From: an uncultured Pontibacter sp.
Lineage (GTDB): Bacteria > Bacteroidota > Bacteroidia > Cytophagales > Hymenobacteraceae
Length of the DNA stretch: 64,000 bases
Reading direction: 5' to 3'
Assembly (NCBI RefSeq): GCF_947495565.1
Contig: NZ_CANLZM010000006.1
Coordinates: 62,001-126,000 of the forward strand
Shown here: one piece after another, positions 1-64,000 of the stretch
Position numbering within the stretch: position 1 is the stretch's first letter
Layout: each line of letters starts with the position of its first letter
Translations under genes and position numbers: made by a program
Notes under the pieces: model-generated
Told to the model about the DNA's origin: nothing
The model's input: only the letters and a program-made list of their open reading frames with translations
Database searches by the model: none

Positions 1-9574: not shown

Positions 9575-9632
9575 AAAGCATAAAAGCAGCAAGGGAGCTA
9601 CCATGGTAGCTCCCTTGCTGCTTTTATGCTTT
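9575..9632. terminator. Perfect 58-bp palindrome, bidirectional terminator
   Basis: The sequence is its own reverse complement over all 58 bases (29-bp arms, no spacer, centre CCATGG at 9601-9606). It lies between susD on the plus strand and the erythromycin-esterase gene on the minus strand, which converge here. A T-rich tail follows on the right, and the left arm begins AAA, so it can end transcription from both sides. Confidence 0.8.
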
Positions 9633-9646
9633 TCTTTACCCACCTA

Positions 9647-10927
9647 TCAATAGTTCCAAGGGTATAGATCTGGCTCCTTGCCGCCCCGGCTTTTCATGCG
9701 GAGCGGGTGCACGGCTTCTGACTCATCAAAATAAATAAAGGCATCATACCGATCCGGGATAACGGTAGGGACATAGTTTCCGAACATCTCAAACTTAGGA
9801 TCATATACCACTCCTATTGCGCGGTGCCCGATAAGCTCCTGCAGTTCGGGCACATTCCGGAGGTCTTTGGAAAGTATGATTTTATCGTCGGTGCTGATGT
9901 TGTGGAGCATTTCTTCCCAGCTGCCGCTAGCCGCAGGCGGAACATCCATTTTTTGCATCGGTGCCCCCCAAGATCTGCCGGCTATTACAGTGCCCTGGTA
10001 AGAACCAAAGCCAACCAGCCGTACCTTATCGTGGCCATACTTCTGGCGGGCCAGCTGCCCGATATTATACATGCCGTTATCTGCCATATCGGTAAAGCGC
10101 GCGTCGCCGATGTGCGTGTTGTGCTCCCATACGATAGCTTTGGAACCCGAACCGTGAAAATCCAGCAGCCGGTCCAGCGTCTCCATCATGTGGCTGTCGC
10201 GCACGTTCCAGGAGTTGGTGCTGCCGTTTATCATGGCGCGGTAATATTTTTCTGCGTTAGCGGCTACCAGTGCGTTTTGCTTGGTGTTAAAATCCTGCTC
10301 CGGGTCGTTGCTGAAGCTGCGGTGCTGCTGTACTTTTTGCAGCATTTCAATCACTTCCCGTTCGCAATCGGTGGGCACAAAGGCTGTGGCCTGGGCATAG
10401 GTCTGCGGGTCGCGGTTAAAAGGCTCAAAACAGTTGATGGCCAAGCGGGCAGCCTCCGCGGCCTGTCCGTCGTTGCTTTCCAAATACCGCACAATCTGCT
10501 CCAAAGACTCCCACAGGCTGTACACATCCAACCCGTAGAAACCTGCCTTCTCCCCTTGCCTGCGCTGGTTATTGTGCTCCCGGAGCCACTCTACCAGCGC
10601 CGCCACCTCCCAGTTGGCCCACATCCAGGTAGGCCACCGCCGATACACCTCCAACACCTCGGCAATCTTACTGCCCGCGTTAGGATACCCTTTTATAAAG
10701 CGGTTGATGGCATAACACTCCGGCCAGTCGCCCTCCACTGCTATAAAGTCAAAGCCCTTCTCCTGGATCAGCCTTCTGGAAATGGCCGTTCGCCAGGAAT
10801 AATACTCGGAAGTGCCGTGCGAGGCTTCTCCCAGCATCACCACGCGGGCGTCGCCTATTTCCTCTAATAATACATCAAGATCCCTCTCTTTTGTGAGCGT
10901 AGTATAATGAAAAGGTTTTTGTCCCAT
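9647..10927 (-). CDS. Erythromycin esterase family protein
   Basis: A 426-residue protein of the EreA/EreB-like superfamily. The signature VVMLGEASHGTSEYYSWR lies near residues 29-46, with the catalytic-region Glu34 and His37. A second conserved block, IVWEHNTHIGD, lies in the middle. No signal peptide is seen, so it is probably cytoplasmic. True Ere enzymes open the macrolide lactone by hydrolysis, but most chromosomal members of this family in environmental bacteria have no proven resistance role and may act on other esters. No resistance or mobile genes are nearby. The family call is strong; resistance should not be assumed. Confidence 0.85.
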   Translation of the reverse strand: MGQKPFHYTTLTKERDLDVLLEEIGDARVVMLGEASHGTSEYYSWRTAISRRLIQEKGFDFIAVEGDWPECYAINRFIKGYPNAGSKIAEVLEVYRRWPTWMWANWEVAALVEWLREHNNQRRQGEKAGFYGLDVYSLWESLEQIVRYLESNDGQAAEAARLAINCFEPFNRDPQTYAQATAFVPTDCEREVIEMLQKVQQHRSFSNDPEQDFNTKQNALVAANAEKYYRAMINGSTNSWNVRDSHMMETLDRLLDFHGSGSKAIVWEHNTHIGDARFTDMADNGMYNIGQLARQKYGHDKVRLVGFGSYQGTVIAGRSWGAPMQKMDVPPAASGSWEEMLHNISTDDKIILSKDLRNVPELQELIGHRAIGVVYDPKFEMFGNYVPTVIPDRYDAFIYFDESEAVHPLRMKSRGGKEPDLYPWNY

Positions 10928-11011
10928 AGCCGTGGTGTAAAGTATAACGAGCGGTAAATTAAATTTGCTGTATTGTACTTTCGATGAGCGGTTTATGTTC
11001 CATAAAATAAA

Positions 11012-11043
11012 GCGCCCGCTTTACTTCTGGGTAAAGCGGGCGC
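11012..11043 (-). terminator. Terminator of the DUF4197 gene
   Basis: A perfect 13-bp GC-rich stem (11012-11024 with 11031-11043, GCGCCCGC/GCGGGCGC) with a 6-nt loop starts about 28 bp past the stop of the minus-strand DUF4197 gene. Confidence 0.75.
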
Positions 11044-11070
11044 AAAGCCATGTTAAGCGTGCAACTTAAC

Positions 11071-11799
11071 TTATGACTGGTTTTGCTGGGCAAACACCCT
11101 GCGCAGCAGTTCGGTGGTGCGGGCAATCGGGTTCTGGCGTATCTTTAGCTCTTCCTGGGCAACCAAAGTAAACAGACCGTCAATGGCTTTTTGGGTGGCG
11201 TAATCATCCAGGTCGGGGTTTACTTTCTGCACAAGCGGCACTTTGTTATACTGGTTTACAAGGTCTGCATAGTAGCGCGTGGCGTTTGTCTTTTCCAGCG
11301 ATTTAACCATAATCGGATTAAAGGTATCATACAGCTGCTGCGAGGTAGTGCGCTTCAGGTAGTTTGTGGCCGCGTCCTTATCACCACGGAGTATCCCCCA
11401 GGCATCCTGAATGGTCATCTGCTTGATGGCGCTCACAAATATTGGCACGGCGCTTTTGGCGGCGTCTTCGGCACCACGGTTCAGAGTAAGTATAAACTTG
11501 TCTACCTGGCTGCCCAGCCCCACCTGGCGCAGGGTATTCTCCACACGCTGCACATCCTCCGGAAATGGAATCCTGATCAGTGAGTTGCCAAAATAGCCGT
11601 CGGTTTGGGAGGCCTGGCTAGCGCCGTTGGTTATCCCCACCTCCAAAGCCTGCTTTAGCCCCGCGGCTACTTCAGATTGGGTAAGTGTGCCGCTGGTGCC
11701 TGCCAGCACGCCATCCATGGTGCGCTGTATATCCGTTACGGTACAGGCCGAGGCGCCAAGTGCCAAGGCTATGGCAGAAGTATAAATTATTTTCTTCAT
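11071..11799 (-). CDS. DUF4197 domain-containing putative lipoprotein
   Basis: A 242-residue exported protein. The N-terminus is a short hydrophobic signal with a lipobox-like GASAC (Cys19). The rest matches the DUF4197 pattern as I know it: LKQALEVGITNGASQ near the start, a YFGNSLIRIPFP segment, and a long helical C-terminal half. The family is common in Bacteroidota and Proteobacteria and has no established function. It is divergent from cinA with about 140 bp between them. Envelope location is a reasonable inference. Confidence 0.8.
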   Translation of the reverse strand: MKKIIYTSAIALALGASACTVTDIQRTMDGVLAGTSGTLTQSEVAAGLKQALEVGITNGASQASQTDGYFGNSLIRIPFPEDVQRVENTLRQVGLGSQVDKFILTLNRGAEDAAKSAVPIFVSAIKQMTIQDAWGILRGDKDAATNYLKRTTSQQLYDTFNPIMVKSLEKTNATRYYADLVNQYNKVPLVQKVNPDLDDYATQKAIDGLFTLVAQEELKIRQNPIARTTELLRRVFAQQNQS

Positions 11800-11937
11800 G
11801 TATGCTTACTATGTTGATTTTAAAGTATCCGGTCCGGTTTATGAAAGTATAGCTAAAGCTGTTTATGCATTGTGCTACAACATCTTTACCTTTACAGGGT
11901 TTAAGAAGCTTAAACATAAATCAGACCACAAATATAT

Positions 11938-13197
11938 ATGAAAGCGGTTACTGCTGAGATTATCACCATCGGCGATGAGATTCTCTATGGCCAGATTGTG
12001 GACACCAACTCTGCCTGGATGGGCACCGAGCTTACCAGGATTGGCATAAAGGTAAAGCAAATCACCTCTATCTCAGATAGTGTAGAGCATATTGTGCAGG
12101 CGTTAAAAGATGCCGGGGCGCGCGCCGACATCATATTGATGACAGGCGGCCTCGGCCCAACCAAAGACGACCTTACCAAGCATGTGCTGGCTGATTATTT
12201 TCATACTTCCCTTATACTGCACGAACCGTCGCTGGCAGACATCGCCGCCTTATTTAAGCAGCGCGGCATAGACCTGACGGAGCTAAACCGGCAGCAGGCC
12301 TTTTTACCTGAAAGCTGCACACCAGTGCGCAACGTACTGGGCACTGCGCCGGGCATGTGGTTTGAGCACAAAGGCAAAGTATACGTCTCGATGCCGGGGG
12401 TGCCCTTTGAGATGAAACGCATGATGACCGACATTGTGCTGCCGCAGCTGAAGGCATACTTTAAAACGCCGCATATCATACACAAGGTAATCCAGACGGT
12501 AGGGCTGCCGGAGTCTATACTTGCCGAGCGGCTGGAGGACTGGGAAACACGCCTGCCAGAGCACCTGAAGCTGGCTTACCTGCCGCACCTGGGCGGCGTG
12601 CGTCTCCGCCTTACGGGGCAAAGTATGGATGAGGCTGAACTGGAGCAGGAGCTGCAGCAGGAGGTGGATAAGCTGCCGGGCATCATAGGGAAGTATATTT
12701 TTGCCTATGGCGAGGTACCGCTGGAAGAGGCTATTGGCCTGCAGCTGAAAGAGCGCGGGCTTACAATCGCCACAGCCGAAAGCTGTACCGGCGGCTTTCT
12801 AGCCCATAAGCTGACAAGTGTGGCAGGCAGCTCCGCCTGGTTTATAGGCGGCGTAATTGCCTACCATAACGAAGTAAAGATGCAGGAACTGAACGTAAAC
12901 CCTGAAACCCTGCAGCAGCATGGCGCCGTAAGTGAAGCTACTGTCCGGGCTATGGCAGAGAATGTGCGCCTTAAATTTGACACCGACATTGGCTTGGCTA
13001 CAAGCGGCATTGCAGGCCCAGACGGAGGCACACTCGATAAACCGGTAGGCACCATTTGGATTGCCTATGCCAACAAGTATAAAACCGAGGCCAAACTGCT
13101 GAACTTTAACAAAAACAGGCTCCTCAATATAGAATACACGGCCATGGCTTTGTTAAACCTGCTGCGCCAAAGTTTAGAGGCAACGGTTGAGGAATAG
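11938..13197 (+). CDS. cinA: CinA: NMN deamidase / ADP-ribose pyrophosphatase family protein
   Basis: A 419-residue full-length CinA. The N-terminal MoCF-binding domain (about 1-170) begins MKAVTAEIITIGDEIL and has the MTGGLGPTKDD motif. The C-terminal CinA/PncC domain (about 255-415) has AESCTGGFLAHKL and SGIAGPDGG, typical of nicotinamide-nucleotide amidohydrolases. In characterised members the C-terminal domain converts NMN to nicotinate mononucleotide for NAD recycling, and the N-terminal domain hydrolyses ADP-ribose. A separate stand-alone C-terminal-type paralogue is encoded at 45601-46092. Confidence 0.93.
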   Translation: MKAVTAEIITIGDEILYGQIVDTNSAWMGTELTRIGIKVKQITSISDSVEHIVQALKDAGARADIILMTGGLGPTKDDLTKHVLADYFHTSLILHEPSLADIAALFKQRGIDLTELNRQQAFLPESCTPVRNVLGTAPGMWFEHKGKVYVSMPGVPFEMKRMMTDIVLPQLKAYFKTPHIIHKVIQTVGLPESILAERLEDWETRLPEHLKLAYLPHLGGVRLRLTGQSMDEAELEQELQQEVDKLPGIIGKYIFAYGEVPLEEAIGLQLKERGLTIATAESCTGGFLAHKLTSVAGSSAWFIGGVIAYHNEVKMQELNVNPETLQQHGAVSEATVRAMAENVRLKFDTDIGLATSGIAGPDGGTLDKPVGTIWIAYANKYKTEAKLLNFNKNRLLNIEYTAMALLNLLRQSLEATVEE

Positions 13198-13216
13198 GCT
13201 AAAATAATTAACTTTG
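13187..13216 (+). promoter_or_regulatory. Bacteroidota-type promoter for the E2 gene
   Basis: TTG (13187-13189), 19 bp, then TAACTTTG (13209-13216) match the -33 TTG / -7 TANNTTTG pattern of the Bacteroidota primary sigma factor exactly. It overlaps the end of cinA and lies about 110 bp before the E2 start. Confidence 0.6.
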
Positions 13217-13325
13217 TCTGAACTTTTTAAGCAAAAGGTCTTAACACGGGTTAGCACTCACTTTCCTGCTTGTACTCCTTCGGCTTTTTACTTTAATTAA
13301 AACTGATCAACGAATAAAGACACAT

Positions 13326-14687
13326 ATGGCACTTGTAGAAATGGTTATGCCCAAGATGGGTGAAAGTATCATGGAAGGCACCGTTCTGAAATGGCTCAAA
13401 AGCGTGGGTGACACCATCGAGCAGGACGAATCGGTGCTGGAAGTAGCTACAGATAAAGTGGACACAGAAGTACCTGCCCTTCAGGGTGGCGTGTTGAAGG
13501 AAATTCTGGTACAGGAAGGTGACGTGGTGGCCGTAGGCGCCCCGATCGCTGTTATTTCTACAGACGGTGAAGACACTGCCGGAACTTCTGCCCCTGCCGC
13601 TACACAGGCTCCTGCCACAGCACCTGAGGCTGCTCCACAGCAGACTGCTGCGGCTTCTGCACCTAGTGAGGCGTTTGCCAAACTAGACCAGCCTGCCACT
13701 GGCCGCTTCTACTCACCGCTTGTGCTAAACATTGCCCGCGAAGAAGGCATTCCGATGCAGGAACTGGAGTATATTCCGGGTACTGGCAAGGAAGGCCGTG
13801 TGTCTAAAAAAGATATTCTGGAGTATGTGGAGAACCGCAAAAACGCTCCGGCCCAAGCTGCTGCTCCGCAAGCACAGGCACCTGCCGCGCCACAGGCGCA
13901 ACCACAGGCCGCCCCTGCTCCTGCTGCCCAACCACAAGCTGCCGCTCCTCAGGTAAAGCCAGCCGCATCTTACGGCGGCAACACAGAGCTGATCGAGATG
14001 GACCGCATGCGCAAAATGATTGCCGACCGCATGGTAGACAGCAAGCGCATCTCTCCGCACGTTACCTCTTTTGTGGAGGCCGACGTAACCAACCTGGTAA
14101 ACTGGAGAAACAAGTGGAAAAACGAGTATAAGAAGCGCGAAGGCGAGAACCTGACCTTTACGCCAATCTTTATCGATGCCATTGCCAAAGCCATCAAGGA
14201 TTACCCAATGATCAATGTGTCAGTGGATGGCAGCACGATTATCCGCCACAAAGACATTAACATAGGTATGGCCGTGGCCCTGCCAAGCGGTAACCTGATC
14301 GTGCCGAACATCAAAAACGCTGACCAGCTGAACCTGAACGGCCTGACCAAAAAAGTAAACGACCTGGCCAACCGTGGCCGCATGAACAAGCTGACGCCAG
14401 ACGACCTGGCCGGCGGTACTTACACGGTATCTAACGTAGGTTCATTCGGAAACGTGATGGGCACGCCGATCATCATGCAGCCGCAGGTAGCTATTATGGC
14501 CGTGGGCGCTATCAAGAAAAAGCCAGCCGTTATTGAGACGCCGGAAGGTGATTTGATCGGGGTTCGCCACTTCATGTACCTGTCGCACTCCTACGACCAT
14601 CGCGTGGTAGATGGCTCGCTGGGCGGCATGTTTGTACGCCGCGTGGCAGATTACCTGGAGAACTTCGATGTGAACCAGACAATCTAA
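13326..14687 (+). CDS. 2-oxoacid dehydrogenase complex E2 (dihydrolipoamide acyltransferase)
   Basis: A 453-residue E2 subunit. The lipoyl domain (about 3-80) carries the lipoylated lysine in ATDKVDTEV (Lys44). An Ala/Pro/Gln-rich linker follows, then the peripheral E3-binding domain (FYSPLVLNIAREEG...GKEGRVSKKDIL, about 125-165), a second Ala/Pro-rich linker, and the acyltransferase domain with SYDHRVVDG (catalytic His425, Asp429). It transfers an acyl group from lipoate to CoA in a multi-enzyme complex. E1 and E3 genes are not adjacent, so whether it serves branched-chain 2-oxoacid or 2-oxoglutarate dehydrogenase cannot be told from position; the sequence looks more like the branched-chain/mixed type. 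Confidence 0.9.
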   Translation: MALVEMVMPKMGESIMEGTVLKWLKSVGDTIEQDESVLEVATDKVDTEVPALQGGVLKEILVQEGDVVAVGAPIAVISTDGEDTAGTSAPAATQAPATAPEAAPQQTAAASAPSEAFAKLDQPATGRFYSPLVLNIAREEGIPMQELEYIPGTGKEGRVSKKDILEYVENRKNAPAQAAAPQAQAPAAPQAQPQAAPAPAAQPQAAAPQVKPAASYGGNTELIEMDRMRKMIADRMVDSKRISPHVTSFVEADVTNLVNWRNKWKNEYKKREGENLTFTPIFIDAIAKAIKDYPMINVSVDGSTIIRHKDINIGMAVALPSGNLIVPNIKNADQLNLNGLTKKVNDLANRGRMNKLTPDDLAGGTYTVSNVGSFGNVMGTPIIMQPQVAIMAVGAIKKKPAVIETPEGDLIGVRHFMYLSHSYDHRVVDGSLGGMFVRRVADYLENFDVNQTI

Positions 14688-14735
14688 GCTCGGCTAAAAG
14701 GTCTTTTGAGAAAAAAATTAAAGTATAAGTATAAT

Positions 14736-14765
14736 AAAGCCTGCTTCTTAAACGGAGCAGGCTTT
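14736..14765 (+). terminator. Terminator of the E2 gene
   Basis: A perfect 10-bp stem (AAAGCCTGCT/AGCAGGCTTT, 14736-14745 with 14756-14765) with a 10-nt loop and T-rich tail, about 50 bp past the stop. Confidence 0.75.
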
Positions 14766-14876
14766 GTTATTTCAGATTTTTTAAAGAAAAGCAGCACCTT
14801 TTGCCACAGGCAAAGTATAAATTAGCAAATTGCTATACTATAGAATTCTTATTTGAAGGCATCCTACTAAAACAAT

Positions 14877-15392
14877 ATGAGAAATATACTTCCCTGGCTT
14901 CTGGCAGCTCTGTTCCTGTTTCTGGCTTTATACTTTTATTGGCAGAAAAACGAAGCCGAAAGCCGCCTAGCCATAGCCGATAACCAGGTAGCTGAGATTG
15001 ACCAGGAACTGGAAGAGCAGACTGAAACAGCCGACTCGCTGGAAGACATGATGCTGCCGCCTGATACGATGAGCCTGGTGCCTCCGGGCGGTGCCGCTTT
15101 TGTAGACGAGCTGGGCAGCCTGAGCCAAACTGATTTACAACGCCTGAAGCGCAAAGGCCTGCAGAACCCGGAAACAGACCTGATGAATGACCTGAGCCGT
15201 AAGCAGGGCAACCTAATACCTACAAAAGGTGTAGTAGGCGGTACCATGGCGATCCGGGATACACGCATCCTGAACGACCGCTACGCCCTTGCGTATTACG
15301 AAGACGGCCACATGGGCGGTTATATGCTGCTGAAGTATGAGGTTAACAACGGTAATATCAGCTGGACGGTGGTAGACAGCTCACGGCTGTAA
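14877..15392 (+). CDS. Membrane-anchored hypothetical protein with short coiled coil
   Basis: A 171-residue protein not recognised as a known family. Residues 4-22 form one hydrophobic membrane helix (PWLLAALFLFLALYFYW). An acidic helical stretch rich in Glu and Gln follows (about 25-55), likely a coiled coil. The C-terminal half holds mixed segments such as GGTMAIRDTRILNDRYALAYYEDGH that suggest a small beta-rich domain. Topology is probably N-in with a periplasmic C-terminal domain. The next gene, also a small envelope protein, starts 57 bp later on the same strand, so the two may be co-transcribed. Function unknown. Confidence 0.7.
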   Translation: MRNILPWLLAALFLFLALYFYWQKNEAESRLAIADNQVAEIDQELEEQTETADSLEDMMLPPDTMSLVPPGGAAFVDELGSLSQTDLQRLKRKGLQNPETDLMNDLSRKQGNLIPTKGVVGGTMAIRDTRILNDRYALAYYEDGHMGGYMLLKYEVNNGNISWTVVDSSRL

Positions 15393-15449
15393 CTTCGCTG
15401 CACAAGATTGGAGCGGATGAAGTATAACCTAAATAAACCTGTTTAAGCA

Positions 15450-16043
15450 ATGACTACATTCTTGTTAAGTATACTTCTGCCGCTCACCTTCCTGTTTACA
15501 GATACTACCCAACTGCGCCTGCAGCAGGACCTGCAGAAAGACCTGAGCCAGCTGCAGCAAAGTAAAAGCTACTTCATCAGCGACAACAGCAACCTCAGCC
15601 CCACTGTGCAAACCGTGGCCGAAGACCTGCAGCTATTCGCGCTTGTGGCCCAGTTAGATCTGAGCCAGGCAATTTACATCCAGCAGCAGCAGGGGCAGCA
15701 CCAGATACACCGCTGGAAATTTGATGAGGGCGAGATACGCAGCATTGTCCAAATCCAAAGCAGCATTGGGATAGATACCATGGTCACGCAACGATACCTG
15801 GAGAACAGAGCTCCTACGCAGCACCGCGTCCAGAACAGCTTTACATTTCGTACTTATCTTGTTTCCACAGCCTCAGAGCAAAACAAGCTTTATTATTTAA
15901 CTGAAGAGCAGCAAGGCCTGTTGGCATACCGCCTGGGCGAAAAGCAGGTGGAGGTAACTTATGCTTCTGCCAAAGAGGGCCTCAGCGACATACTGCCAAA
16001 GTATAAAGAGGAAGTGCGGCAACTGGTGTCTAGTTTTCAATAA
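15450..16043 (+). CDS. Secreted hypothetical protein
   Basis: A 197-residue protein beginning with a clear signal peptide (MTTFLLSILLPLTFLFTDT). The mature part is Gln-rich and hydrophilic with no motif I recognise. An internal perfect AAGTATACTT site overlaps its signal-peptide codons (15467-15476). It follows the coiled-coil membrane protein and ends at its own terminator, which suggests a two-gene unit of envelope proteins. No function is proposed. Confidence 0.65.
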   Translation: MTTFLLSILLPLTFLFTDTTQLRLQQDLQKDLSQLQQSKSYFISDNSNLSPTVQTVAEDLQLFALVAQLDLSQAIYIQQQQGQHQIHRWKFDEGEIRSIVQIQSSIGIDTMVTQRYLENRAPTQHRVQNSFTFRTYLVSTASEQNKLYYLTEEQQGLLAYRLGEKQVEVTYASAKEGLSDILPKYKEEVRQLVSSFQ

Positions 16044-16060
16044 GCCCGATCTATTTAAAT

Positions 16061-16105
16061 AAGCCGCAGCTGGCCGCTTCTAAAAGAGGTATTTAGCTGC
16101 GGCTT
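16061..16105 (+). terminator. Terminator after the 15450-16043 gene
   Basis: An 11-bp perfect stem (AAGCCGCAGCT/AGCTGCGGCTT, 16061-16071 with 16095-16105) with a 23-nt loop and a T-run just after. Confidence 0.65.
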
Positions 16106-16325
16106 TAGTTTTTCCCACGCACCGTCACAGCCAAGTATAACTTCAGCAATTATGTCGCAGTGACGGCAGAGCAACCCGGCAAGTCCGCCAACAAGTAAGG
16201 CCATCATATAGTCTGCTGACAGAATGACATAAAAACAGCACTATATTACCATTGGCACATGGCTTGTTAAATGAGTAGTAACCATAAAAGGAAATCAAAT
16301 CAGCAACTATAAATAAAGCTATAGA

Positions 16326-18260
16326 ATGGGAAAAATAATAGGTATTGACTTAGGTACAACGAACTCTTGCGTTGCCGTAATGGAAGGTAACGAGCCAGTT
16401 GTTATACCTAACAGCGAGGGGCGCCGCACAACTCCGTCTATCGTAGCATTTTTGGATAACGGAAACGGCGAGCGCAAAGTAGGTGACCCTGCCAAGCGCC
16501 AGGCAATCACTAACCCGCAAAACACTATCGCTTCTATCAAGCGCTTCATGGGCCACAGCTACAATGAGGTAAGCGAAGAAGCAAAGCAGGTATCTTACAA
16601 AGTACAGCAGGGCAGCAACAACACGGTTCGCGTGCAGATCGGCGACCGCGAGTATACGCCACAGGAAATTTCTGCGATGGTTCTTCAGAAAATGAAGGCT
16701 ACGGCAGAGGAGTACTTGGGTACAACTGTAACTGAAGCTGTTATTACCGTACCAGCTTACTTTAACGATGCACAGCGTCAGGCTACCAAAGAAGCCGGCC
16801 AGATTGCAGGCCTTGAGGTGAAGCGTATCATCAACGAGCCAACGGCAGCAGCGCTTGCTTACGGTTTGGATAAGAAAAGCATAGACCAGAAGATTGCAGT
16901 GTTTGACCTTGGTGGTGGTACTTTCGATATCTCGATCCTTGAGCTGGGTGACGGTGTATTTGAGGTACTTTCTACAAACGGTGACACACACCTTGGCGGT
17001 GATGACTTTGACCAGGTGATCATTAACTGGTTGGCCGATGAGTTTAAGAACGACGAAGGCCTTGACCTGCGCAAAGACCCAATGGCGCTTCAGCGCTTGA
17101 AGGAAGCAGCTGAAAAGGCTAAAATCGAGCTTTCTTCTTCTCAGGAAACAGAAATTAACCTGCCATACATTATGCCGGTTGATGGTGTGCCGAAGCACTT
17201 GGTACGCAAACTGACGCGCGCTAAATTTGAGCAGCTTTCCGATGACCTGATCCGCCGCTCTATGGAGCCATGCAAAAAAGCGCTTCAGGATGCAGGCCTT
17301 TCTACTTCTGACATCGATGAGGTGATCCTGGTAGGTGGTTCTACCCGTATCCCGAAAGTGCAGGAAGAAGTGGAGAAATTCTTCGGCAAGAAGCCTTCTA
17401 AAGGCGTTAACCCGGATGAGGTGGTTGCTATTGGTGCCGCCATCCAAGGTGGTGTGTTAACTGGTGAGGTAAAAGATGTACTTCTGCTGGACGTAACGCC
17501 ACTTTCACTAGGTATCGAGACCATGGGCGGTGTGTTTACCAAACTGATCGAGTCGAACACAACTATCCCTACCAAAAAATCTGAGACGTTCTCTACTGCT
17601 TCGGATAACCAGCCATCGGTTGAGATCCACGTACTGCAGGGTGAGCGCCCAATGGCGAAAGACAACCGTACCATCGGTCGTTTCCACCTCTCAGATATTC
17701 CGCCAGCGCCACGTGGTGTTCCGCAGATCGAAGTTATTTTCGATATTGATGCCAACGGTATCCTGCACGTAACTGCCAAAGACAAGGCAACCGGCAAAGA
17801 GCAGAAGATCCGCATTGAGGCTTCTTCCGGCTTGAGCGATCAAGAAATCGAAAAGATGCGCAAGGAGGCTGAGGCTAACGCTGAGGCTGACAAGAAGGCG
17901 AAGGAGGAGATCGAGAAGCTGAACACAGCTGACTCTATGATCTTCCAAACTGAGAAGCAGCTGAAAGAGTATGGCGACAAGCTTTCCGGCGGCAACAAGT
18001 CGAACATCGAGAACGCGCTTGCTGAGTTGAAAAAAGCACATGAAGCAAAAGACGTGGCCGGTATCGACACAGCTATCGAGAACCTGAACAACGCTTGGAG
18101 CGCAGCCTCTCAGGAGATGTATGCTGCTACGCAAGGCCAAGGTGCACCAGGCGCTGAAGGTGGTGGCAACGGCCAGCCAGGTGCTGACCAGGGCAAAGCC
18201 AACGACGACGGTGTAACTGATGTTGACTACGAAGAAGTAGACGGAAGCTCTAACAAATAA
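16326..18260 (+). CDS. dnaK: Molecular chaperone DnaK (Hsp70)
   Basis: A 644-residue Hsp70. The three family signatures are present: IDLGTTNS at the N-terminus, [14 protein letters not shown] in the middle of the ATPase, and [14 protein letters not shown]. The substrate-binding beta domain carries [14 protein letters not shown], followed by a helical lid and a Gly-rich tail ending near [13 protein letters not shown]. It refolds and protects proteins using ATP together with DnaJ and GrpE, which are not encoded nearby. A single gene with its own terminator; no CIRCE element was found in the 280 bp upstream. Codons are strongly biased, as expected for a highly expressed gene. Confidence 0.98.
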
Positions 18261-18282
18261 GCATCTCATACTTAAACTATAT

Positions 18283-18320
18283 AAAAATCCCCTGTCGGAA
18301 TCTGGCAGGGGATTTTTTTT
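18283..18320 (+). terminator. Terminator of dnaK
   Basis: A perfect 12-bp stem (core ATCCCCTG/CAGGGGAT, 18283-18294 with 18306-18317) followed by a run of eight T. Confidence 0.9.
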
Positions 18321-18424
18321 GCATTATACTCAGCTGCACAAATTAATTATAAAAACTATATGGATTATTTGTCAAGTTGACTTACTTGCGGCCCATTCAA
18401 ATTTTATCCAATTAACACCCTTTT

Positions 18425-19675
18425 ATGAAACAAATTTACTTTACCCTCTCATTGCTCCTTATTTGCAGTCTATCCTTCGCTCAGAAGAATTTCCAAAGTG
18501 GCTTTATAGTTCAGAATGGCGACACTGTGCAAGGCTTGGTAGATTACAGAGGCGGAGTCCGTAGCTCACAGCTTACCACTTTTAAGCAAAATGAAAGTGC
18601 TGCCGAGCAAACGTTTTCGCCTGATAACATTCAAGGCTATGGGTTTTACAAAGAGCAGAAGCTTTTCGAATCGCACTCAGTACCTGCCACAGCAGAAGAA
18701 GGTACTGCCACACAACGGCTGTTTTTGAATGTATTGGTAAAAGGAAAAGCCAACCTTTACCATTACCGTGATGCCTTTCAAAAGGAACGCTATTATATTT
18801 CTAAAGATAATGGACCGCTGGTTGAGTTAACACAAGTAATAACGTATAAGACAGATGCAACCACCGGCAGAAAACGTAGAGTTACAGACAAGACGTTTGT
18901 TACAGCCCTCTCCAGTGTAGCCTCTGATTGTGCTGCCCTATCACCAGCAGAGCTGAAAAGAGTAAACCTAAACCATACCTCTCTTACAGCCGCAGTTTTT
19001 AAGTATAACCAATGCGTAAACCCTGCCAGTGTAAGTTATGCACAGGAAAAGAAGAAAGGGCATATCAGCATTGCGCCTGTTGCAGCCTATTTCGTTTCCA
19101 ACCTGACCACTACAGGCCCATACATTCTTGCAAACCGCGAGTACGACAACAGCCTTTCAAATTTTACAGGTGGCATCAGCTTAAATTTCACTATTCCTGC
19201 TATTAATGAGAAGCTTTCTATTCAAACTGATTTGTTGTATACGCCATATAAGTTTACTTCTTATCAGGTTGAGGAAAACGGCTCCGGAAGGCAAACATCA
19301 AGCGAGGTAACATTTGATTTAGGATACCTTAAGCTACCTGCACAGCTGCGCTATACTTTCCCTAAAGGAAAGATTCGCCCTTTTATAAACGCTGGCCCTG
19401 TACTAGCTTATGCTGTTAAGTTTAAGGATAAAGAAGTTATTCAAAGCACTTTTATGTCTTCCAGTTATACTGAAGAGGGACCGGCTTTACCGGAATATAT
19501 TGGCAGCAGAAAGTACGCTTTAGGCCTTACATCTGGAATCGGTTTATCGTATCCGGTTAATGGAAATGCACTATCTATAGAAGCCAGGTATGAAATAAAC
19601 GACGGTTTTTCTGCGATATCTGAAATGACGACCAGAATAAAAAGCTCTTACTTTATCTTAAGTTACGCTTTCTAA
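18425..19675 (+). CDS. Outer-membrane beta-barrel family hypothetical protein
   Basis: A 416-residue exported protein. The signal peptide is MKQIYFTLSLLLICSLSFAQ. Residues about 20-200 form an unknown N-terminal domain that starts FQSGFIVQNGDTVQGLVDYR, a pattern I associate with uncharacterised Bacteroidota envelope proteins. Residues about 215-416 alternate in the way of an eight- to ten-stranded barrel and end in an aromatic residue (ILSYAF), resembling the porin-like outer-membrane barrel domain. It stands alone, between the dnaK terminator and a long hairpin of its own. Function unknown. Confidence 0.75.
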   Translation: MKQIYFTLSLLLICSLSFAQKNFQSGFIVQNGDTVQGLVDYRGGVRSSQLTTFKQNESAAEQTFSPDNIQGYGFYKEQKLFESHSVPATAEEGTATQRLFLNVLVKGKANLYHYRDAFQKERYYISKDNGPLVELTQVITYKTDATTGRKRRVTDKTFVTALSSVASDCAALSPAELKRVNLNHTSLTAAVFKYNQCVNPASVSYAQEKKKGHISIAPVAAYFVSNLTTTGPYILANREYDNSLSNFTGGISLNFTIPAINEKLSIQTDLLYTPYKFTSYQVEENGSGRQTSSEVTFDLGYLKLPAQLRYTFPKGKIRPFINAGPVLAYAVKFKDKEVIQSTFMSSSYTEEGPALPEYIGSRKYALGLTSGIGLSYPVNGNALSIEARYEINDGFSAISEMTTRIKSSYFILSYAF

Positions 19676-19678
19676 AGC

Positions 19679-19725
19679 AATCTAAAAGAGGCCGGCAATT
19701 ATACTTTGCCGGCCTCTTTTAGATT
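19679..19725 (+). terminator. Long perfect hairpin terminator
   Basis: A perfect 20-bp stem (19679-19698 with 19706-19725, core GAGGCCGGC/GCCGGCCTC) with a 7-nt loop that contains TATACT. It begins 4 bp past the barrel gene stop. Confidence 0.85.
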
Positions 19726-20423
19726 ACAAGAGTTAGCCTTTTAAGCTGACTTATACTTTATCAATTACCTCGGGCCTCACTTCCGCACAGCCTGCATCAC
19801 CACGGCCCAAGTAGTAGCACAATATAAGGCTGATGAATCTCCTCAATTGCCATACTCACTACCTCTCCTATCTATAAAAATTAAGTTTAACCTAAATATA
19901 GGTTAATACATATTATTCACTTAACACTGTTTAGTTTTGTCACCACCTCACAATGGCAAAAAACAAGTATAATTTTTTAAAACCGGCAGCTTTAGCCAAT
20001 ATTTGTACTTCTGATTAAATCACCTGTAAAAAACTGCCAAACAGCACTTGATCAACAAATCAATATGACTATAATTATTCCAATCAAATTATAGACATTA
20101 TTATCTATTTAAACATTTTTAATAAACTATTCCGTGAGCGGCTTTGTCAGAAGCCAAATAATTATGACTATTGCAGGAGCTCCTCATTAAGAGGAAATAG
20201 CAAAATTACAATTTTCCCATTATCTATAATTCAACATTTATATGGTGTACAATTACCCACTAAAGTACTCCTGTAAAGGCATTTGCATAACTCACTGCAT
20301 CCCAAGTGTATCAGTTGTTCAACTGGGTAAGCCCGTATCTCTCATCTTCCTTAACTACACTACCTCAAAGGTTATCCAATAATAGGATTACAAGCAGGCA
20401 TACTTTTAAAACAATTGTAGTTT
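19726..20423. other. AT-rich intergenic region before the polysaccharide locus
   Basis: About 700 bp without a supportable gene. It is AT-rich, with several stop codons in every frame. The only ordered element noted is a small inverted repeat CAGTTG-TT-CAACTG at 20312-20325, about 100 bp before the beta-helix gene, which could be an operator. No tRNA, insertion sequence or clear promoter was found. Confidence 0.5.
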
Positions 20424-23400
20424 ATGAAGTCCTTATCATTTGCGGTGGGTTTATTGCTAACAATAGCAGGTTTCAGTGCGCACGCGGAGACATATTATAT
20501 CAGCAGTACTGGAAGCGACACCAATAGCGGCTCCTCAAAAACACTAGCGTGGGCAAGTATAGACAAAGTAAATGCTACACGTTTTGCTGCAGGAGATACT
20601 GTTTTATTTGAAGGAGAGGTTATTTTTTCAGGCTCAATTTACTTTGGGCCTGATGTAAAAGGCACGCCAGAGCTGCCTATCGTGATAGGATCATTTGGTG
20701 TCGGAAGAGCTGTTATTAGTAGCGGCACCGAAGTGGGTTTATCTGTGTACAACTCTGCCGGCTTTAAAATACAGGATTTAGTATTTCAGGGATCAGGAAG
20801 AACAACTAATGGGGCTTCTGGTGTCGATTTTTACATGGATTTGCCCTCCACCAGATTACCTTACATTGCCATCCATAACGTGGAAGTATACGGTTACCGA
20901 GAGTCAGGCATCAGTATTGGCAGTTGGAACGGGACCAGTGGTTTTGATGATGTTTCTATTACGCACTGCTCCGCCCACGACAATGGCGACGCAGGTATTA
21001 GTACCTGGGCAGACGAGAATAAAAAGGGCCATAGGAATGTCTACTTATCTAACAACAAAGTATACAACAACGCTGGCATATCAACAAAAACCCACTCGCA
21101 TAGCGGAAACGGCATTGTTATGGGTGGAGTAGACGGTGGCATTATAGAATACTGCGAGGCCTACAACAACGGATGGCTCAATGCCTGGACAAGCGGCGGC
21201 CCGGTAGGCATCTGGTGCTATGTCAGCAATAATGTGGTGATTCAGTACAACGAGTCTCACCACAATAAAACAGGCACATCTAAAGACGGCGGAGGGTTTG
21301 ATATAGATGGCGGTAGCACCAACTGTATTATGCAGTACAACTATTCGCACGATAATGAGGGTGCAGGATTTCTGTTAGCCCAATACTCAGGTGCGCCAGC
21401 CATGCAAGGCCTGACCATCAGGTATAACATCAGCGAAAACGACGGCAGAAAAAACGGCTACAGCGCTATTCACCTGTGGTCTTCAGGTTCTAATGGAGGT
21501 ATTCAGGATGCACAGATTTATAATAATACGATATACATGACTGCGCCAGCTAGCGGTGCTCCAAAAGCTGTTTGGGTACAGAATAGCGGTACAGCAGTAG
21601 CTACTTTCCGCAATAATCTCTTTGTAACAACAGGCGGTGTTAAGTTACTGCAAGTAGATAGCAAAGTAACTGCTAACGTTAAGTTTGAAGGCAATAACTA
21701 CTGGGCATCAGGAGTTTCACCAAAGTTTACCTGGGGCGCCACCACCTATACTTCATTAGAGGCTTGGCGTACTGCCACCACACAAGAATCTACAAATGGC
21801 GCAGCATCAGGACACTACCTTGATCCAAAATTAAAAAACCCAGGTAAGGGCATTACTATTTCCGACCCCAGATTGCTATTTACGCTGGAAGGTTATAAGC
21901 TCGATAGGTCCTCTGCCTTGATTGGTAAAGCTTTAAACCTGCAAATAGACTACGGGCTCAGCATAGGTAAAACAGATTTTTGGGGCAACAGCATCTCCCA
22001 ACGCAACAATCTTTGCATTGGGGCTCATCAGGTGACAAATAACAGCAAAGCCTGTCTTTACGGCGGTCCGCAGCTACTCACGTTTGGCCAAACCGATTCC
22101 CCAGGAGTATATGCTGGCAACGGAGTGACCAAGGAAGGGTATTTTACTCCTGAGGCGGCAGGTGTAGGCAGCCATGCTCTCGTGTATACTTATACCGATG
22201 CGCAGGGACAGCAGCAGGCAGTGCACTACACAATTAGTGTTATCGATACGGATGCAACTGAATGGACAGGCAATAGCGGCACCCCAGATTGGTTTGACAG
22301 CCAGAACTGGAGCGCCTGCGTTCCGACGCCACACATTAATGCCAGTATTCCACCAAGTGAGCAAGGAGTAAGCCTATTCCCAAGTATAGAGTCTGGAGAA
22401 CACGGCTATGTAAATGCCCTAAATGCTGCTGGCCCACTTACAATTGGGCAGAATGCCACATTAGAACTACATGGCAATTTAGTGGCGACCAACTTAAGTA
22501 CTGACCTGAACTCCAGCATCATATTTAACAGCGATACCACGCAACTTATACCTGCCGGTAGCTACGGCAGCCTGGTACTACAGGGCAGCGGCGCTAAAAC
22601 CCTGGCCGGAGCTGCTACTATAAACAACCTGCTGGATTTAAATCAAAGCAAACTGCTGCTGGGCGACAATAGCCTTTTAATAAAAGAAGGAGGTAAAATA
22701 TTTAACTATAACGCAGATCATTATATTCTAACTAACGGCGCTGGCCAGCTAACTTATGCGGGCATGGCTACAGGCACAACAAAAGTATATCCGGTTGGCA
22801 CCGCTAAAGGGTATGCCCCAGTTTCGCTGCAGAACAAAGGTATAAAAGACGCTTTCAGCATACGTGTGGAAGACAGAACACCGACTGAACAAGAAACCGC
22901 TGAAAAAGAAAGTACAATCAACAAAACCTGGCATATTGACGAAAGAGAAAAAGGGGGTTCTGATGTAACGATGACGCTGCAATGGGCTACCAATGATGAG
23001 CCGGAAACTTTTAACCGGAGCGAAAGCTATGTGAGCCACTTTGAAGATAACACCTGGCAGGTGATGGAGAGTAGCACAGGCATGGTAACACAGGGCGCAA
23101 CTGCCGGTACATACCAAATCAGCCTGAGCGGTGTTAACTCCTTCTCCCCTTTTACGGTTGCCAGCACTCAGTCTGTGCCTACGCCTATGCCAGTTACTCT
23201 GGCATCGTTTACGGCTGCTAAACAGGGAGCGGAAGTTGTGCTGGAATGGGTAACAGCCTCTGAACAAAACAACTACGGCTTTGATGTAGAGATGTCAGCA
23301 GATGGGAAAAGCTTCAGAAAACCTGGTTTTGTAAAGAGCAAATCTCCTACCTCAGCGCGGCGGCAACTTTATACTTACCGTGATCAGGAGGCAGGAAAAA

Positions 23401-23744
23401 CCGGAACAACCTACTACCGCTTACGCCAGATAGACCTGGACAGTACCATTACCTACTCCTTTATAAGAGCAGTGGATTTTAAACAGGCCAGACTTTCATT
23501 TTCTGCTTATCCAAACCCGTTCTCGGAAACGGTAACGCTTGAACTGGAAACGGAAAAAGCAGAAGACCTTATACTTACAATAACAGACACAAAAGGCAAG
23601 AAGCTGGTTTACAAATCCATACCTGTTCAGCAGGGGTTGACTAGGCTTCCACTTAATTTAAGTGAGCTAAAAGAATCATCTTACTATATTCTAACAGCCT
23701 CTTTTAGTAATAAAACCTATCGTTTTAAGCTCCTTAAACAATAA
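20424..23744 (+). CDS. Right-handed beta-helix protein with T9SS sorting domain
   Basis: An 1106-residue secreted protein. Signal peptide MKSLSFAVGLLLTIAGFSAHA; residues about 40-400 are a parallel beta-helix, seen as repeated short NNxVY/NxSxxN rungs such as VYLSNNKVYNNAG, VVIQYNESHHN and CIMQYNYSHDNEG, the pattern of pectate-lyase-like and alginate-lyase-like helices. A middle region (about 600-900) has Ig-like or adhesin-like segments. The last 83 residues, from LSFSAYPNPF, are a type A T9SS C-terminal sorting domain, so the protein is exported by type IX secretion and probably attached to the surface. It sits directly before the polysaccharide export genes, which suggests binding or trimming of the exported glycan. 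Enzymatic activity cannot be asserted. Confidence 0.88.
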   Translation: MKSLSFAVGLLLTIAGFSAHAETYYISSTGSDTNSGSSKTLAWASIDKVNATRFAAGDTVLFEGEVIFSGSIYFGPDVKGTPELPIVIGSFGVGRAVISSGTEVGLSVYNSAGFKIQDLVFQGSGRTTNGASGVDFYMDLPSTRLPYIAIHNVEVYGYRESGISIGSWNGTSGFDDVSITHCSAHDNGDAGISTWADENKKGHRNVYLSNNKVYNNAGISTKTHSHSGNGIVMGGVDGGIIEYCEAYNNGWLNAWTSGGPVGIWCYVSNNVVIQYNESHHNKTGTSKDGGGFDIDGGSTNCIMQYNYSHDNEGAGFLLAQYSGAPAMQGLTIRYNISENDGRKNGYSAIHLWSSGSNGGIQDAQIYNNTIYMTAPASGAPKAVWVQNSGTAVATFRNNLFVTTGGVKLLQVDSKVTANVKFEGNNYWASGVSPKFTWGATTYTSLEAWRTATTQESTNGAASGHYLDPKLKNPGKGITISDPRLLFTLEGYKLDRSSALIGKALNLQIDYGLSIGKTDFWGNSISQRNNLCIGAHQVTNNSKACLYGGPQLLTFGQTDSPGVYAGNGVTKEGYFTPEAAGVGSHALVYTYTDAQGQQQAVHYTISVIDTDATEWTGNSGTPDWFDSQNWSACVPTPHINASIPPSEQGVSLFPSIESGEHGYVNALNAAGPLTIGQNATLELHGNLVATNLSTDLNSSIIFNSDTTQLIPAGSYGSLVLQGSGAKTLAGAATINNLLDLNQSKLLLGDNSLLIKEGGKIFNYNADHYILTNGAGQLTYAGMATGTTKVYPVGTAKGYAPVSLQNKGIKDAFSIRVEDRTPTEQETAEKESTINKTWHIDEREKGGSDVTMTLQWATNDEPETFNRSESYVSHFEDNTWQVMESSTGMVTQGATAGTYQISLSGVNSFSPFTVASTQSVPTPMPVTLASFTAAKQGAEVVLEWVTASEQNNYGFDVEMSADGKSFRKPGFVKSKSPTSARRQLYTYRDQEAGKTGTTYYRLRQIDLDSTITYSFIRAVDFKQARLSFSAYPNPFSETVTLELETEKAEDLILTITDTKGKKLVYKSIPVQQGLTRLPLNLSELKESSYYILTASFSNKTYRFKLLKQ

Positions 23745-23773
23745 GCAATTTCTATTAGTAGACTTTTAGAAAG

Positions 23774-23821
23774 TATAAACGAAGCAAGCAGCTAAGCAAT
23801 TAGCTGTGTGCTTCGTTTATA
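23774..23821 (+). terminator. Imperfect hairpin terminator of the beta-helix gene
   Basis: Arms TATAAACGAAGC / GCTTCGTTTATA at the ends of a hairpin with an inner AGCTA/TAGCT pair and two mismatches. It starts about 30 bp past the stop. Confidence 0.65.
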
Positions 23822-24038
23822 GGCTCCTCCACTTAAGGTATAACTTACTCAAACAAAGTTACCAACAAAAATTTGTTGATCTTATTTATGATTAAATATA
23901 TTAATTATAAAATTTAATTCAATTAATAAGACATAAAATACAATGCACCGTATAAGTTACCCAAAGGGGCCCCTGCCCCTGCATGGTGGCAGTTAGCGCT
24001 GGCGCAATAAGCATAGATAACTGCTCCACTCAAAATCG

Positions 24039-24905
24039 ATGGGTAACTTAATGTCTGAAACAAAAACAAAATGGGATTGGGAGATTACCAGCCAGACCAG
24101 TTACTGGGGAACAAGCCTTGGTGAGATGTGGTCTTTCCGGCACTTGCTCGGTGGCCTGGTAAAACGAAACTTCCTGCTGAAGTATCAACAGACTATACTT
24201 GGTCCGTTCTGGATCCTTTTTCCTCCCCTGCTCACCTTGGTTACCTATGTTGTGGTTTTCGGTAAGTTTGTAGGTATCCCGACTGGTGGTTTGCCGCCAG
24301 TTTTGTTTTACTTTTCAGGAATCATACTTTGGAGCTTCTTCAGTGATAGCTTCTCAGGCACGGCTTCTACTTTTAAAGACAATGCCCACCTCTTCAGCAA
24401 AGTATACTTTCCGCGTATTGTGCTGCCGCTATCCATTATAAGCACGCAATTATACAATTTCCTGATTCAGTTTATGCTGCTCCTGCTACTGGTTGCCTAT
24501 TATTGGCTCTTTCAGGGTTTAACAATATCCCCAGGTATAACTATACTTTGGTTTCCGGTAGCCATCATAACAACGGCGGTACTTGCTTTGGGCATGGGAT
24601 TGTTCTTCTCAGTGCTGACGGCTAAGTATAGGGATATCGGCTATGTTATTAGCTTGGGAGTACGCTTGCTGATGTATGTTACACCTGTTATCTACCCGCT
24701 TTCTGCTGTCCCGGAAAAGGTGCAATGGGTTGTTCAGCTTAACCCGTTATCACCTCTTTTTGAGGCTTTTCGCTTGTCACTTTTGGGAGAGGGCACTGTT
24801 TCTGTTTTCCATTTGATGTATAGCATGCTGTTTACCGCAGCCTTTTTCAGTGCTGCTTTATTATTGTTTAACAAACAGGGCGATAAGCTGATAGACGTAG
24901 TGTAA
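24039..24905 (+). CDS. ABC-2 type polysaccharide export permease (Wzm-like)
   Basis: A 288-residue inner-membrane protein with about six hydrophobic segments. It has the ABC-2 transporter layout: a cytoplasmic N-terminal stretch with RNFLLKYQQTILGPFWILFPP before the first membrane helix, and VTPVIYPLSAVPEKVQWVVQLNPLSPLFEAFR in the last third, a hallmark of Wzm/RfbA-type permeases. With the ATPase encoded 6 bp downstream it would export an undecaprenyl-linked polysaccharide to the periplasm. The start could instead be the ATG at 24051, since MGNL precedes MSETKTK; neither has a recognisable ribosome binding site. First gene of a tight operon that runs to 31193. Confidence 0.92.
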   Translation: MGNLMSETKTKWDWEITSQTSYWGTSLGEMWSFRHLLGGLVKRNFLLKYQQTILGPFWILFPPLLTLVTYVVVFGKFVGIPTGGLPPVLFYFSGIILWSFFSDSFSGTASTFKDNAHLFSKVYFPRIVLPLSIISTQLYNFLIQFMLLLLLVAYYWLFQGLTISPGITILWFPVAIITTAVLALGMGLFFSVLTAKYRDIGYVISLGVRLLMYVTPVIYPLSAVPEKVQWVVQLNPLSPLFEAFRLSLLGEGTVSVFHLMYSMLFTAAFFSAALLLFNKQGDKLIDVV

Positions 24906-24911
24906 ACGAGT

Positions 24912-26201
24912 ATGGCAGAGAACATTATTCAGGTAGAGCGCATTTCCAAACTATACCGCTTGGGCACCATTGGCACAGGCTCCTTTCGTCAGGACCTGCA
25001 GCATTGGTGGAACCTTTATATACTAGGCAAAAAAGACCCTTTCTTCCATTTAGATAACACTGTTTTGCCTAACGCCCAGCAGGACCAGATTTGGGCCTTG
25101 CAAGACATAAACTTTGAAGTAAAGCAAGGAGAGTCTTTGGGCATTATTGGCAGTAACGGATCCGGCAAATCTACTTTGCTGAAAATCATATCTAGGATAG
25201 TAAAACCCACAATGGGCACTGTAAAAGGCAAAGGCAAAGTAAGCAGCCTGCTGGAGGTTGGCACAGGCTTTAACAAAGAGCTGACTGGCCGCGAAAACAT
25301 CTTTATCAGCGGTTACATTCTAGGCATGAGCAAGGCTGAGGTAGCGGCCAAATTCGATGAGATAGTGGCTTTCTCTGGCATAGAAGAGTTTGTTGACACA
25401 CCTGTGAAACGTTACTCATCGGGCATGTATGTCAGGCTGGCTTTTGCTGTGGCCGCTCACTTGGAGCCTGATATTTTGATTGTGGATGAAGTCTTGGCCG
25501 TTGGCGATGCTGACTTCCAGAAAAAGTGCCTGGGCAAAATGCGGGAAGTATCCCAGTCAGATGGCAGAACCATTCTTTTTGTAAGCCATAGCATGCAGGC
25601 CATCAACACCCTTTGCGACAGAGCCCTCTGGCTAAACAAAGGCACTATGAAAGAGATTGGCCCTTCCACCACGGTGGTTAATAAGTACATTGCAAGTATG
25701 CAGAAACTACAACTGCAGCAAAAATGGGAAACATCCAGCTTAGCTCCTGGCAACGATAAGATTCGCTTTAAGCAAGTAGAACTTATACCGCACCTGGAAC
25801 TAACTGAGGGCATCATTGACGTGCGTACACCGCTCACTGTTAAATTCCAGTTCTGGAACCTGCTTGAGGAGGTAAGTATAAATGTCGGGCTGGTTCTGTT
25901 CTCCTACAGCGGCGACTGTATTTTTGATCTGCTTTCCCCGGCTACCGTTTGCCACAAAGGTATTGTGGAAGGGGAATGCACAATTCCGGGTAATCTCCTG
26001 AATGACGGCTCGTACTATATAAGCCTCCATGTCGCCCGCGATGTTTCCATACAGCTTTATTATTTTGAAGAGTGCCTAGCTTTTGATGTGGAGGACTATC
26101 GTGGAAACTTGAATTATTTTGAAAAATGGTGGGGTGCCGTACGCCCCCAGCTTCCGTTCAGGTTAGAGAACAAAAACATCAGATTACAACTTAGCATATA
26201 A
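24912..26201 (+). CDS. ABC polysaccharide exporter ATPase with Wzt-like C-terminal domain
   Basis: A 429-residue ATPase. Walker A is GSNGSGKST (80-88), the signature is YSSGMYVRL and Walker B is ILIVDEVLAVGD. Residues about 265-429 form a C-terminal Wzt-type beta-sandwich (starting near IRFKQVELIP), which in characterised O-antigen exporters recognises the terminal modification of the glycan and so couples chain termination to export. The gene follows the permease by 6 bp. The extra domain implies export of a finished, end-modified polysaccharide; the methyltransferase fused to a glycosyltransferase downstream could supply such a cap. Confidence 0.93.
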   Translation: MAENIIQVERISKLYRLGTIGTGSFRQDLQHWWNLYILGKKDPFFHLDNTVLPNAQQDQIWALQDINFEVKQGESLGIIGSNGSGKSTLLKIISRIVKPTMGTVKGKGKVSSLLEVGTGFNKELTGRENIFISGYILGMSKAEVAAKFDEIVAFSGIEEFVDTPVKRYSSGMYVRLAFAVAAHLEPDILIVDEVLAVGDADFQKKCLGKMREVSQSDGRTILFVSHSMQAINTLCDRALWLNKGTMKEIGPSTTVVNKYIASMQKLQLQQKWETSSLAPGNDKIRFKQVELIPHLELTEGIIDVRTPLTVKFQFWNLLEEVSINVGLVLFSYSGDCIFDLLSPATVCHKGIVEGECTIPGNLLNDGSYYISLHVARDVSIQLYYFEECLAFDVEDYRGNLNYFEKWWGAVRPQLPFRLENKNIRLQLSI

Positions 26202-26205
26202 ACCT

Positions 26206-27486
26206 ATGTCGCAGCACCCTGCCTGTCACATTCATCACATTCATCTGGATAAGCAGCACCCTTTGCCTATACCTGCTGTAGGTAAACTCTCAGGTAGTTA
26301 CCTAGTCTTCTGGTGGAAAGACATTGCTATTGGCCATTTGTTTCTAAAGCCTGGGCAGCTACTCACAGATGAAATATACTTAAAACAACTTACTGAGGCC
26401 ATACGACCTGCTGTACAACAATATTCACCAGAAAATCAGCTAAGCACTACTGCTCATTGGATATCAATGCTGCAAAGTGGGAATTTTAAAAAAATGAATG
26501 CAGTGCTTGAGAACATCTTCTCCCCTGTCTTCCCAAAACAGGTGCCAGCTACGGTGCCTGTCACAGTTATTATTTGCACACGAAATAGGGCAATTCAACT
26601 AAAAGAGTGTCTCCAAAACCTGCTTGGCATCCGGTGCGTGCCACAAGAGATTTTAGTAGTGGATAACGCCCCAGCAGATGACACGACCTTTGAGGCAGCA
26701 CGGCAGTTTAAGAAGGTAACCTATGTAAAAGAGCCGAGGCCAGGTCTGGACATTGCCCGGAACACAGGCATTCTACACGCCCAAAACGAAATTATAGCCT
26801 ACATTGATGATGATGTATTGGTGCATCCAATGTGGGCTTACTGGGTATGGGAAACATTCCAGGACAATTCTATAGCAGCCATGACCGGGCTTGTGATAGC
26901 AGCTCAACTGCACACCAAGGCACAGTTGAACTTTGAGAAGTACTGGAGCTTCAACAGGGGATATACAGACAAAACCTATACTTCAGATTTCATAAATGAT
27001 ACCTTAGCCATAGGGCCGCCTGTCTGGGAGATAGGCGCCGGTGCCAATATGGCATTCCAAAAGTCTGTTTTTAAGCAAGTAGGCCTTTTCAACGAATTGC
27101 TCGACGTAGGGGCTGCTGGCTGCAACGGCGACTCTGAGATATGGCACAGGATATTGTCTGCGGGATTAAGCATAATGTATAATCCAAGAGCCACTGTATT
27201 TCATGAGCACCGTAAGGAAGCCAAAGGGCTTCAGAAACAGTTATACTATTACATGCGCGGATTTACGGTGGCTGCTTTGCTTCAGCAAGAACGGCACCAG
27301 CAGGCTGGCTATAAGCAGCACCTTTTTCAGATATTGCCAAAGTTCTACATCGGGCTCATCAGAAGAGGGTTCCCCAGTTATACATCCCGCTACTCTACCA
27401 TCTGGGCAGAAATGAGCGGTATAGTATCAGGATTGATTTTTTACAGAAAGCACCAGCGCCAGCTGTTAAAACCAACTCTGAGATAA
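26206..27486 (+). CDS. Family 2 glycosyltransferase with N-terminal extension
   Basis: A 426-residue enzyme. About 115 residues of unassigned N-terminal sequence precede a GT-A domain that starts at VPVTVIICTRNRAIQLKECLQ. The metal-binding motif is YIDDDVLVHP, and GAGANMAFQKSVF plus GDSEIWHRIL are typical acceptor-side segments of GT2 enzymes. It would add a sugar from a nucleotide donor to the growing polysaccharide at the cytoplasmic membrane face. The gene is 4 bp from the ATPase and 1 bp from the next, which places it in the same operon. Donor and acceptor are unknown. Confidence 0.88.
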   Translation: MSQHPACHIHHIHLDKQHPLPIPAVGKLSGSYLVFWWKDIAIGHLFLKPGQLLTDEIYLKQLTEAIRPAVQQYSPENQLSTTAHWISMLQSGNFKKMNAVLENIFSPVFPKQVPATVPVTVIICTRNRAIQLKECLQNLLGIRCVPQEILVVDNAPADDTTFEAARQFKKVTYVKEPRPGLDIARNTGILHAQNEIIAYIDDDVLVHPMWAYWVWETFQDNSIAAMTGLVIAAQLHTKAQLNFEKYWSFNRGYTDKTYTSDFINDTLAIGPPVWEIGAGANMAFQKSVFKQVGLFNELLDVGAAGCNGDSEIWHRILSAGLSIMYNPRATVFHEHRKEAKGLQKQLYYYMRGFTVAALLQQERHQQAGYKQHLFQILPKFYIGLIRRGFPSYTSRYSTIWAEMSGIVSGLIFYRKHQRQLLKPTLR

Positions 27487-27487
27487 G

Positions 27488-29098
27488 ATGGTTGCTCTAG
27501 CTAAAAATCCGCTTGTATCAGTGGTTATACCATGTTATAACCATGGCAACCTGCTGCAGACGGCCTTGGATAGTGTATACCTGCAGTCTTACCCGCACAC
27601 AGAGATCATTATAATAGACGACGGCTCTACCGATAACACTAGGCAGATAGCAAAACAGAACCCAAGTATAATCTATCATTACCAAAACAACAAAGGGCCC
27701 TCTGCCGCCAGAAATACAGGCATACGCCTTAGCAAGGGCGATTTTTTAGTTTTTCTGGATGCCGATGACTACCTCTACCCAGACGCTATTGCCACCAACC
27801 TCACATACCTGCAGCAACAGGTGCAGTTAGCATTTGTCTCCGGCAGCCACGACAGAGTTTATGATGAAGAGAAGGTGTATTCAGAGGTAAGGGTCGTGCA
27901 CCGGCAGCATTATACACACCTTTTAAAAGGCAACTACATTGGCATGCATGCCACAGTTTTGTACAGGCGGCGCGTATTTGAGGAGTTCGAGTTTGACCCC
28001 AGCCTGAGAGGATGTGAGGAGTATGATTTGTATCTGAAAATAGCTCGAAAATACCCAGTACGGCACCACGCTGCAAAAATAGCTGCCTACCGGTTCCACC
28101 TTTCCAACAGCTCCAGAAATGTGCTCCTGATGCTAAAGACCGCCATAGAGGTACTCAGGCGACAAGAACACTTGCTGCAAAGCGACGAAGAGACAAAAGC
28201 GTACCAAGCAGGGGTGATGTCCTGGAAATATTACTACACCGAACAGCTCCTTGAAAAGCTGCAAAAGCAGCAATCCCTGGCATTACCCGAGTACTACAAC
28301 CTTTTAAAGTATGACCCCAGCCTCACCTTAAATAACATTCTTAACAGCTCCAGCACCGCAATCCTTATGAACCAGATGCTAAAACACATCCCTTCTAGCA
28401 GAGTCAGAAATAAGCTCAAGTCCCTCCTGTTTAAACAGCGCCTGCCTACACCCGGAAAAGTGAAAGTTGGCGATTTCAACAGGTACTTGCCGTTTAGTAC
28501 ACAGTTTGGCTACGACCGGGGCGGCCCCGTGGATCGCTACTACATTGAGAACTTCCTGGAGCAGGAAGCAAACTTTGTCAAAGGCCGAGTATTAGAAATT
28601 GGCGACAATGAGTACACCATGCGGTATGGGGGGGATAAAGTTATAAAGAGCGATGTTTTACATGTAAATGACAGTAACCCTACAGCTACACTAATTGGCG
28701 ACATCAGTCATGCGCCACAAATCCCCGACAACTCTTTTGACTGCCTCATCCTGACGCAAACCTTACACCTGATCTACGATTTCAGGGGAGCGCTGCAAAC
28801 TTGCTACCGCATATTAAAGCCAGGAGGCGCACTTCTGCTCACGGTGCCTTACATCACCCCTATCGATTACGGGGAATGGGAAGATACATGGTATTGGTCT
28901 TTTACAGACAAAGCACTTAAACGGCTGATGCAGGAGATGTTTCCTGGGGACACAGCAGAGATCACACCCTACGGAAACGTGTTTACGGCAACCGCATTTC
29001 TATACGGCATGGGGCTACAAGAGGTACCCCTTGACAAGCTGAAGTACAACGACCCACATTATCAGGTAACCATAACCGTGAAGGCCATTAAAAATTGA
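27488..29098 (+). CDS. Fusion of GT2 glycosyltransferase and SAM-dependent methyltransferase
   Basis: A 536-residue two-domain protein. Residues about 9-230 are a GT2 domain (VSVVIPCYNHGNLLQTALDS, IIIDDGSTDNT, FLDADDYLYPDA). After a helical linker, residues about 340-536 look like a class I methyltransferase: VLEIGDNEYTMRYGG in place of the usual GxGxG loop, then FDCLILTQTLHLIYD and ILKPGGALLLTVPY. Fusions of this sort occur in polysaccharide loci and may couple sugar transfer with methylation of the sugar or chain end. Its TGA stop overlaps the TTG start of the deacetylase gene. That the fusion caps the glycan read by the Wzt domain is inference. Confidence 0.87.
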   Translation: MVALAKNPLVSVVIPCYNHGNLLQTALDSVYLQSYPHTEIIIIDDGSTDNTRQIAKQNPSIIYHYQNNKGPSAARNTGIRLSKGDFLVFLDADDYLYPDAIATNLTYLQQQVQLAFVSGSHDRVYDEEKVYSEVRVVHRQHYTHLLKGNYIGMHATVLYRRRVFEEFEFDPSLRGCEEYDLYLKIARKYPVRHHAAKIAAYRFHLSNSSRNVLLMLKTAIEVLRRQEHLLQSDEETKAYQAGVMSWKYYYTEQLLEKLQKQQSLALPEYYNLLKYDPSLTLNNILNSSSTAILMNQMLKHIPSSRVRNKLKSLLFKQRLPTPGKVKVGDFNRYLPFSTQFGYDRGGPVDRYYIENFLEQEANFVKGRVLEIGDNEYTMRYGGDKVIKSDVLHVNDSNPTATLIGDISHAPQIPDNSFDCLILTQTLHLIYDFRGALQTCYRILKPGGALLLTVPYITPIDYGEWEDTWYWSFTDKALKRLMQEMFPGDTAEITPYGNVFTATAFLYGMGLQEVPLDKLKYNDPHYQVTITVKAIKN

Positions 29099-30114
29099 TA
29101 AGGCGCCTCTTAAATAACGTGAAGAAACAGCTTGAGCCCAAGGCGTTGGTGCTGATGTATCACCGTATAGCAGAGTTGGAGCCAGACATTTGGAGATTAG
29201 CCGTAAACCCTGAAAACTTTGAGGAGCATCTTCGGTTGCTGCAAAGAAAATGGCATGTGGTTCCCTTGGCTGAACTGGCTAAAAACCTTAAGGCTAAGAA
29301 GTTACGCAACAAAAGCATAGCGCTCACCTTTGACGATGGCTACGTTGATAACTTCTTACATGCCAAGCCACTGCTAGAGAAGTATAAGTTGCCAGCCACA
29401 TTCTTTATCAGCTCAGGAAACATAGGTAATCAAGCAGAATTCTGGTGGGATGAATTAGAGCGTATCATACTACATTCTGAACAGCTTCCCTTTATTTTCG
29501 ACATGCAGTTGGAGGGCATTCACGTTTTTATGAACCTTACAGCCGAATATTTTCTTACAGAAAGTATAAAAGCCAACCACCGGCAGTGGAAAGCATACGT
29601 ACAGCCTCCTCCTACTGCCAGGGCAATGCTATTCCTGAAAGTATGGGAAACTCTAAGACCATTGCCCCACACCATTCAGCAGAAGCACATTTCAGAGATA
29701 CGGGATTGGTCAGGCCAAACTTGTACTACCCTCAGACCCCTCTGCCACAGTATGACCCTGCAACAGGCATTTGCACTCGTCAACAGCAGCTTAGTTGATC
29801 TTGGAGCTCATACCGTATCGCACCCAGACCTTGCTGCGCACAGCAAAACAGTGCAGCAGCAGGAGATACTGCAGAATAAGAAGTTTCTAGAGGAAGTATC
29901 AACTGATAGGATAAATTTGCTAGCATACCCCTACGGAAGCTACACCCCTGACACGATGGCAGTGGCAAAAGAAACTGGCTTTACGGCTGCTTTCACAACA
30001 GATAGCAGGCCAATTAAGTCAGGTTCTGAGCCTTACAGATTGGGAAGGTTTCTCATAGAAAATTGGACAGGAGATGAACTTGACCAGCACCTGAAGCAGT
30101 GGCTGAAAATGTAG
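29095..30114 (+). CDS. Polysaccharide deacetylase (NodB homology domain)
   Basis: A 339-residue enzyme of carbohydrate esterase family 4 type. The metal motif begins with ALTFDDGYVDN (two Asp) near residues 78-88, and the His pair is in GAHTVSHPDLAAH. LAYPYGSYTPD in the last third matches the conserved motif 3 region. A large insertion (about 135-235) separates the motifs. The start is TTG at 29095 and overlaps the preceding TGA as TTGA, indicating coupled translation. The family removes N- or O-acetyl groups from glycans; here it probably acts on the polysaccharide of this locus. No signal peptide is evident. Confidence 0.88.
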   Translation: MIRRLLNNVKKQLEPKALVLMYHRIAELEPDIWRLAVNPENFEEHLRLLQRKWHVVPLAELAKNLKAKKLRNKSIALTFDDGYVDNFLHAKPLLEKYKLPATFFISSGNIGNQAEFWWDELERIILHSEQLPFIFDMQLEGIHVFMNLTAEYFLTESIKANHRQWKAYVQPPPTARAMLFLKVWETLRPLPHTIQQKHISEIRDWSGQTCTTLRPLCHSMTLQQAFALVNSSLVDLGAHTVSHPDLAAHSKTVQQQEILQNKKFLEEVSTDRINLLAYPYGSYTPDTMAVAKETGFTAAFTTDSRPIKSGSEPYRLGRFLIENWTGDELDQHLKQWLKM

Positions 30115-30161
30115 CCATTCAACTAGAAAAAGCCTGTAATTTAATAAGTATAACAAGTGCT

Positions 30162-31193
30162 ATGGAAAGAATCCCTACTTCCCCCCCTTTAATCCCCCCA
30201 CTTGCGCCATCGCCAGACCGCCCGCAGTGGTCGGTTATGATACCTGTCTATAATTGCGCAGAGTTTTTGCCTTATACAATAGAGAGCGTGCTGGCGCAGA
30301 ACTATCCTGTAAAAGCAATGCAGATTGAAGTGGTAGACGATGGCAGCACCGACGCCGATGTGGAGAAAATAGTGCAGGAGGTTGGCAAAGGCAGCGTGAG
30401 CTATTACAGACAGCCGCAAAACGTAGGCAGCCTCCGCAATTTTGAAACCTGCATCAACAGAGCGCAAGGGCATTTTGTCCATCTACTTCATGGCGATGAC
30501 CGCGTGAGAGACGGGTACTACAGAGCGATGCAGAAACTTTTCGAAGACTTCCCAGAAGCTGGTGCCGCTTTCTGCAGGCACTACCATATTGATGAGCAAA
30601 ACAGTATCATCTCTAAAAATGTGAGGGATGACAACCCACAGCGTGGCCTCCTGGACAACTGGCTGCTTCGTATCAGTGAGAAACAGCATATTCAGTACGC
30701 TACCATAGCTGTGAAGCGTGAAGTGTACGAAAAGCTGGGCTCTTTTTACGGACTAACTTACGGGGAGGATTGGGAAATGTGGGTGCGCATAGCAAAGCAT
30801 TACCCGGTAGCCTATACTTCGCAGGTGCTGGCAGAATACAGAAAGCACACAAATTCCATATCAGGAGTTAAGTTTCTAACAGGAGAATATTTAGAAGATG
30901 CGGCCCATCTGTTTCAGCTTATTCAGCAACATTTGCCACCAGAGCACCGGAAGCAGATATTAAGAAAAGCCCAGAAGAACTTTGCGAACTATGGTATAAA
31001 CATCGCACACAGCCTCTGGCAGAAAACCGGAAACAGAACGTATGTGGAAGCAAACCTGCGCAAGGCTTTAAACATGCACATAGATGCAAAAATATGCTAC
31101 AAAGCAGCCAAAATAGTTGCTAAAATGGCCTTGCATGATCTAAAAATAAAGCCACATGCCCCCGAAAGGGCTACGGGCAAAGCATACACTTAA
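30162..31193 (+). CDS. Family 2 glycosyltransferase
   Basis: A GT2 enzyme of 343 residues if the ATG at 30162 is used. An upstream GTG at 30099 is in frame but overlaps the deacetylase gene and adds a stretch unlike GT2 proteins. The GT-A domain begins at WSVMIPVYNCAEFLPY, with EVVDDGSTDAD and the LLHGDDRVRDGYY metal motif, and TYGEDWEMWVRIA later. The first codons (about 30176-30203) encode a Pro-rich PTSPPLIPPLAPSP stretch made from C-run DNA that resembles the intergenic repeats near 60.3-60.6 kb, so the N-terminus may derive from a repeat insertion. Last gene of the export operon. Confidence 0.85.
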   Translation: MERIPTSPPLIPPLAPSPDRPQWSVMIPVYNCAEFLPYTIESVLAQNYPVKAMQIEVVDDGSTDADVEKIVQEVGKGSVSYYRQPQNVGSLRNFETCINRAQGHFVHLLHGDDRVRDGYYRAMQKLFEDFPEAGAAFCRHYHIDEQNSIISKNVRDDNPQRGLLDNWLLRISEKQHIQYATIAVKREVYEKLGSFYGLTYGEDWEMWVRIAKHYPVAYTSQVLAEYRKHTNSISGVKFLTGEYLEDAAHLFQLIQQHLPPEHRKQILRKAQKNFANYGINIAHSLWQKTGNRTYVEANLRKALNMHIDAKICYKAAKIVAKMALHDLKIKPHAPERATGKAYT

Positions 31194-31195
31194 GT

Positions 31196-32200
31196 TTAAT
31201 AATGCCGCTCCAGAAAGCGCAGCACATCCGCATCATTCTTAGCATGATATATCTCAGCACCGGATAAGGCAGGAAAAATAGAATTAAACTCATTATACCT
31301 GTGCTCGTGTCCGCGTTTGGAAAGTATAATGTTTTTGCCACCAAAATAGCTTGCTAACGCTGCAGTACCTCCGTGCACCGACAAAAAATGATCGCAGTTG
31401 GCGTACAGCATTAACTGAAAGTGATTGTAATTATTTGCTCTGCCCTTATTTTCCTGGTATAAATCTTCAGCTAAAATAACCTCAGGGTAATATTTGCGAA
31501 TAAACGTCGCTTCTCTCAGCTCCAGAATTTCACTGTTATCCATCACAATATAGTCAGCGCCTGGCCGGTTATACACCACCTGATACTTATCGCCATACTT
31601 ATCCAGAATTTTATCGAGCATAGAGACGCTAAAAAAGTTGATTGGCCCCTTGCCCCACTCTGTATTATACTTATTGGCAATTATCAGCAGCGGTTTGCCA
31701 AACACAAAATGTTTATTTTTATAATGCTCCTTTAAAGGCACCTTTGCCCACTTGTTAAAGGAAACAGTGGGGCAATGATACATATTTGGTACTTCATAAG
31801 TATCCCTTGGAAGCTGATCAACTCTGGTATTATACTTTTCCTCATGCTGCTCACTGAAGAAGTATAGCTCTTTGGTGTATTTTGAAGAGATGGTTTTGCC
31901 AAGTGTGCCGTTAAGGTGGTGCCAATAAGCAAAAGGCAGTACAAATGTCAACTCCTGCTGAAACTCCTGGCAGTACTCTATCTCTTTATACTTGCTTTTC
32001 AGCACATAGTCGTTAATGCAATACTTTGTCTGCTTCATCCTGGCATAAGAGTTCTTCCAAACAAAAAACTCGGGCGTGCCATAGCTAAAAGAACCTTCAA
32101 GCCTTCTTTTTACCCTCTGAAAAAAAGATATCTTATTGTAACCGGCCGATGTGATATATCGCTGCCTGCTATAATCAGCAACTCTTTTAACTGCCTCCAT
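31196..32200 (-). CDS. Hypothetical protein at the edge of the polysaccharide locus, possible glycosyltransferase
   Basis: A 334-residue soluble protein without signal peptide or membrane helices. It is rich in Tyr, Lys and Asn. I do not recognise a family with certainty. The C-terminal part includes CDHFLSVHGGTAALASYFGG and KNIILSKRGHEHRYNEF; a Ser-x-His-Gly-Gly loop followed by a small-residue helix resembles the donor-binding region of fucosyltransferase-like or GT61-like GT-B enzymes. It converges on the export operon with only 2 bp between stops, so it is part of the same locus but separately promoted. Glycan-related function is inference from position and this weak resemblance. Confidence 0.7.
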   Translation of the reverse strand: MEAVKRVADYSRQRYITSAGYNKISFFQRVKRRLEGSFSYGTPEFFVWKNSYARMKQTKYCINDYVLKSKYKEIEYCQEFQQELTFVLPFAYWHHLNGTLGKTISSKYTKELYFFSEQHEEKYNTRVDQLPRDTYEVPNMYHCPTVSFNKWAKVPLKEHYKNKHFVFGKPLLIIANKYNTEWGKGPINFFSVSMLDKILDKYGDKYQVVYNRPGADYIVMDNSEILELREATFIRKYYPEVILAEDLYQENKGRANNYNHFQLMLYANCDHFLSVHGGTAALASYFGGKNIILSKRGHEHRYNEFNSIFPALSGAEIYHAKNDADVLRFLERHY

Positions 32201-32422
32201 ATTCCCCTCTGATATGAATAATTGATTGTCAACTTTTAACGGCTAATAATTGAAAAAGTTAAAATTTATTAATATATGATCATATAAAATTATAAAATAT
32301 ATAATATATAAACCAAATAATATAACTTTAAATATAATTTTATTAAATGTAAAATTAGGGGTGAAAGCACTTATAGAGAGGGTGAATACAACTAAGGCGG
32401 AAAACAGAAGGCAATAAAAAAG
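32201..32422. other. Very AT-rich intergenic stretch
   Basis: About 220 bp, with 32220-32350 almost entirely A and T. It contains a 14-bp palindrome TATATGATCATATA at 32273-32286. It is the promoter side of the 31196-32200 gene. No gene or DnaA-box cluster was seen. Confidence 0.5.
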
Positions 32423-32455
32423 AAAAGGAACAGTATGATTTATACTGTTCCTTTT
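32423..32455 (-). terminator. Terminator of purK-purE
   Basis: A perfect 14-bp stem (AAAAGGAACAGTAT/ATACTGTTCCTTTT, 32423-32436 with 32442-32455) and 5-nt loop, about 25 bp past the purE stop. Its arms contain the AGTATA-type motif. Confidence 0.8.
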
Positions 32456-32480
32456 TCTCGAAAACTAAAGTTTATCTAAA

Positions 32481-33008
32481 TCAGTCCAAATCCCGGTCTC
32501 CTCTTTTCAGCTCATCCACAGATCGCATTACTTTATCTTTCAGGCTGATTTTATACTTCTCTAGCTTATCTGCCACGGTAGGGTTGTTAGTGCCGATAAT
32601 CTGAGCAGCAAGTATACCAGCATTTAGCGCACCATCTAAGGCAACCGTAGCAACAGGTACGCCACCCGGCATCTGCAGGATAGACAGCACAGAGTCCCAG
32701 CCATCGATGGAGTTAGATGACTTGACCGGCACACCGATAACAGGGATAGTGGTAACGGAAGCAACCATGCCCGGCAGATGCGCTGCGCCGCCTGCTCCGG
32801 CAATAATTACTTTTAAGCCGCGTTTTTTTGCGTTCTCAGCATACTCAAACATACGGTGCGGCGTGCGGTGCGCTGATACAATGGTCAGTTCAAAAGGCAC
32901 GCCCAGCGTTTCCAAGATTTCGGCGGCGGCATCCATTACCTTCAGGTCAGATTGGCTGCCCATTATAATGCCTACAAGCGGTTGTGTATTTCTAGTTTCT
33001 TCAGCCAT
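32481..33008 (-). CDS. purE: PurE, N5-carboxyaminoimidazole ribonucleotide mutase
   Basis: A 175-residue class I PurE. It has the nucleotide-binding GSQSDLKVMDAA near the N-terminus, the SAHRTPHRM motif with the catalytic-region His, and GGAAHLPGM. It converts N5-CAIR, made by PurK, to CAIR in purine synthesis. The start is 2 bp after the purK stop, so the pair is an operon transcribed leftward and closed by a hairpin terminator. Confidence 0.96.
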   Translation of the reverse strand: MAEETRNTQPLVGIIMGSQSDLKVMDAAAEILETLGVPFELTIVSAHRTPHRMFEYAENAKKRGLKVIIAGAGGAAHLPGMVASVTTIPVIGVPVKSSNSIDGWDSVLSILQMPGGVPVATVALDGALNAGILAAQIIGTNNPTVADKLEKYKISLKDKVMRSVDELKRGDRDLD

Positions 33009-33010
33009 AC

Positions 33011-34141
33011 TTATGCTTTTACTTTGATAACGTCTTTTACCGACGCAGCTCTTTGCTGCGCTTCTTCTATGGTTTGGCCTAGCACGGTAATGTGTCCCAT
33101 TTTACGGGCAGGTCTTGTGTATTTTTTACCATACAAATGGATATACACGCCCGGAACAGCCAGTGCCTCCTGCAGCCCTTCGTACGCGGCCTCGCCATCG
33201 TAGCCGGGCTCGCCCAGCAGGTTCAGCATCACCGCTGCACTCTGAATATCAGTGGCGCCCAGTGGCAGGTTGAGTATGGCGCGCAGGTGCTGCTCGTACT
33301 GCGAGGTATAGTTTGCTTTTATAGTGTGGTGCCCGGAATTATGCGGACGCGGTGCCACCTCGTTCACCAGAATCTGCCCATCTTTGGTCAGAAACATTTC
33401 TACGGCAAGTATGCCCACCATGTCAAAGGCTTCAATAACACGGGTAGCAATCTCGATGGCGTGGCGCTGTAGTTTGTAAGGCACGTTGGCCGGCGCGAAA
33501 AGCGAATCTACCAGGTTGTGCTCCGGATGGAAGCTCAGCTCTACTACCGGAAAAGCCGTTACCTCGCCGTTGGCATTGCGGGCCACAATCACGGATATTT
33601 CCTTCTCAAAATCCACCAGTTTCTCCAGCACAGTCGGCTCCTCGAAAGCTTTGCCTAAATCGGCCTCCCCGGTTAAGCGCGTAACACCGCGGCCATCATA
33701 GCCTTCGCGGCGCAGCTTCTGGAACGCCGGCAGGAAATCTATACTTTGCGCTAGCTCCTGCCTGTCTTTCAGAAGTATAAAATCTGAGGTCGGGATGTTG
33801 TGCTGGCGGTAAAATTCCTTTTGTAAGCCCTTGTCCTGAATGGTACGCACGGTTTTGGCATCCGGGTATACTTTTACGCCCTCCTGCTCCAGTTTCTCCA
33901 GCGCATCGGCGTTTACGTGCTCAATCTCGATGGTGAGGATGTCGCAGTTCTGGCCGAACTCATACACCGTATCATAATCGCGAAAGCTGCCCACGTAAAA
34001 TTCGTTGCAGATATCTTTGCAGGGTGCGTTCTCGTCGGGGTCCAGCACCAGGGTATAGAGGTTAAAATCTAGCCCGGCCTGCATCAGCATGCGCCCTAAC
34101 TGTCCGCCGCCAAGTATGCCCAGCTTTACTTCTCCTTTCAT
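33011..34141 (-). CDS. purK: PurK, 5-(carboxyamino)imidazole ribonucleotide synthase
   Basis: A 376-residue ATP-grasp enzyme. The N-terminus LGILGGGQLGRMLMQAG is diagnostic for PurK. The ATP-grasp core includes KLRREGYDGRGV and VLEKLVDFEKEISVI, and the end of the core has NEVAPRPHNSGHHT. It carboxylates AIR with ATP and bicarbonate to N5-CAIR, the substrate of PurE encoded next. Divergent from marC, with 248 bp between them. Confidence 0.97.
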   Translation of the reverse strand: MKGEVKLGILGGGQLGRMLMQAGLDFNLYTLVLDPDENAPCKDICNEFYVGSFRDYDTVYEFGQNCDILTIEIEHVNADALEKLEQEGVKVYPDAKTVRTIQDKGLQKEFYRQHNIPTSDFILLKDRQELAQSIDFLPAFQKLRREGYDGRGVTRLTGEADLGKAFEEPTVLEKLVDFEKEISVIVARNANGEVTAFPVVELSFHPEHNLVDSLFAPANVPYKLQRHAIEIATRVIEAFDMVGILAVEMFLTKDGQILVNEVAPRPHNSGHHTIKANYTSQYEQHLRAILNLPLGATDIQSAAVMLNLLGEPGYDGEAAYEGLQEALAVPGVYIHLYGKKYTRPARKMGHITVLGQTIEEAQQRAASVKDVIKVKA

Positions 34142-34326
34142 GTAGTGTAACGGTTTGGTTGATCTATCCTCAAAAATAAGGATTCTGAACGGAGTCGGAA
34201 GACAAAAGTCTTAAGTTCTGCATGTTTTCTGGTGCAATTCATACTTTACCAGCAAGATAGGCACTAGGCATGTACCGAAAATAGCACTGTGCTAAACTTT
34301 TTTACCACCTCCTGCGCAAATTTACG

Positions 34327-34357
34327 TTGTAGATGCATTTTTAAACTTCTATATTTA
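34327..34357 (+). promoter_or_regulatory. Probable promoter of marC-family gene
   Basis: TTG (34327-34329), 20 bp, then TATATTTA (34350-34357), seven of eight matches to the TANNTTTG -7 element, 32 bp before the ATG. Confidence 0.45.
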
Positions 34358-34389
34358 AAGCTACACCTTACTCGAGCCATACCTTATAC

Positions 34390-35010
34390 ATGGAAATCAT
34401 ACTTGCCACTTTCTCTGCCCTGTTCTCTGTTGTTAACCCTTTCGGGGCGATGCCTGTTTTTCTAACGCTAACCCAAGACGATACGCCAGCTTATAGAAAT
34501 CAGCAGGCCCTGAAGGCTTGTCTGTATATGGTGGGTATTCTGGCGGTGTTTTTTCTGGCGGGGCAGTACGTGCTTAACTTTTTCGGCATCCGTATTCATG
34601 ATTTGCGCATTGCCGGTGGTTTGATGATTATGCGGGCAGGTTTTGAGTTGCTTACGCCGGGTGCCAGTAAAAAGAAAATTTCGCCGGATGTGGTGGAGGA
34701 AGGGCAGCTGAAAGAAGACATTTCGTTTACGCCGCTGGCCATGCCTATGCTTTCCGGCCCAGGTGCCATTGCCGTGAGTATAGGCTTGTTTACCACTTCC
34801 CTTTCTTACCTGGATATGGTGATGATTCTTGTTGGCATTTTGCTTCTGGCAGCCGTTTCATACATTATTCTGCGCTTCTCGCACCAGCTAACGCGCTATA
34901 TGGGCAAGGCAGGTCTGGCAGCACTGTCCCGAATTATGGGTTTTATAGTGCTCTCTATTGGCGTTAATTTTATCGTGTCGGCGCTTACAGCGTTATTTTT
35001 CACAGAGTAG
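34390..35010 (+). CDS. MarC family integral membrane protein
   Basis: A 206-residue inner-membrane protein with six hydrophobic segments. It starts MEIILATFSALFSVVNPFGAMPVFLTLT, where the NPFGAMPVF motif is the family hallmark, repeated in inverted form as MLSGPGAIAVSIGLF. The MarC family (UPF0056) was once linked to multiple antibiotic resistance in E. coli, but that link was not supported; some members resemble small amino-acid transporters. Function here is unknown. Own promoter; the RDD gene begins about 200 bp later. Confidence 0.9.
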   Translation: MEIILATFSALFSVVNPFGAMPVFLTLTQDDTPAYRNQQALKACLYMVGILAVFFLAGQYVLNFFGIRIHDLRIAGGLMIMRAGFELLTPGASKKKISPDVVEEGQLKEDISFTPLAMPMLSGPGAIAVSIGLFTTSLSYLDMVMILVGILLLAAVSYIILRFSHQLTRYMGKAGLAALSRIMGFIVLSIGVNFIVSALTALFFTE

Positions 35011-35216
35011 GAACAACCTTTCTTATAGCAGATAGAGTTAAGCCCTATAAATTGAGCTTATAATACCTGCAAACACTGCCTGCTGGCACCGCCTCCAATA
35101 CTTAATACATCACACAAAAGAAGCCATACTTGGGAAGCTGTCTGCAAACGTGGGCGGCTTTTTTGTTGCAGGAGTCCCCCGGATGTTGTATCATCGCTGC
35201 CAAGAATAATTTACGC

Positions 35217-35690
35217 ATGCAGCTTTATCAAAACGAAGAGGAAAACACACCGGTTGCCCTGGAATATGCCAGCTTCTGGAAACGTATGGCGGCAATTTTC
35301 ACAGATGCCCTTATTATTTCCTTTTTCATGAATCTGTTTATACTGCCCATTGCAGGCATCGACAATATACCGGAGATAACCGATGTAGAAGGCCGCCTGA
35401 AGATTCAGGGAATTGCGGCTTTTATAGGCTGGCTATACTATGCCGGCTTTGAGAGCTCTGCCCGACAGGCCACTTTAGGCAAGCAGCTTTTCGGCATTTT
35501 TGTTACAGATACCTACGGGTACCGCATTACGTTTGCGCGGGCTTCTGGGCGGTACTTCGGTAAAATGCTGTCGGGGCTTATCCTGCTGATCGGTTACGTG
35601 ATGGCTGCCTTTACCGAGCGCCGCCAAGCACTGCACGATAAACTGGCCGATACGCTTGTGCTGCAGCACCCAGGCAACAGCCCCGAATAG
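35217..35690 (+). CDS. RDD family membrane protein
   Basis: A 157-residue membrane protein using the ATG at 35217; the open frame extends further up but without a plausible start. The RDD domain begins at ASFWKRMAAIFTDALIISFF (Arg-Asp pattern in helix 1). It continues with ATLGKQLFGIFVTDTYG and ends in HDKLADTLVLQ, all typical of the family. RDD proteins have three or four membrane helices and uncertain roles; some are linked to ion exchange. A shorter RDD paralogue is encoded 117 bp downstream. Confidence 0.85.
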   Translation: MQLYQNEEENTPVALEYASFWKRMAAIFTDALIISFFMNLFILPIAGIDNIPEITDVEGRLKIQGIAAFIGWLYYAGFESSARQATLGKQLFGIFVTDTYGYRITFARASGRYFGKMLSGLILLIGYVMAAFTERRQALHDKLADTLVLQHPGNSPE

Positions 35691-35728
35691 CATACATAGC
35701 TGAAAAACAACGCATAAAATCACTTCTT

Positions 35729-35752
35729 AAAGTATAAATAAATCTATACTTT
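35729..35752. repeat. Inverted pair of the iterated motif (AAAGTATA-N8-TATACTTT)
   Basis: Perfect 8-bp arms (35729-35736 and 35745-35752) of the motif that is over-represented in this window, about 60 bp before the second RDD gene. Further copies follow at 35774 and 35793, so the gap between the RDD genes is packed with them. Confidence 0.5.
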
Positions 35753-35807
35753 GTAACTAAGGCGTTGTCTGCAAGTATAAAAAGGTGAATTCCGTGTTAT
35801 ACTACAT

Positions 35808-36239
35808 ATGCAGACTACTTATACCCAATCCAAAGACAAAACCGAACTTGCTGACCTTGGCACTCGCCTGATGGCTTTGTCGTTGGATGTACTGCTGCTG
35901 CTGACGCTGATTGGCATAGCCGATTTTTTTACGTTTAGCAGCGATGATGAAGCATTTCTTTTTAAACCTGAGCGGCTGCTGCACCTCGTGCTAGGCTGGC
36001 TATACTTTGCCGGGGCCGAAACCTGCCGCTGTCAGGGCACGCTGGGCAAATACCTCATGAACCTGCGCGTAACCGACTCCAAAGGAGACAGAATAGATTT
36101 CAGGGCTGCCACATTACGTTTCCTGGTTAAGCCAGTATCTGCTGTGCTTATTGTTTTGCGTTTCCTGGTCGGCTCAGACTACAGCTCCAGACGCCCCTTT
36201 CACGACAAACTGGCTGACACACAGGTTATAGTGCAGTAA
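35808..36239 (+). CDS. RDD family membrane protein (paralogue)
   Basis: A 143-residue membrane protein. The RDD pattern is seen in LGTRLMALSLDVLLLLTLIG, GTLGKYLMNLRVTDSKGD and the ending FHDKLADTQVIV, which align with the same positions of the preceding RDD protein. Likely a tandem duplicate that has diverged strongly. Its stop lies 11 bp from the end of the convergent DUF389 gene. Function unknown. Confidence 0.84.
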   Translation: MQTTYTQSKDKTELADLGTRLMALSLDVLLLLTLIGIADFFTFSSDDEAFLFKPERLLHLVLGWLYFAGAETCRCQGTLGKYLMNLRVTDSKGDRIDFRAATLRFLVKPVSAVLIVLRFLVGSDYSSRRPFHDKLADTQVIVQ

Positions 36240-36250
36240 ATTAGCAGCGG

Positions 36251-37528
36251 CTATTCTTTTGCTTCCCCCTGATAACTCAGGATGGTGATGTTGAACATAG
36301 GGTCGGCATTCCAGTTTTCTGACTTGATGCGTTTATGGAGCACGTCCTGCACCACCTGCTTCAGTTGCTCATCCGAAAGGGAGTCGTTGCGGTTATAGAG
36401 GTACAGCTCACAGATAACAGGGTTCAGGTCGGGCAGCGTGCCTCGGGTAAAGCGTGCATTTACCTCTATCGTCTCGATGTCTTTCATTTTATTCAGCTCA
36501 GTGTGTATCACCTCTGTAATCAGGGTATTCAGGCTGGCTTTCTGAAGCGAAGGCTGTTTTGCGAACTGCCAATACAGCATACCAGCTATAATCAAGCCCG
36601 AAGTCAGCAGCGACAACCGGAACACAGACTCTCTTCCATCGGCAAACCGAGCTCCCTTTATCGTAACCTTGCCCATATACCGGAACACCAGCGCGGCGGT
36701 AAACTGGATAACCACAAGCTGAAATATCAGCAGAAAAACCCCGCTGCGCACAAGCTGCCAGTTTCCGAAATTCATCGCCATACCTATCAGGCCAGTAGGC
36801 GGAGAAAGTGAGGCCGCCACCAGCATGCCTACAGCCGCTCCGGCTACTAAGCTAGACCGCTCCGACTGCACCAGATTTATGCCGCCTGCTATACCAGCCG
36901 CTATTGGCAGCAGTATAGTTACCTGCGAAATATGGCTCACGCTTACCATCATGGGTGTGGCGTGCTTCTGCTCTATAAGGTACGAGAGTATAAATGTGAT
37001 AAAGATAGAGACACTAATAGCCATAAAATAGCGGATCAGGCTCTGCTTGAGCAAGCCCCCTTTGCCCGCAGCGGCACCCAGAGCGGCATTCATAGCCGGC
37101 CCTGCAAAAGGAGACACCAGCATAGCCGCCACCAGCAGATAACTAGTGTTGGTATACAAACCGATCCAAACCAGCATGCCCCCCACCAACGCGTAAGAAA
37201 GCAGCCCTACTTTAGAGCCCACACTCTGCAGGCCGCCCAGAAAAATCTCTAGAGGGCTAAGGTATGTTACGTCCGTCACCTGGTCCGGGGCGTCGCCCTG
37301 CGGCGGGTACAGCGCGATAACGCCACGTGGAACAAGGGTTATCTCAGCCTCTTTATAATCGCTGAGGGCGGTAATAAATTTGCTTACACGTTCATTGTTC
37401 AGGTGCACGGTTACAATCTCGCCTTTCTCGGCCTGTTGCACAATCAGGTTTTTGGCATCATGCTTTACGGCAATGTTTTTTACCTCCTGCCCCTGCCCCT
37501 CTTTTACTTTTATAGTTAGTTTGCGCAT
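36251..37528 (-). CDS. DUF389 / TIGR00341 family membrane protein
   Basis: A 425-residue protein. About 90 soluble N-terminal residues precede a membrane domain with the family hallmark YLLVAAMLVSPFAGPAMNAALG and SLSPPTGLIGMAMNFG, with roughly six to seven helices up to residue about 320. The soluble C-terminal tail (about 330-425) has an alternating beta/alpha pattern like a small ferredoxin-like domain. Members are widespread in bacteria and archaea; no transport substrate is established. Convergent with the RDD pair, separate from the phosphatase gene upstream by a terminator. Confidence 0.85.
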   Translation of the reverse strand: MRKLTIKVKEGQGQEVKNIAVKHDAKNLIVQQAEKGEIVTVHLNNERVSKFITALSDYKEAEITLVPRGVIALYPPQGDAPDQVTDVTYLSPLEIFLGGLQSVGSKVGLLSYALVGGMLVWIGLYTNTSYLLVAAMLVSPFAGPAMNAALGAAAGKGGLLKQSLIRYFMAISVSIFITFILSYLIEQKHATPMMVSVSHISQVTILLPIAAGIAGGINLVQSERSSLVAGAAVGMLVAASLSPPTGLIGMAMNFGNWQLVRSGVFLLIFQLVVIQFTAALVFRYMGKVTIKGARFADGRESVFRLSLLTSGLIIAGMLYWQFAKQPSLQKASLNTLITEVIHTELNKMKDIETIEVNARFTRGTLPDLNPVICELYLYNRNDSLSDEQLKQVVQDVLHKRIKSENWNADPMFNITILSYQGEAKE

Positions 37529-37570
37529 GCTACTACTACGGCAGCAGGGGTTATACTTGTTCAGGAAAAA

Positions 37571-37608
37571 TAAAAGCCACTGCAGATCTGGTGCTGCAGT
37601 GGCTTTTA
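37571..37608 (-). terminator. Terminator of the histidine phosphatase gene
   Basis: A perfect 15-bp stem (37571-37585 with 37594-37608, core GCCACTGCAG/CTGCAGTGGC) with an 8-nt loop, 18 bp past the stop on the minus strand. Confidence 0.85.
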
Positions 37609-37626
37609 AATACAGGTTTAGGCTGA

Positions 37627-38208
37627 TTATTTTGCAGTGTTTCCGAAACGGTCTGTTTCCACTGTGGCACTGCCATCAGGGGTAAGCACTACCTTAAACA
37701 GGTAATCGTACTCCTGCTCCGTAATGTCCGGCACAGGCCGTTTGGCACCAAAGGCTTCCACAATTGGCAGCAGCGTGTTGGAGTGGCCGGAAACCACTAC
37801 AGTTTGCCCCGGATGGTTCTGCAGAATACTTTTCTTCAACCCCTGAAAGTCGTGCGCTTCATACTGCCTTACCTCCAGTTTACGCTCTTCGGCTAAGGGT
37901 TTTAGCGTGTTTTTTGTGCGCACATATTTAGTGGCGTACAGAGCATCTACCTGCTGCTGCTCCAGCAAGGTACGCAGCGCCTCTGCCCGGGCTACACCTT
38001 CCGGCGTGAGGTCAGGGTCTTGGTTACTGGGGTCAGAGATATCTTTCTCAGCGTGGCGCACCAGGTAAACTACGGTTAGCTGGGCATTGCTGTCCATAGG
38101 GTCTACTACTGCCAGGGCTCCCTCCTGCCCTACCGGCGACTGGCGGCAGGCGACAGCAAACAGCATCAACAAGAAAACACTGAGTTGTTGCAGTAAAAAT
38201 TTCTTCAT
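37627..38208 (-). CDS. Histidine phosphatase family lipoprotein
   Basis: A 193-residue exported protein. The signal peptide ends in FAVAC (Cys21), a lipobox. The phosphoglycerate-mutase fold shows the RHG-type motif as VYLVRHAEKD (Arg51-His52, with Ala in place of Gly, as in SixA-like and Bacteroidota members). The second catalytic His lies in VVVSGHSNTLLP. Conserved LTPEGVARAEAL lies between. It is probably a periplasmic phosphohydrolase; substrate unknown. It lies downstream of the TPR metallopeptidase-like gene on the same strand with a 47-bp gap, so it may be co-transcribed with it. Confidence 0.87.
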   Translation of the reverse strand: MKKFLLQQLSVFLLMLFAVACRQSPVGQEGALAVVDPMDSNAQLTVVYLVRHAEKDISDPSNQDPDLTPEGVARAEALRTLLEQQQVDALYATKYVRTKNTLKPLAEERKLEVRQYEAHDFQGLKKSILQNHPGQTVVVSGHSNTLLPIVEAFGAKRPVPDITEQEYDYLFKVVLTPDGSATVETDRFGNTAK

Positions 38209-38255
38209 GTAATTGGTTGTTGGTTAGAAGTATGAAAATTGGTTGTGTTTAAGTG

Positions 38256-41132
38256 TTAAGCTTGTGCCAGCTGCTCGCCGGCTTGCGCTACGTTTTCAGC
38301 GTCCTGGGTGCGGCCTTTCTGTTGCAGCAGGCGCACCAGCCGCTGCCGCACCTCCAGCTGGTAAGGGTACAGCAGCAATGCATTTTCGTAAGCCTTTATA
38401 GCATTGTTTATTTTTCCTTTGGCCTCAAACATGCGCCCCTTGGCCGCTAAGATCTGCGCTTTCTCTACCACCGTCTCTGGCTTTGGCAGCTTTTTCTGTA
38501 ATGCCTTCGCTTGCTTCTCCTCGCCCAGTTCGGCCAATACAGGCAACAGCAGGTATCGCTCCTGCGGCGGCAGGCTTGCATCACCATCCAGAAAAGGTTG
38601 AGCAGCGGCACGGGCAGCCTCCTTGTGCTGCAGCTGCAGTTGGTAGGTAGCCATCAGCACCATAAAATCAGGGCGGGCAGTGCCTGCTGCTGTTAAAATG
38701 CGCTGCGCTTCCGCCAGTGTTTCATAGGCTTTTTTATACTTGCCTTGTGTAGCCAGCACCTCTGCATACTGCCTGCGCAGCTCGTAATGCTGCGGCTTCA
38801 GGGCTACCAGTTGCTGCAGTGCCTGCTCTGCCTCCCGGTTTATACTTGTTGTGCCTTTCAGCCAGTTAGCGTAAGCTATTGCCTCGTCGCGACGGTCTCG
38901 GAGGTAGGTTGAGATGGTAGGAGCCTGTTCTATGTAGGCTTCTGCCACGGCTATCGCCTCTGGTACCATGCCGTAATCTATAAAAAACTCCCGGAAGCGC
39001 TCATTCGCCAGCGCCCGCATCAGCAGGTCATCCTCCAGGTTAGTCGCTTTTTTGTACAGCTCCACCTGGCTCATAAGGGCATCATGGGAGTTGAACTTTC
39101 CGTTGCGCTTCATACTTTCCACTAACTCAGCCTCAGCCAGATAGATTGGTGCATAGTTTGGGTTAACGCTTTTAGCCCGACTAAGCCACTCCTGCGCCTC
39201 CTTATACTTTTTCTGCCGTTGCCTTACCCCAGCGTAAGCGAGCAGGGCGGGCTGGTAAGTTTCGTCCCAAACCAGGGCACTGTCTAAGTATGTAGCTGCT
39301 GTGGCAAGTTGATCTTTCCGTTGCGTCTGCTCCGCCAGGTTTAAGTATACTTGTGCCCAGTTTGTAGCCATCGCCTCTTTATTGCCAGACAGGTATGCCC
39401 GCTGCCGCGCCACAAGCCTGTCCAAAAAAGTATACAGCTCCGGGTCTTTGGCTTTGAGGTCGGTGGTGGTATTGATGGATTTGTGGTTGAGCGGGTGCAC
39501 TTTTACCGGTTCGAAATAGGCCGGATAGGTCTGGGCGAGGTACTCGTGCTCGTTATTGGCGGAGTAGTAATCTAGGGTGCGGCCTTCCTGCATGGCCTGG
39601 TGGTAGAGCCGGCGTACTTCGCGCTTCTCAGCATCCATAAAAACACTTTGGTGAAACAGGTGCACATACTCGTGCAGCACCACGTTGCGCTCTAGGTAAG
39701 AGCCGCGCACCACATACTCTATCGCCGCGGCCCCGCTTCCCACGCCCCGGATATCCATCCATTGGCGGTTATCGAACGTGGTTGCTTGCCTGAAGTATGG
39801 CGACCCCATGGCGATAGCCAAATCTACGTGCAGCGGCGGAATCACAAATTTTCTATCCTGCTTAGAAAGAAAAGGGAAGTATACAATGCTCTCGTAAAGC
39901 TGCGACCACACCATTTTCTGGACCTCATCGCCGGGATAATACGTCACATCCGGAAACACGCGGGCAAAGTTTACCGGGTCCTTAATCACGGTTTGCTGCA
40001 CCACCTGCTGCAGCGAGTCGTAGTTGTGCAGGTAAGTCAGCTGCTTTTGTTTGATAACGGCGGCCAAAGCGTTGTGCGCTGGCCCATAGTGCTTCTTTTT
40101 CTGAAGGATGCGCTGGAAAACAGCCTGTGCTGAGTCAAGACGGGCCTGGCGATCCGTGTGGAAGGCCATGTAATAGGCGGAACCCCGGAGCATCTGCGGC
40201 AGCACAGATGTTTTATACTTTTGCTGCACCTGGGCTATACTTGCCAGTGCCTCCTTCAGCTTATTTTCAGATAAAAGTTTATCAGCGTGTTGCAGCGCCT
40301 GCCGTACTTGCTCATCCTCGGGTTGGGCGTAGTCGGCGTAGGTAAGGTTGGTGTGGCCGTTGCCCCAGTGCCAGTGCGTAACATAGTGCAGCGGGTTTAG
40401 CTCCAGCGCCAGCTCCCATTGCGCGGCCATGTTGTTTAGCTGCGTGGCATCTACGCGCCGCCAGATAGCATAGCCATAGTTAAAGCGGGCATCAGGGTTA
40501 AAGGGGTTCAGGGTTAGGCTGTTGATGAGCGGCTGCTCGGCTAACTCCGGCTTTTGGTTCCAAAAGTGCACATCCGATTCCAGCAGCCAGGCTTCGGCGT
40601 TTTCGCGGTTCCAGCTTTGCACCTTCTTGGCCCACTCCAGCGCCTGCCCATACTTCTTTTGCAGCATCAGCACATTGCCAATAAGCAGTGCGGCCGCTTC
40701 GTCTTTGGGGTTTTTCCCCAGCAAAGCATGCGCTGTGGCCTTGGCTTGCTCCAACTCCCAGGCCTGTACCTGCAGTTCGCTTTGCAGCAACAGCGCCTGG
40801 CGGTTCTCCGGGTTCTCCTGCAGCACCTGCTGCACCAAGGTATCGGCCTGCCTAAAACTGTTCTCTAAAATAGCCAGCCTGGCCTTTGCCAATTGTACAG
40901 CCGCTGTTGGCTGCGCCTGCAGCAGTACCTGGCGGGCTTCCTGCCATGCTCCTAACTCCAGCAACCGGGTAGCCTTTTGGGCAGCTCCTGAATTTTCCTG
41001 TAAGGCCTCCTGCCGCTCTTGCTGCAGCTTTTGTCGCACTGCCGCCACATCACCCGGGTGCTGGGCTAAAGCGGGCAAGGCAATAAAAAACGCGAAAGTA
41101 AAAGGAAGTATTTGCTTGAGGATAGAACGCAT
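38256..41132 (-). CDS. Large periplasmic TPR protein with HEYVH metallopeptidase-like motif
   Basis: A 958-residue exported protein (signal peptide ending ALPALAQ). Residues about 40-330 and 590-950 are TPR-like helical repeats, for example AEAWLLESDVHFWNQKPELAEQ and AIKAYENALLLYPYQLEVRQRL. Between them a different domain holds VLHEYVHLFHQSVF, with H487-E488-Y489-V490-H491 forming an HExxH zinc-site motif, followed about 40 residues on by ANNEHEYLAQTYPAYF, where a Glu could be the third ligand. This is the layout of a gluzincin peptidase set inside a TPR scaffold. Whether it is active is unproven. Neighbouring downstream gene is the histidine phosphatase lipoprotein. Confidence 0.75.
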   Translation of the reverse strand: MRSILKQILPFTFAFFIALPALAQHPGDVAAVRQKLQQERQEALQENSGAAQKATRLLELGAWQEARQVLLQAQPTAAVQLAKARLAILENSFRQADTLVQQVLQENPENRQALLLQSELQVQAWELEQAKATAHALLGKNPKDEAAALLIGNVLMLQKKYGQALEWAKKVQSWNRENAEAWLLESDVHFWNQKPELAEQPLINSLTLNPFNPDARFNYGYAIWRRVDATQLNNMAAQWELALELNPLHYVTHWHWGNGHTNLTYADYAQPEDEQVRQALQHADKLLSENKLKEALASIAQVQQKYKTSVLPQMLRGSAYYMAFHTDRQARLDSAQAVFQRILQKKKHYGPAHNALAAVIKQKQLTYLHNYDSLQQVVQQTVIKDPVNFARVFPDVTYYPGDEVQKMVWSQLYESIVYFPFLSKQDRKFVIPPLHVDLAIAMGSPYFRQATTFDNRQWMDIRGVGSGAAAIEYVVRGSYLERNVVLHEYVHLFHQSVFMDAEKREVRRLYHQAMQEGRTLDYYSANNEHEYLAQTYPAYFEPVKVHPLNHKSINTTTDLKAKDPELYTFLDRLVARQRAYLSGNKEAMATNWAQVYLNLAEQTQRKDQLATAATYLDSALVWDETYQPALLAYAGVRQRQKKYKEAQEWLSRAKSVNPNYAPIYLAEAELVESMKRNGKFNSHDALMSQVELYKKATNLEDDLLMRALANERFREFFIDYGMVPEAIAVAEAYIEQAPTISTYLRDRRDEAIAYANWLKGTTSINREAEQALQQLVALKPQHYELRRQYAEVLATQGKYKKAYETLAEAQRILTAAGTARPDFMVLMATYQLQLQHKEAARAAAQPFLDGDASLPPQERYLLLPVLAELGEEKQAKALQKKLPKPETVVEKAQILAAKGRMFEAKGKINNAIKAYENALLLYPYQLEVRQRLVRLLQQKGRTQDAENVAQAGEQLAQA

Positions 41133-41309
41133 GTAGCTCGGGCACTAAATTTAGACTTCTAAAAGTATGGTTTTCCTGCTTTTGATAAAAGTATAAACGC
41201 ATTATCTTCATGAAAATCAAGGCTAACTACAAGTCTGTGCCTTTTTAGCTATACTTGCTCAAGCATAAAAAATGAAGCGGTCTGGGCAACGAGTGATCTG
41301 GTTTGAGCC

Positions 41310-41333
41310 TAGCTGCTGCAGCTGCAGCAGCTA
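41310..41333 (-). terminator. 24-bp perfect palindrome at the PAP2 stop codon
   Basis: Perfect self-complementary sequence made of GCTGCAGCTGCAGC-type repeats; its right end supplies the TAG stop of the minus-strand PAP2 gene. No strong T-run follows, so the terminator call is moderate. Confidence 0.45.
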
Positions 41334-42026
41334 TACTTGGCGCTGGTAACGGTTGGTATAAGCTATCTCTAACCGGCGCATCAGGTAAATGGATAACAGC
41401 AGCCACAGCACACCCAACGCGTAACCGGCCAGCACATCCGTAGCATAGTGCACTTTTAAATAAATGCGGCTAAAGCCAATCAGCAGCACGAGCAACGATA
41501 GCAAACAGGTAAGCAACCAACGCCAGGCGGCCCCCGGCACGGTACGCCAGACAATGTAAATCAGCACTCCGTAAAAAGCGCCTCCGATCATGGCGTGGCC
41601 ACTGGGGAAACTCAAGCCTGACTGCTCCAGCATAGCAAAAGATGGCCTGGGCCGCTCAAAGAAGCGCTTCAGCAGTTGGTTTAGTATGGAAGTAGAAAAG
41701 GAGATGAGCAGCACTTTGAGGGCAAACCAGCGCCACCCCCTGAAAAAGCTGAACACCAGCACTACCAGCGGCGGCGTAACAAGCAGGTATTCGGCGGAGG
41801 CAAAAAAAGAGATCACCATCATGGCGCGCGTCATCCCCGGCGAGGCCAACCGATCAGCAAACGTAAACAAGGCTGTATCTAATGTACTGTCACCGACATT
41901 GAACACCAGATGTGCCATTAGCAGAAAAAGCAGCAGGCAAAGCAGGAAAGCAAAACCCAGTACAAGCGCCTCTGCGCTAAGGAGCGCCAGCAGGCGCAGA
42001 AAAGTTTGTGGCAACCGGTGCTTCAT
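41331..42026 (-). CDS. PAP2 superfamily phosphatase (first copy)
   Basis: A 231-residue membrane phosphatase using the ATG at 42026; an in-frame TTG at 42119 would add 31 residues, which the paralogue at 44182-44901 lacks. The three-part PAP2 signature is present: KRFFERPRPSF, SFPSGHAM and SRIYLKVHYATDVLAG. Several membrane helices surround it. Family members dephosphorylate lipid phosphates such as undecaprenyl pyrophosphate, phosphatidic acid or lipid A. The nearby divergent GT39 gene, which would use undecaprenyl-phosphate sugar donors, makes a role in undecaprenyl phosphate recycling or lipid A modification plausible, but this is inference. Confidence 0.88.
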   Translation of the reverse strand: MKHRLPQTFLRLLALLSAEALVLGFAFLLCLLLFLLMAHLVFNVGDSTLDTALFTFADRLASPGMTRAMMVISFFASAEYLLVTPPLVVLVFSFFRGWRWFALKVLLISFSTSILNQLLKRFFERPRPSFAMLEQSGLSFPSGHAMIGGAFYGVLIYIVWRTVPGAAWRWLLTCLLSLLVLLIGFSRIYLKVHYATDVLAGYALGVLWLLLSIYLMRRLEIAYTNRYQRQV

Positions 42027-42153
42027 ACTATAAAAGCTACGTGTGCTAATGCCTGAAAGCTGATTTTTAATTCGCTGCTTCGTATAGAATAATGGCGCTG
42101 CAGGGGTCTGTAGTTTCAATTAGTTTTAAAGCAATCTGCCCTTAAGAAGCCTG

Positions 42154-42294
42154 ATGCTAATGTTGTACGTTCTACTGCGCCTGAACCTGCTGCTGTTTCT
42201 GAAGAAGCTGTTTGGGAGATTCCCTGATAGTCGTAACTTTATACTTGCGCTGCGGGTGCAGACATCTCATCAACAACACTTTACAAAAAGCTAA
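42154..42294 (+). CDS. Possible 46-residue hydrophobic leader ORF
   Basis: An ATG-started frame (MLMLYVLLRLNLLLFLKKLF...) ends 5 bp before the GT39 start. It is hydrophobic and basic and would fit a small membrane peptide co-translated with the GT39 protein. No motif is recognised, and chance is possible in a 180-bp gap, so this is a weak call. Confidence 0.25.
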   Translation: MLMLYVLLRLNLLLFLKKLFGRFPDSRNFILALRVQTSHQQHFTKS

Positions 42295-42299
42295 ACCTG

Positions 42300-43934
42300 A
42301 TGCTGCTACCTCACAAACCTCGTACAGATCAGTTTCTGATGGGCCTGCTGCTCGTGCTGTTTTTGCTGCTGCTTTTTAATTTGGACGGGTGGGGCATAAT
42401 GGAAACCAGCGAAGCCCGTTACGCTGAGATTAGCCGCGAAATGTGGTTAACCGGCGACTTGCTGCATCCGCGCTTACTGGGTATACAGCACTACCAGGAG
42501 CCGCCTCTAACATACATCATAACTGCTATCGGGATAGATATATTCGGGCCAAATGGCTTTGGTGCGCGCTTTTTTTTGCAGGTATCGCTGCTAGTACAAG
42601 TATGGCTGGTTTACCTGATTGCCAAAGAGCTGTTTCATGTACCGCGGCAGGCGCTGCTGGCTGCCCTTATCTACCTAACCATTCCTGCGGTACTGCTGTC
42701 GGCACGCCACCTTACTTCAGATTCTTATTTAGCCACTTTCGAACTTGCGGCCATACTTGCCTGGCTGAAGTATAAAACCAGCGGCAGGGCTGTGTGGCTG
42801 TATTTTTTTTACCTGCTGTTGGCGCTGGCATTTCTCACCAAAGGACCTTTAGGGCTTATTTTCCCGTTGTTTGCTGTTATTGGGTTCAGCCAGCATTACA
42901 GCTCTGTCAGCGGCTATGCTTCTGGCTGGCACCACCTGCCGGCAGCTTTGCTTTTTTTGTTGCTGGGCAGTTCGTGGTTTGTATACCTTATACTGCAGCA
43001 TCCGCAGCTTTTAGATTATTTTCTGTACAAGTATACCTGGCAGTATTTTACCGATCTAGATGCTTTTGGTCCCTCCAAGCCTTGGTGGTTTTACTTTGCG
43101 CTGGCTCCTGTTCTCAGCCTGCCGTGGTTTGCCATCCTGCTGCTGCAGCTCAAAAAACTGGCGGCCATGCCTGCGGCGCTTAAGCGCCTTTTCCTGTTCT
43201 GGATAATCGTGCCGCTCATTTTCTTCTCGTTTCTGGGGCCAAAACTTATCTTTTATATCCTGCCGGTTTTTGCCGGACAGGCTTTGCTAACCACCTGGAT
43301 TATAAATCATTTCCCCACTAAAACCATGGTAAAAGCTGTAACCGGCAGTATGCTATACTTTGCCTTACTACTTGTGGCGCTAATAGCTTTACCGCTGCTG
43401 CCTCTTGGTATAAATTTACCCTGGCGATTACTTAGTCTGCCGTTTTTCTCGCTACTCCTGCTGCTGGTACTCTGGAACGGCGAGAGGTCGGCCTATCAGA
43501 AAATAATGTACGGAGCGTTGCTCCTAACAGCCTTGTTGGTGCCTTTTTCTACTAAACTACTGGCTTACAACCCGCAGCTTCTTAACGGCAGCCGGCAAAT
43601 AGCAGAGGTAATAAAAGAGCGGGAACTGCAACATCGTCCGGTGCTGGTTTACAACAGGCTGCTTCCTTCGCTCGCTTTTGAGCTCAATAGCAGCATTATT
43701 TCGTTGGAAGACGGCAGCAGTAAGCTGGAGCGGGAAGTGCAGTTTGAGCAGGACGGGCAGTGGCGGGAACAGCTGCTGCAGCTAAACAGGCTACAGGACC
43801 TAGAACGCCTAAGGCAGCTGCTGCAGCAACAGCCGGTACTTGTGGTTAAAGGCAAGTTGCCCGAAGAGCGGCAATGGATGCTGCAGTACTTTAATGAGAA
43901 GCTTCAGATCCGGGATTGGCGCGTGTATTACTGA
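42300..43934 (+). CDS. GT39 family (ArnT-like) membrane glycosyltransferase
   Basis: A 544-residue integral membrane enzyme with about eleven or more hydrophobic segments. The first periplasmic loop carries GWGIMETSEARYAEISREM, the ArnT/PMT-type motif, with Glu-Ala-Arg typical of the lipid A transferase branch. A soluble C-terminal part begins at about residue 430. Such enzymes transfer a sugar from undecaprenyl phosphate to lipid A or to proteins on the periplasmic side. Flanked by two PAP2 phosphatases and a tRNA gene. The lipid A role is inference from family and context; the acceptor may differ. Confidence 0.87.
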   Translation: MLLPHKPRTDQFLMGLLLVLFLLLLFNLDGWGIMETSEARYAEISREMWLTGDLLHPRLLGIQHYQEPPLTYIITAIGIDIFGPNGFGARFFLQVSLLVQVWLVYLIAKELFHVPRQALLAALIYLTIPAVLLSARHLTSDSYLATFELAAILAWLKYKTSGRAVWLYFFYLLLALAFLTKGPLGLIFPLFAVIGFSQHYSSVSGYASGWHHLPAALLFLLLGSSWFVYLILQHPQLLDYFLYKYTWQYFTDLDAFGPSKPWWFYFALAPVLSLPWFAILLLQLKKLAAMPAALKRLFLFWIIVPLIFFSFLGPKLIFYILPVFAGQALLTTWIINHFPTKTMVKAVTGSMLYFALLLVALIALPLLPLGINLPWRLLSLPFFSLLLLLVLWNGERSAYQKIMYGALLLTALLVPFSTKLLAYNPQLLNGSRQIAEVIKERELQHRPVLVYNRLLPSLAFELNSSIISLEDGSSKLEREVQFEQDGQWREQLLQLNRLQDLERLRQLLQQQPVLVVKGKLPEERQWMLQYFNEKLQIRDWRVYY

Positions 43935-43947
43935 TGGCCGTAAAACA

Positions 43948-43979
43948 AAAAAGGCTGACCTCGAAAGATCAGCCTTTTT
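43948..43979. terminator. Bidirectional terminator between GT39 and tRNA-Leu
   Basis: An 11-bp perfect stem (AAAAAGGCTGA/TCAGCCTTTTT, 43948-43958 with 43969-43979) flanked by A- and T-runs, serving the plus-strand GT39 gene and the minus-strand tRNA. Confidence 0.85.
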
Positions 43980-43990
43980 AAGATTTAGTG

Positions 43991-44072
43991 TGCGCAAGAA
44001 AGGACTCGAACCTTCACACCTTGCGGAACTGCCGCCTGAAGACAGCGCGTCTACCAATTTCGCCACTTGCGC
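43991..44072 (-). tRNA. tRNA-Leu (anticodon CAG)
   Basis: An 82-nt class II tRNA on the minus strand. The acceptor stem GCGCAAG/CTTGCGC pairs fully, with discriminator A at 43991. The anticodon stem CTGTC/GGCAG encloses the loop TTCAGGC, giving anticodon CAG, which reads CUG. An extended variable arm (GTTCCGCAAGGTGT region) and GGTTCGAGTCC T-arm fit tRNA-Leu. No CCA is encoded after the discriminator base. Confidence 0.93.
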
Positions 44073-44181
44073 GTGCTTCACTATATCAATAAAAATCCCA
44101 AAGCCCTTTAACCCTTTGTGTTTATTGGGAGTGCAAAAGTAGTGTATGGTTTCTGTAGAAACAATACCTCTTTAAAAAATA

Positions 44182-44901
44182 TTATTCTTTTTTTTCGTCA
44201 TCTTCCAGCACAATCGGTGTAAGCTCTTTACCGGCAGACCGCTCCAGCCGGCGCAGTGTTGAAATACCTATAATAACCCATAGAAAGCCAGCGGCAAAGC
44301 CAGCCACCACATCCGTTGCGTAGTGCACGCGCAGGTAAATTCTGCTAAAGCCAATCAGGAACACAAAAACAACCAGCAAAGCTACAAGCATGTTGCGGTA
44401 GCGTACATCCTTTACGTTGTGCCACACCAGGTAAATCAGAAGGCCGTAAAAAGAGGCCGCCACCATACTATGCCCACTCGGGAAGCTAAGCCCTGAAGCC
44501 TCCACCAACGGAGACATAGGCCGCTGCCTGTCAAAAAAGTACTTTAGAATAACGTTCAGTGTGATACTGCCCAATGCTACCACCGGCACCTTCAGCGAGT
44601 TCCAGCGGTGTTTGCGCACAAACAGGTAATAGCCAACCAGCGCCAGTGCCATGGGTGTCAGGAACTGCCGGGAGGCAAAGAACGTGATGAACTTAATAAA
44701 GCCGTCCAGGAAGGGGTTGCTGAGGTTAGCGGCCAAGCCAAAGGCTGCCTCATCCAACCATACCTTATCGCCTGACATAATTTCGCGGCCAAGCCACAGG
44801 AACACAATAATGCAGACCAGAAACAGCAGCCAAATAAACACCAACTCCACGGTAAAGAGCGCCGCGGAAGCCACCATTCGTTTATAGAAACTTCGTATCA
44901 T
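44182..44901 (-). CDS. PAP2 superfamily phosphatase (second copy)
   Basis: A 239-residue membrane phosphatase. The signature blocks are KYFFDRQRPMS, SFPSGHSM and SRIYLRVHYATDVVAG. Large stretches match the first copy at 41331-42026 closely, for example FPSGHxM..FYGxLIY and IGFSRIYL, so they are paralogues in the same orientation on either side of the GT39 gene and tRNA. Likely a lipid phosphate or undecaprenyl pyrophosphate phosphatase. The charged tail (EDDEKKE) is unique to this copy. Divergent from thpR. Confidence 0.88.
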   Translation of the reverse strand: MIRSFYKRMVASAALFTVELVFIWLLFLVCIIVFLWLGREIMSGDKVWLDEAAFGLAANLSNPFLDGFIKFITFFASRQFLTPMALALVGYYLFVRKHRWNSLKVPVVALGSITLNVILKYFFDRQRPMSPLVEASGLSFPSGHSMVAASFYGLLIYLVWHNVKDVRYRNMLVALLVVFVFLIGFSRIYLRVHYATDVVAGFAAGFLWVIIGISTLRRLERSAGKELTPIVLEDDEKKE

Positions 44902-44991
44902 TTTGCTTCAGAATCAGTTGTAAAACGTAATCATACCTGTTACAGATCAGGCCAACGCCTTTGTTGTACAGGAAATCACTATACGTAAACT

Positions 44992-45546
44992 ATGAAAGAC
45001 AGCATCAGGTTGTTTGTTGCCGCTCCGCTGCCCGCAGCCATAAAAGAGAAACTTGAGGAGCAGCTACAGCATTACCAGGATACAGCTATACGTTTATTGC
45101 CTTCCCAGAACCTGCACCTCACCTTATACTTTATCGGGAATGTAGCGGCAGAGGAGCTGGCACCCATAAAAGCACGTGTGGCCCGCTTAGCGCAGCAGCA
45201 CCAGCCGTTTACCTTGCAGTTTGAGCAAACAGAACCTGGGCCAAAGCCGCGGCACCCCCGGCTAATCTGGGCGCGGTTTGCGCAGCATCCCGCTTTTGAG
45301 GCGCTTAGCCAAGAGCTGACGGAGGCGCTGGCAGAACAACCGCCGGCAAAACAGAAATCCATCCCCCATATTACGCTTGCGCGGTTCCGGAAAGATACAG
45401 CTCCGCCTAAACACCTGTCAATTATCCGCTCTGAAGAGCCGCTGAAACTTCTGGTGCAGGAAGTGGCCCTGTGGCAGTCGGTACTGGGCTCACCGCACCC
45501 AACTTATACTATACTGGAGCGATACCCTTTGCGGCAAAACCTCTAG
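44992..45546 (+). CDS. thpR: RNA 2',3'-cyclic phosphodiesterase (LigT/ThpR)
   Basis: A 184-residue 2H phosphoesterase. The two catalytic HxTx motifs are HLTL (His42) and HITL (His126), spaced as usual for the family. It starts RLFVAAPLPAAIKEKL, the common N-terminus of ThpR. The enzyme opens 2',3'-cyclic phosphates at RNA ends to 2'-phosphates. The pncC-like gene follows 54 bp later on the same strand; ThpR and CinA-type proteins are often found near each other but no joint function is established. Confidence 0.92.
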   Translation: MKDSIRLFVAAPLPAAIKEKLEEQLQHYQDTAIRLLPSQNLHLTLYFIGNVAAEELAPIKARVARLAQQHQPFTLQFEQTEPGPKPRHPRLIWARFAQHPAFEALSQELTEALAEQPPAKQKSIPHITLARFRKDTAPPKHLSIIRSEEPLKLLVQEVALWQSVLGSPHPTYTILERYPLRQNL

Positions 45547-45600
45547 CCGGCAATTTCAGTAAACATGCTACTTCAACAGTGGTAAACCTAACTTACATCC

Positions 45601-46092
45601 ATGAACCAGACAGAGCTTAGTGAGCTGATGATTTCTCTGAAAGACAAAGGACTAACTGTGGCTTTTGCAGAGAGCTGCACCGCCGGACTTTTAGCCTCAG
45701 AATTTGTTCGCGCCAAAGGCAGCAGCGAAGTACTGAAGGGAAGCCTGGTGGTCTATCAGCCGGAGGTAAAGCAGAAGCTTCTGGGGGTAAAAAAAGAAAC
45801 ACTTGATCTGTACACAGCTGAGTCTCAACAGGTAACCAATGAGATGGTAATGGGCCTGAAAAAACTCCTGGGCGCCGACATTAGTATTGCCACCACAGGG
45901 CTGGCTGGCCCCGGCGGCTCCGAAACAGAAGAAAAACCGGTGGGCACCATGTTCGTGAGCTTTCTGTATGACGGCAAGGCGGAAGAGTTTCGGGAGGTGT
46001 TTAAGGGCAACACAGAAAGCGTGCGCAAGCAGCTTGTCGATTTCATTTTTCAGAAACTTCAGGGAGTGCTGGAGCAGCACTACGACCGATAA
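45601..46092 (+). CDS. pncC: Stand-alone CinA C-terminal domain protein (nicotinamide-nucleotide amidohydrolase, PncC)
   Basis: A 163-residue single-domain protein. AESCTAGLLASEFV and TTGLAGPGGSETEEKPVGTMFVSF match the CinA C-terminal domain. It lacks the MoCF-binding domain of the full-length CinA at 11938-13197. The E. coli PncC form, also a single domain, deamidates NMN to nicotinate mononucleotide. Two genes for this step in one window suggest either redundancy or different regulation. In the CinA copy the motif is AESCTGG and SGIAGPDGG, so the two are clearly distinct paralogues. Confidence 0.9.
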   Translation: MNQTELSELMISLKDKGLTVAFAESCTAGLLASEFVRAKGSSEVLKGSLVVYQPEVKQKLLGVKKETLDLYTAESQQVTNEMVMGLKKLLGADISIATTGLAGPGGSETEEKPVGTMFVSFLYDGKAEEFREVFKGNTESVRKQLVDFIFQKLQGVLEQHYDR

Positions 46093-46129
46093 TCGTTAAA
46101 TTGCCGCTGCAACTTTTACCGCTTATACT

Positions 46130-46789
46130 TTGCCCAAACTCCCCGACAGCGGATTTAATCGAGTAGCTCCATACTATGATGCCCTGGTCCGGCTGGTGTA
46201 CGGCACGGCGCTGGAGCGGGCGCAGCTGGCCTTACTGCCTTTTGTGCCGCAGCAGGCACGGGTGCTGGTAATTGGCGGCGGCACCGGATGGCTTCTGGAG
46301 CAGCTTCTTAAAACAGAAAAGCACCTGTACATTCTATACTTGGATGCCTCCCCTGCCATGCTGCAACGGGCTCAGCAGAGGTACTCAAGGTATAAAAATC
46401 CGCACTTCTGCAGCGTCAGCTTCCGGCTTGGCACGGAGCAGGCGCTGCAGCCGCACGAGCAGTTCGATGTTATCATCACTCCTTTCCTACTCGATCTTTT
46501 TCCGCCGCCAAGGCTGCGGCAGCTCATGCAAGAGCTTACCGCAGCCTTGGCGCCAAACGGCAAGTGGCTTCTCGCTGATTTTTGGCCTGCACGGCAGCCG
46601 ACTCCTTGGTGGCAGCAAGTGCTTATAAAAGGGATGTATGTATTTTTCGGGTGGCTAAGCGAAGTGCAGGCGAAACAGCTCCCGGATTACGGTTCACACT
46701 TCAAAGTGCTGGGGTTTGAGGTAAACTTTAGCCAGCAGTTTTATAGCGGCTTGGTACAGGCAAAAGTGCTTGAGCGGCAGCTGACCTGA
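46130..46789 (+). CDS. Class I SAM-dependent methyltransferase
   Basis: A 219-residue methyltransferase. It starts at TTG (46130); the N-terminal FNRVAPYYDALVRLVYG matches the UbiE-like family start, and no ATG is available nearby. The SAM loop is VLVIGGGTGWLLEQLL, with acidic YLDASPAML after beta-2 and FDVIITPFLLDLFPPPRL. APNGKWLLADFW ends the core. A substrate cannot be named; the ending with a large aromatic-rich segment resembles small-molecule methyltransferases. It follows pncC by about 40 bp and may share its transcript. Confidence 0.85.
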   Translation: MPKLPDSGFNRVAPYYDALVRLVYGTALERAQLALLPFVPQQARVLVIGGGTGWLLEQLLKTEKHLYILYLDASPAMLQRAQQRYSRYKNPHFCSVSFRLGTEQALQPHEQFDVIITPFLLDLFPPPRLRQLMQELTAALAPNGKWLLADFWPARQPTPWWQQVLIKGMYVFFGWLSEVQAKQLPDYGSHFKVLGFEVNFSQQFYSGLVQAKVLERQLT

Positions 46790-46982
46790 TTCTTTGAAGA
46801 ATTGCACTCTATACATTCATCACTTAAAACCCCACCATGTAGGCATTTTCGTTAGAGGAGGCTTTTGCTCAACGCCTCAGCTGAGCATTACCTGCGGTAC
46901 TTGCAGCACACATCCGGCCATAAACATTGCGCACCTCCTTCTCAATCCCTATATTTAAATTTACAAAACATTAATCTACGCA

Positions 46983-48809
46983 ATGAAACCATTTATATAC
47001 GGCCTGCTCGCGCTAGGCTTGGGGGCACAGCCCGTGCTGGCACAGCAACAGGTAAAGTATGCGCTCTCGTTCCCGAATGCGGTACACCATGAGGCAGAGG
47101 TAAAAATAAACTTTGCAGATATACAGCAGGATACGCTGAAAGTGCTGATGCCGCGCACTTCTCCGGGCCGTTACGCCGTGCACGAGTTTGCCAAAAACGT
47201 ATACAACGTACGGGCCACCGATGCGCAGGGCAAGCCGCTGCAACTCCTGCGCCTGAGCACCAGCGAATGGGCCGTGCCCAACCATAAGGGAGTCGCCACG
47301 ATCAGCTATACTTTATTTGCCGACCATGCCGACGGTACCTACGCAGGCATCGACGAAACACACGCCCACCTGAACGCACCCGCCAGCCTAATGTATGCCA
47401 AGGGTTTTGAGAAAGCGCCTGCTTACGTAACTTTCAACATTCCGGAGGGCAGCAACTGGAAAGTAGCCACGCAGCTTCGGCAGGAACAAGGCAACACCTA
47501 CTACGCCCCTAACTTCCAGTACCTGATGGACAGCCCTACGGAGCTCAGCGATTTTGATTTTGCGGAGTGGACCGTAAACGACGGCGGCAAAAAGAAAACC
47601 ATACAGGTGGCGCTGCACCACCCTGGCACCCAGCAGCAGTTTGAGCAATATATGGCGCAGACGAAAGACATTGTGGCAGAGCAGCAGGCGGTATTCGGTC
47701 AGCTGCCGGACTTCGACTTTGGCCGTTATACTTTTATCGGGTGCTATATGCCGCAAGCCGTAGGCGATGGGATGGAACACCGTAACTCCACTATTCTTAC
47801 CAGTTCCAGGCCGTTGGCTGCCGCTATGGGGCCGCTGCTTAACACTGTTTCGCATGAGTTCTTCCATGCTTGGAACGTAGAGCGCATCCGTCCAAAATCG
47901 TTGGAGCCTTTTAACTTTCAGGAGGCTAATATGAGTGAGGCGCTGTGGCTGGCGGAGGGCTTTACCAGCTACTACGGCGACCTGACCATGGCCCGCACCG
48001 GCATTTTCGACCTTAAAAAGTACACTTCTGACTTGGCCGGAGACCTGAATTACGTGCTGCTGTTGCCGGGGCGGCAGTACCATAGCCTGGTGGAGATGAG
48101 CCAGCAGGCGCCTTTTGTGGATGCCGCCCGCTCCGTGGACCCCGTAAACCGCCATAACACCTTCATCTCCTACTACACCTACGGCAGCATGCTTGGCCTG
48201 GCCCTCGACATGACGCTGCGCCAGGAATATAACACGACATTAGACAAGTACATGCAGGCGCTCTGGCGCAAGTATGGTGCACCGGAAAACCCTTATACTA
48301 TGACCGACCTCCAGCAAACACTGGCAGAGGTAAGCGGCGACGCTGCTTTTGCAAAGCAGTTTTTTGAGCAGAGCGTTTTTGGCAGCCAACTACCGGATTA
48401 CGCCCCGCTGCTGGCCAAAGCAGGTTTAGAATTAAGAATAGCCAAACCAAACGAAGCCGCGGTAAGCATGCTCAACTTTGATTATAAAGACGGAGCTGCC
48501 ACCGTAGCCAACGGCACTTTTATAAACACCGGGGCATATAAAGCTGGTCTGGAAAAAGGCGATGTGATTCTGACCCTGGACGGACGAAAGCTTAAATCAG
48601 AAAAGGCGCTGGATAAAGTTTTGAAAAAGCATAAGCCCGGCGATACTGTTCCGGTTACCTTCACCCGGCACGGCCAGACGCGCACCACCAATTTTATGCT
48701 AGATGCTGTTCCGGTATATGAGCTGGTACCTTATGAGAGCACCGGAAAGCAGCTGACACCGGAGATGCAATCCTACCGCAGCGCCTGGTTAAGCTCTAAA
48801 GCTAAATAG
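46983..48809 (+). CDS. M61 family peptidase (glycyl aminopeptidase-like) with PDZ domain
   Basis: A 608-residue exported peptidase. The signal peptide ends QPVLAQQ. The N-terminal beta-rich domain runs to about 180. The gluzincin core has HEFFHAWN (His291, Glu292, His295), with third ligand Glu325 in WLAEGFTSYYGD. The C-terminal PDZ domain (about 500-580) includes NTGAYKAGLEKGDVILTLDG. The family removes N-terminal Gly or Ala residues from peptides; it is common in Bacteroidota and probably periplasmic here. Monocistronic. Confidence 0.93.
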   Translation: MKPFIYGLLALGLGAQPVLAQQQVKYALSFPNAVHHEAEVKINFADIQQDTLKVLMPRTSPGRYAVHEFAKNVYNVRATDAQGKPLQLLRLSTSEWAVPNHKGVATISYTLFADHADGTYAGIDETHAHLNAPASLMYAKGFEKAPAYVTFNIPEGSNWKVATQLRQEQGNTYYAPNFQYLMDSPTELSDFDFAEWTVNDGGKKKTIQVALHHPGTQQQFEQYMAQTKDIVAEQQAVFGQLPDFDFGRYTFIGCYMPQAVGDGMEHRNSTILTSSRPLAAAMGPLLNTVSHEFFHAWNVERIRPKSLEPFNFQEANMSEALWLAEGFTSYYGDLTMARTGIFDLKKYTSDLAGDLNYVLLLPGRQYHSLVEMSQQAPFVDAARSVDPVNRHNTFISYYTYGSMLGLALDMTLRQEYNTTLDKYMQALWRKYGAPENPYTMTDLQQTLAEVSGDAAFAKQFFEQSVFGSQLPDYAPLLAKAGLELRIAKPNEAAVSMLNFDYKDGAATVANGTFINTGAYKAGLEKGDVILTLDGRKLKSEKALDKVLKKHKPGDTVPVTFTRHGQTRTTNFMLDAVPVYELVPYESTGKQLTPEMQSYRSAWLSSKAK

Positions 48810-48905
48810 CCTGACCCGTATACTTTAGAGCCCAAAGGTGCGTTTTGCTTTTGAACCATCTAAGCCGTACCTTAGTATAAGAATTTATACTTCAGATCTT
48901 TCCAC

Positions 48906-49562
48906 GTGAAAAATATATTTAGAACCATACTGGCAGCAGGCCTGCTTTACGCCGGGCAAAGTATGGCACAGGACGTAAAGCCTAGTTTGGAGGCTGCTCC
49001 CGTGCCCACTCAAACCAGCACAGCGCCTGTAGCTGCTACAGCAACGCAGGATCTTGTAAAAAATGAGAAGCCGGCCTGGCAAGGACCAAAACTGAGCTAT
49101 AACCTAAACATGGGCGCAAGTTTTAGTAACGGCTTTGGCAGCGCTACTTTTGTAGAGCCTTCTGTGCGCTACCAGGTAAGCAACCGCTTTAGGGTAAACA
49201 CCAGCCTGGCCTATGTGCGCACTTCCGGCTTTAACATACCCTTAACCGGCCCAGAGGGCACCACGGTAGTTTACAGAAACAGCGGCGGCAGCCACTACAT
49301 TGCAAGCGTGGGGGTTGATTATCTTGCTAGTGACCGACTTATCCTGAGCGGCAACGTGTGGCGCGACTTCTCCAACTTGCCTTCCAGCAGCTTTGGCAAC
49401 AGCTACTACAACGCTGGCCGTATGGGAGCCGATTTCAGGGCTACCTACAAGATCACTGAGAACCTGAGCGTGACAGGTGGCATCCGGTACACGGACGGAG
49501 CCTCGCCTTACGGAAACCAGTTTTACTCGCCGGCTTACGGCAGCCGCTTCGGAAACTGGTAA
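48906..49562 (+). CDS. Outer-membrane beta-barrel hypothetical protein
   Basis: A 218-residue exported protein with a GTG start at 48906 and signal peptide ending QSMAQ. A Pro/Thr/Ala-rich stretch follows (about 25-60). The mature part alternates like an outer-membrane barrel: KLSYNLNMGASFSNGFGSATFVEPSVRYQ, NRFRVNTSLAYVR, RLILSGNVWRDF, ENLSVTGGIRY. No family name is assured. It ends at a strong hairpin, so it stands alone. Confidence 0.72.
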   Translation: MKNIFRTILAAGLLYAGQSMAQDVKPSLEAAPVPTQTSTAPVAATATQDLVKNEKPAWQGPKLSYNLNMGASFSNGFGSATFVEPSVRYQVSNRFRVNTSLAYVRTSGFNIPLTGPEGTTVVYRNSGGSHYIASVGVDYLASDRLILSGNVWRDFSNLPSSSFGNSYYNAGRMGADFRATYKITENLSVTGGIRYTDGASPYGNQFYSPAYGSRFGNW

Positions 49563-49584
49563 CTTTATCATCATAATAAAATTC

Positions 49585-49626
49585 AAAAAGAACGCTTTCC
49601 TGGTCTTGCAGGGAAGCGTTCTTTTT
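49585..49626 (+). terminator. Terminator of the 48906-49562 gene
   Basis: A perfect 13-bp stem (AAAAAGAACGCTT/AAGCGTTCTTTTT, 49585-49597 with 49614-49626) with a T-run in the right arm. Confidence 0.85.
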
Positions 49627-49725
49627 GTCTGGGCTCCTGCAAAAGCAGCAGGTTATAACCTATTTTATCCTTTACAAAGTATACAGGTGATGATGGCAGG
49701 CTGGGTAGGCTAACAATGTGCCTGA

Positions 49726-50820
49726 TTGCTAATTTTGTATTCAGGATTGGTTATACCTAGCAGCATCTATCATCACAATACCGTTAACGCAACCGAACAG
49801 ACTTTGCAGCATACAAACAACCACATCCGCCACGTTAAGAACGAACGCCTCGAAACTATAAAACCCGGTTACAGAGGCAACAAAACAGTTAAAGGCCGCT
49901 TTGCCAACGGCGAGGAAGTTTATGCCCCGGATTTTAGCAGTGTGCTGAAGTGGCAGCTGAGCCAAAACCCGCAGCGCCAGCAGAAAAAGCACGACACCTA
50001 CACTCCTGCGGTGCAAGAGGGCTGCGATTTTATAAACGATACCCGCGATATGCTGGTGTGGCTGGGGCACGCATCTTTTTTTCTGCGCCTGAATGGCGTT
50101 ACGTTTATAACTGATCCTGTTTTGTATGATATCTCGATGGTGAAGCGGAAAGTAGGTACGCCTTGCCCACCCGAGCAGCTCCGTAACATTGATTTCCTGT
50201 TGCTGTCGCACGCCCACCGCGATCACCTGGATAAGAAATCTGTACAAACCATTTACCAAAGCAACCCAGCTATAAAAGCGCTCGCCCCTTTGCGTGCCGG
50301 CGATATTCTGCGCGGCATCAACCCAAACTTGCCGTACCAGGAGGCGGGCTGGTTTCAGAAGTTCGACCTAGTACCTGATAGTGTGGAAGTATACTTTATG
50401 CCGGCTTCTCATTGGCACCGCCGTGGCCTGCTGGATATGAATAAAGTGCTGTGGGGCAGTTTCGTGCTCAAAACGCCTACTTTAACATTATACTTTGCCG
50501 GCGACTCAGGCATGAACTCGCATTTTGAGGAGATTGAAAACCTGCTAGGCCCCATGGATGTTTGCCTGATGCCAGTGGGCGCATACAAGCCTTCTTTCCT
50601 GATGCAAAAGAGCCACCTGAACCCGCACGAGGCCGTGAAAGCTTATAACCTGCTGCGTGGGGGCACTTTTATACCGATGCACTACGGCACCTACGACCTG
50701 TCTGATGAGCCGCCGAGCGAGCCGGTGCGCCTGCTGGAGCAGATTGCCGCCTCAGGCATGCTGCAAGGCCTCCGGATACCTGCCATCGGTGAGCCGGTGC
50801 TGCTAAACGAGATAACATAA
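49726..50820 (+). CDS. MBL-fold metallo-hydrolase (NAPE-PLD/UlaG-like)
   Basis: A metallo-beta-lactamase-fold enzyme of up to 364 residues. The first TTG of the frame (49726) is nominal: no ATG occurs before residue about 109, and similarity to the family as I know it begins near residue 50 (KGRFANGEEVYAP). The zinc motif is LLSHAHRDHLDKKS (HxHxDH). WLGHASFFLRLNGVTFITDPVL and LYFAGDSGMNSHFEEI are typical of the NAPE-PLD-like branch, and PMHYGTYDLSDEP supplies another ligand. These proteins hydrolyse phosphodiester or ester bonds; the substrate here is unknown. Cytoplasmic. Confidence 0.8.
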   Translation: MLILYSGLVIPSSIYHHNTVNATEQTLQHTNNHIRHVKNERLETIKPGYRGNKTVKGRFANGEEVYAPDFSSVLKWQLSQNPQRQQKKHDTYTPAVQEGCDFINDTRDMLVWLGHASFFLRLNGVTFITDPVLYDISMVKRKVGTPCPPEQLRNIDFLLLSHAHRDHLDKKSVQTIYQSNPAIKALAPLRAGDILRGINPNLPYQEAGWFQKFDLVPDSVEVYFMPASHWHRRGLLDMNKVLWGSFVLKTPTLTLYFAGDSGMNSHFEEIENLLGPMDVCLMPVGAYKPSFLMQKSHLNPHEAVKAYNLLRGGTFIPMHYGTYDLSDEPPSEPVRLLEQIAASGMLQGLRIPAIGEPVLLNEIT

Positions 50821-50845
50821 GAGTAGGGTCGGATTTTAGATTTGC

Positions 50846-50853
50846 TATATTTG
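50846..50853 (+). promoter_or_regulatory. -7 element of the symporter gene promoter
   Basis: TATATTTG matches TANNTTTG exactly, 34 bp before the ATG at 50888. No good -33 TTG lies at the right distance, so this is only half of a promoter. Confidence 0.35.
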
Positions 50854-50887
50854 TGAACTAGAACGTTTACGAACCACTGCTTACACT

Positions 50888-52363
50888 ATGTCATCGACCC
50901 TTATCATAGGCTTAATCATAGCCTACTTCTGTATTCTCATCTTTATTTCTTATCTCACTAGCCGCAACTCCGACTCCGAGACTTTCTTCTTGGCAAACCG
51001 CTCTTCACCCTGGTATGTGGTGGCTTTCGGTATGATCGGCACATCGCTTTCGGGTGTTACTTTTGTGTCGATACCGGGTATGGTGGCGGCGGCTGAGTTC
51101 TCGTATCTGCAGTTTGTGCTGGGCTACCTGCTGGGCTACTTTGTAATCGCCACCGTGCTGATGCCCATGTACTACCGCATGAACCTTGTCTCGATTTATA
51201 CTTACCTGGAGCAGCGTTTCGGGTGGTGGTCGTACAAAACGGGAGCAGCATTTTTCCTGCTTTCGCGTACTTTGGGGGCTGCTATTCGCCTGTTCTTGGT
51301 GGCTGGCGTGCTGCAATTAGCCGTTTTCGACGAATTCGGAATTCCGTTTTCCGTTTCAGTGATTATCACGATTGCCCTGATCTGGGTTTATACTTTCAGA
51401 GGAGGCATGAAGACTATCATCTGGACCGATACCTTCCAGACCACAGCCATGCTGATGGCGGTTGGCACCAGCATCTGGCTTATTTCTGATGAACTGAACC
51501 TTACCTTCCAGGGATTAGTAGACACTGTGCAGGCCAGCGACTATTCGCAAGTGTTCTTCTGGGACGTGAAAGACAGTAAATACTTCCTGAAGCAATTTTT
51601 CTCCGGCGCTTTCATCGCCATCGTAATGACGGGCCTTGACCAGGATATGATGCAGAAAAACCTGAGCTGCAAAAACATCGGCGAAGCCCAGAAAAACATG
51701 TTCTGGTTCAGCATCATACTTGTATTCGTCAATATCCTGTTCTTGGCTTTAGGCGCCCTGCTGTACATTTACGCTAACGCAAAGGGTATTGCCCTGCCAG
51801 AGCGCGGCGACGACGTGTTCCCGTTCCTAGCCCTGAACCACTTTACATACTTTGCTGGCATCGTGTTTATACTTGGTATTATCGCTATTACCTACGCTTC
51901 CGCAGATTCAGCGCTTACAGCCCTTACCACCTCCTTCTGTGTAGACTTCCTCAACTTTAAGGACCGTCCGGAGCAGGAGCGCGTGCGTGTGCGCTACATC
52001 GTGCATGCCGGCATTTCAGTAGTGATGGGCTTGGTAATCATCGCTTTTGATATATTGAACAATGATAACGTCGTAACGGCTGTGTTTAAAGTGGCCGGCT
52101 ATACGTACGGGCCGCTGCTAGGGCTTTACAGCTTCGGCATTTACACGAAGCGAGCCGTGCGCGACAATTTTGTGCCGGCTGTTTGTATCATCGCGCCGCT
52201 TCTTACCTTCATCATCAGCTACAACTCCGTAGACTGGTTCTGGGGGTATGAGTTCGGTTTTGAAGTGCTTATTCTGAACGGCTTCTTGACATTTGCAGGT
52301 TTGATGGCTGTTTCGTCTGGTAAAATAGATGAACTGGAGCTGGCTCGGGAGCAAACTGCTTAA
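50888..52363 (+). CDS. Sodium:solute symporter family transporter
   Basis: A 491-residue inner-membrane protein of the LeuT-fold sodium:solute symporter family, with about 13 hydrophobic segments. It has NRSSPWYVVAFGMIGTSLSGVTFVSIPG at the first membrane helix unit, FRGGMKTIIWTDTFQT in the middle, and TYASADSALTALTTSF in the segment that usually contributes the sodium site (helix 8). Substrate unknown; it is the shorter type without a long C-terminal extension. A second symporter of the same family is encoded at 60661-62376. Confidence 0.9.
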   Translation: MSSTLIIGLIIAYFCILIFISYLTSRNSDSETFFLANRSSPWYVVAFGMIGTSLSGVTFVSIPGMVAAAEFSYLQFVLGYLLGYFVIATVLMPMYYRMNLVSIYTYLEQRFGWWSYKTGAAFFLLSRTLGAAIRLFLVAGVLQLAVFDEFGIPFSVSVIITIALIWVYTFRGGMKTIIWTDTFQTTAMLMAVGTSIWLISDELNLTFQGLVDTVQASDYSQVFFWDVKDSKYFLKQFFSGAFIAIVMTGLDQDMMQKNLSCKNIGEAQKNMFWFSIILVFVNILFLALGALLYIYANAKGIALPERGDDVFPFLALNHFTYFAGIVFILGIIAITYASADSALTALTTSFCVDFLNFKDRPEQERVRVRYIVHAGISVVMGLVIIAFDILNNDNVVTAVFKVAGYTYGPLLGLYSFGIYTKRAVRDNFVPAVCIIAPLLTFIISYNSVDWFWGYEFGFEVLILNGFLTFAGLMAVSSGKIDELELAREQTA

Positions 52364-52378
52364 ACCAAAACCCCATAT

Positions 52379-52420
52379 GCAAAAGCGCCCTTTCCTGAGA
52401 GCAGGAAAGGGCGCTTTTGC
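52379..52420 (+). terminator. Strong hairpin terminator of the symporter gene
   Basis: A perfect 19-bp stem (52379-52397 with 52402-52420) around an AGAG loop, core GCGCCCTTTCCT/AGGAAAGGGCGC, 15 bp past the stop. Confidence 0.85.
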
Positions 52421-52719
52421 TTTATACGCTGAGCTCATACAGCCCCGTCCGCAGGCTTACTTTATAAATATTTTCTGAGTTAAACGGCATGCCCTTCGTT
52501 TCCAACATGCCGTATGACCTTGCGAAGTATGAGCGCTTGGAGGAACAATCAATAAACCAATCATACTTTCCTACATATTGCTTACCTTTGCAATATTTTG
52601 CGGGTATTTGGCATCTTCTAGCTCATTCAGCTGTTATGCCAGTATACCTCAAAGTGCAGTATTCTGGCCTAATATGAGCCGGATATTGGCTTACAAACAA
52701 TTTAAGCAGCGTATTATTA
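52421..52719. other. Intergenic region before the ABC exporter
   Basis: About 300 bp with no supportable gene. Short frames here lack plausible sequence. It probably holds the promoter of the ABC exporter; no clear consensus was found. Confidence 0.45.
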
Positions 52720-54540
52720 ATGGCAAAACGCGGATTCGGGTCTAGCGGCGGCGAGCAGGATAAAGAAGGCAGAAAGAAGATTACCAAAGAGAGCTTTCGC
52801 CGTAGTCTCCAGATTTTTAGCTACGTACTTCCCTACAAGTATAAATTTATTACCGGCCTTGCCTTTTTGGTGCTGTCCAGCCTTACGTTTATGGCTTTCC
52901 CGTACCTGGTAGGAGAGCTTTTTAACTCCTCAACAGGTAGCCCAAGCGGCCTGCTGCAGGATATTAACGTAATTGCCATGGGCCTTTTCGCGGTTATACT
53001 GCTGCAGGGCATCTTCTCCTTTTTCAGGGTGTACTTTTTTGCGCAGGTCAGCGAAAACGCAGTAGCCGACATCCGCCGCGACCTGTACAGCAAGTTTGTG
53101 CAGCTGCCAATCTCCTTCTACGAGAAACGACGCGTAGGCGAAATCACCAGCCGCATTACCACGGATGTGGCGCAGGTGCAGGATGCCATGTCCATAACAC
53201 TGGCTGAGCTTTTCCGGCAGACAACTACGCTGATTGTTGGCGTTATCATCATCATGTGGACTTCCATCAAGCTGTCGCTGTTTATGCTGGCTACTTTTCC
53301 GGTGTTGGTGGCGCTAGCGTTGGTGTTTGGCCGCAAGATCAAAACGCTCTCTAAAAAAACCCAGGACGAGCTGGCCAACACAAACGTAATTGTGGAGGAA
53401 ACGCTGCAAGCCATTAATACTGTAAAGGCGTTCACCAACGAGATGTTCGAGGTGGCTCGCTACCAAAACACCCTTGCCAAAGCCGTTAAAACAGCCCTTT
53501 CAACAGCTTATTATCGCGGCGCTTTTATCACCTTTATTATTGTTGGCCTTTTTGGAGGAATAATTCTGGTGATCTGGTATGGCGCCACGCTGGTTGCAAA
53601 CGGCGATATAGACGGTGGCAGCCTGATTTCTTTTGTGCTTTACACCGTGTTTATTGGAGCCTCTGTAGGCGGTTTGGGTGATATTTACGGTAAAGTGCAG
53701 GCCTCCCTGGGCGCTACAGAACGCATACTTGAAATTCTGCAGGAGCAGGAAGAACCAACCGACAAAGGTGTAAAAGCACTGAGCGAGATACCGCGCGTAA
53801 CCGGAGACATCAGTTACAGAAATGTGGCTTTTGCCTATCCTACCCGCCCTGACCTTCAGGTGCTCCGCGATATAAACTTCACGCTGAAAGCCGGTGAGAA
53901 AGTAGCCTTGGTTGGTCCGAGCGGCGCTGGTAAATCTACTATCATACAGCTGCTGATGCGCTATTACGATGTGCAGGGCGGCGGCATAACGGTAGATGGC
54001 CGAGACATCCGCGACATCAACATGACTACCCTGCGCGGCAACATAGGCGTGGTGCCGCAAGAGGTACTGCTGTTTGGTGGCACAATCCGTGAAAACATAG
54101 CGTACGGACGCCCGGAGGCCACTGAAGCCGAGATAATTGAGGCAGCTCACAAAGCCAACGCGTATGATTTTATCATGTCTTTCCCGGAAGGCATGGATAC
54201 CTTGGTAGGTGAGCGCGGCATCAAACTATCAGGTGGGCAGCGCCAGCGCGTAGCCATAGCCAGAGCCATACTTAAAAACCCGGCCATACTTATACTTGAC
54301 GAGGCCACCAGCGCCCTCGATTCTGAGTCGGAGCACCTGGTGCAGCAGGCCATGGATGAGCTGATGAAAGACCGCACCACCATCGTGATTGCGCACCGCC
54401 TGGCAACCATTCGTAAAGTAGATAAGATTCTGGTGATTGAGCACGGCGAGATTGTGGAAGAAGGCTCGCACGAGGAACTCACGCTGAACCCTGAGGGGCT
54501 GTACGCGAACCTGCTCAAGCTTCAGTTCGAGCTAAGCTAG
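52720..54540 (+). CDS. ABC exporter, fused permease and ATPase (MsbA/lipid-exporter type)
   Basis: A 606-residue half-transporter. The N-terminal membrane domain (about 25-340) has six helices and coupling segments such as SFYEKRRVGEITSRITTDVAQVQDAM. The ATPase domain has Walker A GPSGAGKST, the Q-loop VPQEVLLFGGTIRENIAYG, signature LSGGQRQR, Walker B ILILDEATSALDS and the H-loop IVIAHRLATI. It works as a homodimer and exports a lipid or drug-like molecule. The sequence resembles the MsbA/multidrug exporter group; the substrate cannot be decided. Confidence 0.93.
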   Translation: MAKRGFGSSGGEQDKEGRKKITKESFRRSLQIFSYVLPYKYKFITGLAFLVLSSLTFMAFPYLVGELFNSSTGSPSGLLQDINVIAMGLFAVILLQGIFSFFRVYFFAQVSENAVADIRRDLYSKFVQLPISFYEKRRVGEITSRITTDVAQVQDAMSITLAELFRQTTTLIVGVIIIMWTSIKLSLFMLATFPVLVALALVFGRKIKTLSKKTQDELANTNVIVEETLQAINTVKAFTNEMFEVARYQNTLAKAVKTALSTAYYRGAFITFIIVGLFGGIILVIWYGATLVANGDIDGGSLISFVLYTVFIGASVGGLGDIYGKVQASLGATERILEILQEQEEPTDKGVKALSEIPRVTGDISYRNVAFAYPTRPDLQVLRDINFTLKAGEKVALVGPSGAGKSTIIQLLMRYYDVQGGGITVDGRDIRDINMTTLRGNIGVVPQEVLLFGGTIRENIAYGRPEATEAEIIEAAHKANAYDFIMSFPEGMDTLVGERGIKLSGGQRQRVAIARAILKNPAILILDEATSALDSESEHLVQQAMDELMKDRTTIVIAHRLATIRKVDKILVIEHGEIVEEGSHEELTLNPEGLYANLLKLQFELS

Positions 54541-54564
54541 TCAAAACGGACATTCAGTTTTTTA

Positions 54565-54614
54565 AAAGTATAAAATCCTACTGTGGCGCTGGCTGCAGTA
54601 GGATTTTATACTTT
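54565..54614 (+). terminator. Terminator of the ABC exporter gene
   Basis: A perfect 19-bp stem (54565-54583 with 54596-54614) with a 12-nt loop. The arms begin and end with AAAGTATAA / TTATACTTT, so the iterated motif is part of the hairpin. Confidence 0.85.
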
Positions 54615-54621
54615 ATAGATA

Positions 54622-54629
54622 TACTTTTG
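54622..54629 (+). promoter_or_regulatory. Possible -7 element before the 54657 gene
   Basis: TACTTTTG matches TANNTTTG, 27 bp before the ATG at 54657. It overlaps a TATACTT copy. No -33 match was found. Confidence 0.3.
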
Positions 54630-54656
54630 GCTATATCTTACGTTTTATCTGCCAAA

Positions 54657-55184
54657 ATGCGCTCAGCTTACAACTTCGCTTTAACGTATAGCTTTTTACT
54701 ACTGCTGCTACTGCTGGCAAGTATGGCGCAGGCACAGCGGCACCCTGGCACATTTGTAGCCCGCAATGCCTATTACCTGGAAGTTAGCGGCTCCTCCGAC
54801 ACCTACTCCCTTAACTTTGACCGCATTGTGTACCAGCACGGTGTTTTTAAAGCTGCCGTACGAGCGGGCATCGGTACTAACTTGTTTTTTCAGGAAGGAG
54901 AGCCGGGCGTGTATCCGATCGTTCCGCTGGAGGCGCTGGGTCTGATAGGCGCTACACCCAATCATTTAGAGTTTGGCCTGGGCTACACGCGCCGCTTCAC
55001 CGACCACCCGGACCTGATGCAGAACATGTACTTCGCCAGAATAGGACTCCGGTACCAGCACCCGCACGGCGGTTGGTTGGTCAGGCTGGCGGTTACTCCT
55101 TTCATTTCGCCGGAAAACAAATCCGACACACCGGGGCTGGCAGTGGTGCCGCGTTTCGGCCTGAGCGTCGGGCGCAGTTTCTAA
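54657..55184 (+). CDS. Exported hypothetical protein, probable outer-membrane barrel
   Basis: A 175-residue exported protein using the ATG at 54657, which gives a standard signal peptide (MRSAYNFALT... ending SMAQAQ). An upstream TTG at 54627 is less likely because it would precede the signal with ten polar residues. The mature part alternates like a small beta-barrel (GVFKAAVRAGIGTNLFF, EFGLGYTRRFTD, YFARIGLRYQHPHGGW) and ends GLSVGRSF with an aromatic residue. Family unknown. Its stop is 5 bp from the end of the convergent Trm112-like gene. Confidence 0.7.
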   Translation: MRSAYNFALTYSFLLLLLLLASMAQAQRHPGTFVARNAYYLEVSGSSDTYSLNFDRIVYQHGVFKAAVRAGIGTNLFFQEGEPGVYPIVPLEALGLIGATPNHLEFGLGYTRRFTDHPDLMQNMYFARIGLRYQHPHGGWLVRLAVTPFISPENKSDTPGLAVVPRFGLSVGRSF

Positions 55185-55189
55185 TCAGC

Positions 55190-55456
55190 CTACCCTTCCA
55201 GCAGAAACGGCTGAGAATCTTTTATCTTGAGGTCTAAACCCCATTTTTCCAGCAAAGGAGCTTCCAGAGCTTTCTCACGGTACTCATCCGGCGTCATGAT
55301 TGGGATGCCATATATGATGGGATAATAGCGCCTGCACACAGGGCAGGTTAGCAGCCCCTCCTGTATATCGCCGTTCTCCAGCGCAGTGAAAACCTTTGCA
55401 TTCAGGTCGTGCTTATCTATGGGGCAGCAAAGTTTAGTTAAAAGCGATGGGTTCAT
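55190..55456 (-). CDS. Trm112-like zinc-ribbon protein
   Basis: An 88-residue protein. The ATG at 55456 overlaps the ThiE-like stop as ATGA; the longer open frame is not needed. It starts MNPSLLTKLCCPIDKHDL and has TCPVCRRYYPIIYGIPIM, matching Trm112/UPF0434: Cys11 and Cys38/Cys41 are in place, but the fourth usual Cys position of the first knuckle is Asp14. Trm112 proteins bind and activate class I methyltransferases in eukaryotes and archaea, and bacterial forms often lie beside methyltransferase genes. A methyltransferase is the first gene of this operon, so a partnership is a fair inference. Confidence 0.8.
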   Translation of the reverse strand: MNPSLLTKLCCPIDKHDLNAKVFTALENGDIQEGLLTCPVCRRYYPIIYGIPIMTPDEYREKALEAPLLEKWGLDLKIKDSQPFLLEG

Positions 55457-56097
55457 TTCTGTAGTTTGGTTAAAGCGTTTACATAAGCGGAGGCCGACTT
55501 TTGCGGTGACTCCGCCTGCAGAATACCTGAGATAACGGCCACGCCGGTAAAATCCAGATCCTGCCATCCGTTCATATTTTCAGTTGTTATTCCTCCTGAT
55601 AAAAAGAAGGGGATGCGAGTCATTTTCCTTGCCTGCCGCACCGTTTCGGGGCGCACCATATCGCAGCTGCTGACGGAGCCGGAGGTGAACATAGAACAGA
55701 ACGAGACATAATCTGCCTGGTGCTCCTCTGCCCACCAGATTACCTCCAGGTTGTTGCTGCAGGTAATGCCACAGATAAAGTGTCGGTTCAGTTCCTGCCG
55801 AATGGCCTGAAGGTCTGCGGGCGGCCTGTCGAAATGCACACCCGCTAGCGCCGTGTTTTTCAAAAGCCGCCACTCCTCGTTGATCAGTACAGGTACCTGG
55901 GCGGCAACGTCTAGGATGGCACGCACAAGCTCCTCTTTGGCAGGCATATCAAAGTGCGCAGGCCAGTTGCTCCAGACCTGCACCACGTTTACGCCTCCTG
56001 CCAGAGCACTTTTCAGCTTAGCCAGCAGCGTGGCTCTTTCCATACTTGGGTCGAGCACCAGGTATACACCGCTGAGTTGTTCTTTTTTCGCGCTCAT
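55453..56097 (-). CDS. ThiE-like protein lacking canonical active-site residues
   Basis: A 214-residue TIM-barrel protein if started at 56097, which makes an ATGA overlap with the preceding gene like the other junctions of this operon; ATG at 56103 would add two residues. The fold of thiamine phosphate synthase is clear: LSGVYLVLDP, GGVNVVQVW, VPVLINEEW, AGVHFDRPP, CGITCSN, FFLSGGITTENM, GVAVISGIL. But the usual QxREK becomes QVWSN, NDR becomes NEE, and the FPTxTK phosphate-loop region is FTSGSVSSCD. These are the residues that bind the pyrimidine pyrophosphate in true ThiE, so the normal reaction is doubtful. Confidence 0.82.
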   Translation of the reverse strand: MSAKKEQLSGVYLVLDPSMERATLLAKLKSALAGGVNVVQVWSNWPAHFDMPAKEELVRAILDVAAQVPVLINEEWRLLKNTALAGVHFDRPPADLQAIRQELNRHFICGITCSNNLEVIWWAEEHQADYVSFCSMFTSGSVSSCDMVRPETVRQARKMTRIPFFLSGGITTENMNGWQDLDFTGVAVISGILQAESPQKSASAYVNALTKLQK

Positions 56098-57158
56098 TTC
56101 CATCCAGCTTTAAAAGCATTGAAAAATGCGCCCCAGTAAGGATCGGTGCCATCAAAGGCGAGTGGCTTCTCCTCTCCGTTTTCCCGTATCTTAAATCCAT
56201 CCTGCGATGCTGTCATCTCTCCTACCACAGTGGCTTTGATGGATTTAGAGGCTAAGTGGCGGACAAGATCATCTTCCCGGCCTTTCTTGATAGCCATCAC
56301 CATAGAGCCAGCTCCCACGGAAAATCGATGGTCGATGCCGAACAAACCGGCAATTTGGCGTTGGGCCTCCCCTACCGGCAGCTTTTCATTATCCAGGGTA
56401 AACCCGCAGCCACAGGCCTGAGCCATCTCGCAAATAGCACCCACTACGCCTCCCTCGGTCACGTCGTGCATGGCTTTAAGCTCCAGGTTATGCTGCAGCG
56501 CCTCCGCAGCTGCCAGGGCATCGGGCAGTGAGGAAGTGCGGTAAAAGTTTTCGCAGCCTTGCTCGTATACTTCCCTGCCCAGTTTGTTCTTCACCGTTTC
56601 CGGAAAGCTTATGGCAAGTATAGAAGTGGAGGTTAGCGCGGTTTCCTTCGTCACGACAAGCACATCACCGGGCTCAGCCCTGTTACTGGTTATAATCTTC
56701 TCTAAAGGAGCTGTTAAAAACATGGTGCCACCGCCGCAAATGGTTGAGTTCTGCCCCTCAATCTGGCCTGTGTGCCCGCCGGTAATGGCCACTCCGATCT
56801 GCTCACAGAACCGGTGCATGTGCTGCCAATATTCCTGAAAGGCCACCAGCGACAGACTAGCAGGCAGGTTGAGCACGAACTGCGCAAACATAGGCGCAAA
56901 GCCAGTAGAGGCCATGTCGTTGGCCAGCAGGTGCACCGACAGCCAAGCCGATTCCTGCAGCCCAATGGAAGGGATGAGCGAAAGCGGGTCACTTGAAACA
57001 GCCATGCCCAAGCCATTGCCTAAGTTTATAACAGCGGTATCCACACCAAAAGTAGGCCCAAGCACCACCTCGGGGCGGTTGTAGCCGCAATGCGGCAGCA
57101 GCACGTCCTTAAACGTGGTCGCCGCTATTTTTCCTGAGTTGTCTTCAAATGCACTCAT
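56094..57158 (-). CDS. AIR synthase-related protein (PurM/HypE/ThiL superfamily)
   Basis: A 354-residue ATP-dependent enzyme of the PurM superfamily. N-terminal half: FGVDTAVINLGNGLGMAVSSDPL, HLLANDMASTGFAPMFAQFV and ITGGHTGQIEGQNSTICGGG. C-terminal half: MHDVTEGGVVGAICEMAQACG, the HypE/SelD/ThiL-type motif. The metal-binding GDDAA of ThiL is GVDTA here, so it is not a standard thiamine monophosphate kinase. Superfamily members activate a carboxamide, formyl or phosphate group with ATP. Overlaps the methyltransferase stop (57155-57158) and ThiE-like start (56094-56097), both as ATGA. Specific reaction unknown. Confidence 0.85.
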   Translation of the reverse strand: MSAFEDNSGKIAATTFKDVLLPHCGYNRPEVVLGPTFGVDTAVINLGNGLGMAVSSDPLSLIPSIGLQESAWLSVHLLANDMASTGFAPMFAQFVLNLPASLSLVAFQEYWQHMHRFCEQIGVAITGGHTGQIEGQNSTICGGGTMFLTAPLEKIITSNRAEPGDVLVVTKETALTSTSILAISFPETVKNKLGREVYEQGCENFYRTSSLPDALAAAEALQHNLELKAMHDVTEGGVVGAICEMAQACGCGFTLDNEKLPVGEAQRQIAGLFGIDHRFSVGAGSMVMAIKKGREDDLVRHLASKSIKATVVGEMTASQDGFKIRENGEEKPLAFDGTDPYWGAFFNAFKAGWK

Positions 57159-57880
57159 TTCACATCATTTAGCCGTACATGCAGTCCAAAAAAGTCGCCG
57201 TAGGGCTGATGCCACTGCTGCACCGGAAACCACTCAGGCAGGCCTGTGGCCGTCCACTCAATCGTATAATCTCTATCATGCAAAGCTTCCGCGATCACGG
57301 ACATCAGCATTTTTGGCGTGTAGAAGGTGGCTGTAACGTAAAATGGGTTTTTACCGAACATTTCCTGCACCCTTCTCCGGACCACCTTAGGCGAATTGCG
57401 GTTCATCATGCCGAACACAATGCCATACTTGCCCACGCGCACTGCTTCCCTGATTACCTTCACGGGGTCTTTGTAGTACTCGAAGGTGGTGATAAAGGCA
57501 AGCGCGTCGAAAGTATGGTCTTTGAAGGGCATATGGTGGGAATCGGCCAGCACCAAATCGCCGTTGAACAGGTGCACGCCTTGGCCCAGCATAAAAGGTG
57601 AGATGTCGCCGCCGCTGGCCTCAATGCCTATTTCTTTCCACCAGCGGGTAAAGCGGGTGGTGCCGCAGCCAAACTCTAAGAGGGTTTTTACGCGCGTATC
57701 ATTTTTGATCAGCTCCCCGATTACTTTCTTTTGCCAGATTTCGGCGCGTTTGTAGCGGCCTTCATACCAAAGCTCGTAGGTATCGGTGTGGTCGCGGTTA
57801 AAAAACCATTCTTTACGGCCCTGCCACTTGCGCAGGTCTCCTGTTACCAGGTCAAATTTTTGTTTTTGCAGATTGCTCAT
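57155..57880 (-). CDS. SAM-dependent methyltransferase, first gene of the TPP-riboswitch operon
   Basis: A 241-residue class I methyltransferase starting at ATG 57880. The open frame continues upstream through the riboswitch, but that extension is RNA sequence, not protein. The SAM loop is TLLEFGCGTTRFTRWW (about 67-81), followed by GGDISPFML and FDALAFITTFEYYKDP. The N-terminal YELWYEGRYKRAEIWQK and C-terminal EWFPVQQWHQPYGDFFGLHV are distinctive. A thiamine-responsive riboswitch starts about 65-165 bp upstream, so thiamine pyrophosphate should repress it. Substrate unknown; partners may include the Trm112-like protein of the same operon. Confidence 0.85.
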   Translation of the reverse strand: MSNLQKQKFDLVTGDLRKWQGRKEWFFNRDHTDTYELWYEGRYKRAEIWQKKVIGELIKNDTRVKTLLEFGCGTTRFTRWWKEIGIEASGGDISPFMLGQGVHLFNGDLVLADSHHMPFKDHTFDALAFITTFEYYKDPVKVIREAVRVGKYGIVFGMMNRNSPKVVRRRVQEMFGKNPFYVTATFYTPKMLMSVIAEALHDRDYTIEWTATGLPEWFPVQQWHQPYGDFFGLHVRLNDVK

Positions 57881-57957
57881 CGCAGGAATTATTATGTGAG
57901 AATAATCCTGACTTTGTAAAGCAGATAGGAAGGGATAGCGCACACTCGTATAAGTGC

Positions 57958-58048
57958 ACGGTTGGCTTACGATTCCTACGCTGGCATTATCCAGATCAGG
58001 TTTTGGGTGTAATCTCAGCCTAACAGTTCGTGTTAAGCACCCCATGTA
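57958..58048 (-). ncRNA. TPP riboswitch (THI element)
   Basis: On the minus strand the conserved core is complete: GGGGTGC near 58043, CTGAGA at 58018-58013, ACACCC just after, then ACCTGATCTGGATAATGCC and AGCGTAGGA between 58001 and 57972. This order is diagnostic of the thiamine pyrophosphate aptamer. A further weak hairpin (57930-57960) and the methyltransferase ATG at 57880 follow, so control is of transcription end or translation start. TPP binding normally represses the downstream genes. Confidence 0.95.
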
Positions 58049-58213
58049 ATTTTTGTCAAGTTAAAAAAAATACGGCAAAGGCGAAAGAGTGAGGAGCCAT
58101 TTAAACATCTGGCTTTGGTGCCGGTTGTGTTACGGACAATTAGGTTGTCAGAATCATACTTTATTTTCTTATTTTTACTTCACAAAATCAACCCATTTAA
58201 ACCAAGAGAACAC

Positions 58214-59083
58214 ATGAAGAAAGTACTTATCGGCTTTGCACTATCCGCAGCGCTTATGCTTGGCGCAGGCGCTGCACAGGCACAAGGCATTAAAATGCCA
58301 GCTGCGAGCCCTTCGCAGAAGATTGAGCAGGCTGTAGGCCTTGGCACTGTTTCCGTGGAATACTCGCGCCCGGCTGTAAAAGACCGCGAGGTTTTCGGTG
58401 AGTTGGTGCCTTATGGCAAAGTATGGCGCACAGGTGCCAACGCCTCTACCAAAATCAGGTTCTCTGAGGATGTAACGATTGAGGGTAATAACGTGCCGGC
58501 CGGCGAATACGCGCTTTATACTATACCTGGCAAAGACGAGTGGGCAATCATCATCCATAAAAACACGAAGCACTGGGGCGACGGCGGCCAAGACTACAAC
58601 CAGGCAGAAGACCAGGTGCGTTTTACCGTAAAGCCACAGCAGAACCCGCGCAAGGTGGAGTCTTTTACTATCAACTTTGCTAACCTGAAGCCGGATGCGA
58701 CGGATGTAGAAATTATGTGGGCAAACACGATTGTGCCGTTTACAGTTAAAACTGAGGTAGACAGCAAGGTAATGGCTCAGATACAGGAGCAGGTGGTGAA
58801 AGGCACTAACGTGAACCCGAACCTGTACGCCGCGGCAGCTAACTATTATTTTCAGAACGGCCATGACCTGAAGCAGGCGCACGATTGGATGAGAAAGGCC
58901 AACGAGAAGGACGCCAAGTACTGGAACATGCACACGCAGGCAAAAATCGAGGCGAAGATGAAGAACTACAAGGCAGCGATAAAAACTGCGGAGAAGTCTA
59001 AAGAACTTGCCAAAGCAGCCAACAGCGCAGACTATGTGCGCCTGAATGACATGGCTATTGCCGAGTGGAAAAACATGAAATAA
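58214..59083 (+). CDS. DUF2911 domain-containing exported protein
   Basis: A 289-residue exported protein from the ATG at 58214 (signal MKKVLIGFALSAALML...AQAQ). The DUF2911 domain (about 25-180) carries VSVEYSRPAVKDREVFGELVPYGKVWRTGANASTKIRF and AGEYALYTIPGKDEW. Residues about 195-289 form helical TPR-like repeats (NLYAAAANYYFQNGHDLKQAHDWMRKA). The family is found widely in Bacteroidota and Acidobacteria with no known function. Divergent from the TPP riboswitch operon, monocistronic with its own hairpin. Confidence 0.88.
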   Translation: MKKVLIGFALSAALMLGAGAAQAQGIKMPAASPSQKIEQAVGLGTVSVEYSRPAVKDREVFGELVPYGKVWRTGANASTKIRFSEDVTIEGNNVPAGEYALYTIPGKDEWAIIIHKNTKHWGDGGQDYNQAEDQVRFTVKPQQNPRKVESFTINFANLKPDATDVEIMWANTIVPFTVKTEVDSKVMAQIQEQVVKGTNVNPNLYAAAANYYFQNGHDLKQAHDWMRKANEKDAKYWNMHTQAKIEAKMKNYKAAIKTAEKSKELAKAANSADYVRLNDMAIAEWKNMK

Positions 59084-59106
59084 AGCTATCTTTGCTTTTA
59101 TCGTAT

Positions 59107-59140
59107 AAAGGCCTCCGGGAGTATACTTCCGGAGGCCTTT
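59107..59140 (+). terminator. Terminator of the DUF2911 gene
   Basis: A perfect 12-bp stem (AAAGGCCTCCGG/CCGGAGGCCTTT, 59107-59118 with 59129-59140) followed by Ts. The loop contains AGTATACT. Confidence 0.85.
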
Positions 59141-59167
59141 TTATGTCACTTATAAAGTATAAATCTG

Positions 59168-60082
59168 TTGGAAGAGAAGAAGCATTCTGAGGAGCACCTG
59201 GGCCCGGCCCGCGAATACTGGTGGAACGAGGATTACCTGGAGCTGCTGGCTGAGCGGCTGCACATCCGTTACATTCAGTCGCTGGTGGATATTGGCTGCG
59301 GAAAGGGCATGATGGGTTTCAAGTTCTCGAAGTATATGGGCCATGGCGGCAAAGTATACGGCGTTGATTATGAGCCAGGCTACATTGCAGAGGCGCGGCA
59401 GCGGGCGCAGAGCGAGTTCGGGCACAAGAACATCGACTATGAATTTAAAGTAGGCAACGCTACTGAGATTCCACTGCCTGATGATATCTCGGATGTTACG
59501 CTCTGCCAGACGCTCCTGATCCATGTAAAAAACCCACAGCGCGTTATCCAAGAAATGATCCGGGTGACAAAACCCGGCGGTTGGGTGGTGGCGCTGGAGC
59601 CGAACAACCTGGTGCCCAACCTGATGTTCGACCGCTACGGCGAGACCGACTATAATGTAGAGGCCATGCTGGAGGTGCTGGAGGTAAAACTGCGCATCGA
59701 GAAAGGCAAAAAACAGTTAGGTGAAGGCTTCAACTCTTTAGGCGATGTAGTGCCCGATCTTTTTCTGAAAGCAGGTTTGCAGGATGTGAAAGTATGGATT
59801 TCGGACAAGGCCCTGTCTATCATTCCGCCTTATGATACCCAGGAGAAAATGCTGCGCGTGGAGCAAATGCTGCAGTGGATTGAGAGCGAGGCCATGGGCT
59901 ATGACTACCAGGATAACCTGAATTACTTTATGGCTGGCGGCGGCGATAAAGATAAGTTTGATGCTTATTGGCAAAAGCTGCTTTACAACAAAATCATGCT
60001 GAAGGAGAAGCTACAGCGCGAGGAGTACGTGTCGGCGGGCGGCAGTTTGGTGTATATTGTAGCGGCACAGAAGCCGCGGTAG
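59168..60082 (+). CDS. SAM-dependent methyltransferase
   Basis: A 304-residue methyltransferase. The start is TTG (59168), since no earlier ATG fits and MEEKKHSEEHLG is a reasonable N-terminus. The SAM loop is LVDIGCGKGMMGFKFSKY, with VYGVDYEPGYIAEA and DVTLCQTLLIHVKNP then VTKPGGWVVALEPNN. The C-terminal third is a helical domain. The substrate cannot be named. It follows the DUF2911 terminator by 28 bp, so it has its own promoter. Confidence 0.85.
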   Translation: MEEKKHSEEHLGPAREYWWNEDYLELLAERLHIRYIQSLVDIGCGKGMMGFKFSKYMGHGGKVYGVDYEPGYIAEARQRAQSEFGHKNIDYEFKVGNATEIPLPDDISDVTLCQTLLIHVKNPQRVIQEMIRVTKPGGWVVALEPNNLVPNLMFDRYGETDYNVEAMLEVLEVKLRIEKGKKQLGEGFNSLGDVVPDLFLKAGLQDVKVWISDKALSIIPPYDTQEKMLRVEQMLQWIESEAMGYDYQDNLNYFMAGGGDKDKFDAYWQKLLYNKIMLKEKLQREEYVSAGGSLVYIVAAQKPR

Positions 60083-60660
60083 AGTCAGAGAATTATGCGT
60101 GATGGCTTATGCTTCGTTCTTGGTGTAAGTCTTTATACTTTTGCCCTTCAGTAGTGTTGAGTTTGCAGCTTGAGAAGCTTCTGCTGTACAATTTATACTT
60201 GCATAGCAGCTGCTTTCCTCGATTTGAACCAAGCTATACTCAATAGCTGCAGTTCATCCACAGCTTTATAGCCAGCTTGTTTCATAGTTCACTTTGGCTC
60301 CCTCCAGGCGGGGGTAGGGGCCCTCTTTAAGGGAGGCCTCGTCTTCCCGCATCGCGCTGGGAGCTTTTCCTGCCTTCGTACCTCAGGCTGCCTCACTCCG
60401 TTCGTCACCGGAAAAACCCGCATAGGCGCTCAACGGAAAGACTGGGATCAGATTCGATAGCCACCGCTGACGGAGCTTCAACAGAATTCCCCGCCTTAGA
60501 CAAGGAGGGGTTAGGGGTGGTTGGATGATACAACTGATGGAGCCTTTCCAAAGTCCCCTCCTAGTGGGCAGGAGGAGGACAATCGTTTACAAGCAATTCC
60601 CCTCTCGGGAGGGGCAGGGGTGGGTTTATACCTGCCCGCACTTTGCCTACAGCTTAAAAC
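60083..60660. repeat. Intergenic region with GC-rich REP-like repeats
   Basis: About 580 bp without a supportable gene. Four related G/C-run units are seen: 60296-60325, 60486-60524, 60550-60580 and 60596-60629. Each has a CCCC-type arm, a short spacer, then GGAGGGG or similar followed by a (T/C)AGGGGTGG-like tail. This is the form of Bacteroidota REP-type palindromic elements. Between them, 60340-60480 is unremarkable. Convergent gene ends lie on both sides. Confidence 0.55.
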
Positions 60661-62376
60661 TTACGCCACCAACTCTTTCTTTTTCTTACCAATCAGTCCC
60701 TCAAGTATAAACCCGAACAGAACTACGGCGGCACAACCGATTACGTTGAACCACAAGAAGGCGATATCTGTGAAATAGTAGCAGTAAAGCACCACGGCCT
60801 CCGCAAGTATGGCGGCGAAAAACACAGCATTGCCTTTGATCCGCTTAAAGTAAAAAGCTACCAGAAAAATGCCCAATATGGTGCCGTAGAAGATAGAACC
60901 GATGATGTTAACGGCCTGAATCAGGTTATCGAGCAGAGAGGCATAGGTGGCAAAAATAATCGCGATGCCTCCCCACGCTACTGTAAAAAGCTTGGAGGCC
61001 TTGAGGTAGTGCACCGGGCTGCCGTCCTGCTTAACAGATCGTTTATAAATGTCGATGACAGTGGTGGATGCCAGTGCGTTTAGCTCAGAGGCCGTGGACG
61101 ACATGGCAGCAGAAAAAATAACCGCCAGCAGCAGCCCCACCAGCCCCACCGGGAGGTACTTCATTACAAAAGAGATGAAAACATAATCTGTATCCCTTGT
61201 TTCAGAGCCTGGTACAGCCTTCTGGATTACACCTTTTACCTGGTCCCGCACCTCTTTGCCTGCTTCGGTATAGCTGCTTACTTGGGTGGCTGCAGCGTTA
61301 ATTGCCGCTTCATCTTCTGTTTTCAGAGCCGTAACCAGTCCCTGCACCGCCTCCTGCTTCTGCTCAAAAATGGAGCTATACTTTGTTTCCAGGCCGCGCA
61401 GTTCATCGGCGTATGCCGTGGCGTACACTTTGCTTTTGGCGGCCTCGTTAAAGAACACCGGCGGCTGGTTAAACTGGTAAAACACAAACACCATCACCCC
61501 GATGAACAGAATAAGGAACTGCATCGGTATCTTGAGCAAACCATTGAATAACAGCCCCAAACGGCTTTCCGCTATCGATTTACCTCCCAAGTAACGCGCT
61601 ACCTGGCTTTGGTCGGTGCCGAAGTATGACAGCGCCAGAAACAAGCCACCTGTAATGCCGGACCAGAAATTGTAGCGGTCGTCCCAGCTTGTTTCCCAAT
61701 CCCAGGAGAAGTCCACTACATTCATTTTGCCCATTTTACCGGCCACAGCCACCGCATCGCCAAAGCCCACATTATCCGGCAGGTAGCTTACCACCATAAA
61801 ACCGGCGATGATCATGCCGCCCATCATCACAGCCATCTGCTGCTTCTGCGTTACGCTTACGGCCTTTGTGCCCCCTGACATAGTATAAATAATCACCAGC
61901 ACTCCAATAAGTAGATTGGTAATTGTCAGGCTCCAGCCCAGCATGGTAGAAAGTATAATAGCCGGCGCATAAATAGTAATGCCTGCCGCCAAACCACGTT
62001 GCACCAGAAACAGGAACGCTGCCAAAGAGCGTGTTTTCAGGTCGAAGCGGTTTTCCAGAAACTCGTAGGCTGTGTATACTTTCAGGCGGTAAAAAATCGG
62101 GATAACCGTAATGGAAATGATCACCATCGCGATCGGCAGGCCGAAGTAAAACTGCACGAAACGCATGCCGTCTTCATAGGCCTGCCCAGGAGTAGACAGA
62201 AAGGTAATGGCACTTGCCTGCGTCGCCATAATGGACAGCCCGATGGTCCACCACTTCATGCTGTTGTCGCCTTTCAGATAGCCTTCAATATCTTTGCTGC
62301 CGCGCGTTTTCCAGACGCCATAGGTCACAATAAACCCTAGCGTACCCAGCAGCACTACCCAGTCAAGTGGCCTCAT
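60661..62376 (-). CDS. Sodium:solute symporter family transporter (long form)
   Basis: A 571-residue inner-membrane protein of the sodium:solute symporter family with about 14 hydrophobic segments. KWWTIGLSIMATQASAITFLSTPGQAYEDGM is the first-unit signature, GGTKAVSVTQKQQM follows helix 5, and SAAMSSTASELNALASTTVIDIY gives the helix 8 Ser-rich sodium-site region. A loop of about 75 residues (roughly 320-395, with many Ala and Glu) lies between helices 7 and 8. Its ATG overlaps the TGA of a 48-residue membrane microprotein as ATGA, so the two are translated together. Substrate unknown. Confidence 0.92.
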   Translation of the reverse strand: MRPLDWVVLLGTLGFIVTYGVWKTRGSKDIEGYLKGDNSMKWWTIGLSIMATQASAITFLSTPGQAYEDGMRFVQFYFGLPIAMVIISITVIPIFYRLKVYTAYEFLENRFDLKTRSLAAFLFLVQRGLAAGITIYAPAIILSTMLGWSLTITNLLIGVLVIIYTMSGGTKAVSVTQKQQMAVMMGGMIIAGFMVVSYLPDNVGFGDAVAVAGKMGKMNVVDFSWDWETSWDDRYNFWSGITGGLFLALSYFGTDQSQVARYLGGKSIAESRLGLLFNGLLKIPMQFLILFIGVMVFVFYQFNQPPVFFNEAAKSKVYATAYADELRGLETKYSSIFEQKQEAVQGLVTALKTEDEAAINAAATQVSSYTEAGKEVRDQVKGVIQKAVPGSETRDTDYVFISFVMKYLPVGLVGLLLAVIFSAAMSSTASELNALASTTVIDIYKRSVKQDGSPVHYLKASKLFTVAWGGIAIIFATYASLLDNLIQAVNIIGSIFYGTILGIFLVAFYFKRIKGNAVFFAAILAEAVVLYCYYFTDIAFLWFNVIGCAAVVLFGFILEGLIGKKKKELVA

Positions 62377-62519
62377 TCGTATAGTTTTGTGATGATGTAA
62401 AAAAGGATGATCAGGAAAGCTAGGTTGCCCAGCACCAGCCAGTACATGCCGGCCCAGCGCTTAAAAAACGGAGGCTTCCCGATTAGTATCTCTTCGTCTG
62501 CAGGATTATGGTTTTTCAT
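62373..62519 (-). CDS. 48-residue single-helix membrane microprotein coupled to the symporter
   Basis: A complete short gene: ATG at 62519, TGA at 62375-62373, overlapping the symporter ATG as ATGA. The protein has a polar start (MKNHNPADEEILIGKPPFFKR), then one membrane helix (WAGMYWLVLGNLAFLIILFY) and a short basic end. Codon use matches the neighbours. Position and form recall the small subunits found with some sodium:solute symporters, though at 48 residues it is shorter than the DUF4212-type subunits. A role as an accessory subunit is inference. Confidence 0.8.
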   Translation of the reverse strand: MKNHNPADEEILIGKPPFFKRWAGMYWLVLGNLAFLIILFYIITKLYE

Positions 62520-62582
62520 GGATGATTTCTTTAGGACAGAAGACGCTTAACTACCATACATACCTTTTTCTCTGATTCTTAA

Positions 62583-64000
62583 TTATTTAACCACACGCTG
62601 AGCCTTACTTCCGGAGGCGCTATCGCCTTTACCCAGCGAGATAAGGTTGGCAAACAGGCGGTAAGCGCCGGACACGCCAGCAGGCAGTTCCCTGAAAAAG
62701 GAGTAGCCGGTATAAATGTAGTTGCCTGCGCCATATTTTGCCACCAGCAAACCTCCGTTCCGGGCCGGCTCGCCGGGGTCGTTGGACGAGAGAATAGGTG
62801 TAAACTCTTCGCTCCACTCGTTCGGGAAGTATAAACCGCGCTCCTGCACCCAACCTTCAAAATCTTTTTTCGTGATCTTGTTCGGCGTGTTGAGCACCGG
62901 ATGGTTCGGGGCAAGCAATCTTACTTCGGCATCCTCCACGGTGACGCGGTCCCGGCTGAGCTTTAACGGATATGGCGCTATGTTTGGCAGCACCAGGCTA
63001 TGGTTGGTGTTATACTGCACAATCAGGTTACCGCCCTGCTTCACGTACTCCAACAAAGTAGGCTGGTAGTACTTCAGGCGATCCACGGTGTTGTAGGCGC
63101 GTACGCCAAGGATCACGGCATCAAATTGCTGTAAATAATTCAGGCGCATGTCCTCATCGTTCAGCAGCGTTACGTTATAACCTATTTGCTGCAGGCTTTT
63201 CGGAATATCGTCGCCGGCTCCCATCAGGTATGCTACTTTCTGGCCGCGCTTCTGTATATCCAGCTTCACAATTTTAGCAGCAGCTTCCGGAAACGTTACC
63301 TGTGCCGGAATATGGCTGTAATTTATCTCGCTCAGACCTTTTGAGTATGCTTTTCCGGCAACGGTAGCCACCGCCTTCAGCTGCGCCTCCTCCTGCTTTT
63401 TAGGCGGATACACTGTAAAACTTATACTTTGCTCAGCGCCTTTCGCGGCCAGGTTAAACGGAACAGCAGCTGGTTCTGTGCGCCAGCCTTTTGGCAGTTC
63501 TAACGTCAGCTCTCCGCTTACACTTTCTTTACCGGCTTTAACGAGCACCTGCACCTGCTTTGGCTCACCGTTGGCAAACATGAGCACTTTTTCACCCAGG
63601 TTTACAAAAACCGGTGGCGTTACCACAAACGGCCTGTACACCTCGCCCTCCACCGGGTCGGTACGTTTGTAAACTACCGGCACTGTTAGCTGCAGCGGCT
63701 CCCCGGCAATTTGCACGGTAAAAGTGGCCTGCGCGGCGGGTGCGTTTTCTGGCTGCCCCACCTCCTGTTGCTCTGTCACGGCAAACATACCCAATGTACC
63801 GGCTTCGCGCAGCCAGTACGGCTGTGAGTAAGGCATGTTTTGCAGTAGCAGCTTGCTTGTGCCATACTTCAGCGGCTCATTATTTTTCAGGTTGATGTTC
63901 AGCGTGGTGTCTGATGAGGCGAAGCTATACTTTATACTTTGCAGCGTAACAGGCGTTTCGGAACGGTTAATGGCCTCAACCTGCAGCCTGACCGGCTGGC
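62583..64000 (-). CDS. C-terminal part of large exported or periplasmic protein, probable PIG-L/LmbE-type deacetylase tail
   Basis: The frame is open from the right window edge to the stop at 62583, so at least 472 C-terminal residues are seen and the start lies outside. Visible parts are beta-sandwich domains (TLELPKGWRTEPAAVPFNLAA, QSISFTVYPPKK) and then a Rossmann-like segment (YLMGAGDDIPKSLQQIGYNVTLLNDEDM, FDAVILGVRAYNTVDRL, GGNLIVQYNTN). I associate this arrangement with the C-terminal region of long Bacteroidota PIG-L family deacetylases that sit beside symporters, but the catalytic domain is not in the window. Lies 63 bp before the microprotein gene, likely the same operon. Confidence 0.65.
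   Translation of the reverse strand, partial: QPVRLQVEAINRSETPVTLQSIKYSFASSDTTLNINLKNNEPLKYGTSKLLLQNMPYSQPYWLREAGTLGMFAVTEQQEVGQPENAPAAQATFTVQIAGEPLQLTVPVVYKRTDPVEGEVYRPFVVTPPVFVNLGEKVLMFANGEPKQVQVLVKAGKESVSGELTLELPKGWRTEPAAVPFNLAAKGAEQSISFTVYPPKKQEEAQLKAVATVAGKAYSKGLSEINYSHIPAQVTFPEAAAKIVKLDIQKRGQKVAYLMGAGDDIPKSLQQIGYNVTLLNDEDMRLNYLQQFDAVILGVRAYNTVDRLKYYQPTLLEYVKQGGNLIVQYNTNHSLVLPNIAPYPLKLSRDRVTVEDAEVRLLAPNHPVLNTPNKITKKDFEGWVQERGLYFPNEWSEEFTPILSSNDPGEPARNGGLLVAKYGAGNYIYTGYSFFRELPAGVSGAYRLFANLISLGKGDSASGSKAQRVVK

Follow-up and report, generated by a model that had tools for sequence, protein, structure and literature searches.

A conserved four-gene operon behind a TPP riboswitch aptamer in Bacteroidota

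A TPP riboswitch aptamer and four minus-strand genes, encoding in this order a methyltransferase (MT), an AIRS/PurM-superfamily protein, a ThiE-like barrel and a Trm112-like protein, were located in the window, i.e. the whole stretch of 64,000 nucleotides analysed from an uncultured Pontibacter sp., and the four-gene set was found again in dozens of Bacteroidota genomes. On the strength of the sequence comparisons the operon may be read as a thiamine-supply module, the product of which would be TMP or the thiazole-phosphate half of thiamine, either made or salvaged; this reading is given somewhat less than an even chance. The features are as follows.

57955..58054, minus strand: TPP riboswitch aptamer (THI element, RF00059), from Rfam cmscan
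57155..57880, minus strand: MT, class I SAM-dependent methyltransferase-like, 241 amino acids, from Pfam Methyltransf_11
56094..57158, minus strand: AIRS/PurM-superfamily protein, 354 amino acids, from Pfam AIRS and AIRS_C
55453..56103, minus strand: ThiE-family barrel, 216 amino acids (214 with the start at 56097), from Pfam TMP-TENI
55190..55456, minus strand: Trm112-like small protein, 88 amino acids, from Pfam Trm112p

Layout, conservation and distribution

The scan of the whole window against Rfam matched RF00059 at 58054-57955 on the minus strand over model positions 1–105, scoring 62.5 bits (gathering score 54.3, E 7e-10), in agreement with the aptamer proposed in the first-pass annotation. 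Ample TPP is expected to switch the operon off. A search for the expression platform showed neither a significant fold of the leader (z −1.30) nor, on the minus strand between 57700 and 58300, a site resembling a terminator. The coupling of all four genes by ATGA overlaps, which that annotation had also claimed, stands for the MT/AIRS and ThiE-like/Trm112 junctions, while at the AIRS/ThiE-like junction it holds only if translation starts at the third codon (ATG at 56097), the two frames otherwise overlapping by 10 bases. As likewise recorded there, ThiC, ThiG, ThiD and a transporter are all absent from among the four genes. The listed MT frame that reaches 58045 begins within the aptamer; the conserved MT start lies at 57880.

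Related loci were collected by an AIRS-protein search and MT searches, which were merged into a set of 65 after the removal of seven duplicates; genomes G652 and G715 contribute two loci apiece. The complete set is present in the same order and on the same strand at 59 of the 65 loci, and the six incomplete ones comprise five at contig ends and one truncated second copy. Among the 62 loci with at least 250 bases of upstream DNA, scanned with the gathering score for some batches and an E-value limit for others, the aptamer scored above the Rfam cut-off in 59; one locus (L119) carries it below threshold at 47.8 bits and two (L017 and L019) have none. Since the aptamer is kept above the cut-off at so many loci, its accidental placement was ruled out. 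The search for the same gene order and riboswitch elsewhere thus found both recurring, which excludes a peculiarity of one strain and bears out the proposal of one conserved unit under TPP control.

The distribution of the module is patchy, with 11 carriers among 296 genomes of the phylum and 33 among 390 of the order. Carriers include Pontibacter, Rhodohalobacter and Roseivirga, the last with R. thermotolerans. A tblastn search with MT (E 1e-20) gave no match among 72,556 plasmid and 50,697 phage records, and the idea that the genes form a set common on plasmids or phages was therefore rejected. A stop inside MT had been listed for genomes G648 and G577, yet none lies within residues 4–239, and neither gene was therefore called a pseudogene.

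The four proteins and their known relatives

The barrel belongs to the TMP-TENI family (PF02581; 92.6 bits against a gathering score of 27, model positions 1–180) and shares with ThiE and TenI the phosphate loops GGI and SGI, but with 90.6 bits it falls short of the NCBIfam thiE cut-off of 145.1. Four positions, R59, K61, D112 and K159 in the numbering of B. subtilis ThiE, hold the pyrophosphate/metal residues. All four are changed: the barrel has W at the first in 59 of 60 loci, N or H at the second in 56 of 60, no acid at the third in any of the 60, this column being the least sure of the alignment, and V, A, S or T, never Lys, at the fourth in all 60. Judged from these alignments, the ThiE-like protein has lost the canonical pyrophosphate-binding residues, as had been suspected for pyrimidine pyrophosphate in the first-pass annotation. 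Its invariant residues include two cysteines (Cys136 and Cys147, 60/60 loci), His90, Thr114 and Asn117. The catalytic histidine of TenI sits in an SxSVH-type motif; where TenI has SVH, the barrel has Thr-Cys/Val-x-Asn, which sets it apart from TenI. In the evolutionary tree, which has long branches and only three TenI rows, the barrel forms a clade of its own (support 99/97), apart from both ThiE and TenI. The replaced residues, the invariant cysteines and the separate clade are its differences from those two enzymes.

The AIRS protein is assigned to its superfamily by Pfam AIRS (42.7 bits) and AIRS_C (78.6 bits), both over the gathering score, and has these domains and the conserved aspartates in common with ThiL, HypE, SelD and PurM. 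It remains, however, below the cut-offs for NCBIfam thiL (72.1 against 184.15 bits), hypE (69.2 against 251.6) and SelD (58.6 against 125). Asp40, Asp57, Asp81, His129, His231 and Asp232 are invariant at all 61 loci that cover them, and the four aspartates are likely ATP/metal residues, the role of the conserved aspartates in the superfamily. HypE ends in a C-terminal cysteine, in contrast to the protein of the window, which ends in AFFNAFKAGWK and has no Cys there. The possibility that the AIRS gene is the ThiL of the cell was rejected because a separate true ThiL is encoded in all 23 genomes searched.

MT matches Pfam Methyltransf_11 with 55.5 bits and is strongly conserved, its identity across 63 related loci being 70–94% (median 77%), with 92 invariant positions over 32 sequences. 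Its profile matches methyltransferases of known structure in the PDB, among them Bud23, and reaches E-values of 7e-6 to 2e-4 with Bud23-type chains. The Trm112-like protein scores 35.5 bits with Pfam Trm112p (cut-off 22), and C11, D14, C38 and C41 of its CxxD/CxxC motif are invariant in 60 of 60 loci. Bud23 is a partner of Trm112, and here too a Trm112p-family protein is co-encoded with a Bud23-resembling methyltransferase, both genes being present, in one operon, at 59 of 65 loci. The likeness of MT to Bud23 is nevertheless confined to the SAM-binding core, and the context of this operon is metabolic, not translational.

Thiamine genes in carrier genomes

The survey of thiamine genes covered ThiC, ThiG, the ThiE family, ThiD and ThiL. 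ThiC was found in 104 of the 296 phylum genomes and in none of the 11 with the module (Fisher p 0.0077, uncorrected for kinship), an exclusion confounded by kinship because 8 of these 11 belong to one family. Within genus g11, ThiC is lacking in the module genome G277 but present in G012, G095, G210 and G265, none of which carries the module by the tally. No match to ThiC or ThiG was obtained in the window's own genome, and no full-length ThiG in any of the 11 module genomes. In each of these the sole full-length ThiE-family match was that of the operon itself, and ThiD exceeded the cut-off in one. A second TPP aptamer precedes a TonB outer-membrane receptor in all 11. ThiL is present in all 11 as well, but equally in all 12 module-free genomes used for comparison, and its presence was therefore dropped as functional evidence. 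On one MAG contig (L011, identical to L240), and on no other, ThiL is a neighbour of the module: a true ThiL gene (290.7 bits) begins 22 bases past the Trm112-like gene. Eight module-free relatives have neither ThiC nor a ThiE-family match and carry one TPP aptamer each, so that such bacteria evidently live without the module.

The TPP-switched sets of gut Bacteroidetes include thiSEGCHF-tenI and OMthi/pnuT/tnr3 (PMC5613172). The operon described here has the TPP riboswitch and a ThiE-family member in common with thiSEGCHF-tenI, but contains MT, the AIRS-like and the Trm112-like protein in place of ThiS, ThiG, ThiC, ThiH and ThiF; ThiC, part of that operon, is absent from the 11 module genomes examined. 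Among the ranked results of open-access literature searches, neither a TPP-switched four-gene operon of such make-up nor a known salvage operon that matches it was found, in line with the first-pass annotation, and the module is probably undescribed so far.

Proposed function and alternatives

The thiamine-supply reading is favoured by the 59 aptamers at 62 loci, the fixed four-gene unit and the lack of ThiC, ThiG, a second ThiE and, in all but one of the 11 genomes, ThiD; the invariant aspartates of the AIRS protein, the ThiL neighbour on L011 and the Bud23-like character of MT were also counted toward it. Counted against it were the need for a methylation, which is not obvious in a salvage route, the two loci of 62 without an aptamer, and the eight module-free relatives without ThiC. 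In the mechanism that we propose, MT would be active as a heterodimer with the Trm112-like protein and would transfer a methyl group to a small precursor or to a carrier protein. PurM, PurL and HypE phosphorylate the oxygen of a carbonyl or amide group at the expense of Mg-ATP; by analogy, the AIRS protein may activate such an oxygen and so drive a ring closure or dehydration. The GGI and SGI loops of the barrel could hold the ethyl-phosphate end, and its chemistry would proceed through Cys136, Cys147, His90, Thr114 and Asn117 rather than by coupling to pyrimidine pyrophosphate. ThiL, encoded outside the operon, would then convert the product to TPP. As the starting compound, a relative or breakdown product of thiamine that the cell takes up is more probable than full synthesis from central metabolites. 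A bolder version, which we regard as speculative and rather doubtful, is a route independent of ThiC, ThiG and ThiE, in which AIRS-type ATP chemistry would close the thiazolium ring directly on N-formyl aminomethyl-pyrimidine, a thiamine breakdown product; the barrel would hold the phosphate half, sulfur might come from an invariant cysteine, and the Trm112-activated methyltransferase would supply or protect a methyl group.

Predictions of thiamine need commonly rely on ThiC, ThiG and ThiE (e.g. PMC12448291, PMC9666465). If the module supplies thiamine, such predictions would mistake its carriers in Cytophagales and Balneolales for auxotrophs, and vitamin chemistry would gain a Trm112-type methyltransferase and an AIRS enzyme; even if it serves salvage or repair only, it poses a cleanly bounded, TPP-switched four-gene problem.

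Repair of damaged thiamine or thiamine phosphate, e.g. with an opened or oxidised thiazolium ring, is an unlikely function, although the chemistry of the AIRS superfamily would suit ring closure on a formamide. The AIRS protein would re-close the ring via an ATP-activated N-formyl oxygen while the barrel gripped the phosphate end, consistent with its kept phosphate loops and vanished pyrophosphate site, and both the patchy distribution and the TPP-switched receptor of genomes without ThiC and ThiG fit such a role. The methyltransferase has no clear place in it, however, and repair should be equally useful beside ThiC, yet MT occurs in 0 of 104 ThiC-positive genomes.

The usual targets of Trm112-dependent methyltransferases are tRNA, rRNA and protein. 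That the operon modifies such a macromolecule at low TPP, without producing a thiamine compound and with the ThiE-like protein turned into a different enzyme or ligand sensor, is suggested by the Trm112-like protein, the Bud23-like core of MT and the extreme conservation of the latter. We consider this unlikely: AIRS and ThiE-family genes, which belong to small-molecule enzyme families, are present at all 59 complete loci, and the TPP aptamer is retained at nearly all loci with upstream DNA.

Less likely again is the making of a modified thiamine or antimetabolite, such as a methylated analogue, at low TPP, for competition or as an alternative cofactor. The methyltransferase adjoining a thiamine-type barrel and the patchy, accessory-trait-like distribution would agree with it, and an export partner would be allowed by the ABC-type ATP-binding proteins, of which one similarity cluster links the neighbours of 23 of 72 loci, including the ten from Pontibacter. 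This cluster is, however, taken as superfamily-level similarity at varying positions, not as a fixed neighbour, and the four-gene unit itself has no transporter; moreover, a shortage of its own TPP is an improbable trigger in the maker of an antimetabolite, and secondary-metabolite enzymes are typically less conserved than MT is here.

An ordinary, diverged thiamine operon with a plain ThiL and a working ThiE or TenI is very improbable, for although thiE and thiL are the top NCBIfam matches, both scores lie far under their cut-offs, a true ThiL is encoded elsewhere in every module genome examined, the R59, K61 and K159 positions are replaced and the TenI histidine is missing, ThiE, TenI and the barrel separate in the tree, albeit on long branches, and there is no ThiC, no ThiG and, in 10 of 11 genomes, no ThiD as feeder.

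Apart from the ABC-type cluster, neighbouring genes did not recur beyond close relatives. Among these are, in one MAG (L017, identical to L238), a dihydroorotase gene that lies 43 bases upstream of MT and, downstream of the module in L211, a gene whose first residues read as nucleoside-hydrolase-like.

Organization and conservation of the TPP-controlled operon

The aptamer scan, the open reading frames and the domain matches confirmed both the position and the composition of the operon described in the first-pass annotation. In the source genome of the window (G000; 4.52 Mb, 99.97% complete), it comprises the following features:

58054-57955, minus strand, TPP aptamer (62.5 bits)
57880-57155, minus strand, SAM methyltransferase (MT), first gene after the aptamer
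57158-56094, minus strand, AIRS-superfamily protein, second gene
56103-55453, minus strand, ThiE-family barrel (ThiE-like protein), third gene
55456-55190, minus strand, Trm112-like protein, fourth gene

Searches with the AIRS protein and the MT together yielded 72 loci, of which 65 are distinct, and the complete four-gene set was found with order and strand kept in 59 of these 65. Five of the incomplete loci (L024, L234, L237, L239 and L246) reach contig ends, and the sixth, L245, is a second MT copy, truncated, whose genome (G652) has the full set as well (L222). The MT and AIRS genes overlap in 51 of 59 loci, the AIRS and ThiE-like genes in 47, and the ThiE-like and Trm112-like genes in 27, the last pair lying at most 60 bases apart in 47/59. 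Among the 62 distinct loci having at least 250 bases upstream, the aptamer scored over the Rfam gathering cut-off (54.3) in 59 and under it in L119 (47.8 bits); no upstream aptamer was detected, at E values up to 0.1, in the remaining two (L017 and L019). Flanking genes are common to close relatives, for example ten Pontibacter loci, and are mostly different elsewhere; the one wider neighbour cluster, consisting of ABC-type ATP-binding proteins, occurs at variable positions in 23 of the 72 loci. Since order, aptamer and overlaps are mostly kept while the flanks mostly differ, selection acts on the four genes together, and control by TPP is part of the unit.

Some loci carry additional elements. 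In L245 (2897-3496), the truncated MT (residues 5-147) is accompanied by a second TPP aptamer of 59.1 bits. At 9370-9776 of L235 (genome G577), about 3.6 kb downstream of the complete operon, there is a further Trm112-like gene together with a piece of a ThiE-like one (residues 167-211), perhaps the remnant of a tandem duplication of the operon's 3' end. In L011, from a Balneolales MAG, the next gene after the Trm112-like one is a true ThiL (8263-9267, 290.7 bits), and in L012 (= L247) a sub-threshold whalefall-1 RNA match (488-550, minus strand; 33.6 bits, cut-off 37) lies between the MT and AIRS genes.

Conserved and substituted residues of the four proteins

The ThiE-like protein (median identity to the window 45%) was aligned with ThiE of B. 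subtilis and with ThiE and TenI from Bacteroidota, the ThiE residue numbers and roles and the TenI histidine being those that we assume. The position of R59 is occupied by tryptophan in 59/60 loci, that of K61 by asparagine or histidine in 56/60 and that of K159 by valine, alanine, serine or threonine in 60/60, and there is no acid at the position of D112. Both phosphate loops, GGI and SGI, remain, and Q42, H90, T114, N117, C136, C147 and S192 are identical in all 60 loci. In a maximum-likelihood tree of 33 rows, for which the program issued a long-branch warning and in which the ThiE clade was poorly supported (87/74), the 25 ThiE-like rows formed one clade (support 99/97) apart from five ThiE and three TenI sequences.

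The AIRS protein (median identity 56%) scores under the cut-offs for ThiL, HypE and SelD. It likely uses ATP, as judged from the residues D40, D57, D81, GGHT (127-130), H231, D232, T234, E235, G236 and G237, which are invariant in the 61 loci covering them. The MT is the most conserved member (77%), with 92 invariant positions in 32 sequences, many of them aromatic and located at both ends; its profile matches eleven PDB sequences, three of which are Bud23-type. In the Trm112-like protein (59%), C11, D14, C38 and C41 are invariant in 60/60 loci.

Thiamine genes of the carriers and proposed role

The MT was found in 11 of 296 genomes of the phylum. ThiC is present in none of these 11 versus 104 of the 296 overall (expected overlap 3.9, observed 0; Fisher p 0.0077, kinship ignored). 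In genus g11, ThiC is missing from G277, which carries the module, and present in G012, G095, G210 and G265, which by tally have no MT. No full-length ThiG match was obtained in the 11 module genomes, six of which gave no match at all; in the other five (G190, G277, G069, G151 and G250) parts of a barrel matched at 19-27 bits. Some of these scores formally exceed the 23-bit cut-off, and the match in G069 is the operon's own barrel; true ThiG carriers score 352-361 bits. The single full-length ThiE-family match in each of the 11 genomes is the module's own barrel; eight genomes of family f23 have an additional C-terminal partial match (22-28 bits), listed over the cut-off in two. Only G250 has a ThiD match above the cut-off, at a distance of about 17 kb from the operon. 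ThiL exceeded its cut-off in all 23 genomes compared, namely the 11 module carriers and 12 genomes lacking the module.

A second TPP riboswitch, weak in G277 (41.1 bits), was found upstream of a TonB-dependent receptor in all 11 module genomes, the receptors being 29-51% identical to that of G000. Of the 12 genomes lacking the module, eight show just one TPP match each and neither ThiC nor a ThiE-family match; four of these eight loci were fetched, and in every one the same receptor type lies downstream. The carriers therefore look like thiamine importers without known synthesis genes that possess an additional TPP-controlled gene set. Next to the receptor of G000 (L025, 7236-11692), a NadR-type kinase and a PnuC-type transporter are encoded upstream, plausibly a thiamine kinase and an inner-membrane thiamine transporter. 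Weak aptamer matches in L166 (G171, 40.2 bits) and L167 (G151, 39.1 bits) have no evident thiamine gene nearby.

The observed riboswitch, gene unit, genome context and residue changes lead us to propose, tentatively and at slightly less than even confidence, that the operon is a thiamine-supply module, with putative chemical steps, substrate and product. The MT and its Trm112-like partner would carry out a methylation, the AIRS protein may activate an oxygen using ATP, the barrel might hold a thiazole-phosphate-type ligand, and ThiL would perform the final step. This reading is weakest for the methyltransferase, since a salvage pathway offers no obvious task for it. No description of the operon was found among the top-ranked open-access papers, so that its novelty is likely rather than certain.

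Spread of the module

The distribution of the module is patchy. The AIRS protein as query retrieved 21 loci from one-per-species genomes, the carriers including Pontibacter, Nafulsella, Roseivirga, Lewinella, Rhodohalobacter and several MAGs. The MT was found in 33 of 390 genomes of the order and in 15 of 128 in the order of G171, which takes in Rhodohalobacter (L124 = L021 by locus identity). Within genus g1 it occurs in four of the 18 listed genomes, G000 included, and is absent from 14. G623 is a genome from the same genus as G000; its operon locus (L208) and L010 of Pontibacter oryzae are identical under the test applied. Plasmid and phage records searched with the MT gave no hit. A relative of the AIRS protein with 67% identity (P0090) comes from a source labelled as a Woeseia MAG, outside Bacteroidota; either the module is more widely spread or the contig was misbinned.
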